Assembly (NCBI RefSeq): GCF_016859285.1
Contig: NC_053411.1
Coordinates: 17,719,722 to 17,783,721 of the forward strand
Direction: 5' to 3'
Origin: Xiphias gladius
Taxonomy: Eukaryota > Chordata > Actinopteri > Istiophoriformes > Xiphiidae
Length of the DNA: 64,000 bases
Below, one piece after another: positions 1 to 64,000 of the stretch (positions within the stretch are counted from its first letter, which is position 1; every line of letters starts with the position of its first letter). The notes beneath the pieces were generated by a model that saw only the letters and a list, made by a program, of their open reading frames with translations, searched no databases and was not told where the DNA came from. A program made the translations under genes and the position numbers.

Positions 1-1610
1 TGCTCTTGGTAATGAAGGAACGTGTCGCCCAGCGCAACAGTTCGGCTCATTCAAGTGTTTTGAATAGTTTTCGGACAAAAACGGAGCTCTGTGGCACAGA
101 GGAATCACATATATATCAGGCTTTTAATATACACACAGTACGCGTCAGTAGGAGACATTCAGGGTAGATTTCGGTCTTTTTATAGATTTGTTGAAAAGAA
201 GAAAAAATACAGAATGATGCCAGACTTAGTCTTCAAGCCATATTTCATCAGGTAGTGATTTACAAATGAACTGATGGTGGATTATTCATTATTCACATCC
301 ATGTTGATGAAGATTAATGATCAAAAACAGTTTTATTTTGGGTTTGTTGTAGACAACGACTATTGCAACCTGACAAAGATCTGACTGGGATTTTTCTTAG
401 TTGTAGATAATATTATTTGGATTTTTATGTATTTAGTGTAATGGAATTATTCAATCATTTGTTTATTTTCAATAACAGTGATGGAAAAAAAAGCATAAAA
501 AGAAATTATGTAAAATGTGTATCCATAAGGGCAAATTCACACATTAGGCAGTTAATCAGCTACACAATTGTTTGTCCTATAGTAAATCAGAAACTGAATA
601 TCTTGCGATTTAGGCAAAAAAAGCAATTTTAAGACTTCAGGTTGGACTTTAAGAATCGGGGTCGAAATTTTTCACAATTTTGTTGCATTTTATTTGGTAA
701 ACAATCATATAACTAGGAACAATGTCATCAGATTAGTCAATCTTAAAATGACTGTTAGTTGCATTCCCAGTAGCTTCAGTCGTGATGTGGCATTAATGTG
801 AGCTTCCCACTGTGATCAAGGCTAATATGCAGGAGGCTAAAAGCCAACAAGCTAAAAGCTTCATAAAAGAACAGTCTGTAAAATCCTCTCCAGTTTATTG
901 TAACACAGCATTTTACGGATTGTGTTTCATAATATAAGTTAACAATAAGTCCTCAACATGTCACGGTAACGTGTCAGTGTGTCACGCTGCCGTGAGAGGA
1001 AAAAAGAGAAGTTTAGCAGATATTTACCGTCCTTCCACATGCGTTAAAAGTGAAGTGCATGACACTGAAGCGTGCAGAGCGACCGCCTCTTCCGACAGAC
1101 GAGTTCCTCTGAATTCATGGCATTATTTTGAAATGATCAGTATTCTCTGTTTCTTCTTTTCGGTGGCTGCAGCGGGCTTCCTCGGATTACTTTCAACCAG
1201 CACAAACACTTTTATCCCCACCGCACTTACTCCATTAAATAAACACTTTATGGTAAATTTGAGCCCTTATTTTGCCTGCAGTGTTTTTAATGCAGCCTTA
1301 CTGTTGTTATTATTATTCCTCTATAATGATTGGCTTTCAGTGTACTGCCTCCGTCCGCGTTATGGATTTACGCTGCCACCGCTGATTGGCCTTTGGGTTT
1401 ATAATAAAGATGATCCTGAAGTGAGCTGACTACACACACACTCACAGTCCACAGTCACAGAGAAGTCGACCAGTGATAACTTCCACAGGGACTCATCATT
1501 AGTAGAATTTGAACCGCACATTAAAAAAAAGAAAAAGAAAAATATGGCAGCTGAAGATTTATGTCATGAATAGCTTAGCAGACTCTTTTCTTTTCTTTTT
1601 TTTTCCACAG
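1..1610. other. Intronic DNA upstream of the first visible znf827 exon
   Basis: No exon is supported here. The stretch is AT-rich and has no splice-flanked open frame that continues the zinc-finger protein. The one long open frame (971-1429, starting at GTG) lacks flanking splice sites and any recognisable family, so I treat it as chance. Confidence 0.5.
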
Positions 1611-4600
1611 AAACCCAAACCAGCCTCAGCAGAGATCAAACCACAGGTTGCTCTTACTTCTACAGGTAACACACAAACACACAAACACACACACACAAAT
1701 TTGTACCACTGTACTTGTGAGGACCCTCATCGACATAGCCTTAACCCAAACTTAATTCTACCCTTAACCCCCCAAAACCATCAAACAGCCCCTTTGAAGA
1801 GGTAAATACCGGAAAGATCGTCCCCACTTTCCAAAAATATCCTCACAAGGACCAACAGTGGAACTGGTCCTCACAAAGACAGACACAAACACAAACACAC
1901 TCTTTGAATCCCTTTGCCGTCTTTATTGCCGAATGTTATCTCATTTTATTCACCAGTAAAGCTTTGAAAATGTGTCTTTCCTGCCTGCGATCGCTGTGAA
2001 CAGATCGTTGGTATAGTCTGTGGTTGTATGTGGAGACCCAAAGTCCTGATGTGTCTTCCTGTCTTGACCCTGTTCCCATGGCCTCTGTAACTCAGTACAG
2101 TCTCTCATGAACTTATCTTTCATCAGTCTCTCTGGAACAGTGTAATATGTTTTGGGGGTTTTCAAACCACACACTAAGACAAGATGAGTGTCCTATAAAT
2201 TCAACGACGATTATTTTGTTAGCATTGATGAAAACTACGGCTCCGGTGAAATTTTTTTTTCAGAGTGGTAGGCTGCACATTTTACTTAATTGTAAGAGTT
2301 TCTCTTCACCGTGATTTCTACCAACGGTTTTTTTGATGTCATCTTTCCAACCTTTTAGATGTAATCTCGGTCTAAACGAGACTAAGAGTCTCTCTCTGTG
2401 AGTTTCTGCTTAGACAGCAGTGTTTTGAGCTAAGTGCTAACATTCCCATAATGAAGATGCCAAGCAGGTGGGATTTTTACAGTGTTCACCATCTTCCATT
2501 GTCTAACATCTTCTGTATTAGCACTAAACACAAAGTAGAGCTGAGGCTGATGGGAACGTCGTTAGTTTTAAACCAAAGCGTTGGACATATTGAAATTTTG
2601 ACCAGATGATGGCGCTAGAGGAAGGGTCAGAGGATGACCAAAGTGAGTACGGTTTATCCTGAGTGGAACCTGAATGTCTGAACCAAATTTCATGGCAATC
2701 CGTCCGGTCGTCGTTGAGACATTTCAGTCTGGACCGCAGAGAGGGACCGTGGCTCCGTTGGCTCAAAACGTACTGTATACTCCGTCTAACCCTCCTCCTG
2801 TCTCTGAATTAAGACATGTCCCACCGGGGCCAATTCCCCCCCCCCCTTTCAGCTCCGTTTGCTGAGGACAGCGCCCCCTACCTGTTTTATGCTAGAAAGC
2901 CAATCAGCAAGGTTGAAATATTTTCCTTTTTTTTAAAATTTGCTGATCAGTTAAAAAAAAAGATGTTAGTAGTTGTTGTAGTCGTACAAAAAAGGTCCGT
3001 GTACATGGAAAGAAATGCGTAGAAAAATCAAATACCTGTTGCCGTGGCTACTACATTACATGCCATACCTGCGACACGCACTTGTCCTCCAGGTGCCACG
3101 TGTGCGGGTTTGAGACGGAGGGGCGCGCCCTTTTTCAGAGTCACATGACGGAACACCGCCAATGGGAGCGCGACTCCTTCTCGCTGCGCTGCTGCGTGTG
3201 CGACTACTCGACCAATCAGGAGGCAGAGATGAGAGGTCACGCCGACACGCACCTTCAGGGCGACTCGGGAGTCGGCGGAGACATGAGGTGGGTTCATTTT
3301 GAGCTCAATTCTAAGTGTTGGTGTGTGTGAGAGCTTGACTGATACACGCATTGATATTTGCGAGTTTAAATATCCGATAACAACATAGTGATAATCGTTT
3401 TTTTACTGTAACATAAGCAGATATTTTTGATAAGGATCCCTTCAGTTTCGTTCCTAAAAAGCTGTAACCAGCAAACGACGAAGAGAGATTTACGAAAATA
3501 AAGTTAAAACATTCTCTTAAAGTAATTTTCTTTGTGAATTTTTGACTTTATCCTCGAAATACCGTTTAATTTTCAAAATGTTAAAATGTTAAATTATAAT
3601 GACTTTTTCTCCAAATACTACGTTTTTTCTGAATATATTACGACTTTTTTGTGTCTTTTTGACTCAATTGTTGAAGTATTACTAATTTGTTCTTAAAATA
3701 TTATGAATTTCTCCCCTTTTTTTTCCCTTTACTTCACTTTTTGTTTTTGAATCTCCTAATCTCAGATCTATTTATTTTTTCTTTTGTGCTGCATACTGAT
3801 ATGGATGTACTGTATCTGTACTACGCTAAAATCGGCAGAGTTACCAACCATGCAGTAATACTGGTCAGTCACTAGCAGGAGGTTGGGCCTAAAATAAATA
3901 AGAATACATGGAAAAATATGAAGTTATCCAGTATTTTACCATTTCGCTTAACCTGTTTGCACTGCATCCAGTTAGCCTGTAGTCCGAGCTCTCCTACTGC
4001 TTCCAAAACCTTGATGGCAGCCTCCTACGAACAGCAACTGTGACTAATAAAACAAACACTCATGTGCTAATCTTCATATTAATGGTTTTGGCTTTTTTAA
4101 AATACAACAAACTGCCGTTTTTTTTTTTTTTACGAACAGGAAATGATGCACACCGTGTGCAGGCAGACATCAGTCAAACGCAGTGGGAAAACAAAATGTT
4201 TTTCCAGAGATTTAACACGTGTTTGAGTTCGCAAAGAACTCACCATTGTCCAGAACCGGTTTTCATTTTATTCGATTCTTACTGTGCATAGCTCTGCATT
4301 GCAATCGGGCACCACAGGTGTTTTTCACGGCAGGTATTGTGATTTTTCATAGAAGGAAAAGCACAGATGTTACTTATAACCTTAACGATGGCTCTGTTCC
4401 ATTCAAGCGTCCCAGTTAATTTGAAATTAAGCTTCTTCTCTGATCAGGACATCCCTTGGCGGGAGTGAAGTCTGCAGGATTGGACAGTAACGGTCAGGAA
4501 TCCTGCGGCCGTGGGCAGGTGTAGTGTTGTAATGACAGTCCAGTGCAGGGTCCTGCAAGAGTGTGTGTTTTCTGTTTGTTCTGACGTGTGTTCTCTTCTT

Positions 4601-5386
4601 TTGTACCTTTGAGTGTGTCTTTCATGTTTTTTGGTCATGTAATGTGTGTGTGTGTGTGTGTGCGTGTCCGTGTTCGTGTGCGTGTGTGTGTCATTAACCC
4701 CTCCCTCCCTCCTGACTCCCAGATGCCCCGTCAACCCTCCTGCCGCCGCCGCCGCCTCCCGCAGTACTCTGGCAGTTGCCATGGCAACCCAGCCGGAGAA
4801 GAGCACCTCTGAGCATCGCTGCCGCATCTGCCAGGGGTCGTTTCCAGGGCAACAGGAGCTGCTCATTCACTTCCAGGGTCATCGCCAAGGCAACCAGTAC
4901 CGGTGCGACCGGTGCGGCCACCTGACGCGGACAGCCAACAAGCTGGTGGAGCACGTTCGCGTGCACACGGGGGAGCGGCCGTTCACCTGTGACCTCTGCC
5001 CCTACAGCGCCAAGCGGCGGGACAGTCTGCGCCTGCACTGCAAAGTCAAACACGCCGCGCATGTGAACGGGAACGTGGCGGACACGCCCAACGACGTGCA
5101 CACGCACCGATCGTACGTGCACAGAGACAATCAGCGTTCAAACAAGCACGTTCAGCGGCTGCACACACCGCCCAACACACACACTGCTGCACCCTCCTCC
5201 TCCTCTCTTCCTCCTCTTCATCCCTCGCTCTCTGACCGGGCAGGGTGGAGGGATTTGTCTCCTCTCCTCCCCATCACGACACTCATCTCTCTGAAACCAC
5301 GCTCTCCTTCTTCGCCCTCCTCCTCCTCCTCCCCCTCCACCAAACACTCCTTTCTCGGTTACCTTGGTCTAACAACGTCTTTATGA
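1611..5386 (+). CDS. znf827: ZNF827-type C2H2 zinc-finger protein, last three coding exons (5' partial)
   Basis: Coding exons are 1611-1665, 3093-3287 and 4723-5386 (TGA at 5384-5386), giving 303 codons plus stop. The first exon follows a strong pyrimidine tract and CACAG and ends CAG|GTAACA. Only one frame of it joins exon 3093 in phase, and that join reads CSYFYRCHVCGFETE, which resembles the human ZNF827 C-terminal region as I remember it. Five C2H2 fingers are visible. Two are in the middle exon (CHVCGFETE..., then CCVCDYSTN...). Three are in the last exon (CRICQGSF..., CDRCGHLT..., CDLCPYSA...), with a TGERPF linker between the last two. A Ser/Pro-rich tail follows, ending in a hydrophobic stretch before the stop. 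The family is nuclear, and human ZNF827 is reported to recruit NuRD at ALT telomeres. Earlier exons lie left of the window. Identity as ZNF827 is likely; a fish paralogue is possible. Confidence 0.82.
1672..1890. repeat. CA tract plus dispersed 'TGTGAGGACC' teleost repeat
   Basis: A short (CA)n run is followed by a CTTGTGAGGACCCTCAT start, a CCTTAACCC-rich middle and a TCCTCACAA end. The same arrangement recurs at about 54,732-54,970 and 56,400-56,560, each time beside a (CA)n tract, so this is a dispersed family. It lies in the znf827 intron just after the 55-nt exon. Confidence 0.7.
2515..2745 (+). repeat. Dispersed 'GATGGCGCTAGAGG' repeat, copy A
   Basis: This copy shares the order CACTAAACACAAAGTA - GATGATGGCGCTAGAGG - AAATTTCATGGCAATCC - GTTGAGACATTTCAG with copies at about 6,681-7,018 and 11,748-12,130. 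Reverse-orientation copies are at about 36,322-36,600, 39,178-39,262 and 62,371-62,545. It is intronic in znf827. I cannot assign it to a named transposon class. Confidence 0.75.
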
Positions 5387-6400
5387 ATGATTTCTTTCTC
5401 TCCTCGCCTCCTCTTCCTCTCCTCTCCTTTCCTTGTCTCCTCACCTGTACCCCTCTCCTCTGCTACTTTCCTCATTTCTCCTCTTTTCCTCTGCTAGTTT
5501 CCTCTTCTCCTGTCTTTGTGTAGTCGTCCTCTCTCCTCCCCTCCTTTCTTTTTCTATCTTTTACCCTCCTCCTCTCCTTTTCTCTCCCATTTTCTTCTTT
5601 GCTCATCTCTCCTTCTCTCCTCATTTCCTCTCCTGTGCTCCTCTTCCCTCCCTGTATCCTGTCTTCTTCTCTCCTTCTCTGCTGTCCATTCCTTGTCCTT
5701 TCTCCTCTACTCCTTTCCCATGCTCTTTTCCTCATTTCCCCTTGTGTCCTCCTCTCCCGTCCTTTCCTTGTTTGCCCTCCTGTCTCCTTTTAAATCCTCT
5801 CCTCTTCTCTCCTTTGTTTCCTCTCCTCCTCGTCCATCCTTATTTCCTTGTCTCTTCTCTCTTCTTTCCTCTCCTCCTCCCCCTCGTTGTCTCGTCTTCT
5901 GTTTCTCCCCTCCTTCCCCCTTCTCTTCCTCCTCTTTTCTGCTCTTCTCATTTCCACTCCTCTCTTCCTCTCTCCTCTCCTTGTCTCCTATTTTCTCCTC
6001 TCTCCACGCCATGTTTCATCTTCTCTCATCTCCTTGTTTCCTCTCCTCCTGCCTCCTCTTCTATCCATCCACTGGACTGTTAAAGTGATGGATGTAAAGC
6101 CCTGTAATGTATCCAAGGTACTGTCACTCAACACTATGTATGAGAATGTCAAACAGCTACTGTTATGCTCATTGCACTGAAAACACACAGATAAGGAACG
6201 TTTTGAATTTATTGAACTTTTGCATCATGCTCGTGATTTTTGCTGCATTCCTGCCTGCTTTAGCCTCTCATGTAATCACTGAACTCTTAGCTATTTAACC
6301 GTGTGACATATTTATTGCCTGTCTCTCTTGTTCCTCAGAAACCCTGCACTTAAAAATCCTCTTCTCACATCGTTTTGCATAAAAAAACACAACGATTTAA
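5387..6400 (+). other. znf827: znf827 3' UTR (3' end uncertain)
   Basis: This is the sequence after the znf827 stop. It opens with a long C/T tract and then becomes a mixed sequence (about 6,070-6,300) of non-repeat character. No canonical AATAAA is seen before about 6,766, where one occurs inside a dispersed repeat, so the end is a guess. Confidence 0.45.
5391..6068 (+). repeat. About 680-bp polypyrimidine (C/T) tract
   Basis: Almost every base on the + strand is C or T, with TCCTCTCC-like units and only scattered purines. It begins within 10 bases of the znf827 stop and continues a C/T-rich bias already present in the Ser/Pro-coding end of the last exon. Long open frames on both strands here follow from the composition and are not genes. 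Confidence 0.9.
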
Positions 6401-6680
6401 TGTGAAGATAATTTTTTCCAATTTTTTTTTGTTTCGTTGTTGTTGTAGAGAAAATCACTACAAAGAAATTATCCTAACAAGTCATTTAATCTTTTACTGA
6501 CTCCCAGAGATGTGAGACAATTTCACCTGTTTCCGAATAACAAGTTTTTCGAGAAATTTCTAGGAGCAAGTAACGTGACAATTTATTTGTTCGGGTCGTG
6601 TTTCAAGAAAGAAAATTCCTGCTTCCTGCTTTGTTTATATTCTACGTTCAATGCCTCAGTTTAGTGTTTTAACATTTGGT

Positions 6681-7018
6681 AATTAACACTAAACACAAGG
6701 TACAGCTTAGGCTGACGGGAATGTATTTAGTTTTGCAGGTATTTAGACATAAACCAAAATATTGGACAAATAAAAGTGTTCACCCGATGATGGCGCTAGA
6801 GGGAAAGTGAGAGGATCGACAAAGTTCCATCCATCTAATACTGGTTGAGACATGTAACTCAAGACCGCAACAAAGTCAACCTCATGGTGGCGCCATAGGA
6901 AAAGTCAGAGGATCACCAAGGTCTTTGGGATTCATCCTCTGGGGACAATGAACGTCTGCACGAAATTTCATGGCAATCCATCCGATAGTTGTTGCGATAT
7001 TTCAGCCTGGACCAAGCG
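6681..7018 (+). repeat. Dispersed 'GATGGCGCTAGAGG' repeat, copy B
   Basis: This copy contains two successive half-units (GATGGCGCTAGAGG near 6,789 and CATGGTGGCGCCATAGG near 6,884), each followed by a GAGGATC motif, and ends near the TTCAGCCTGGACCAA motif. It is longer than copy A. Confidence 0.75.
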
Positions 7019-7289
7019 ATGCATGGCTGATAAACCCCGTTACCTTATCCCACCGATGGCTTGTTGCAGTGGTAACAAAAGCAGCTTGTAAGTGAGAGGT
7101 GCACAGGCCATGGAGACTGGCTTTCAGGACGAAGTGATAGGTCGTCGCCATCCTGTTGTACGCGTTCGAAGAGCGGGACGATTTTCTGAAAAACCTTTTC
7201 CGTTCCAGAAAGGTTGACGCGGCTTCACCAGGTTTAGCTCTCATCTGAGGTCATTTTCAACTCTGAGCCAAATCTTTCAAAATCAGCTT

Positions 7290-7560
7290 TAGTTTCAGGC
7301 AACATTTATTTTTCAATTATCAATAAATCTGCTGATTATGTTCTCAATTAATCTAATTATTTGGTCTTTAAAATGACAAGATGAAAATGAAGAGCAAATT
7401 GTAAAAAATACCTAGAGCCAAAGGAGATGTCTTCAAATTGCTTGTTCTGTCTGACCAACAGTCCAAAACCCAAAGATATTCAGTTTATTATCATAGATGG
7501 AAATAGAAAATATTCACATTTGAAAAGGTGGAATCACTGGATTTGGGGCATTTTTATCAA
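7290..7560 (+). repeat. Dispersed 'ATTAATC / CCAAAGATATTCAGTTTA' repeat
   Basis: A family of roughly 200-300 bp with three ordered parts: ATTAATC-rich start, AAACCCAAAGATATTCAGTTTA centre, and an ATTCACATTTGAAAAGG-like end. Related copies are seen near 16,925, 18,480, 22,255, 35,308, 37,925, 42,050, 43,490 and 60,510, in both orientations. Confidence 0.7.
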
Positions 7561-9544
7561 AATTGCTGCTAATTAATTTCTAATAAATTTTAAGTATAAT
7601 TATCTTAAATCAACACAAGAAAAGGTTTCAATTCCTCAGTGAGAATCAGTTCACCACTGTCATTTCATTCTTTGGGGATTTTTAAGGGTACAAGGTTTCT
7701 GGCGGACAGTGATGATATTTCTAATATTTGTGTTGTATATTGATAATGTATTTGTGTTTACATAACTACACGGGACTCCTGAGAGTCTAAAATGTCTTAA
7801 TTTAAAGTTGCACTATATGTGGTTTTGCTGAGACAAAAAAAAATTAATCATTTTAGAATACTTAACCTTTTTTTTTTTAAAAAAACTCTTCACAAAACCA
7901 GAAAGTCCAGTGAAAGTAAATGTGGACCATTTGTTTTTGTTTTTTTAAAGTGTTGGAGGAGAAGTTGAAAACCGCAGCCAAACAGTTTCCCTGCAGCTTC
8001 AGTCCAGGGATCCGGGTTTCCTCTCTGAAGACACTTTCTGTTCACGTGGGCAATCATATACTACCTAAGATTTATATTTTCATCCGTAATATTAATGACA
8101 TGAACACTTTAAACGGGAGGCTCTTTTCGCAGCATCTTTTCCAAGTAACACGGATGCAGGATTGTGCTGGAACGACTTCCGTGTTTGCGTCACCGGACCA
8201 CTCGAGAAGGTGGTGCGACCACGGAGTCGGTCGTGTGAAGGTTTAAAATATTTAAAAATATATCACTTAAATTTGGGTTTGATTACATTGAACGTCCATG
8301 TTTGTTTGGTTTCCAGGCCCATCCGCGTTCTTCAGTGCTAAGTCAGCTATGTCGCAGCAAATTACGACTCGGACGTTGACGTAAATAGCTATTTACAAGT
8401 CAGAAACTGCTAATTACGATAAGTCCGATATGACATGAACGCAGCATTAGGCCCATGAAAATTAGTTGGGACTTTTTGTTGCAGGTAATGCTGCGTTACC
8501 TCTCCTGCACATGCACGTGTCACATTTGTAAACTACACTGAAGCTGCAGATGTAAAATGTCAACATCGGAAAGAACGATGAAAGGAAGACGGCTAGCTAA
8601 AGTGCTGCTAACAACAGGAATAACTAATGGAAAGACTCAGTCGACCTTCAGAGATTCCTACTGAATTTTATTTAATACTTGTGTTGCTTGATTTTTAGCT
8701 GTGATTTATACAGTGTATTATAATTAAATTGAAGTCTCCGAACCGCCAACCTGCTAGCTTCCAACAAGCTAACATTTAATTCAAGTGAGCAAGAGACCGA
8801 GCCTGTTCCGGATGTTGTTAAGTCGACTTAACGAAATGACAACTCTGAAATCGACGTATTTCTTCCATCTTTGTAAAAAAAAAAAAAACAAACGAACAAA
8901 AGAAACAAAAACAAAAGTGTTGAATGAAAAAAACTTCGACGGGACGAATGCATCAATCGCAAACAGAAAACGTGAACTTGACGTCTGACGTGTTTGATGA
9001 AATGAAAGTTTAGTCTGATTATCAGGTTGGAAGATCTCAAAAAAACTGTGTTAGCTTCCTTTCTCGTTAGTTTGCTCGCTAGCTGAGGGTGAATTCAAAC
9101 ATTTTGCACATTATGACAAATAAAGGTTTGATAAAATCTCAAATTTTTATTGGTTTCTTTCTTCATGTGATTTCTTAATAACGTTGAAGATTCATGAGAC
9201 GTAATGTAGCTTTTTATATATTCTTTGGCGTAATAACTGAACACGTGCAGTGGAGGTAATGTGTCTTTAACTGTGGTGACAGGGATAAGAGACTCGCCTC
9301 TTGGCGATTTCACCGCCGTCCGAACCTAAACCCGAAACGCCCACAAACCCCGCAGAGCAGCTACAAGAAAACTCCTGTCCCCCTTCTCATTTGTCAAATG
9401 AGTAAAAAGCTGTCAACACTCAGTTTTAAAGCCCTGGTTCTTCATTATTAATTGTAAAAATAATATCAACCGATAGCTGCGATTTGGAAATAATCTGTAG
9501 AGGGATTACGAGACAACAGGCCCCTGGACACAGACAGTAAAAGG

Positions 9545-9612
9545 CATGTCGTTGGGGGTCGTTGGTGGTCGTTGGTGGTCGTTGGGGGTCGTTGGTGGTC
9601 GTTGGGGGTCGT
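9545..9612 (+). repeat. 10-bp tandem repeat, unit GTCGTTGGTG/GTCGTTGGGG
   Basis: About six to seven consecutive copies of a 10-base unit alternate between two variants. The copies are direct and adjacent with no spacers, so this is a short minisatellite and not a CRISPR array. Confidence 0.85.
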
Positions 9613-10289
9613 TTTGTGTGTCTGTCGTAATTTTGTGTATTTTTGTAGTTGTTTTGCATCACTCTGTGGCCACCTCCCCCCTCCAGGCCCCATCTTGTGT
9701 CTGATTATTGTCGTTTTCTATCGCTTTTTAGTCTTCTGTCTAATTTTTTTTTTTTTTTGTTTTTTGTCATTTTGCACTGCCCCTGCTTCTCAACTCAAAT
9801 GTGGCCACACGCCAGAGTGCAGGAGGCTTTAGTGTTACAACTGATGCTGACATTTTGCAGGACAGTTGTGTCTTTGTTTTTTTAACCTCAGACACCTGGA
9901 TAGAAGCTCCACTCACTAATAACACTACTACTGTTTAATACCGAAGAGCAGCGGGAAGGATCTAAACACAAAATCCCTCAGATTTTGGCTCAGAAATGAG
10001 AGAAAAACAGAATTTAAGAGGCAAATTCGAGAGAAACCAGGGATGAAGGTCACACACCACACTCACCGAACGAGTGGGAGGATAAGTGTCAATCGCCATG
10101 GGTCCTGCCCCCCCTCACTGGTTGCCACGGTTACCTGGCATGTTGTAGGTCTCCATGGCGGCAAGCAGGAGGCCCTTCAATTGGCCGGGAGCCGCTCCGG
10201 GCTCGGCGAATCATCGAGCAGCGCGGAGGCCGGGGGGGAGGGCGAAAAAGCGCTCGGTCACATGCACACAAAGGTCATTATTAGATTTC

Positions 10290-10560
10290 AGCAAATGGTA
10301 TTAGAGGAGAGGAAAGGGGAGCAAAAAGGAGGGAGGACGGAGAGCTGGCGTGTGGAGGAGGAGGAAGATCAGATGTGAAAAGAGGAGGAGGAGGAGGAGG
10401 AGAAGAAAATGAGGTCATGGGAGGGTGTTACAAAGAGGTGAGGAAGAGGCAAAAAGAACAGGTGAAGAAGAGGTCAAGAGGATAAAAAAGGAAGAACACA
10501 GGAGGAAGACAGGAGGCGAAGATGATGATGAGGGGGAGACCATCGCTTTCTTTCTGCTCT
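10290..10560 (+). repeat. Purine-rich (GAGGAG) stretch
   Basis: A G/A-dominated stretch with GAGGAGGAG runs. Open frames across it encode low-complexity Glu/Arg/Lys peptides and are not supported as genes. It lies next to the GC-rich patch at 10.7-11.0 kb. Confidence 0.6.
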
Positions 10561-10779
10561 CGTCCAAAAGGTCAGAGGTCAAGGCAGGAGGCAGAAGGAC
10601 ATTTTCAGACAGAAAGCTCGTCCGTCAAAGGGACAGCCGGGGTGACGTTTGCATCTATAAATGTGGAGCCTGGTGAGTGGAAGCAGTGGACACTACTTCC
10701 TTCCTATCTTCATTCCTCTCTGGGATTATTAAACGGGTAAATTTACACACTAACACATTCGGACGTTGGCAGACGGTAA

Positions 10780-10983
10780 ATGTTTGCTGGTTCTACCCCT
10801 CGGTACCCGCTCCCCCAGGCCCTGCATTTCTACGAGGCCCTGCAGTCGGTGCCACTCTCCGTCCGCCACCACCAGATGTCCTCGGAGATCCCTCCCTTGT
10901 CCCGCGTCGTCCGTCTCCCGTTCTCCATCACCGGACGCTTCCCAGAGAAACGGAAAACGTCCGAAGGGACAAGCCGTGCTTAA
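10780..10983 (+). other. GC-rich patch with coding-like codon bias, function unknown
   Basis: After a CTCCCCCAG acceptor-like site at 10,810-10,818 there is a frame reading ALHFYEALQSVPLS... to a TAA at 10,981. Third positions are mostly G or C (CTG, GAG, CAG, ATC, CGC). A good donor-like CTG|GTGAGT lies at 10,672, but joining it to this site puts the second block in a different frame. The reverse strand is also open and GC-rich at third positions, so direction is unclear. I recognise no family. It could be an orphan exon, a decayed gene or conserved non-coding DNA. Confidence 0.25.
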
Positions 10984-11747
10984 CGTTGAAGCTCACACCG
11001 GTCCGGCCCCTCGTCGTATGTTTGTTCCTGACAGTTAACGAGACTAAGTCCACAGTGTGGCAGGGCACTGCCATCGTTCAAACACGGTATCTGCAGGTTT
11101 TAAGGTCTTAAAAAGCTTTGAATTCAGTTCCCTTAAGAGGCCCGAGGTGATATCGAAGTCTTAAATTTCATCTCCACTTCTGTTTTGGTTTTCTCTTCTT
11201 TTTTCTTTTTTATTTCTGCTTTTTTGTAGAGTTTCAGTCAAACACTTTCACTACAGTGGCTGGGAAGCACATCAACACATAAAGGGCAAGTGTCTGTTTT
11301 AGCTAAGGCTTAAATGAACTTATCAGGTTAATTTATCCGCCTGTTTTCTTTTCCGCTTATCTGGGTCCAGGTCACGTTGAGTTATGTAACTAGGAAGCGT
11401 TGTTGTGTAACTGGGAAGTGCTGACAAAGGTGTGATATATGTATCTAAATAAATTCATGCACTTGGTCACTTCGAGCCTTATCCTGCCCACTGGTTTATA
11501 GTCGTTCTTTGACAGGTGTCCCAGCGAAAAAAGTATTAAATTTCTATTTGGTGTTAAAGAGTCTCGAATTTAATTTGGTTCACCCTGCAGGAACCTTGTT
11601 TCAACCTTTTTAGATGCATAAATAAGACTAGGTAAAAATAAATTCTCACAATTACTAAGCTAACTTGCTGACGATGAGCAGGTAGAGCGTTTATCATCTT
11701 TACCAACTCAATTCCAGCGTGTTAGAGGTGCGTGTTAAAATTTACTA

Positions 11748-12130
11748 ATTAGCATCAAACACAAAGTAGCGCTGAGGGTGGGGATGTCATTAGTTTTGCA
11801 GCTATTGAGTCAAAAGTCCAAAGTACCGGACGAATTGAAATTCTTGACCTGATGATGGCGCTAAAGGAAAAGTTAGGGGATCCCCAGAGTTATTACACTT
11901 CGTCCTGGGGGAGAACATGAACGTCTGAACCGAATTTCAAGGTCATCCATCCAATGGTTGCCGAGACATTTCACTCAAAGCCCCAAACGTGAACCTCGTG
12001 GTGGCGCTAGAGGACAGGTCAGGGGATCCCGAGCGCCTTTAGCATTCATCCTCTGGGGACCGCGAACACGTGCACCAAACTTTGCCGCGATCCATCCCAT
12101 AGCTGTTGAGGCCTTTTAACGGCTAAGGGC
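11748..12130 (+). repeat. Dispersed 'GATGGCGCTAGAGG' repeat, copy C
   Basis: The longest copy in the window. Both half-units are present (GATGATGGCGCTAAAGG near 11,852 and GTGGTGGCGCTAGAGG near 11,998), each followed by GGGGATCCC and a CATCCTC/CGTCCTG motif. Confidence 0.78.
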
Positions 12131-12589
12131 GGTTTACGGTTGAGGATCCGACGCCCCCAGCTGGTGGAGCTGAGCATGTTCACCCGCGTGTCCCCGGGGA
12201 GGCCAAACAACAGGCGTGCTAATTCTCGATAACACGCTACAAGGAATGGCTAAGACAGGACCACGTGCGGGACAAGGGAAGCGCTGGATCCAGATCAGCG
12301 CTCACGTTACACAAACACACTTGCTCACAGAGTCAGCCAACACCCAACCCCTCTGCTGCGTAGCTCTCTGCAGGACTGAAAATCAATACCGCCGTGTGTG
12401 ACGGGAAGAGGCGGAGGAAGGGGAGAGAGGCGGCAGAGGGATGAGAGACGGGTGGAAGGAAGGAGAGAGACGGAGGGTTAAAGAGGGGACGGAGGGAAGG
12501 GTGAGGAAGAGAGTGAAACTATCCACGAGTGAACGGCTAGATATGGAAAATCCACCTTTTCATAAAAAAATAACCTTGAAACGTGATTC

Positions 12590-13300
12590 AATCAGTGGTG
12601 GGAAGTAATTGAGTACATTTACTCCAGTGCTGTGCTTAAGTACTCGAGTACTTTATTTTCCTGCTGCTTTTTAAACATTCTAGAAAGAAATATTGCGTTT
12701 TTTAACTCAACAACACCTGAGGTTGCTTGTTATTTTACGAAGTGAGAGTTTACCTACAAAACACGCGAGTGAGTTCATAAAAGACGAGACATTGTTCAGT
12801 GCAAAACAAAAAAAAAACCTGTGTATCAAATCATTTTAGTTCTCAATTTACTCCTAAAAAAATAAAATCTTCCAGTGCTGTAAGTAAATGTTTCAAGCAT
12901 TAGCTCCAAAATAAAGTAGTTGTTTTTTTTTAAAATTCTGATGCAGTGATCTGCTTTATTCCTTCTTGTTTCAAGCTCAGATATTTATTCATAGAATATT
13001 TTTAAGCAAAAGTTGATTTAAATTTCAAACAAAAGCGTCATCACTGCAGAGACAGATTTTTGTTTTTGTTATCAAGATATAGTTTTTAGGGCTCACATAA
13101 AGCTATAAAACACCATAAAAAAAAGGCCATTTCTGTGCAGTGAGTACTTAAACTTCTGGTACTTTCCGTACATTTTGCTGATAATACCTTTGTACTTTGA
13201 CTTTTGATTTTGAAGGTGCTTGTAAGCCTGTGGTGCTGCTGCTTTTACTGCTTTTACTCAAGTAAAGGCTTTGATTGCTGTCACTGGAAATACAGTTCAG
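12590..13300. repeat. Dispersed 'GTGGGAAGTAA...AAGTACTCGAGTACTT' repeat
   Basis: The sequence is built from AGTACTTT/ACTCAAGTA motifs, starts CAGTGGTGGGAAGTAATTG and ends near ACTCAAGTAAAGG. A related block lies at 13,840-14,250, on the other side of a TG microsatellite, and a short fragment near 36,740-36,790. Confidence 0.6.
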
Positions 13301-13399
13301 ATGGTTGAGTAGACTCAAAACACCTCTGGTTAAATTCCAGTCAGGGAAATCAACAAATTCGTAGTTTAACCTCTGGTGTTCATTTAGCCGAAGGTGGAA

Positions 13400-13401
<2 letters not shown>

Positions 13402-13479
<78 letters not shown>

Positions 13480-13480
13480 G
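13402..13480. repeat. (TG)n microsatellite
   Basis: Nearly uninterrupted TG dinucleotides with one TGCG interruption near the end. Confidence 0.97.
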
Positions 13481-13839
13481 GAGTTTAAAGGACTTCTACT
13501 GATATTTTCCTCCAACAAGAGGAACATCAAGTCTGGCAGAACTAGATGCATAGGTCACTATTTTCACAGTATTTAAGAGATTTGACAACTTTTGGTTGGT
13601 AAAGCGTCGGATACTCCGGAGAGATGTCTGTGTTCACGCGTTGTCCTTCTGAGTTGCTGCGGTAGCGCTTTTATTTTGCGGGTCTATGATTTTCCTGCCA
13701 TTTCCTAAAAGATTTCCAGGAAAACATTGGTTTTCATCCATCACTGGGATTTGTATTTTTCGAAATCACTGGTCTAAGAACTACTTGGATCTTAGCGGCA
13801 CCACAGCGTAGACATATTCTCTTACCTGGAAAAGTCCTG

Positions 13840-14250
13840 CGTTCAAAATTTTACCGGAGTAAAAGTACAAAAGTTTTGGCATCAAAATACATTTAAAATA
13901 CCAAAAGTAAAAATACTCATTATGCAGAAGGGCCTGTTGGACTTTAATGAGGCACTCATGTACGTATCACTTTAACTTTGCAGCTGGTAAAGGTGGAGAT
14001 CATTTTAACTACTTTATACACTGCTGGGTATTTTAATCTATAATAAAACATCATCATTTCTTTGTTTTATCCTATTTTATGTTAAATAGTAACTAGAGCT
14101 TTAAAATATATGAGGTTGAGTGTAAAGTTCAACGCTTCCCTCCGAACTGTAAACGCAGTGGAGTAGAAGTAAGAAAGTCAAATAAAATGGACTTTCCTGA
14201 GTGAAATACCTCAAAGTTGTGCTCAAGTGCAGCACTTGAGTACTTTGAAA
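13840..14250. repeat. Second block of the 'AAAAGTACAAAAGT' repeat
   Basis: It carries GGAGTAAAAGTACAAAAGT and TAAAAATACTCATTATGCAG and ends GCACTTGAGTACTTTG. With the 12,590-13,300 block it probably represents one dispersed family broken by other sequence. Confidence 0.5.
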
Positions 14251-14339
14251 CGCTCTCCTGCTGAAAAGGTCCCTGTCTTTTCTTATGCATGTTCCACAGA
14301 CCGAATTGAAACTATACTGATGACAGTTAGTACCCGGTT

Positions 14340-14600
14340 ATAGATCAACAGAGGACATTTGGTGAAGATCGGGGAAACGAGAGACCCCGTCTGTTTTCCG
14401 GTGCTCCCACGGTGCCCGACGCAGCCCACGGTGGGGGGTGTCCGGCGGTGTTTCCACGCTGTTCTGTCCTGCGATCCGCCGCGTGGCTCTCGGGACGAAC
14501 GTCTCGGTCCCGCGCCTCGACCATCGACCCAAACACACCGGGTAAAACACGCAACCCGTGGTCAGCATTAAACGCATTCAGTATCATTCCGGTGTTCTTT
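14340..14600. other. GC-rich patch of unknown origin
   Basis: A sharp GC rise with CpG-rich sequence (TGCGATCCGCCGCGTGG, GGGACGAACGTCTCGG). Several overlapping open frames exist on both strands. None is recognisable or flanked by good splice sites. It is probably a decayed repeat fragment. Confidence 0.25.
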
Positions 14601-14879
14601 TTTTTAAAAGTTCTAATCGGTATGAAAGGCTTTTATTTTGATAGCCCTGTCTGACAAGGATGGGACAGAAAGTTGTTTTTGTTATTAAATAAAGCCACGT
14701 GAGTAATTTTTATCACCTCTGGAATTTTTTTATAACATGTAAAAATCTGACCAGTTATTATATATATATATATATTTTTTTTTTGGGTAGTTGTGGGCGA
14801 CTATGTTTATTTGGAAAGAATTAACGCACTGTATGGTTAAATATTGCGGCTTTTACTTTGGCAGGAAAAACAGGAAATG

Positions 14880-15222
14880 CTCCGGCCCGTTGTGTCTAGC
14901 TTGAAACCGTAAAGGAAGAAGGGGGCGTGTCGCTATGCGTTAGCCCGCCTGCTAACCGAGAGCTAAAGTTATACTTTCACTTTGTGACGCTCAGGAGTAC
15001 CCTTGCTGGGACAAGCAGAGCTTCCTGGAAAACGAAACAAGAAGCCGTCGTTGCCGCCTCCGACACTGTTTACATCGCAGATGTAGGTATTTAACCCCTT
15101 TCGGTGGCGATATTGCCAACTCGTAGCCGGTGGCGTGCAAAAGTTTTGCTAGCCGTCAAACCCTTCAAACACGCAGGTAGCGTCGTTTCACCAACTAGCT
15201 TTAGCGGCTAGCGCCCGCTAGC
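14880..15222 (+). promoter_or_regulatory. otud4: otud4 promoter / 5' UTR region
   Basis: The sequence becomes CpG-richer (GGGGGCGTGTCGC, CCGTCGTTGCCGCC, GTAGCCGGTGGCG) directly upstream of the otud4 start codon. No TATA box is placed as expected. The start site cannot be set from sequence alone. Confidence 0.5.
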
Positions 15223-18200
15223 ATGGACGACGACGGTGGCGGCGTCGGCGGCGGTGGACACACGTATAATGAGGAGAGGGGAGCGGAGAAAATGATGGAT
15301 GACTACCTAAAATCATTAGGTTTGCATCGGAAGAAGATAGCCAAAGATGGTTCGTGCTTGTTTCGAGCTGTCGCCGAGCAGGTAAAGTAATACAAGTAAA
15401 AAATAAAGCGCTAGCGTTAAGTTTCTGATTAGCTAACAGAGCACAGGTGACAAGCTGGGCTTGGTCAGTTTGTTGCACTAATGAAGGCTAACAAGTGTCT
15501 AATGTTAGCCGGATAAAAGTTCGAGTAAGTACTAATATCGTCACCGGAGTCCCAGAGCTAATGGTAAACGTCTTTAAAACTTTACACTCATAAACACTTA
15601 AATTGCGACTTTTTATAATGGAATTCTTAATGTAATGTTGATAAAGTGGTATGGGTTGAGTTACAGAGCACAAGTTTTAAAAACTTGTTTAACAGGTCGT
15701 GAAATTTATATATAAAATACTTTATATCTACACTCAGTTGTCAGTTTATTAGGTACACGTAGGTAAAACTAATACAGTCTAATACAACAGTCCTACAATA
15801 AGTCCTCCTTCATGAAAGTTATGATGTTCAGCTTTTGTAGAAATGATCTTACAGAGGTGTGAGGATCTAGTCTGTGGTGCTTTTGAACTGTACTGCGTCA
15901 TACAGATTTTATCTAGCTTACCTTCATTGATATGCATGGGGTGGACAAAATATTAGAAACACCTGTTGGTAGAATGCATTCTAGTTGAACAGCAGCACCA
16001 ACTGCAGCCTCCACAATGACGATACCAGTTGAAGCAGCACCTCCTCTCAAAACAGATTCATCACGAACTGAACATTATAACGTTTAGAAAGGGAGGATTT
16101 ATTGCAGGAGTTCTGTATTACACTGCATCGGTTTTAGCTCCTTGTACCTGATAAAACTGACCACTGAGTGTACATGTCGGTGGTGTAACGCCGGCTGTAA
16201 TTGGGGCCTTTTATATTAACGTTGCCCTTTGACCTCTTCCAGGTGCTGCATTGCCAAAGCCTTCATACTGACGTTCGTGCCAAATGCGTGGAGTTTCTGA
16301 AGCAGAACAGAGACAGCTACGAGGCGGTATGTACACTGTGGGCACATTCGACTGACCCCGAGCATCCTGGATGTGATAAAAGCAGCCAAATGTTTTGTTT
16401 TGGATTGAAGAGGGTTTTTTTTTTTTTTTTTTTAAACTTAAGTGGGAGATGATGATGATTTGTTAAAATAACAGAAGCATACGCAGCTTTGTTGCAACTG
16501 TACCTGCGTTCGGACAATGTACCGTCAGTGTGTTTGGAGCTCAGTAGTGAGTCATGTAACTGATTTTTCCCACCAAAAGAGACTCTCACCAAACACCTTT
16601 TACTCATTCAAAGTACTCTTCTGAGGCCACGTCATGTTGGTGCATGCACATAATCTTCTCCTGCTCGGTTTTACGACGACTTTGGACCAAAACTAAGTAG
16701 AATATTTAGATTACATTTCTATATACAGTCTCTTTGGGCCAGAACAGTTTCTCTCTAACTAATCTGATAAATCCCTCTTTGGAATTGATTTGAATTCATG
16801 TGGAATAACATAAGAAAAGCACAGAGAATCGGAGTGACATATTGAAATATTATACTGAAGATTTCACAGTTCTGTGAATGTAGAGAAAAAAGAAGAGGGA
16901 ACAAGACATTTATTTATCTTATGTGTAAGATATTTGGAGCTGAAAGAATTCATCGATGCATTTGTTTGTCGATTAACAGAAATTTCACTGGCAACTATTT
17001 TGATAAATGATTAATACTTGTCATTATTATTAAAATTATTGTTATATTATTAAATATTTCTCATACATTCTCAGATTTCCCGCTCCTCAGATGTGAGGAC
17101 TGGCTGCTTTTCTCTGTTTGACATGAGAGTAAACTGACTAGCTTTGGGTTTTGGACTGTTGGATGAACAAGCCAGGCAATCTCTTACTCTTACTCTGAGC
17201 TGTAATTGATCATAGGTAAGAAGAGAAGTGTATAAACAAATCACAAAGAGACTGTGGGGTGAGATTGCAGGAATTGTTTTTGTGTGTGTGTGTGTTTACC
17301 TGAGGCTGAACAACAGGAGGAGGAACTGAAAGCTAAAGCTCCTGGTGTTTTTTATGACTCTGATATAATCACACCGTCACAATGCCTCACCTCACGCTAG
17401 AGCAGGGCTTTAATGTCCCGGTGGATATATGTGACTCACAGGCAAAATAGTTTTTAAAACACGAGGTGTGGTTGTAATGTCTAAAGCTCAGTGTGTCATG
17501 TGGCTGCACTGCATTCTGGTCTTTTTCCTACTGCTGAGGCTAGAAATAACAAATTACTCAACAGAATTAATTTGTCCCTGTGTGGCTGGTAATTGTCCTC
17601 CTTTCACTTTGAAACCAAAATCAAGCAAACTTAGACATGTCTTTTGAGCTGTAAACTAAATGATATGACTGTACGGTGATTAAACACGTCAGTGCTGGTG
17701 TTGACGTTTCCTATTTAAGTTATAAACATCTGCATTTCATGGGCTGAAAATGGCTCAACGCGCTTTCTGCTGTTTTAAATCATCACAACCTTGCAAGGCC
17801 AACGCTGACACAGAGTCAACCATTTGAGACTTAGCTACATCATGAAATTTATACCAAAAAAAAGAAAAAATGAATGCTCTCTAATCAGAGGTGGGCGCCC
17901 CACCTCCTCCAGGACCCGTCCTTGAGTGGGAGTCTGTGAAACTGCGCTTATTTGCAAAGATATACTGATAAAGACTCACCATTCACAGGAGCTATTTTTA
18001 TTATTTATGTATTATTTATTTATTTTTCACAGGAGTTTAGGCTAATTTTTTCGAACCCTCTACTTAGTATTTTTCAGCTTGGCTTTGGTTCGGACTTGTG
18101 CTTTGACGGCTGTAGAAGCGGCACCGGCCGGCAGCCTTTCCCTTCAGACCCTCCTGTGGCTCGCCGGTGGCTGCAGGCGGCAGCAGGTCCCTCGACGGCA

Positions 18201-21200
18201 ACCGGCATTTTTCATGGGAGTGCTATTGTAACTACACGTTCGGCTCCGAGAGCTCCGGCTTCGGGCATCACAGGGGCTGGAGCCAACGGCTCGAACCGAT
18301 ACGGCTCTGGACCACCATGGTCCTCCACCGCAGTGTGGTCCGCTTCAGGTGCCGCCCCCGTTTCAGCCCCTTGCCCACGTTTTAGCTTTTTTTCAAAATT
18401 ATGGAGTGGGTGGAGTTAGGCTCGGAACTTTAAAGTTTGGTAACACATTTTCCACAGTCAGGCTCCACTGAAACTATCTATAAAATATAAGAAAAGAATG
18501 AAAAATGTCCATCAAAATTTCCAAAGCCAGAGATAACTGCTTGTGTTCCCCGACCGGTACCATAGAACCTGATGATATTCAGTTTACTCTCATATATGAC
18601 AAAGGGAAGCAACAAATCCTCACAGTTGTGAAGCTGGAATGTTTTAACTCAAGAAGTGACTCGACCGATTAACTGATTATCAAAATAGTTGCAGATAATT
18701 TTTCGGTCAGGTTAAAGGTTAAGCCCGGTGTTATTTTAAAATATTCTTGTCAAGAGATTGCACGAAAAGACCAAAACCAACAATGTGTTTGGTGTTGTTG
18801 CTGAAGACAAAACAAAAAAGTTCCTGAATGTTCATTTTCATTTTTACTTTTATTTTTTTTAATGGGTAAGTAATTTCCTGGAACAGCCAGTAGTTTATAG
18901 CAAACATACTCAAACCTGAGGAGATCTAAAAGGGGAAGAACGTAGAATATCATCAGATTTATCTTTTAACCCCCCTTCATCCACCGTCGAGGTACAAAAG
19001 GTCCAAAAAGGCCTCAGGTATGAGAATTGTTTTCTTTATCTGGGTTGTTTGTGCTCACTGGTGTTTATTGTTTTGCAGTTTATTGAAGGTGACTTCGAGG
19101 ATTACCTGTGCAAGCTTCAGGACCCTCAGGTAAACCACGGTCACTGCTGATCCAATTTAAAGCTCAAAATTTGGGTCATTTCTTTGTTAAATCTTTAACC
19201 TCAGACTTTGTTTGCTCAGTGATTTAATGAAACTATCGCTTTCTACTTTAATCTCCATACTTACTGATAAATGAATTAGAATTGATTATGCAGTGAAATC
19301 ATTTTTGTGTAAATGTGTGTGTGTGTATGTATATATAATGTACACACACACACACGTTAGTTTTTTTTAAATTTAAATTTAAATTTTTTTGTTCTTCAGC
19401 AATGGGTGGGAGAAGTGGAGATCAGCGCGTTGGCTGTCATGTACAAGTGAGTAAATTGTGCAATAAAGATTAGAACCTGGCTGATAGTAGAGTTTTGAGG
19501 CTGATGCCCACATTGACATTTATGACCGTACAATAGATGATAAGGTATTGAGTCTCATTTTACATTTTTGATGAGAATCCCTCAAGTTAAATTTGGATAT
19601 TAAAGAATTGTGACCAAGATGAACAAGACATTTTTCAGTTTGAAAAGATAAACATGTCAGTGCTCTCTGGTGGACAGACTCTATTTTGTTTCTAAAGTGT
19701 CTTTAACGTATCTTTGGTATATTTCTTTACTGACATCTGACATAAACCAGTATATAGATACCAGTATATGTGTGATAAATTGAAATCAGCTGATCGGTCG
19801 TCTGAGTGTATCGGTTAGGCTCTTGTTGGGGTGGGACACGGTTTAAAAATGTCCACAGAATAATGTCCCTCACACAGTTCGAACAGTCCACTGTACACCA
19901 CCTTCTTTGAAATCAAATTTTAAACCACTTGGACACAAAAAATTATTTTGCAAACATACGAACAAACAAAAACATGGAAGTAGACCCGTAGGTTAAAGGA
20001 TGAGAGGTCTGGGTTTTTGTTTCTTGTTTTTATTTTTCCACTACGCTCTATAGTGTCCTCATGAAATAAAAAAAAAAACCCTGCACACAGTTTCACTTAC
20101 TACGGGTATGATTTGGACGTTCTGATGGGCTTCCTCAGGTATACGTACACACCCCATGCTGCAAGATGATTAGTTAAAAAAAAAAACAACCTGATATTAA
20201 TAATAAAATTTTAATCAGGTCTACGTTACATGCTAGGCTATACTTAAGATAAAAACGTGCCTTTTCTTATATTTTGCAAAAGTTGCCCTGCCCTCTGATG
20301 CAACCTGTCTCACATTCATGTGTGTTGAGAGGTTAAAATGTGTTTTTGTATTGGAATCCCCTGAACATAACTCCTCCTGTTAATGGACCACAGGAGAGTT
20401 GACACTAAATGTGAGCGTCACTAGACCTTTTACAGAGGGCCTGAGGCTGCACTGATTTTTAAAGCCCCTTGAGGCAAATTTGTGATTTCGGGCCATATGC
20501 TGCATAAGACCAAATATAAGACAGTATTTTTATCTGGAAATTAAGTTAGAAAAAGTGGGGGTCAGCTTATATTCAGGGACTAGACAATTATGTGTTCACA
20601 ACATCAGGTATCCGTTCTGGAGGATGGAGAGGGGACCAGTGTAACACGGTCTTCTGCACACAGTGCGGAAGTATTAGTTGTTTGTAGCAATAGCAAGTGT
20701 TTTCAGTCTGTTTTAAGTGAGTCCGGTAATAAACGGGGAGCCGACTATGGAGCCAGGAGAGACTCAGTAGAGTTGTCAAGTTCGTATTGTAGCATCACTT
20801 ACAGGTGTGTGGTAAACCGGGATTTCGTCTTGGTCTCATTGTCTCTCTGTAGGAGGGATTTTCTGATCTACCAGGAGCCTGGAAGACCACCCGTCAACAT
20901 CACAGACAACAACTTCAAGGAGAAGGTGAGACCGAACACATCCAGCTAATGAAACAACATTTAAACCCAAATTCTTCAGCTTTTCCATCTTTCTCTTCCC
21001 ACCGGTGAGTCCATCGCTTCAGGTGCACTCTCTATTTTGCATTTCCAGTCAGGATCGATGCCAAAATTTCCAATGACACTAAAAATGTCAGGCTGAATTT
21101 TTGGGTAAACTTTTAAAATCTAAAAAAAGCGGAGTCATGCAGTCCAATATAAACATACCGACAGTAAATCTTATCCTTGTGAAGCCTTAGTGCAAAGTTT

Positions 21201-24200
21201 TTGTTGTCACTGTCAACTCTTACCAATTTTCAGGTTACAGACGTGAGACGTGTTTGTAATATTCTGTCCTCGTCATTTCATGTGTCAGCCGCGGTGATGT
21301 GTGCTAATTATGTTGATCCCGCGACACGTGAATGTAGAAAACATGTAAAAACTCAGTCACACTGGAACTAAACATCAAACTCCGGTTAATCGTGTGCTAA
21401 CGGCGGAAGGTGTAGTAGTGTCAGCTCTAATCGTAAAGAGAAAATAACTGTAACAAAGTCGAATGAGAAAAGAAAAGTGAAAAAACAGTGCGTCCTTAAT
21501 ACAATTTACGTTAATACATCAGGAGTGAGGAGAGAGATTGGCCCAGTTTAGTTTTGATACAGTAAATATTGGCTCAGAGTTTGTGATTGATTTTCTCTAT
21601 ATGCTTTTAATTTGCTCCACTAGTTCATTTCATTTACCTGTACTTTTCCCTTTTGCCTCCCATTTCTTCTTACTACATTTAAAGACCTTGCTCTCAATAC
21701 TCTAAATACTTGGCCTTTTCACTCATTATTTCAGGAGGCAAAACACCTAATAAAATAAATAAAATTGAATCCAGGCCCAAAGTAAATGTTCATAATACAT
21801 TTCCCTTTTAGCACCAACTTTTTTTTTTCTCTCTCTCTCTCAGGTGCAGTTGTGTTTTCTGAATGGGAATCACTACGACAGCATTTATCCCATCAGCCAC
21901 ATTAAGAACGCTGCTCTCTGCCAGTGTGAGTGTTTGTGATTAAATTCATCTGGACAGACGCTTCTCAGTACCAGGCTCTGGACATCGTGGTCGCACCTGA
22001 ATGTTTAAGCTCTGGCGGCTACAGCTGGGCCATGACATTATTATTTAATAATAATTTATACAACTATATGGCAAATGTATGCAAAGACGGTCAAATTGTT
22101 GTTTATTGCAATAATAATACTCAAAACGAGGCACTAAAGTTTTTGTTTAATATGAGTGGAGACATTTATGTCTGTATGATATAAATGATTGTGTTGAGTT
22201 ATCGCCCGCACCTACTGGTAGCTTGAATTGGATACCAGCACCAAATAGTTAACTGTAAAACTGCAACTAATGATTATTTTCATTAATGACCAATCTGATG
22301 ATTATTGTCAAAATTAATCGACTCGTTGTTTACTCTCTAAAATGTCAGAAACAAGTATGTATATGAGGTCGTAAAATTCCTTGTTCTGTCTTAACGGTGC
22401 AAAGCCCCCAACGTTTTCAGTTAACTGTCACATATGACAAAGAACAGCAGCAGAATTGACATATTACAAAATTTAGCATTTCTGTTCATAGCTTTCCTGG
22501 AGCAGTTTCAGCCGTAGTTATCTGACCTTTGAGTTTATATCAGGCGACCACGAACTGTGTGGTTTTTATTTTGAAGTCCAGTAGTAGACTGAAGTAGACC
22601 CTTTACACTGAGCGGCATCATTATGACACAAAGTAGAGTCCTGCACCGGGTTGGGTTGGTCTGAATGGGACATTATGCAGAACAGCGGAGAACCTCAGAC
22701 CAGCCATCGTCCAAACCCTGCTTAAATACAATCTGGATGAGTTTTAAAGTGAGCTACTGTATCACCTATGTGCTAAGTTGATGTTACTGGTATGGTACTC
22801 TGCGGGTTTGCAAAATTGTACCCGTGCGGGACTCTCTCCGTGTGATCCCTACTGTCATTTAACTCATTTCTGGCAGAGAAAAACAAAAAAAACAACACCC
22901 CTTCTGCTCTGACTGTGTGTCTCCTGCAGCCATCCTGTACGAGGTGCTGTATAACAGTGTGTTTAAGGTGGACCGGAGCTCTCTGGGCGTGTGTCAGCGG
23001 ATCGGCCGGCCCAACGACCTCCTGAGCGACGACAGCATGGCCGCCTGCAACAGCAGTGACGAGTCCGACTTGGACGCAGTCGAGGCGATATGGTAGAAAA
23101 CTCATCAGCTTGAAAGCGTTTTTAATTTTTTTTTATCCTACATAAGAGAGTTGTCTTGATCAAGTGTGTTTTGGCCCTGACCCCGATTGGAGTCCTTCAA
23201 TATTGCGAATCTCCTGACATCAAGTCCCATCTGATACTTATATTCACCTAAATGTGGATTAACTATGCATCAGACGCACTGAACTAACAGCTGAAGCTAC
23301 GAAATTCGGCACACCTTATTTTTCTTTAGCTACTTGACCTAAACACCAAAGGTCTTGGTGCAAAACTATTAAGTTTATAAGCTTGAATCATCGATATGAT
23401 ACGAATGGAGGTTTAACCCCTGAAATTGACGTGAAGCGATCACAGAGAGAAACTGTGTTGGAGTTGTTTAATAATTTTCCCGGGTTTTGATTGGCTTTAT
23501 TTTAGTCGATACTGATCCATTAAAATGTTCTCAGAGGTCATAGATAAACATCAGTGCACAGGTACATAATACCTGACTTATGCATTAAAGCTATGGAGGT
23601 TCTGTATATGAAGCGCTCCATGACGCCGTAGTGACGTCTTCCAGCATCTCGTACTAGCGTGAAGCCTCGGTGTGAGAGGACCGGTAGACCAGACGTGCGT
23701 TCACGTATTGATTGACAGCCGTGAGCGCCCACCCCTGACTTTCGCCTTCTCTGATTGGTTAGAAGGGCGAGGTTTGCTCGGAAACACTGCTGCCAGGCTG
23801 CTCGATGAGTCTGGGTCACAGAAGCACTTCTCCACCTTGAAATATGTTTTGAGCATAGTACAACTAAAAAATATTAGAGCAAAGTAGATACTGTAGCTCT
23901 AATAATGTTATTATTATTATTATTATAATAAATTATTATACTAATTTAATCACAGTACAGTTTCTGTGTTTAGTTGCTCTTTTTGTTTACTTATTATGTA
24001 AATAATATTTACTTCCTCATTTGCGTTATTACATTGCTCTTTGCTAATCCACTGGCATTTTTTACTTATTTGAAATTCCTTACGTACTCACTCATTTTAT
24101 AATTACCTGGTTTGCTGAAGTATTTTCTTGCATAACAAGACTTGCTAACATGTTTTTGTTTGGCTTTCTGTAAGAGAAAAACACAGGAAAACTATGAAAC

Positions 24201-25540
24201 CACAACACAGCCTCGTGATGTGTGTGTTTTATGATACAGGGTGGAAAATGGAACAAGCACTTCTTCTTCTACAAGACACAACAACCAGAGCCAAAGGGTA
24301 ACACAACCACACACACTGGAGGCAGTAAAAGCTGTCAAACTCTGTACATACTTGCTTTCCTGCCTGATAACACTGAATAACTTTGTCTGTGTGTGTGTGT
24401 GTGTGTGTGTGTCAGGGCCGTGGGCGTGGTCGCCAATTGCCCGAGAGGGTGAGACGTTCACTGAACCCGACTCTGTTCAGAAACGTAGAGTACGACGTCT
24501 GGCACAAGACGAAGAGAGGTAACACGCAGACGCGCACAAAAACACAGCTACAACTCTTTATTGGGGCGGGGCGGTGTATTGAATTCATTCAAACCTTTTC
24601 TTTTTGCGGGACGTGTAAAGTGTCTACACTGTGAAAATCCAGTTATCACAAACTGCACAAAGGTTTATTTTCAGTCAGAAATTAACGCAGATGATATTTG
24701 ACTGTATTTGCTGAAAGCCCTGTTAACTGTGACGCCTGCCAGTTGAATTCAACTGTCACATCTACAGAAGGAATAGTCTGAACAGAGGGTCTACGTGCCG
24801 AGGCCGATGTCAGGAAACGCCGGCAGAGCAGATGAATTAGTGTGTGGTCTCTTCTGCTCTGTGTGTGCTTTAACTGATGATTAAAGTGGACATGTGTGCT
24901 CCACGCAGCTGATGCATCTGGATAACCTGTGTTTTTAAATACGCATAACGACGTCTCAATCATGTCTTGGTCTTTCTGCATTTTTTTTAAGGAAAAAAAA
25001 AAATATACAAATAAAAATAAATCCAGATTTTACTTTTTGGCGATATCTCCCGGCTCTACTCTTTATTAACCTGTTACCAGACGCCCCCGTTTTTGTGCAC
25101 AAGCCCTAAAATAATGTACCTGAAATAAAAGGTTGTTGTTCTTCAACCCTTTTGGTTACAGTCACAACCCTGGTCTCCTTTGAGAAATGAGGATATTTTA
25201 AAAGGTTAAACCAAGTTCTTCTGAAACAAATAGCTGATTAATCGACTGATTTATGGACACACAATTTATCAGTCGAGGTCCAGACATTAGCTACTTTCAG
25301 CTCAAACGTTAAGATTTTCTTGCATTTCAGTTTTACAAAATCAGTCGGTTTAAAGACGTCATTTTGGGCTTTGGTGACTTGTGATGTGCAGTTGTCAATA
25401 TTTTCTCTCTTATAGATTAAACCATAAATTAATTAATTATAACTGGATTTTTTTTTGTTGTCCAATTTTTCTTTCAGCTCAACAGAAGATGGACTACTGC
25501 ATCGCTGCTGGGATGCAGTACACTGTAGGAGACCGCTGCC

Positions 25541-25614
<74 letters not shown>

Positions 25615-28600
25615 AATGTAGCTTAAATTCTCATTTAAAGTCTGTTTATTTGTGTGCATATTTGCATTATTCATTTTCGTGTGTGTGTGTGTTGGTGTGT
25701 CACCTGTAGGTTCGGCTCGAGGGCAGTGGACGGAGCTATAACGCAACCATCAAGGAAGTGCCTCCCAACAACAACCGGGTGATAGTTTACATAGAAGAAC
25801 TGGGCAAGAAGTGGGTCACACTAACAACACACACACACTACTCTGTGTGGTTTACTGATCTCGGGTACTGACACCCAGGCTCTTGTGTTTTTTGGTTTTG
25901 TTTTTCCTTCCAAAAAGGAAACTAGTAACAGTAACGTGGCTCGCTCCGTCTTATCTCCAAACACGACTGACGTGCTAAACAACTTCGCTCCTGCAGTAGT
26001 GTCTTTTTTTTAAATAAAACTCTGAAGGTTCACTGTTAATGAGATGTAACGTTGGAGTCTTTCTGCTTCATCAAACATTATTAGACATGCAGGCAAGGCA
26101 AGGTTAGTTGTGTAGCACATGTCATACAAAAAGTCAGTTCAAACGCTTTACAAAAACAGCATAAAAACTTCGATGTGCAAATTAAAAGAATATGAAGTGT
26201 TTTGTTTTTTTTTTTTAATTTAGAAAGTTAAATACCGAGACATAAGTTAAAAATATTGAACCTGGATTTAAATGTGGTCAAAGTCGGAGCGAGTCTAATA
26301 TCCTGCGGAAGATTGTGCACGGCTAAATGCTGCGTCTCCATGTTTAGTATGTGATCAAATGTACTCTTTCCATGCAAACGACCTCCTGGGGCAAAAAAGA
26401 GCTGAAGACGTCTGTATCTACTGTTAGAGTAACTATATGGAATAAATCTTTGGCAGCGCTAGCTAACCCACAGAAGTCATTACCACAACTTCTGGTTAAA
26501 AAAGTAAAGGCTTACCGCTGCTTTCACATTCAAGTGGATTTATTGTAAAGCACATGGAGGAACTGACGAAGTGTCAGCAGTAGCATTATGCATGTCAGCT
26601 CGCTTAATGTGACTGTTACGCTTCAAGTTGACAATCGTTTGTGTATACGTGTGTGTAGAAATGTCTCCCTGTGGAGGGTGCGTCCTCCCAGCGAAGAGAG
26701 CAGTTGGAGCATTGTGGTCAACAAGGACAAGAGGCTCAGCAACGGATATGGAGGTAGTGGAAAAACAAACACAGTTTAGCACACACACACTAAACACACA
26801 TATATAAAAGTTTAAAAGTGTGTTGACTGGTGCAGATGTACTAAAATCACTTTCACTGTCTCTCTCAGACTGGGAGGAGAGGGGTAAAGGCCGTGGCAGG
26901 GGGAAGCCCGTCCCGCCAGCCTCCTCTGTTTCCCAGGCTACAGCACCGGGCTCCAGTGGGCGTGTGCAGAAGCAGCACTCGTGGCCCCCACAGGCCACCG
27001 TAGAGGAGCAGGGAGGGGCAAAACCCAGCAGGTTAGTGTGTGTAGACAGCACTTCTACAGCAGCTGTAATCAATAGGTTTATATTAACAGTGGATCAAAT
27101 GACTACTTGTAAGTGAAAGGTGTCACGCTTAGTGACGAACCGACAGATAATTATCACCTGACTAATCAGCTCTAAGTGTTTTGGGGTCTTTCAGCTGATT
27201 CTTGTGGTTTTGCCAGCAACTTTACTGCTCCAGTTCACTCTCACCGCTCTCATGGCGTAGTTTTTCGGACGCAGCAGGCAGCAGTTTTTCAGAGAAACAA
27301 CTGTAAAAAGCCACTGTCCACAACCTGCTGAGCAGCAAACAGCAGACAGACACAGCCAGAGACCAGCTGGTGAACATGGTGGAGCATTTAGCAGCTAAAG
27401 AGCCAGAGATTTCCCTCAGGAGCTGGTGGAGACCAAAACCAGAGCTAAAAGAGAGGGATTACTGGACTTAGATTCAGTATGTCAATTTAAAAGCTGATGA
27501 TATGTCAGTGTAGAATCAGTACTCATCAGTTTTTGCAGGTTTAAGCACATCAACCTGAAACAATCAGCTGGTGGAATGAGAAATCAGTCAACAGTAACAG
27601 CTGATGGGAATAACGATCTAAAGTCGTGTTCAGTTCATCTTTGATCTGGATTTCAGTACGAGGCAGCATAAAATATTCCTGCTGCCTCGAGACCTTCCTC
27701 ATCAAAGACACACACTAGGAAATATTGTTAGTGCTCTTAATTTTAAAGGTGTCACATGTGTTGTAACGTGTGTCTGTGTTTCTGTAGGAAGTCTATGAGC
27801 ACGGCGGAGTCACCGTTGTTCGGTCTGACAGAGGAGGAGCGTTTGGCCAAGGAGGAGGAGGAGAGGAACGTGGCGTTGGTGGAGATCCAGCTCAGAGACG
27901 AACACAGCTTCCCAGCCCTCGGGGTGGGTTAAAAGGCACTGACATGGGGTCAGATAGGCTTATTTCATGACACGTCCTCCCTGGTTGTAGATACACCTGT
28001 ACATACTTCCATGGTTACGTGCTTATTACATCCTCTGGAGCGAAACGAGAGGTTTTAGTCTTGTTACACTGTGTCTGAGTGTGAGTAACTGCCTTAGGTG
28101 TGTTTCTAATTCCCCCCAGACTGGGACGCAGGGCGATGGAGGGAGGAGGAAGGGAGGAGAGAAGAGAAGATCCCAAAGAAACAAGACGGTGAGTGGGTGA
28201 TGAGACCCAAACAGCCCCGAGCTTGAAAAATCTGCAAAGGTTTGTGTCGTTTCAGGTGTTGTGAGGGTAATGTTTCCTCGCGCTGAAGATTATGATGATG
28301 AAAGATGCTAACAGTCCTATGACGTGCATTTCCAAACACGGTGCATCAGCGGCTCTGTTGGCCCTTTTCACAGTGAAAGAGGAAACGCATGCTTGAACTC
28401 GAGCCTCAACATAACCGAGGAGGAAGGAAACGCGATAACGCACACAGTCCTCTCATGCAAAAACATTTCTGTCTTCCTTTCATAAAACTTATACCTTTTT
28501 CTGTGAGGTAATACGACAGTTCCGAGTCAGATTCTCCACACTACACCAACATGCTGAAAATTGCTCATTTCAGCCTGAAGAATACCACCTGTTCACTTGG

Positions 28601-31600
28601 AGGTCTGTGTTGGGGAGTAGAGCTGGATATCGTCCCTGATCTCCAGATTCGATTGGATCTAGGGTCACAAAGCACGGGATTGTCTTCATTCGAATCTTGA
28701 TGATTGAGTTGCATAAAGTGCTTCTCAGTTTTTCCTGGGAGCTTAAATTTCTATTACATTCAACAACCGAGCGACACTGCTGTTTCCTTGAATATAAAAT
28801 TGTGTAAAGTCAAAGCGTAGGCTAAATTGTGAACACATTTCCTGGTTATAAATCTGTGGACCAAAGATTTGTTTTCCTTAGCAAATGCAAAACAACTAAA
28901 CATGACACATTTACATTTTTTTCTTGGGTCTACATCATTGTGCATATTTTTAAAAAATAAATGCTGTCCCATTCAGTTACACGTCCACTTAAATGATCAC
29001 TTTGAGCACAGACGAGACAGAAAATGAAAGTCTGCAGACGGCTGTTAGCTAGCGTTAGCTCCTCGGCAGGGACAGACTGAATAAAGTAGAATAAAGCAGG
29101 ATCCACACACCATTCACTGGAGTTCCACGGTGTCATCATCTCATAGCCAGAGATAATAGCTCTTCAGCAAACACAAAATGAGCTCACCTAACTGTGTTTG
29201 TTTTATAGGAAAACTCCACAGGGTACATTTGAACTGAAAAGCCACATTAGGAGAGAGAAACCCTGGAAAGTTTTTATTTGAAAGCTACAGATCAGGCACT
29301 TTTTCCGTCCACTATTATTTCTTTGTCTTTGCTTTTATAGAAGAGTCCAGTCGAAGACGTCACAGCAGCGTCTCCCCCTGCTGGTGAAAGACCCAAATCC
29401 CCACCACCACCACTCGCAACCACCACTGCTGCTACTGCGCCTACTACAAATACTACTACACCCACCAGCCCCACCCTTCCTGCCGCAAAACCTGCTGCTG
29501 CTCCGTCTGCAAACTCTGACTCCGGTCCAGCATGGCTGAGCTCGCTCAAGGCTTCGACGCCCAACATAAGCACGGCCACCGCAGCATCAGGCTCCGCTTC
29601 CAGCCTCACGCCCGCCTGTGCTGCCCCGACCGCTAAAACAAACCCACAGTCTTATGCCTCAGCTGCCGGAGCTGCATCGAGTTCTCCTCCTCCTCCTGCT
29701 GCCGCCCCACACACTAAACCCTCTGTGACGGGTGGTGCTCTACCTCACTCCGTCCCGTCCTCCACCACTGTCTTCCCCCTCCTCACCCCTGTTCTACCCG
29801 CTGCTTCATCACCCCCAACTCCACCTGCCCTCTCCTCTTCTTCTCCTCCCCCTTCCTCTTCCCCTAAACTCCCCACCTCCTCTTCTTCCTCACTTCCTCC
29901 TAAATCGTCTGCCTCCCCTCCCCCTCCCTCTTCAGTACCACCTCCCACTTTCATCGCTCCCATTGCTCCCTCTCCTGTCGCTGCTCAGGGCTTCCTCCCT
30001 CCCTCCTCTCTCCCCCGTTCCTCCCCACCTGTCACCTCTCTCCCCCACTCCCCCAGTCCACCCTCCTCCTGCCCCTCCCCTATTATCCATCATGCTGATC
30101 AAGTCCAAGAGGCTTCACCAGGTCCAGGACAAACTCCAAGTAAGTAATCTGTCAGTCAGACTTAGATTTTTTTTTTTTTTTTTCTAAGATTAAAGTCAGT
30201 TTCATTTACAGCACTGTGCAAAAGTTTTAGGCTCAGAAAGTGAGGATGCTTCCAAAAATAATGTCATACAAAGCCCAGCAAAGAGAAGTAACAGGTAAAG
30301 TTTTTCAGGATCTCAGCAGGTACGTTGTTCCAGCATCTTGGAGAACCTGCCTCGGTTCTTCTGTGGATTCAGTCTCAGTGTCTCCTGTCTCTTCATGTGA
30401 TCCCAGACTGACTCCATGATGTTGAGATCTGGGCTCTGTGGGGGGCCAGACCATCTGTTGTGGGACTCCTCGTTCTTCTCGTCTCTGAAGACAGTTCTTT
30501 ATGACTCTGGCTGTGTGTTTGGGCTCGTTGTCCTGCAGCAGGATGAACGTGGGACTGATCAGACGCCTCCCTGATGCGACTGATGATGAACAAGAATCTA
30601 AATATCGAAAGAGCCTAAAACTTTTGCGCAGTACTGTTTAAGCCCAATATCACAAAACAAAGATTTGCATCAAGGGACTTTTATAATCTGTACAGCATAT
30701 AACACCCTCTGTCCTTAGACCCCTGATACCGATAAGGAAAAACTCTTAAAATTAGGAAACAAAAGTGGTCAAATTGGTGTTTCTGTTGTTGAGTAAATAC
30801 TCTCCTCCAGCTTAAATACTGGCCCGATCTGACAGAAATGGGGTGTCAGTGATGAAAATGAGGCCCGATAATTTGTAGTGTTATCATAACGGAAGACAAC
30901 TGATTCTGCATCTAGACCGGCGAATAAAAGACAAGTATGTTAGTGGCTTCTTTCATCCAGTTTGACGACTGCCACCATGTGTTCTGTGACACTTCAGATG
31001 CCACGATTGACCTTTTTTATGCCTGTATTTGATAGCTGATAGCAGAGGGGGATGAATGGGGAATGACAGGCAACAAAGGTCCACAGTGGGACGCAAACTG
31101 GGGGACAGTGCGGTTGGTGCTCCAGGCCACAGGAAGAACATTGTCAAATCTTAGATGTCATAAAACTGGACATCAAACCTCAGGCGTCAAGCATGAGGTG
31201 TCAGGTCTCAGGGATCGGACAAACTTGGCGTCAGAGTTAACGTGCCAAGAAAATACGTAGGTTTGAGCGTCTGCTTTTCAAAATAAAAGCACGTTTGACA
31301 CCTGAGACGCAGTACCTGAGGTCTGATTTCCAGCTGTAACACACCTTGGATTTGACGTTGTTTTTCCCGCGCCCTGAAGCTTTTTAGTCGGAGGATGTAC
31401 CTAAAATGTTTATCATGCCTCCTACCACCTTTGCACGTCATGAAGGGTTGTGATAGGTTGGGGTTCAGTGTATCAGACGAAAAACTGACGCCTGTGGCGG
31501 ACGAGGAAGAGCAGGTCGTCAGGTCGATTTTCACAGGGTTTGTCGGTTCGATCCCAAGCTCCTCCGGTTCGCATGTCAGAGTTTCCCCGGGCAAGACGCC

Positions 31601-34350
31601 AAACCCCAAACTGCTCCGGATGGTCAGGCCCCTCGCAGGACAGCGGGCTGCCATCATGTATAGAATAAGAGGCAAATCGTAAAGTGCTTTATTCCAAAGC
31701 GCTTTATGCTGTGAATTCAGTTATTTACATGAGATTTTGGCCAAGTCACAGCGGGAATTTAAGGCACCATGATCGTCTAATCTGATTTAATCGCATTAGA
31801 GGATCCTGGGATTAAGCATCTAAAGGCCTCTGTAGAGCTTTGTGCAGGTAATATGACTCCTGGTCTAACCGGTTTTATAATTTCCGTGTCTTTTCTCTCT
31901 CTTTTTTCAGGTTCTTTGCCAAATTCTGGAGGCTCTGAAACGGCCTCTCAGGCCTTCCAAAGCCAGACTTCTCTGCCCCAGAACCAGAGCCAGATCCCTG
32001 TGTCCCAGACCCCAACCCAGGCCTCATTGACCCGGGAGGATCTTCAAACGCAGCCTTCTCCGCCGAAGATCCAGGCTCAAAGTCAGGCTTCTCTACCCCA
32101 AAGCCAAATCACCATGCCCCAGATGCAGACAGAGGCCCGGTCCTCTCTTATCCACCTCCAGCATCAACCTCAGTCCCTCACTGAAGTGCCTCTCTCTCTG
32201 CCTCAGGACCAGTACCCCCCGCAGTCCCAGTCTGAGATGGTCCAAGTTCAGTCCTCCCACCCACCTCCAGCAGCTTCCTACCCCAACACCTCCCAGGCCT
32301 CAGTCCCTGCCTCTGCCCCTGTTCAGCCCCAGCCATCAGTCACTCATGCTCACCTCCACAGCCAGCAGGCTCAGCCTCCTCACCCCTCCCAACTCCCACA
32401 TCCCTCCCTCTCTGTCTCCGCCTCCCCGACCCACGCCTCTCTCCAAACCCAGACCCCAAATGTCCAGAATCAAACAGAAGCCCCACACGCTCCAGCTCAG
32501 CACCTTCATCCTCAACCCGAGTCCCCGGCTCATCCTCCCTCCCAGCAGTCACACCCTCCTCACCACTCTCATCAGCCCCAGTTACTCTCTGCACATCCTC
32601 CTCCTCCACCTCACCCCCAATCCATCCCAGGAGCTGTTCCTCTGCAGATGCTGTCCCAGCTCTACCAGGACCCCCTGTACCCTGGTTTCCCCCAGGGAGA
32701 GAAGGGCGACATGGCCCTGACTCCACCCTACTCCTCCAGCAGGTCAGGGGACGACCTGCCCCAAGGTGACGAAAACTGTGATTGCAGTTTTTATGTCGAT
32801 ATTTTTGAGATGGTAGTTTTTGTTTTTTTCCCTTTACCAGACACTATTACATTAAGCAGTAAATCATGTAGATATGTACAATAACTGAGAAAACAAAAAA
32901 CATTTTGCAGAAACGGGACCAAAAGCAGTGAGTGAACATTTTTAAAGTCTAGTATATATATATTAGTATATCTATGTACCTGCTTGTAGCACCATTGTAT
33001 TCAGGATGATAAGTGTTCATTTGTCTCTCTCTCTCTGCAGATGTCAGCATCTTGAGGTTTTTCTTCAACCTGGGCATCAAGGTAAGACAACAAACTAGAA
33101 GAAACAGGTTTACGATGAAGCTTAAACCACCGACTCAAAACCGGCTTACAAGTGGTGTGTGATACGGATCTGGGAAACAGCTGCAGTTTGGAAATGACCT
33201 CAGTTTATTTTTGACATTTCTATCCTGCAGTTTTTCTCTTATTGGCTGTTCTGCAACCGTCTGATGTTGCTGCACTTGACTAAAGCCTAGAGCCTTTAAC
33301 TACGTCTAACTCTTACTGGTACCAAAAGCAGAAACTGAAATGTATCCCTGTTCTGCTCTCATCCCTCCAGGCATACTCCATGCCCATGTTCCCCCCCTAC
33401 ATCTACCTCCTCCCCCTGCAACAGGCCCACACCATGCACCCCAAGGTCCCCTCCCGCTCCCCCTCCCCTACGCCCCACTTCCCTCCCTCCAACGCCCCCA
33501 CCATGCACCAGGAGGTGTACCCTCAGTACCCTCCGACTTCAACGTCAGTGCTGCCTCAGTATGACCACCAAGCCCCAGTCACTGAACTACCCCGTCCCAG
33601 CGAACCCTCCTTCAACCAGGCCGGGTACCCCATCACCCAGCCTTCGCCCCACAGGATGCCCCCGCCCTCGCTGCCATGGCAACAGCACCAGATGCCCCCA
33701 CCCAGAAACTCCAGCTACCCGGTTGGGTATCCCCCACCAACTCCAACATACCCAATTCCCCCTCCTTCATCTAAAGGGTACCACCCAGGTCAGGGCCAAG
33801 GACATCTGCTGTACCCCCCAACCATGCCTCCGTACCCCCCATCCTCTCTAGGATACCAGTCTTCACCCGCCCCTGAAGAGCTCCATGTGAGTCAGGGGGC
33901 GATCGAGCGACTTCAGCCGGCCAACGGAGAGACAATGTCTTCACACAGGCCCGGACGAGTGCCTGGTCCAATGGAGGGTCCTGCTGCTGCTAATGTGGCT
34001 AATGCTAACAACAGCAGAACCATGATGGTTCCTGGTGTAAAAAGTTTTGGTACGTAGACGTTTTTTTTTTGATACAAAATAATTTAACAAAATTGAACAT
34101 TTCAGGCTACCAGTCAAATCTTTTTATCTGTGATGTAAATTATTAACAAAAGCTACAAAGGATTTCTGCGTCACAAAGTCCCTAAACTTCAAACGGTTTC
34201 TGTTTTTGCCACCAGGAGGAGCCAAGGTACAGAATTTCTCAGGGCAGCTTTTAATGTAAAGTTTTTTTCTTTTCCATCAGCACCGAAGAAGGAGCAGGGG
34301 GAGAGTTTGGCCAGAGTGGTGCTGCTGGTGGACCCGCCGATAGTACGGAC

Positions 34351-34403
<53 letters not shown>

Positions 34404-34885
34404 ATAATAAAGAAATAAATGTAGGAGTAGAATTAAGCCAAGTTAACCCCGTCTCTCTCTCTCTCTCTCATGTCACCAATGTCCCTGTCTCCATGACGAC
34501 CATGAAGCCCAGCAGCACCACAGGCTCTCCATCAACTCATGGCATCATCTCCGGCGACGGCGGCGCCTCCCATGTCTACCGGGTCCACCAAAAACCACTG
34601 CACCTCAACAAAACGTACATCAAAGTGGGAGCGCCAGAGCCCGGCAAGGGGGGCTACCTGCCGAACATTTCCGTGGCAGAGGCCCTGTCCGTGGGCTGCA
34701 GCACAGAGGACAACTGGGATGAGATGGAGGGATTCAAACCGGGAACCCTGAGCTTCAGAGGGCAGAGGAGGAGCCTCAGAGGAGGAGGGAGAGGGAGGGG
34801 GGTACACAGAAGGCGTGGAGGAGAGGCAGGGGCGGGGTTTAACCATGGCCAGTTTGGCCCCTCCCACAGAGGGCAGCGATGGTAA
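15223..34885 (+). CDS. otud4: OTU-domain deubiquitinase OTUD4, complete, 20 exons
   Basis: Exons: 15223-15381, 16243-16326, 19079-19129, 19400-19446, 20853-20925, 21844-21925, 22930-23092, 24240-24297, 24416-24518, 25478-25542, 25710-25810, 26659-26753, 26869-27031, 27788-27923, 28120-28188, 29341-30139, 31911-32765, 33041-33081, 33371-34049, 34281-34885. These sum to 4428 nt in phase (1475 aa). The OTU domain spans about residues 32-150, with catalytic-type Asp42 and Cys45 in [13 protein letters not shown] and His148 in NGNHYD, the same numbering I recall for human. An acidic Ser cluster (SSDESD, 207-212) sits where human OTUD4 has CK2 sites that switch it to K63-linked chains. A Tudor-like segment follows at about 283-330, then FPALG at about 456-460, two large Pro/Ser/Gln-rich exons, a conserved block near 990-1070 ([29 protein letters not shown]) and an Arg/Gly-rich C terminus. 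The family acts in DNA alkylation repair, innate signalling and RNA granules. The start ATG has A at -3 and G at +4. Confidence 0.93.
15731..16170. mobile_element. Non-autonomous DNA transposon with terminal inverted repeats
   Basis: The left end (CACTCAGTTGTCAGTTTATT..., from 15,731) matches the reverse complement of the right end (16,143-16,170, ending CTGACCACTGAGTG) over about 28 bases with a few mismatches. A TA dinucleotide flanks each side, as in Tc1/mariner-type insertion. The 440-bp interior has no transposase frame. It lies in otud4 intron 1. Confidence 0.85.
16925..17225 (-). repeat. Reverse copy of the 'CCAAAGATATTCAGTTTA' repeat family
   Basis: It reads in reverse orientation, with TAAACTGACTAGCTTTGGGTTTTGG near 17,130 corresponding to the family centre. 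It lies in otud4 intron 2. Confidence 0.55.
18060..18430. repeat. GC-rich island in otud4 intron 2, likely a dispersed element
   Basis: A GC-rich block (GGCACCGGCCGGCAGCC, CTCCGAGAGCTCCGGC, GGTGCCGCCCCCG) has abrupt edges in AT-rich intron. A 155-codon open frame crosses it, with no splice support or recognisable domain. The block resembles a repeat I have seen in fish sequence, but I cannot name it. Confidence 0.4.
18480..18715 (+). repeat. 'GATATTCAGTTTACTCTCATA' repeat copy
   Basis: This copy keeps the family order GATGATATTCAGTTTACT, then GAAGCTGGAATG, then CCGATTAACTGATTATCAAAATAG. It is intronic in otud4. Confidence 0.65.
22255..22480 (+). repeat. 'TGCAACTAATGATTATTTTC' repeat copy
   Basis: It begins TGCAACTAATGATTATTTTC, contains CTCTAAAATGTCAGAAAC and a TTTTCAGTTAACTGTCACAT centre, in the same order as the other copies. 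It lies in otud4 intron 6. Confidence 0.65.
24388..24412. repeat. (TG)n tract directly before otud4 exon 9
   Basis: Twelve or so TG units run straight into the CAG of the 3' splice site at 24,413-24,415, replacing a normal polypyrimidine tract. Confidence 0.93.
25543..25612. repeat. (GT)n tract forming the otud4 exon 10 donor
   Basis: Thirty-five GT units begin at the first intron base after exon 10 (CAG|GTGTGT), so the 5' splice site is the first repeat unit. Exon 10 is 65 nt, so skipping it shifts the frame. Confidence 0.95.
26080..26350. repeat. 'GGCAAGGCAAGGTTAGTTGTGTAG' dispersed repeat
   Basis: The start CAGGCAAGGCAAGGTTAG with AGCACATGTCATACAA and CAAACGCTTTACAAAA matches the pattern of a very common fish repeat (GGCAAGGCAAG...AGCACATTTC...AAAGTGCTTTACA). 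It is in otud4 intron 11. Confidence 0.65.
27190..27480. repeat. Probable dispersed repeat in otud4 intron 13
   Basis: The text TTTTCGGACGCAGCAGGCAG, AACCTGCTGAGCAGCAAAC and GAGACCAGCTGGTGAACATG resembles a recurrent teleost element from memory. There is no second copy in this window to prove it. Confidence 0.4.
30208..30637 (-). mobile_element. Degraded Tc1/mariner-like element with terminal inverted repeats
   Basis: The left end 30,208-30,234 (ACAGCACTGTGCAAAAGTTT...) and right end 30,611-30,637 are inverted repeats with two mismatches over 27 bases. The reverse strand encodes transposase remnants: [17 protein letters not shown], then a frameshifted version of the usual SPDLN-type motif. 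Internal deletion and the frameshift make it non-functional. It lies in otud4 intron 16. Confidence 0.88.
30640..30760 (+). repeat. 'CAATATCACAAA...AAGGAAAAACTC' dispersed repeat
   Basis: It contains TGTACAGCATATAACACC, CTGTCCTTAGACCCCTGAT and GGAAAAACTCTTAAAA. A reverse copy of the same text occurs at about 40,915-41,015 in an abce1 intron. Confidence 0.7.
31470..31700 (+). mobile_element. tRNA-derived SINE, partly decayed
   Basis: An RNA polymerase III B-box-like GGTTCGATCCC is at 31,545-31,555, with an A-box-like AGAGCAGGTCGTC upstream near 31,508. The body reads CGGGCAAGACGCCAAACCCC, a pattern common in fish tRNA-derived SINEs, ending with AAAGTGCTTT. It lies in otud4 intron 16. The open frames across it (both strands) are incidental. 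Confidence 0.75.
34354..34399. repeat. (CA)n tract inside the last otud4 exon
   Basis: About 23 CA units lie within the open reading frame and would encode a Thr-His run. Alternatively 34,343-34,507 is a 165-bp intron: GTACGG donor and ATGAAG acceptor are in phase, and it would also remove the AT-rich and (TC)n sequence. Confidence 0.9.
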
Positions 34886-35307
34886 AAAGGCTACAAGCTG
34901 CCTGACAATGAATGGAGTTGGACACAAAGTGTCTTCTTTTTTTCGCCTGAGGTTGTTTGGTTTCAACACGTTCGTAATCGCACTTTTTTTTTCTTTCTCG
35001 TCGCCACCTGGAGATGGGGTTGGTGGATCGGTCGGTCGTAAAATATCAGTCGACTCTGTAAACGCCTCGTTGACACGTCGTCTTCTGCTTTACGCTCTGG
35101 GTCGGAAGAAAAAAATCATAACCCCCATTCATGTGCTCCACTGCATCAGAGTCCTCCAGCTCATTGTAGAAACGTAAACACTATCAAGGTCATTATAATC
35201 TAGCAAATTAGCATAGCATGTTAGCAAGCGCAAGTTAAGACATCATTTTACATTTCTCGACACTTGGAGACATGGCTTTAAAGAATGTAAGGGTGTGTTT
35301 TGAGTAG

Positions 35308-35560
35308 GGCTGCAACAAATAATTATTATCGCTCAATCAGTCCGTTTTTTCCTCGATTAATCGGTAAGTCATTTAGTCGAGAAAATGTCGCAAAATTGTG
35401 AAAAATATCTTTTGTCCAAAAACAGTCAAAAACCTCGTTATTGAGTTTACCATCTTAGAGGACTAAAGTAACCAGAAAATTTTTACAAATTTTCATATAA
35501 AAACGATTAATCAACTGTCAAAATAGCTGCCGATTATTTTTCGGTCACTCGGCTCATCGT
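35308..35560 (+). repeat. 'GGGCTGCAACAAATAATTATT' repeat in the otud4 3' UTR
   Basis: It begins GGGCTGCAACAAATAATT and contains CTCGATTAATCGGTAAG, GTCGAGAAAATGTCGC and ATTAATCAACTGTCAAAATAG. This is one of the fullest copies of this family here. Confidence 0.75.
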
Positions 35561-35574
35561 TGCCTAGAATTTGA

Positions 35575-35865
35575 TGGGACATCTCGTCGCATTTTTCTTC
35601 AAAGGAGTAGTTTTGACATTTTTGGGAAATTTTCACAATTCTGCCGAGGGTCGATCCCACTCTCGCCTGTACGGTAAATACGATCCTGCAGCTAGCAGCC
35701 AGTTAGCTTCGCTTAGCATAAAGATGAAAAACGGAGGGAAGAAACAGCCCAGGCAAGAAATAATCTGGCACAAAACCACGAATTGTCGTTATTACGCTTT
35801 AATTTTTGTACGGATTAAACAAACAGCTAGTAGCTGGTTAGCATAGTTTAGCACATCTGTTAGCA
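35575..35865 (+). repeat. 'GCTTAGCATAAAGA...GTACGGATTAAACAAAC' repeat
   Basis: AGTTAGCTTCGCTTAGCATA and TTTTTGTACGGATTAAACAA also occur, in order, in both arms of the inverted duplication at 51.8-54.3 kb. A third dispersed copy therefore sits in the otud4 3' UTR. Confidence 0.75.
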
Positions 35866-36243
35866 CCGCGGGCTTAAAATGAAACCATTTTAAGAGGCTT
35901 AAAGCAACAAAAAATCGGATTAAATCTGATTTGAGAACAGGTTTAAGGGTTGTATTGCTGCTATTGTATTGCTACAGCAATCAAACTGTGTGAGTGGACT
36001 TGGTTTAGATTTTTATTTTTTAACTTTGTGTTGTTACTGCTGGTTTCTTGTCCCTTCCCTCTGTGTAGTTTTCATGTTGGTATGTTCTTCTTTCTGTGTT
36101 AGTTTTTCTACTGATCGGCTCCAGACTCCGTAGATATTCAGTGCCTTATGTTTTCTAATTTTACCGTCTTATGTCTTTTTCTTCTGAGTTTAAGGAACAC
36201 TGCTGTACAGAAAAAAGGCTGTTGTTGTCTGTGTGACTGAATT

Positions 36244-36249
36244 AATAAA
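36244..36249 (+). terminator. otud4: Polyadenylation signal AATAAA (otud4)
   Basis: Canonical hexamer about 1.36 kb after the stop, with GT-rich downstream sequence. It leaves roughly 0.9-1.0 kb to the opposing abce1 poly(A) signals. Confidence 0.7.
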
Positions 36250-36321
36250 AATTTCGGTTCAGATGGTTCTGTTCTCGGTTCTCTGGTTTAATCTGAACTA
36301 AATCGTGGAGCCGGTCAGTCA

Positions 36322-36600
36322 AGGCTGAAATATCTCAACAGCTGTTGAATGGATCGGCTCAAAGTTCGGCGCAGACATTCGTGTTCATGATCGTGTCCAT
36401 GATCGTGTCTTTGGTCCTGAGCCGAGATATTGTGGGTGTGCTGCACTTCAGGTTTTGTAATAGACTGTAGGGATCCTAACTTTTTCCTCTAGCGCCACCG
36501 GGAGTTTGACATATTGACAAGTGTTGTTTTTTTTTCCCCAGACATTCATGTTCCCCTCAAGATGAATCCTAATAACTTTGCGATCCTCTGTAGACGTAGC
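36322..36600 (-). repeat. Dispersed 'GATGGCGCTAGAGG' repeat, reverse copy
   Basis: GGCTGAAATATCTCAACAGC, CCTCTAGCGCCACC and CATGTTCCCCTCAAGATG are reverse complements of family motifs. It fills part of the gap between otud4 and abce1. Confidence 0.65.
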
Positions 36601-37162
36601 GATAAGTCTAAGTAAAAAACACATATTTGTATGACACTGATTTACTGTTGTAGTTGGGTAGTTTTAAAAATTTTTTTTTTTTTTTACATCTAAAATGTTA
36701 ATCTGCAAAATAACCAGTAACTAAAGCAGTAAAAAGTACAATATTTCCCTCTGAAATGGAAATACTCAAGTACAAGTACTTTCCATTACTATAAACATGA
36801 GGATGGTGGTAATGATGCCTTGTTCATTGATAAGGGTATAACACCTTATCACTGTGACTTTGGTTATGTTTTTCTCTTAGTTCTGTACCACTTAGAATAG
36901 TTTAAGGACAATTGTCACATTTGTCGGTATTTCATGTGTGTGTGTGTACACATAATCAATAATTCTTTGGAAGTGTCAGAATCCGACACTTGCCCATTGG
37001 TCGATTAGCTTTGTAGCTGCCTTGGTTAATGATAATGACGAAGACTTGTTAATTTTTGAGGCCGACGCCCTGATTAATCACCTTGTGCGTTCCTGAACGC
37101 AACGCACCAACTACTACTGGGCAAATGAAGAGAGAGACTGTTCTGGTTTCAGGTATTTTCAG

Positions 37163-37295
37163 TTTATTATCAGTTCTTGTAAATGCATGAGTGTTTAAAA
37201 TACGCTGCTTAATGTCCCACAATGTCGCTGGCTCGTGAATTCAGCCCCGCACGTTCGGGCTGACGGACACAGAATGCACTGCACTTTTTTTTATT
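37163..37295 (-). terminator. abce1: Candidate abce1 polyadenylation signals
   Basis: Reverse-strand AATAAA hexamers occur at 37,290-37,295 (about 170 bases after the stop) and at 37,163-37,168. Which is used cannot be told from sequence. Confidence 0.45.
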
Positions 37296-37463
37296 TTTAA
37301 TGTTTCACAACATCGCTGGCTATTGAATGCAGCCCGGTACACGAAGGCTGATGTTTGTTTTTCTCAGTTTCTTATGATTTTAGACATATTCGCTGTTTGT
37401 TGAAAACGCAGCCCCGTGGGGGTGTCGCAGGAAGTCAGAGTTGGTCACGCAGAGTGTCGCGCC

Positions 37464-46927
<9,464 letters not shown>

Positions 46928-47283
46928 CTAGCACCTGTGGAGCTGAGAGACATGGACAAATAAAGAAAAGAAAAAGAAAACAAAACAGGCTTATTTTAGA
47001 TGGTTAATCTTGAGAAAAGCTGATGAAGAGAAAGAAGGAGAGAGGCAGAAATTTGGAGGTGTAAATTCATTTGTATGCACAGCTAATGTTGATATTTAGG
47101 TACCAAAGACAAAAAGACAATATCAAAATGTAGGGGACAGTGGTCAGGCTCGAACCTGTGCCCACAAGCACAGTATTGACTCTGCTGAAGCAACACATTC
47201 AATTCTGAACAAACATGCACAGCCTTTAGCTCTAACAATGGGCTGCCATACATCCACCACCGCAGCCCTGAACCAGTCACTAC

Positions 47284-48504
47284 CTGCTTCTGAATGTACC
47301 CAAAGATAACGCTCCCCGGCGCTAATGCGGATCCTGGTTTAATGCGGTTTCATTTCAGGCTTCGAGGAGAGGAGTTACGGCATGCGTAGCAGCTAGCAAA
47401 CCAGTCCCGTTACCGCGTCGCGGTGTTTTGCGAGGAGAGAGAGTCACGCCAAACTCCCTTCAAAAGTCTGGCCTTTTATTGTTACCTCACGTCTGGACGT
47501 ACATGCCTGGTGCTACGTGATGAGAGGCCTTTAACTCTTCAGTGGTATCCTGCTCTTCAATGCGGCCCACGTTTAAACACATAAAAGCAGAAGATACGTG
47601 AATAAAAACTAAGATTGTAACGTAGGTTAACCTGTAATTCTCTAAACATCCCGAAACATGACGGGCGGTGGCGACCAGCAATAATGCTGGATTTGTCCTT
47701 AAATAACCAGTTGTTGTGTGAGTCATTCATATGCCGTAGTCACTTACCGATCCTAGCGATTTACAAAAACATTCAATTGCTTACTCTTATGTATACGCCT
47801 TTGTCAGGGCGCAAGAAAACTTAAAATTGGCGAATAACTAGACGGAATTTGGAGCACTATCCAACGGAAACGCAGTCTTCCCGGGGCCCCGGTGCCAGTC
47901 ACAGCAGCAGTGTTTGAGAACTGTGCCGTTAAACTATCAACCACCTCTTCTTACGTACTCAGGTGGTTATATCAGCCGTTTTAAAAGCTCCACTGGAGTT
48001 TGACTGCATCGGTAAGTAAGAGCTCCGGCGGCTGCTAACGGCGAGCTAAAGGTTAGCTTTACATTGAACGACATCAGCGGCGGAGGCCCAGCAATCTGAC
48101 AGCTGCTCGTTAACGGTACATAGCTCCTTTCTGTGGGAATACGAGCCCCAAAAATGTGACAAAATCCGGAGCGAGGGGCCAAAACCTCACCCCTCTTCGG
48201 CTCCTGTTCCCCGGCTTAGATGAAAACAGACGAGAAAAGACGTTCGCAGACAAATAATCGTGAGTGAAACTTCTTTTTTCAGCAACGTGTTCGTCTCCTG
48301 GAAGCCGGCTGGAAAGATGGCGGGAGGGACGCACACAGCGTGCGACGCTGCTAGTGACGTCGCTAAGAAGCGACCTGGACCCACAAAAGTGGGAGATTCG
48401 AAGTGGCTAGCGAAACAAAACGGATTTAAACTCGGTTTGGGTCAGGCCGCCTCACAGCCCATGCATTGACACAACGCCCTGGAGACTTTTACTAGCCCTT
48501 CTTG
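47284..48504. promoter_or_regulatory. Divergent abce1/anapc10 promoter region and leader exons
   Basis: The two start codons point away from each other. Reverse-strand donors compatible with abce1 leader exons are GCAG|GTAGTG (exon end 47,284) and ATCG|GTAAGT (exon end 47,748). Forward donors for anapc10 leaders are ATCG|GTAAGT (exon end 48,011) and TCTT|GTAAGT (exon end 48,504). The interval is CpG-rich with no clear TATA box. The best guess for shared initiation is 47,750-48,010. The abce1 ATG exon begins after a CTCTCAG or CCACAG acceptor near 46,930-46,945. Confidence 0.55.
48314..48323 (+). promoter_or_regulatory. YY1-type motif AAGATGGCGG
   Basis: Exact match to the YY1 core seen near many vertebrate transcription starts. 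Its ATG also opens a roughly 50-codon upstream frame ending at 48,469, ahead of the 48,504 donor, so it could act as an upstream ORF if that leader is used. Confidence 0.45.
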
Positions 48505-49060
48505 TAAGTTTAATTTACATATTTGTCGTAAATTAAGTTGACGTCGCTGTGAGACAGTCTACAGTGGAGAAATATTCGCTCCTAGCAGCTAGCTAGAGCT
48601 CCACACCAAACTCCCATTAAAATGTTGTCATTTTTATTTGCATTGCATGCGTTTGAGAAAATAACGTAGGAGTTATTATTACAACGTTATGGTCAACTTT
48701 TAAAATCTTCTTTAGGAGTCTTTATGTTTGGTATTCTCTTGAGTTTCCCTCCTTCAAATACATCGAGTAAAACCAGAAGATATTAACCACTAATTAGGCA
48801 CTTAATGCAGCTGATAGCTAAATACAATGCTACTAGATTTGTCACTTATATGCCGAATTTTCCTTAAAGACTTATTATTATCATAGTCAGATTTTGTCAT
48901 TAATTTATTTTTTTAATATACAAGAAAATGTCAAAATGTTACAAATTTGAAGCAAGTTTGGCGTTAGGTTAATGACTTCCGAGAAAAATGTTACTAAACG
49001 AGGCTAAGCCCAACTAGCGTTTGCTGAACGTGGGTTTTTTTCTTTCTCCGTGATTGCAGG

Positions 49061-51434
49061 ATGGCCACCCCGAGCAAGACACCACCTGGCGCCGACCCCA
49101 AGCAGCTTGAGCGGACGGGGACGGTCCGGGAGATCGGCTCTCAGGCGGTGTGGTCCCTCTCCTCCTGTAAACCCGGTCAGACCCATACCCAGTGTGCAGT
49201 CAGCTGTGTGTATGCAGAGTAGCCAGTCTAGTCTGGTGTCAACTGGACTCTCTTTGTCCACCTATGTCCAGGTTTTGGAGTTGATCAGCTGAGGGACGAC
49301 AACCTGGAGACTTACTGGCAGTCAGATGGATCCCAACCTCACCTAGTCAACATACAGTTTAGGTAACATGAGCTTTGTTCTTTTAGTACAAGGATTTATG
49401 GATAGATATATATTTTTTAAGAAGTGTGCTTAATTCTTATTGAAACTCAAGGATAACAGGGAAATTGGCAAACAAATGCCTTTCTAGAAACAACTGCAGG
49501 ACGTGTTTTGCATCAGCTGGAAAACAACAACCAACTGAGGAGTAACATTGATTTTGTAATGGAAATAGTCTGAGTTATCAAGGAGATTTTAATGTCAGGG
49601 TCTTGGAAGATATTTGCTTCTCTTATGTGTCCTCTTTTGTGCCTTTCTGCTTCTGAATCATCTGTATGTTGGTGTCTGTGTTTATCGTCCCTGATGATTT
49701 TTATTTATTTATTTTTGTTCAGGAGGAGGACAACAGTGAAGATGCTGTGTATTTATGCTGATTATAAATCTGATGAGAGCTACACCCCCAGTAAGATTTC
49801 TGTCAGAGTGGGCAACAACTTCCACAACCTGCAAGAAATCAGGGTAACAACTGGAGAGCAGTGCTTGTCTTCATCTAAAGGCCGCCTGAAGTTCATGACA
49901 GAGTTTCATAACCACTCAAATGATCCGCTTTTTTTTTCTCACCGTTCTCTTCTTCCTCACTGTAGCAGTTGGAGATGGTGGAGCCCAGTGGCTGGATTCA
50001 CATCTCTCTGATGAACCAGGTAAGAAACTCATGTCTTTGTTTAACTTTATTCCCTTTTAAGATGAGGTGTCTCTATTAAAACACCGACAGCAGCATCGAG
50101 ACAAACTAGACGGCGACGGTCGCATAGAAATGTGCTCGGGAGATTTGACAAAATATATCATAAGATGGTGTAAAATTGTCAACTGCCAGAGATTTCGTTT
50201 GAAAACTTCAAACTTAATCCAGTGTTAACAGACAGCTGGACGTCTTTTACAACTTTGCGTGTTTGAGATATTTATTAAATCACATGTATCATCTGACTGC
50301 AATTCAAGAAATTAGGGGCTGCAAGTTTGCTGATTTATTATGATAAGACAGGTGATAACACTGGCTGGGTTTAAGAAAACTGTCGATGTTCCTCCCAGAG
50401 CTGTCATAACCAATTTCAAACTAGTGATGCGAGTATGAAAAACCACCACGTTTACACGGGGTAGTTTTATCCGGTAGAGGGGGCGACTTCAGAATGTGAA
50501 CAACCCCAACATCTCTGTTTTCACCCTCACAGTTCATGTGTTTAGTGTGATTTTTGCCTCTGCGGTAATGGCTGCATCGTTGGGGGACAAAAACGCAACG
50601 AATCAGTATATTTTATGTGGTTTTATTTTGGATTTGTAAAAACAGACATTCCCCTTTCAGTTATTTCATCCATAAACAGCTTTTCCATTGATTTTTCAGA
50701 AAATGTACTATATTCAGAGAATCAACATTCAGTATAAACGGTGATATCCATGTTGCCTGCATAGAAATAAGCAAAATTCAACCAAAAGGGGAAAAAAAAA
50801 AGGGGGGAGGTGGCTAAAGTCAGGTTTTATATCGGTTCTCCACTTTGAAACCAGCAGCTACTTCAGTTTAAGTGTGTATATCCACGAATCTTGTGATTTA
50901 TTCTTGCAAGATTTCTTTTCATGTGATTCTGGGTAACGTACCTCAGTACTTTTTTGGTACCGGCCGATGTGTATCCGTAACTCATAATATTGACAACGCA
51001 CTTATTTAAAGTGCAGAAAGCCAGCATTGAATGCTCCCTGAGATTCGTTGTCATAGTTCCTGACTTAAATCAAAACGTAGCCTGTTTTAGGCCGTTTTTA
51101 TTCAGGCAGCATTCGAGGAGTTTGGCTTTTTCTGTTTAAATCAGTTTCGTAGAAAAACGTGTTTATTTCACAGAGTAAGGCATCGGAACAAAGTGTGGCT
51201 TTCTTTGATAAAAGCGTCAAGGGCGACTTAACTGTGGGTTTCTCCGTGTTTCAGCGGACCAACGAGCCGATCAGCACCTTCATGATCCAGATCGCGGTGT
51301 TGGCCAACCACCAGAACGGCAGAGACACTCACATGCGGCAGATTAAAGTCTACACGCCGGTGGAGGAGAGCTCCATCGGCAAGTTCCCGCGTTGCACCAC
51401 AGTCGACTTCATGATGTACCGCACAATCAGGTGA
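49061..51434 (+). CDS. anapc10: Anaphase-promoting complex subunit 10 (APC10/DOC1), complete
   Basis: Coding exons 49061-49175, 49272-49362, 49723-49843, 49966-50019 and 51255-51434 (TGA) are in phase, giving 561 nt and 186 aa against 185 in human as I recall. The protein is almost entirely the DOC domain, a jelly-roll fold that binds substrate D-boxes with the CDC20/CDH1 coactivator. Strong family stretches are visible: [78 protein letters not shown] and the C-terminal Ile-Arg tail (YRTIR) that docks on APC3/CDC27. The exon at 49,966 is taken after TGTAG so that Gln starts it; the next AG, three bases on, would drop one residue. The loop around residues 125-135 differs from human and is one residue longer. 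It runs away from abce1, as in other vertebrates. Confidence 0.96.
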
Positions 51435-51843
51435 TCGGGACTGACATGAGAACACCTGACCCTCTGTGGCCCCGGGGAAACGTTGGGAATTGCACAAAAT
51501 GCCCAGAAAGGGGGAAAAATGACACAGACTGATATCTGGAGCTGCTGCTGCTGCTGCACATCGATTAAAAATCAGATTTGGTCGATTCAGACATGATGCA
51601 GATTGATTGATTTTTTTCTATTTTGAACCCAGAACCGATCAGTCTTGCACTCGTTGTCATTAAGGTTTGGTCAAATGTGACTTCTTAAAGATACAGTACT
51701 GCTCTTTTAAATCAAAGCTGCCAATATTTCATACATTTAAATTTGACTGTAACAAGAGTTCAATGTTTTTCTCTGCAATTTTTTTTTTCTCAGAATGGAA
51801 AAGCCTCTGTACACGGTCAAATCCCTCCACAACACGATCAGCA

Positions 51844-52209
51844 TGTTGTTTTCACACTCTAGTTTTCGTACGGATTAAACAAACCAGATGTGACGTGTTA
51901 ATCAGTGAGCTTTAGAGCTGCTGGTAGGTGGATTGTGTTACCTTTACATAGAGCCAGGCTAGCTGTTTCCCCCCCGTTTCCAGTCTTTATGCTAAGCTAA
52001 GCTAACTGCCCGCTGGCCGTGGCTTCATATTTACCCTACAGATGTGAGAGTAGTGTCGATCTTCTCATCTAACTCTGCAAGAAAAGCACATAAGTGCATT
52101 TACTAAAATGATTTTGGCCTGAAAATTACTTAATGGATTAACTGCAAATGAGAAGACCATGAGTTTTGGTTAAAAGCTCTGGAAACTGTCAGACAATGGA
52201 CCTTGATTT

Positions 52210-52270
<61 letters not shown>

Positions 52271-54282
52271 AGCTTTAATGTTTCATGATGGTTTAAAAGC
52301 TGTTTTCATTGTAACAAGGAGAAAGTTCAGGAAGAAACACTGAATATTTGTGTTTTTTGGCATGAAAACAGTCAAATTTAAAGATATTAAATATGGCACA
52401 TCAACCCTACACAGTGACAGTTTTTATGTCGTGATGTCTGAAGAGTTTAGCTCCATGAAGAAATTTGGCAGCACTTGGGGAGAAAAACGAGCTCCTCCTA
52501 CAATAATGTGGCGGTTTGTATGAAAGTAAAACACGTTATTGTTAACTGCTAAAGTTTGGTTCTGTTTCGATGCTTGGGTTTCAAATTTTGATCGAATCTC
52601 AGGTGGGAAAGTGGATTCAAAGGTTTTTTTGGGAATAAAATTCAGAAAAAACTCAGTTCCAGAGACGCATGTTTTACTATTGTAGGTGAGATTTAACCTG
52701 CAGGACGACCAAAAATATGCCAAGATAAACCCGGCAGTCATTCATTTACCGGTCAACATTTTCTAAAGCAACAGATTTCCCCCATAGACTGGATCCAGCT
52801 GCACGTGACCAGTAAAAATTGAAAACCTTTTCACTTTACGAGGTTTTGTTCGGTATCAGAAACTCAAAAGTTCAAAACCCCAAACTGCTGTGCCTGCAGG
52901 CCGTCTTCATCGGCTGCCAGAATCTGACCGAGTTAATGTATAAAACAAAAGAAAACGTTAGCAGAGAAGAAAGCGTAAAAGACGAGACACGAGCAGCGAA
53001 AGAGACTCGGGTTCCTACTAAACAAAAGGTGATGTCATGCGTTTGACAGGTGGCGATAGGGAGCACGTGAAGGCAGGTGAACTGTTACGATGCCGTTAGT
53101 ACACATCCAGGTGTGGACATGCTGGGCGAACCACCAAAATGAGCCGATTTGCGGGGTAATTGAACATGCCTCCCAGGAGTCTCCACAGTATTCGAGGAGA
53201 CTGTAGATTTCCTTTAAAGGGCCTTTTATACAGGTTCCAGGGAAATGAGAGGCAGACTCCCAGGACCCGCTGGGCTCTTAAGGTATGTTCCATGAGTTTC
53301 AATCTTTTGTGTGTGTTCATTGAAGTCGCTTTAGGAACCAATAATTTCCAATGTACTTATTGACATGTGAGTATGGTTTTACGCCAGACTTGACGGTATG
53401 TGAATCTGTCCTAGGTTCTATCCTCAAGGTTAAGGAGGTTTCACACGTTACACACATTAAAAAAAAAAAAAAAAAAAGTTTTTTGGAAACACTAACAGTT
53501 AAATGTCACACTGAAACCTGTTATATCTGTATGCTAAATATGAAGCTACAGCCCATATGTCCTGTATTTAATATCTTTTTAAGTTTGACTGTTTTCATGC
53601 CAAAAACACAAATATTCAGTGTTTTATTCCTGTTACAATGAAAACAGCTTGTAAACCATCATGAGACATTAAAGTTCTCATTTAAAAAAAAAAAAAAAAA
53701 AAAAAAAAATCAAGGTCCATTGTCTGACAGTTTCCAGGGCTTTTAACCACATCTCATGGTCTTCTCATTTGCAGTTAATCCATTATTTTGTCAGAATATT
53801 CTGTATTTCTTTGTCTAATGTGATAGTTAACTGAATGTTTGAGTTGCGCAAATCAGTTTAATGATGTGAGTTTCACTTTTCACTTTCCATTATCTTCTTG
53901 AGAATTAAAAAAACAAAACAAAAGTCATGAGAAATAATTGGCAGTTGCATCTCTGACCCGAGAAAACTCCATCCAGTGATGAAAACTATGAGATGTGGAT
54001 CCAGAAAAAGCCAGTAAGTGGACCTTGATATAAGGAGAGACAGACATTTTAGGAAATGCACTTATGTGCTTTTCTTGCAGAGTTAGATGAGAAGATCGAC
54101 ACTACTCTCACATCTGAAGGGTAAATATGAAGCCACGGCCAGCGGGCAGTTAGCTTAGCTTAGCATAAAGACTGGAAACGGGGGGGAACAGCTAGCCTGG
54201 CTCTATCCACCTACCAGCAGCTCTAAAGCTCACCGATTAACACGTCACATCTGGTTTGTTTAATCCGTACGAAAACTAGAGT
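51844..54282. repeat. Long inverted duplication, arms about 550 and 730 bp
   Basis: The left arm 51,844-52,395 reads as the reverse complement of the right arm 53,556-54,282. Sample windows compared by eye differ by only one to a few bases in about 80, for example around AGTGTCGATCTTCTCATC (left) and its partner near 54,090. The left arm has about 19 extra bases near 51,935, and the right arm has roughly 240 extra bases near 53,780-54,040. The spacer is about 1.16 kb (52,396-53,555). Part of the arm is a dispersed repeat that also occurs at 35.6-35.9 kb. Confidence 0.9.
52207..52268. repeat. Poly(T) plus (TG)n tract
   Basis: About 25 T residues are followed by about 18 TG units. The matching place in the other inverted arm (53,683-53,709) is a plain poly(A) run, so the TG part arose or was lost after duplication. 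Confidence 0.93.
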
Positions 54283-54731
54283 GTGAAAACGACAAACAAT
54301 TCCTCGGCCGGGACCAGTGACTTCCTTCCCCCAGAAATGTTGAACTATTCCTTTTAAAGTGAATTGAATCGACTATTGGTTGTATTAAAAAGTGAACAGT
54401 GATAAGTGACTGTCAGGCTGGATCAGAAAGCACAACTCAGATTACTGCAGGTCGGCATGTGAACCACTAGAGGGAGCCAGGTGGACGTGGCTGGAGAGGG
54501 ATGGATATTCTCATCAACAGAGAAAAAGTTTCACAGCAGAATCACAGGTCTCGATGGTCTCGGTTGCCGTGGTAACTGAGACTACAGCAGCCAATAGGCG
54601 CTGCTCTTAGCTGAAGTACATTGATCTGACAGAGTGTGTGTGTGTGTGTGTGTCTCACACAGTAAACACATTTAATCTGGATTACACTCCACTTCTCCGC
54701 ACTTCAATTCAGAAAATTCAATTTGGCTGCA

Positions 54732-54970
54732 AACACACACACACACACACACCTTCTGTGCTTCTGAGGACCATCATTCACATTATGCATTCAGCCCCTA
54801 ACCTGCACCATCACGGCTAAACGCCCAACCCCAAACCTGATCGTAACCTGAACCCTAAAACCAAATCTGAACCTTCAAACGGCCTGAATGTGCAGTAATT
54901 TCCTCACTAAGACGGTTTTAAACTGAAGCTGGTTCTCACAAAGATAGCAGTACAAGCCCACTCTCACATT
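54732..54970 (+). repeat. CA tract plus 'CTGAGGACCATCATTCAC' repeat
   Basis: Same family as 1,672-1,890. A (CA)n start, then ACCTGCACCATCACGGCTAA and CCTGAACCCTAAAACC, and an end reading TTCTCACAAAGATAGCAGTA. Confidence 0.75.
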
Positions 54971-55384
54971 GGTAAATTATACAGAAATACACACACGCGC
55001 ACACAGATTGATACTAATAGAAAAATAAGCATTCACACAAAAACATAATTTTATGCTGGCAAGTGTATTTGCGCTCTCGCTTACACACACACACACACAT
55101 TAATGAGTCTCAGCCTGATGTTTTGATGTGGTGTTTTACTGTCTGCTACTTAAGCTGAGAGCTTTTTCCTGCCTTTACAAGGTATTTTAATCACCTGCGC
55201 ACATAACCGCCGCAGCCCGCACCACCATTGGTATTCATGGCTGCTCTTTGGGTACGACGGCCGTGTTTTCGTTTAACCTACAGGGGTGGGGCCAGAGGGG
55301 GGTGGCCCGGGTTGGCACAGGTCCCCCTGGAGTCCGTCTGGTCAGCGCCGGTGCCAACCTCCGTATGAAGTGACTGCTAATTTA

Positions 55385-55690
55385 TTCCTGTTGGAAGGTC
55401 AATCGAGCGGCTACAAGCAAATGCAAAATAAGATGAAAAATGACTAAAAAGTGATGCGAAGTGGTAGATAAGAGACGCAAAGAGACAGCAGACGCGAAAC
55501 GACAAATAAGAGACGCAAAATCACTATGCAGACACCCAAAAGACATTGCATCACTACCAATGTACACAAAATGACCACGAAAGGGACACAGACTGATGCC
55601 AGGGACTAAACCGAGACCTGAAACGACAAATACACAGACACAAAACGACCACGAAAAGAGGCAAAATAGCCAAAAGGGACACACAAATAT
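55385..55690 (+). repeat. Degenerate tandem repeat of 'GACACAAAACGACCACGAAA'
   Basis: Many imperfect units built from AAATGACCACGAAAGGGACA, AAACGACAAATAAGAGACGC and similar words. Both long frames across it are repeat artefacts. Confidence 0.7.
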
Positions 55691-56136
55691 TACGGAGACG
55701 TAAAATCCGCACGTGTGTCCAGGCTGCAGGATATTCCGCTACGAATAGCAGCTATTTTACTAATAGTGTTTCATATTAGAATGGGAAGTTTTTCTATTTC
55801 CTTTATTAGACTGAATTAGTAAAGTAACTATTACTAATGTACAGTTTATTATTGCCAAGAATCAGGGCTTTAAATTTGAGTCTTAACATAAATCACACAC
55901 ACACACGCCCGTAACCTGTATTTTATTTTTCTAGTCCACACTCAGGGTCGATTTGACTATGAATGTTCAGCCTGTAGCGCTCTGTGTGTTTTTGTGCGTG
56001 TTTGTGGTCGGGGAAAAACATTACGTCTGCTTCATCTCCTTCCCGCTTCAAGCTATAATCTCTCTCTCTCACACTCACACACACACTTGTAGAGCAGAGC
56101 TTTCTACTGAGAGAGAAGAGAGGGAAAGGGTCCGGA

Positions 56137-56291
56137 GGGGTGGACAAAATAACAGGGACACTTGCGCAGTCTAACGCAACAGCTCTGCAACGCACCCTGC
56201 TCTGCCAACATTGTAATTACTGTGAGCACAGGTAAATGTGGGTCCAGAGAATCGTTACGTCGTCAGGTGTCCCTGTTATTTTGTCCACCCC
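56137..56291. mobile_element. 155-bp MITE with perfect 25-bp terminal inverted repeats
   Basis: The left end 56,137-56,161 (GGGGTGGACAAAATAACAGG...) and right end 56,267-56,291 (...TTATTTTGTCCACCCC) are perfect inverted repeats. There is no coding capacity and no clear target duplication. GGGGTGGACAAAATATTAGA inside the element at 15,731-16,170 is similar to its terminus. Confidence 0.9.
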
Positions 56292-56399
56292 GCCCATGTG
56301 TAAAGACAGAGGGCTGTGAATGTGCTTTTAGCCGGATGAAACCAGCCTGTTGCTCCTCTGCTTTGTTTGCTGCTCAACAGCAATTACATTAATGGCTTA

Positions 56400-56800
56400 C
56401 ACACACACACACACACACACTTGTACTGGTATACTTGTGAGGACCCTCATTGACATAATGTATCCTTGAACCTTAACTTAAACCTAATTCTGACCTTGGC
56501 CCTAAAACCAAGTCATAACCAAACGGACATTTTCCAAAAACGTCCCCACTTTACGAAAAAGACCTTCCTTTTTGGAAATGTCCGCAATTGACTAAAAAAT
56601 GTTTGAGAAATGTCTTAACCTTGCAAATATGTCGTCACCCTCCTAAAATGTTCCCACTTTCTTAAAGATCTCCTCATTTGCCAAAAAAAGTTCCTCGAAA
56701 TGTCTGCGCATTACAAAAACGTCCTCGCCTTTCAAAAAGGTTCCGCTCTCTCTAAAATGTTCTCGCTCTCCGAAAATGCTGTGACTCTACAAAAACGTCC
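56400..56800 (+). repeat. CA tract plus 'CTTGTGAGGACCCTCATTGA' repeat with degenerate tandem tail
   Basis: The start matches the 1,672 and 54,732 copies. From about 56,530 to 56,800 it dissolves into repeating units such as GTCCCCACTTTACGAAAAA and ATGTTCTCGCTCTCCGAAAA. Confidence 0.7.
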
Positions 56801-56809
56801 TCAGTCCAA

Positions 56810-57040
56810 AGGTCTAATGCTGCTACGAGGACGAGGTCGCTGGCGACACCGTTGGCCGTAGAGTTACGGTCATCCCCCGAGTTCCCCTCGACTCGGGGTC
56901 CACGAAAAGTCTTCGCCACGCTCGCTCTGTGGAAGGCACACCTGCTCTTTCCATCCCAGACAGGTGAGGGACTCCAACCAGCAACCTTCAGGTGACGGAC
57001 GGCCTCGGGCGGCGGAAGGTCAGACTGGGGAGCACAGAGA
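56810..57040 (-). mobile_element. Possible SINE-like element, reverse orientation
   Basis: On the reverse strand GGTTGCTGGTTGGAGTCCC carries a near-consensus pol III B-box (56,968-56,979), within a moderately GC-rich block bounded by a (CA)n tract. There is no convincing A-box, so this is tentative. Confidence 0.35.
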
Positions 57041-57043
57041 GGT

Positions 57044-57080
<37 letters not shown>
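57044..57080. repeat. (CA)n microsatellite
   Basis: Uninterrupted CA units next to the possible SINE. Confidence 0.95.
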
Positions 57081-57084
<4 letters not shown>

Positions 57085-57309
57085 TGAAAAGCTACTTAAA
57101 GGTGCCATGTTGGGTTTTCTTGTAAACGCACCGAGAGTCCCTGAGTCCCAGTTGAAAGGAATGTGTTGAGTGTGTTTCTGGTTTAAGGTCTAATTTAAGG
57201 TTTTACTTAAAACCGTCGCCCCCTTTTTGTCAGTTGATGCCGGAAAATCTTAATTTATTTATTCAGAAATGTCTTGTCAATATTCTGCAGGGGATTCAGG
57301 GAGCTAATG

Positions 57310-57353
57310 GTGTGTGTGTGTGTCTGTGTCTGTGTGTGTGTCTGTGTGTGTCT

Positions 57354-57385
<32 letters not shown>
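57310..57385. repeat. (TG)n microsatellite with TCTG interruptions
   Basis: A compound TG/TCTG repeat. Confidence 0.93.
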
Positions 57386-57499
57386 TTTACAGCTAGCCCT
57401 GAGGGAACTCACTATTGTGCTGACAACAAGCTGCAAAGCTCATGGGTAATGTATGAGAAGTGTTTTTCGGCTGCACTGCATGCAAACACACACACACAC

Positions 57500-57656
57500 A
57501 TACACTTATGTAGCTATCCTTGTTTGGACATTGCGTCGTCTTGACACTTACCTTTAACCAGGACCTCAGAAATGACGTTTTGCCTCATCGGGACCAGGCT
57601 GTGGTTCCCATGAGGACTACTGGTACCGACAAGGTCCCAAAGAGGTAACAGAAACG

Positions 57657-57704
<48 letters not shown>
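57500..57704. repeat. 'TTGTTTGGACATTG...TGGTTCCCATGAGGAC' repeat ending in (CA)n
   Basis: CTTGTTTGGACATTGCGTCG, ACCAGGACCTCAGAAATGAC and GGACCAGGCTGTGGTTCCC resemble a common fish repeat. A 46-base (CA)n tract ends it (57,658-57,704). Confidence 0.55.
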
Positions 57705-57707
<3 letters not shown>

Positions 57708-57837
57708 AGAAACACAGGTAATGTCAGGGGAAGGTGTGTTGTGGGAAGCAGTCACATTGGAGGCTGCATATTAAAACGCAGAAAAAACACACACACACAC
57801 ACATCAGCAGCTTTGTCTGCTGCTTGTGTCTGTTCAT

Positions 57838-58085
57838 TTTTTTTTTCTGTTTCTTCCTTTCCCCTCCTTTTCCTCTCCTCTCTTTCATTCATTTCCTGTC
57901 CTCTTTTCTCCTTTCCTTACCTTTCCTTAATTTTCCTCCCTTCCTTCCTTCCTCCCTTTATATTCCATTCATTACCTTCCTTTGCCTTTCTCTCCTTTTT
58001 ATTCATGTTCTTTTCTTTCCTTCCCTCTCCTTCCACTCTCATTTCTTTCCTTGTCTCGTTTCTTTGTCCTCTCCTTTCCCTTCTT
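57838..58085 (+). repeat. Second polypyrimidine tract (CTTTCC-rich)
   Basis: About 250 bases nearly free of purines in TTCCTTCC/TTTCC units. Long open frames here are compositional. Confidence 0.88.
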
Positions 58086-59780
58086 TCCTTTCCTACCCCA
58101 CCTGTGGTTTGTTTTCACTAGATGAGTAACTCAGCTGCGGTTTTGCAACCGTCTGTTCATTTCATTGACTCAGTATATATTCAATGTGTGTAGAAAAACA
58201 CCCCGCACGTCCAACTCTACACACGCTTTCACGTTTCGCACCTTTTTATTGCCTTGGGGTCACAAAAATAGAAAACCCATGGAATCAGACTGCTTTTTTT
58301 TTTTTTTTTTTTTTTCACGTGTTTGGTGGTGAGCAGGAAGAAAACAGTCCAGATATGTGTCATCCAGAGAAGAGAAGCTTTAACCGAACATTTATTTTAT
58401 TCATTTTATCAATGAAAACACCTCCTACATGTTTCAGTTCACTTCGTGGTGTTCAGGCCAGATGTGTTGCATAATGTCATCACCACCAAACTCCTACACA
58501 CTGAAACAGCAACGGAAAGCTCCGCACTCAGGGCCGAGACGAAGGGAATGTGTAGGAGGCTAAAGGTTTCAAGTTTTTAAGAGTTTGGTCTGAATCAAAA
58601 TAAAGACAGAGAAAGCTCTTTTAGACTTTTTGAAGGGAGTCTCCAGAGGATGCTGAAGTGGACAAAGACAAAGACACTCAAAAACACCAGCGAGAAAAAA
58701 GTGAAATTTAACAGCATCTGCGAAAATTAATTGCAGACAGCGACTTTTTGAGAGGAGATTTCTGCTTTGCACCCGACAGACTCCTGTGGTCCCACAATAA
58801 GACTTTACAGATAAAGATTCACCTTTCATCCGTCGTGTGTTTTATGCCACGGTTACGTTACGTCCGACTTCATTCTAAAGGTTTCGGACACAGCTGTCAG
58901 AAATGTTATTTTTGCTTATTCGACACAGCTAAGCCTCCAGGTTAGCGCGAGCCCCTTCATGTGGCGCATTATATCGGTTTTTTCAAGCACTGAGCGAACT
59001 TTGCAAGTTGTTTGTTGACGTGAGATTAGTCGATTCTGTAAATCAACTTTTTTTTTTTTTGGAAACCAACCACCATGCTGATGTTTGTTAGGTCGCACGC
59101 AGCCATGCCGCTTGTTACAGCAACCAACCCATCAGTTTTTCTGGGCCAACACAGGTTGAGTGCGACTGCAGTGAGTGAGTCCCCCCCCCCCTTTGAACTT
59201 ATTTACAGGGAAGATGTTTAAACCCAAAAAAGAGAATTGAATTTCATCATTAATTTCATTTCATTTTCCACATTTTTCACATTAGGTTAGCTTCTTTTCT
59301 TTCACGCTTTTGCATGTTCATCTGCACTAAAGGATTCCCGGGGTTATGATGGAAGTTAAATGAATTCATTAGAAGTGTACTAGTTAAACTCAGTCTTAGT
59401 TTTCTCTATTATTAGTACCAAGTTACTTTAGGGGTACGCTTAAGTCGCAGTCACCGTAGACGACAAACAGCCCATTCTGATATTTTCATCAATGATTGAG
59501 CAGATTAGAAATACTTACTTCATAATGAACATTTAATGGCTAAAAAAAGTGCATTAATGAAAATGCTTGAGTGTGTTTGTGACTGTCGCTTATGCTCCTC
59601 TACCTTCGCTGTCTTTCACATTTCCAGACTCCCCCTGCAGCGAGACAGTGGTTTTGGCTCAGAATAAAGGGATAAAACAACCTGCTTTCATTTCATGCAG
59701 AAAAGGGACATTAGGTAATTAATCATTAAAACCTAAACAATAGGAACAAGTCAACCACTCAGTGTTTTATAAAACTCATC

Positions 59781-59786
59781 TTTATT
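59781..59786 (-). terminator. fbxw7: Candidate polyadenylation signal (fbxw7)
   Basis: Reverse-strand AATAAA, about 1.87 kb past the fbxw7 stop. It is the most convincing signal before the sequence becomes repeat-like. Confidence 0.5.
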
Positions 59787-61649
59787 GATCCATATTCATC
59801 CATCCATCCGGTTTTCCTCTCATCCCGCAGTGACAATATTTTCCGTTTTCTCTTCTTATAAAAAGCTGAATATGTACATCCTCTTTGTATTTACAGAAAT
59901 TTACATGATTACATGATCAGGACAGCGACAGCTCTCCAGAGCCTCACACCTGCAAAGGTCAACTTTCTGGGGAAACAAAAAAAAATGCTGCCTGAAATAC
60001 CACTTGTTGCTGGGGGAAATATCACCCGGATCTCTGCTTATTGGCTGGAGGTGTTGCCTGGCAACGACAGCTTATCGAATTAATATCTGGTAAGAAGTTT
60101 TTTTTTAAATTATTATTATTTAATTATTTCTTTTTATTATTTCATAAGCTGAGGAAAACATGTGAAGTGACCCTTTAGAGAAAGTTTTAGGTCATAAAAA
60201 ATAAAAAATCTCAAACTAGTTGATTTGCTGCTGGTTGATAAATCAGGTGTTTTTATGGAAGCAAAGAAGGAACAAAATGATTGGGTGGTTTTTTTTGGTG
60301 TAGAATCTTTTGAAAATGACACTGTGGAAATTTCCAACCACATAAATTCTGACTGATGTGTTTAAATACTTTAATGCTATAAGTTCAGCGTATTTAAATT
60401 TAAACAAAGTGACTGAATCGAGTCGTTCAATCACCTCTGCTGTAGGGGTAAATGAAACTGCTGCAAAACGTGAACCGAGGAGTAACGGTGCCGGGGCGTC
60501 ATTAGTTACTCTGCCTCAATTTCCTCGATTAATCGTTTGGTCTATAAAATGTCAGAAAACGGTTTCCTAAAGCCCAAGCCAGTGTCTTCAAAGATTATTG
60601 ATTTACTGTCACATACCTGAGAAAAACATCAAATACTCACAACTGAGGAGCTGAAACTAGGGAACATTTTCTGTTTTTGCTTGGAAAAATTATATTAACT
60701 ATTAATCTACTGTCAAAATTGTTGCCTATTACTACTCCAGGTTTGTTTTACTGCACATTACATCACTTCTGGTTTGAGGGAATAACTGGTATATGCAGCA
60801 CAGCGAAAACCACAGGAGACTGTAGTTAAATGAGGAATTATTTAGAAAGCAGGTTTAAAGAGTAAAGCCTGTTCGTTCAATCTGCTTTTTCTTTCTTAAA
60901 CATTAGAGAATTCAGTGAGTCTAACACACACACGTTTACCAATCCCAATCGTTCACTGGTTAAAGATGATAAAAGAGAAGACTTATCAAAAGGTGAATCG
61001 AGTGTCCAGCTTGGAATAATTACATCGATGTGTAGATGTGAGACTCTGGTTGTGGCTGGATTCTACGGATTTGTAGTTTAGTCCTAAAAACAAAAACAGA
61101 AAACAACTTTTATCCCACCAGTCACCGACCGACGGTAACAGCCAGCGTTCAGTTTTCCAGCCTCTACATATGTTACAGTACTGCAGAGCCGGGACACACG
61201 ACGTACGTTTAGAGGCAACGGGAAAACAATACTGACTGTATATGAGGTTCTGTTTGTATCAACTGTTCACATTCGTTTCAGATCAAAGCAACGTCGCCGT
61301 CGCTCCTAAAAGTTGCCCGTGTGTCTCCAGCCGTCAAGATTTGGTACATTTGGTTTGGTTCAGCAGCAATAAGTCAATGCCCTCAAACCCCCCCCCCATT
61401 GGTTACATTCTACCAAGGTATATCCGTTTGTCACAGAAGACATTTACGTCCGTCAAAGCGTCAAACGTCCAGTTGTCGCTGCAGCTCCCGCCAGGCTGGT
61501 CTTTCGTGCCGATGCAGCCGTTTTCTGTCGTCCTGAAACTGTTTTCTTTATCGCTGACGCCGTCTTGTGATTCGTCCACCTGTCTCTGCCGGCCAATCGG
61601 GACGCGCCGTAACATTCGTACCTGTCTGTCTGATATTACATCCTCCTCC
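59787..61649 (-). other. fbxw7: fbxw7 3' UTR (inferred)
   Basis: No open frame or splice pattern suggests another gene here. A long UTR is usual for FBXW7. A dispersed repeat copy sits at about 60,510-60,740. UTR extent is inferred from the poly(A) signal only. Confidence 0.45.
60510..60740 (+). repeat. 'CCTCGATTAATCGTTTGGTC' repeat copy
   Basis: The order CTCGATTAATCGTTTGGTCT - AAAATGTCAGAAAACGG - AAAGCCCAAGCCAGTGTC - CTGTCACATACC matches the family seen elsewhere. It lies within the presumed fbxw7 3' UTR. Confidence 0.75.
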
Positions 61650-63692
61650 TCAATCCGTCTCTATCTTCTTGTCGTCCAGGTCAAAGTCCAACACCAGCAG
61701 CTTGGTTTCCTCCGTCCCGTTCCGGCTGCCGGCGGCGCACACCAGCCGAGTGTCGGACGCTCTGATTCGCCACACCACGCCACCTGCGGAGAAGGGAAGG
61801 CGTGCGATTGGTTTAGACTCAGATAACAGGTGAGTGCGCAGTGTGGGAGTAATTAGGGGCGAGTTCTGATAGCGGCTTCCATTTTGGATCCGAGCTGCTC
61901 AAATCCGTTTAGTCTCTCTTGCCTCTTGCTGACACCGCAGGCGTCCGAAGTAAAAAGATTTAGTGAATGTCTGGCAAACTTAACAAGTTTTAATTAAATT
62001 TATAGTGAAATATAAATGTCTGATTTTAAATTTACGTTGTTTTTTTTCTTTACCTGAGATACATTCGCTTAAAAGAAGGAATTACGTCCTGGATATGTAA
62101 AATGTAACCTTTCACCTGCGACATGTTCCCTGTTGATGGGCTTTAGGCATTTCTCTCATTACAACACTGTTCGAACGGGCCAGAACCCTGCTGCAGCGTC
62201 CTCACCTGATCCCCGGCTCTGCAGCGCCACCACGTCCCTCAGCCAGGCGCCGGTCTTCAGGTCCCACAGTTTGACCGTCCCGTCGTCGGAGCTGGACAGG
62301 ACCAGACCTCGGCAGAACTGCAGGCACGTCACCGCCGACTGGTGCTTGTTAGGACCTGCGGCAGACGTCGTCATGAAATCTGGTTCACACATTCAGGTTC
62401 CCCTCAGGGTGAATCCTAACGTCCCTGGATCCTCTGACTTTTCATCTAGCGCCACCATCAGGTCAAAATTTCAACTTGTTTATGGCCAAATAACTAAACA
62501 ACTAACAACATTCCTCTCAGCTTCAGCTCTAGTTTCTGGTTGATGTTTTAAGCTGTGAACCTTTTGAATGATTTGCCCGTTTCTTGACATACACCATAGC
62601 TGGTTCTCTCTAACGTCATCTTTCAGGCTTTTACATGTCGTAATCTTAAGAGGTTTTATTCCACATTTATAGCCTGTTACAGGTGCATGAACTATGGTTG
62701 ACTTGTTGCTTACGACCCGATCGGTTGTGGTTTTTTTACTCGGTGGCTTGACGTGCTTTCTTATGCTGTCTGGTTTGTTACCTTCTACTTATTTGTCCTT
62801 CCCTCCCCCCCAGAGGACTGCAGCTGTTTGTGTCGGTGCATTTTAGTGCAGCGTCAACAACGGCATGGACGCAGTGACTCTCACCGGTTTCCCGGACAGA
62901 TAGAAACCTTCGCTATCGCTCGCTCACCTTGCAGCGTGTGGAGACACTGTCCCATCCGGACGTCCCACACCCGGACCGTAGAGTCGGCGTTGCCGGACAC
63001 CAGGATGTTGTCTCGCAGCTCCATGCCGCTGGTCAGAGATTGGTGGCCGGTCAACGTGTGGACACACCCACCTGGACGAGACATGAGCAGAGTCATTTTA
63101 TCAGAATAATTGAAGAGATGCTACAATAAAAAAACAAATCTAAACTGAGTCTGTGTTTGACCAAGGCTCTTACTGGAAGTCTCCGTTAAAACTGGTGCAG
63201 TCACAGAGCACCAAAGTCAGAAGTTTTAATTTCATTAAAAGCGAATGAAATTTGGTTTATTTTAAGTTCAAGGAATTTATGTTTTCACTGAACGTAAAGT
63301 CACTCGAATTAACTTTAATATAATTAACAGAAAATCTTATTAAATATAAGGTATTGTAAAATAGATCCATTTCTTTAAAATTGTGGCTGTAATGGTTTAT
63401 TTTATATTTGTTCTATTTTTATTCTCTTTCTAATGACATTCAGAGTAAATATTCAGCCGAGTTCCTTTAAATTGGTTTGAAATGCACCCGGGTTAACAGA
63501 TCCGCCATGTCCCTCATTGACATAAATATCAGAAACTCCTCAACAACGTGACAAACTACAGCTTCCAAAATGGCATTTAAACGTTTAAAAAATTTGAATG
63601 AAATTAATTTCATTCATGTCTGTACCTGTCTCTGCGTCCCAGACTCTGATTGAAGTGTCCAATGAGCCGCTCACCACGAAGACACCATCAAA
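61650..63692 (-). CDS. fbxw7: FBXW7-type F-box/WD40 protein, last four coding exons (5' partial)
   Basis: Exons in transcript order: 63626-63692, 62928-63071, 62206-62355, 61650-61783 (TGA at 61,650-61,652), 495 nt in phase, 164 aa plus stop. The sequence covers the last WD40 blades: [16 protein letters not shown], then [20 protein letters not shown] with [20 protein letters not shown], then [11 protein letters not shown] with [16 protein letters not shown], then [10 protein letters not shown] and the closing strand [13 protein letters not shown]. This is the C-terminal half of the SCF receptor that binds phosphodegrons in cyclin E, MYC and NOTCH. The F-box and the blades carrying the main degron-contact arginines lie beyond the right edge. 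After LDFD the protein continues LDDKKIETD, whereas human as I recall ends sooner (VDMK), and [15 protein letters not shown] also departs from human. It could be a fish paralogue of fbxw7. Confidence 0.88.
62371..62545 (-). repeat. Reverse copy of the 'GATGGCGCTAGAGG' family in an fbxw7 intron
   Basis: ATGAAATCTGGTTCACACATT, TCATCTAGCGCCACCATCAG and TCTCAGCTTCAGCTCTAG are reverse complements of family motifs. It begins about 16 bases outside the fbxw7 exon at 62,355, so it lies right at the acceptor side of the intron. Confidence 0.75.
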
Positions 63693-64000
63693 CTGCAGAG
63701 AGAGAGGTTGGATTTCTGCATTTTGTAACATTCACTGATGAAGGAACAAATAAAAAGAGGCCACCTTTTCATGGGGCTTTTAAGTCGTGAATTTCCTGTA
63801 GAGGCGTAGTGGTGAAGGATTACTGAACAAAACTCATGGAACATCAGTTAGACGGACCGATTGATCGGAGGTCGGAATAATTCATAATTTTATCCTGACA
63901 ATCAGACTGAATTATGAGTTGAACTCAGCCTGAGAAACCAGTAGCAAGCGACACACCGGCGGTTTTCACCAAACTTTTTAAAGACCTTTCTAATAACGCA

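Follow-up and report, generated by a model that had tools for sequence, protein, structure and literature searches.

A local inverted duplication carrying part of a foldback MITE beside anapc10 in Xiphias gladius

Foldback transposons of the Tetris type reportedly have long inverted arms with a spacer between them. Template switching can likewise leave a reverse-complement copy of a sequence nearby: the gold-standard great-ape events of PMC7954356 have a median of 12 nt and a maximum of 128 nt, and human inverted CNVs, in the cases quoted in PMC10766186, run from a few kb upward. T2-MITEs and Kolobok elements, in the description given in PMC6004289, have a TTAA target and an AGGRR end.

The locus considered here lies in a 64,000-nt stretch of the Xiphias gladius genome (the window; RefSeq GCF_016859285.1, NC_053411.1, positions 17,719,722 to 17,783,721). 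Just beyond anapc10, a gene of cell division, the sequence-only reading of the window had described two long inverted arms, and alignment confirms them: 51844 to about 52402 and about 53558 to 54294 are reverse complements of each other, in gapped blocks. The coordinates first given were accurate to about 12 nt (54294 rather than 54282 for the end of the right arm), and the spacer of about 1.16 kb agrees with the earlier figure. In window coordinates, the locus comprises the following features.

51255-51434, plus strand: last coding exon of anapc10, with its stop codon (translation; Pfam PF03256 ANAPC10); the exon start is placed from the reading frame and the AG before it.
51844-52402, plus strand: left arm, putatively copied from the right arm with inversion and an internal deletion (arm alignment).
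51844-52110, minus strand: truncated MITE arm within the left arm, opposed in direction to the right copy (dispersed matches).
52111-52130, no strand: 20-nt filler, where the right arm has about 259 nt (alignment).
52131-52402, plus strand: inner portion of the left arm, present as two local copies, with short dispersed pieces by the inner end.
52231-52268, no strand: (TG)19 microsatellite, in the left arm only.
52403-53557, no strand: spacer (only short matches elsewhere in the genome).
53518-53553, plus strand: short MITE-family fragment (self-comparison), where several of the short spacer matches fall.
53558-54294, plus strand: right arm, the likely source of the duplication (arm alignment; polarity from MITE continuity).
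53709-53764, plus strand, partner 53981-54029: inverted pair inside the right arm, of older date (70% identity across 56 nt; a search restricted to these two short stretches, chosen by eye, gave E=2.6e-5).
54031-54357, plus strand: right MITE copy, which retains one arm, part of the loop and, at 54342-54356, the terminus GAACTATTCCTTTTA; the second arm is mostly missing, and the inner end is approximate, coming from weak matches (E 0.06 and 0.43).

Translation places the end of anapc10 at 51434 (PF03256 at E=5.6e-16, profile positions 129-184 of 185). The left arm, which starts inside the MITE, is separated from the stop codon by 409 nt. The arms align in five main inverted blocks.

51844-51933 with 54205-54294: 98% identity.
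51967-52110 with 54045-54188: 99% identity.
52131-52231 with 53685-53785: 97% identity.
52267-52324 with 53623-53680: 90% identity.
52354-52387 with 53573-53606: 91% identity.

Clean aligned blocks hold 14 mismatches in 466 sites: 4/250 (outer), 3/101 (middle), and 7/115 (inner). Excluded from this count are the 20-nt filler, the edge of the (TG)19 tract, and the final nucleotides at the inner end. With the ragged parts counted, the figure is 23/497. The outer 250 aligned nucleotides are 98.4% identical without gaps and 92% with gaps. The earlier statement that the arms show very few differences thus holds for aligned bases, but it omitted the indels. Sixteen nucleotides present in the left arm are absent from the right, and the dispersed copies inspected keep them in some form; 20 nt in the left arm take the place of about 259 nt at 53786-54044 in the right; (TG)19 is confined to the left arm; and there are further, smaller gaps. 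Three inter-arm BLAST pieces have E values of 7.5e-100, 1.4e-42, and 5e-27. The remaining self-matches of the window (E <= 1e-6, low-complexity filter on) have E values of at least 1.4e-17, and none longer than 60 nt exceeds 82.5% identity. Because the arm matches lie so far beyond these, the inverted repeat is not due to chance.

The outer 250-267 nt of either arm is part of a dispersed repeat. An arm query against the 690-Mb genome gave 3964 first-look candidates, of which the best 40 were scored; this search skipped very common words, so that weak old copies may be missed. Among the 51 matches listed, three are the window's own; identity in the other 48 is 73-82%, or 77-82% for the long ones. 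Twenty loci around top-scoring dispersed matches were taken for local comparison. At 15 of the 20 the repeat is present in both orientations, although in single cases these may be adjacent separate copies, and in the dispersed loci looked at, the end corresponding to the window's outer arm end faces the middle of the pair. From this arrangement, the repeat within the arms is read as a foldback MITE whose own arms are opposed in direction to the structure in the window.

The ends of the repeat tend to TTAA and then AGGAA. Exact YYCCTTTAA is present in 6 of 27 arm ends (in one, L023, past the expected end), and TTCCTTTAA with at most one mismatch in 11, leaving 16 without it; 27 random stretches of the same loci would be expected to yield 0.2 exact and 0.5 near matches. 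The right MITE copy in the window has TTAA at one end only. By this likeness to the TTAA target and AGGRR end of T2-MITEs and Kolobok elements, the repeat is T2/Kolobok-like at its ends. A literature search with the core letters of the repeat did not find a published name for it. The left-arm MITE part (51844-52110) folds no better by itself than shuffled sequence (z 0.96; 169/200 shuffles as good or better).

Several other repeats occur in the window. The same MITE family recurs at 35659-35824, in both orientations (77-78% identity in pieces of 83-93 nt, and 83-85% over 41 nt). Another dispersed family is represented at 2583-2735, 6666-7013, 11732-12108, 39185-39264, and 62372-62474, by pieces 75-83% identical to one another. 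An inverted pair, 30387-30744 and 40959-41206, has pieces 79-85% identical and lies about 10 kb apart. Within the right arm, 53951-54034 has 13 short dispersed matches and 53793-53836 has one.

How did two such similar arms arise? Relatives of the arms are common in the genome, as the number of first-look candidates attests, and two copies of one MITE that inserted independently, in opposite orientations, would account for inverted outer arms. Three lines of evidence make this reading scarcely credible. The first is identity. Dispersed arms are 53.3-79.8% identical pairwise (300 pairs among 25 arms from 20 loci, after matches spanning less than 150 nt were dropped; padding to full length lowers these identities), and BLAST-limited dispersed matches of at least 150 nt are 69.2-82.3% identical to the left arm (n=25, 20 loci), as against 98.4% between the two arms. 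(A 52-nt piece of the dispersed copy L026 reaches 90.4% identity to the left arm.) The comparison is conservative, since the dispersed copies are the best-scoring ones. The next is shared history: in 204 scored columns (at least 12 dispersed arms present and 70% agreeing), the two arms depart jointly from the family at 21, the left alone at none, and the right alone at two. Finally, arm homology runs about 270 nt beyond the MITE, into sequence without another long copy in the genome search: a search with 52111-52402 returned four matches, of which one is the query, one is the opposite arm, and the remaining two are 33 and about 52 nt long. A further inner-arm piece, 42 nt at 88%, was found by local search in one dispersed locus (L009) and is unlisted by the genome search, so the innermost arm end may include a remnant of a different old repeat. 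Independent insertion is effectively refuted, unless conversion homogenised MITE and flank alike. The arms are a single local duplication, and the check proposed with the sequence-only reading, a comparison of arm identity with that of other copies of the repeat, bears out its term inverted duplication; its further description, recent, is a relative one for about 3% divergence.

The same reading had offered a foldback-type element as an alternative. Applied to the entire 2.45-kb structure, this would mean a transposable element whose long inverted ends enclose a 1.16-kb centre. Two long inverted arms do flank a spacer, and a dispersed repeat does form the outer part of each arm. However, in the genome search no other match to the inner arm or the spacer exceeds 70 nt (spacer query 52396-53570: nine matches, itself and eight of 31-70 nt), and further copies of the 51844-54294 unit were not found by that search, in which very common words were skipped. 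The outer edges of the structure seem to fall within a MITE rather than at a terminus, and the spacer ORFs reach at most 105 aa. No target-site duplication was found at the edges of 51844-54294: the longest direct repeat within 6 nt is 4 nt, and 204 of 500 random edge pairs have one of 4 nt or longer. With an inner arm and spacer for which that search shows only short matches elsewhere, and edges that carry no direct repeat of at least 5 nt, a whole-unit transposon is disfavoured, and we regard it as very unlikely. What survives of the foldback idea concerns the dispersed repeat inside the arms, found in both orientations at 15/20 loci. Gene conversion between the arms of an older inverted repeat could also have kept them alike. 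Divergence is indeed uneven (outer 1.6%, 4/250, versus 4.8%, 9/186, in the inner blocks), and the higher inner-block divergence could hint at conversion, or at uneven mutation; yet the gradient is not significant (Fisher p = 0.08), and each arm retains private indels, so this reading is unlikely. A false inverted duplication assembled from chimeric or hairpin reads is most improbable, because the arms carry different indels and (TG)19: they differ by substitutions, by the 16-nt deletion, and by the 259/20-nt replacement.

If the arms are one duplication, which is the source? Outside the right arm, loop-like letters continue at 54295-54326, followed by the terminus at 54342-54356. This tail has matches at E <= 0.06 in 12 of the 20 loci, mostly to the terminus; in a shuffled-tail control, 5 of 50 had some hit at E <= 0.1. 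Compared with 24 dispersed flanks, the flank outside the right arm resembles the MITE (summed score 513 versus 366 +/- 14; none of 200 shuffles reaches it), but the flank outside the left arm does not (395 versus 392 +/- 14; 92/200 shuffles reach it). A weak likeness of the left flank to a MITE loop (L021, E 0.07) was not borne out by this shuffle-controlled scoring. Within 51401-54600, a MITE-like terminus (at most three mismatches) occurs only at 54342. Queried against the genome (common words skipped), 54290-54760, in which the tail is short and diverged, matched nothing but itself, so the reading of the right tail as MITE rests on local comparisons with the 20 loci. On these comparisons, the MITE appears to run past the right arm to about 54357, and the left copy appears to be cut at 51844. 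This one line of evidence, a MITE that continues past the right arm but is cut in the left, suggests that the right arm is likely the source.

The proposal that we consider probable is a single local copy-invert-paste of 53558-54294, by template switching or templated repair, probably without selected function. One event would have copied about 740 bp that include the greater part of an arm from a degenerate T2/Kolobok-like MITE, together with older flanking repeat pieces. The copy would have been inserted in inverted orientation about 1.16 kb away, about 410 bp past the anapc10 stop codon. The process would have been either replication-based template switching (of the MMBIR/FoSTeS type) or templated insertion during the repair of a break. 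These are favoured because no long homology is seen at the junctions, and they are the most likely mechanism. Matching at each junction edge extends over 3-4 nt, by eye and without a control, and later mutations blur the edges; with no direct repeat of at least 5 nt at the edges, such matches suggest neither homologous recombination nor transposition of the unit. The MITE-family fragment at 53518-53553, 36 nt long, reaches to within about 5 nt of the right arm's inner end, and one junction of the duplication thus adjoins a MITE fragment. Subsequently the arms would have diverged through about 3% substitutions, the loss of 16 nt on the right, and TG expansion on the left. Replacement of 259 nt by 20 nt in the left arm could date from the original event or from a later time. 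(A candidate template for the 20-nt filler around 52355, with 13-mers matching at one mismatch, is not significant, being equalled by 22 of 300 shuffles.)

The corrected distance between the arms is 3.1%. At assumed substitution rates of 2.5e-9 to 1e-8 per site per year, the duplication would be about 1.5-6 million years old, an estimate that is too young if the arms have been converted.

Could the duplication affect anapc10? The signal ATTAAA occurs at 51564 (130 nt past the stop codon and before the left arm), and again at 51874 and 52386 (inside the left arm); AATAAA occurs at 52634. The 3' end of anapc10 could therefore fall before, within, or after the left arm. A predicted RNA fold of 51435-54400 contains 474 inter-arm pairs, which follow from the inverted repeat itself, and double-stranded RNA over the arms is physically possible. 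This predicted pairing, and an arm that starts about 410 nt past the stop, would suit a 3'-UTR double-stranded structure that controls anapc10 through ADAR editing or nuclear retention. Such a structure is nevertheless highly doubtful: an ATTAAA precedes the left arm, and the pairing is expected from the inverted repeat alone. A structured RNA of a known family was also considered and rejected, as Rfam gave no match at gathering score in 51000-55500. More elaborate still, and most improbable, is a sequence of events in which a foldback-MITE hairpin would stall replication, yielding a fairly recent inverted copy that in turn would provide an alternative anapc10 3' end and ADAR-edited double-stranded RNA. 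No evidence of function was found in these analyses, and we infer that the duplication probably has no selected function. Separately, at 51780-51915 a pyrimidine-rich tract ends in CAG, and the open frame after it extends into the left arm (ORF 51667-51915, 82 aa); this may be chance, or a candidate alternative 3' exon of anapc10.

A single local copy-invert-paste would make this locus a roughly dateable case of old mobile-element DNA duplicated in reverse beside a gene without transposition. If anapc10 transcripts read into the arms, they would provide a natural double-stranded RNA substrate; otherwise, the duplication is background structural variation, real but ordinary.

The comparison with described systems separates the duplication from the repeat that it carries. 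Tetris-type foldback transposons share with this locus the inverted arms and the spacer; unlike them, the unit here was not seen elsewhere in the genome search, and its ends do not lie at element termini. The carried repeat, like the T2-MITE and Kolobok elements described in PMC6004289, tends to TTAA and then AGGAA, a likeness that concerns this repeat only and not the whole duplication. Similarly, the Angel MITE of zebrafish, by its description in PMC12628747, is a short teleost element with within-strand pairing, as the arm repeat is, and again the comparison concerns the inner repeat only. For the event itself, as reconstructed from sequence alone, the closest counterparts are the template-switch inverted duplications described in PMC7954356 and PMC10766186, which resemble it in three respects: a reverse-complement copy nearby; little homology at the junctions; and a hairpin-prone repeat. 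The duplication here is longer than the great-ape events of PMC7954356 and smaller than the human inverted CNVs quoted in PMC10766186, and it is a known kind of structural mutation.
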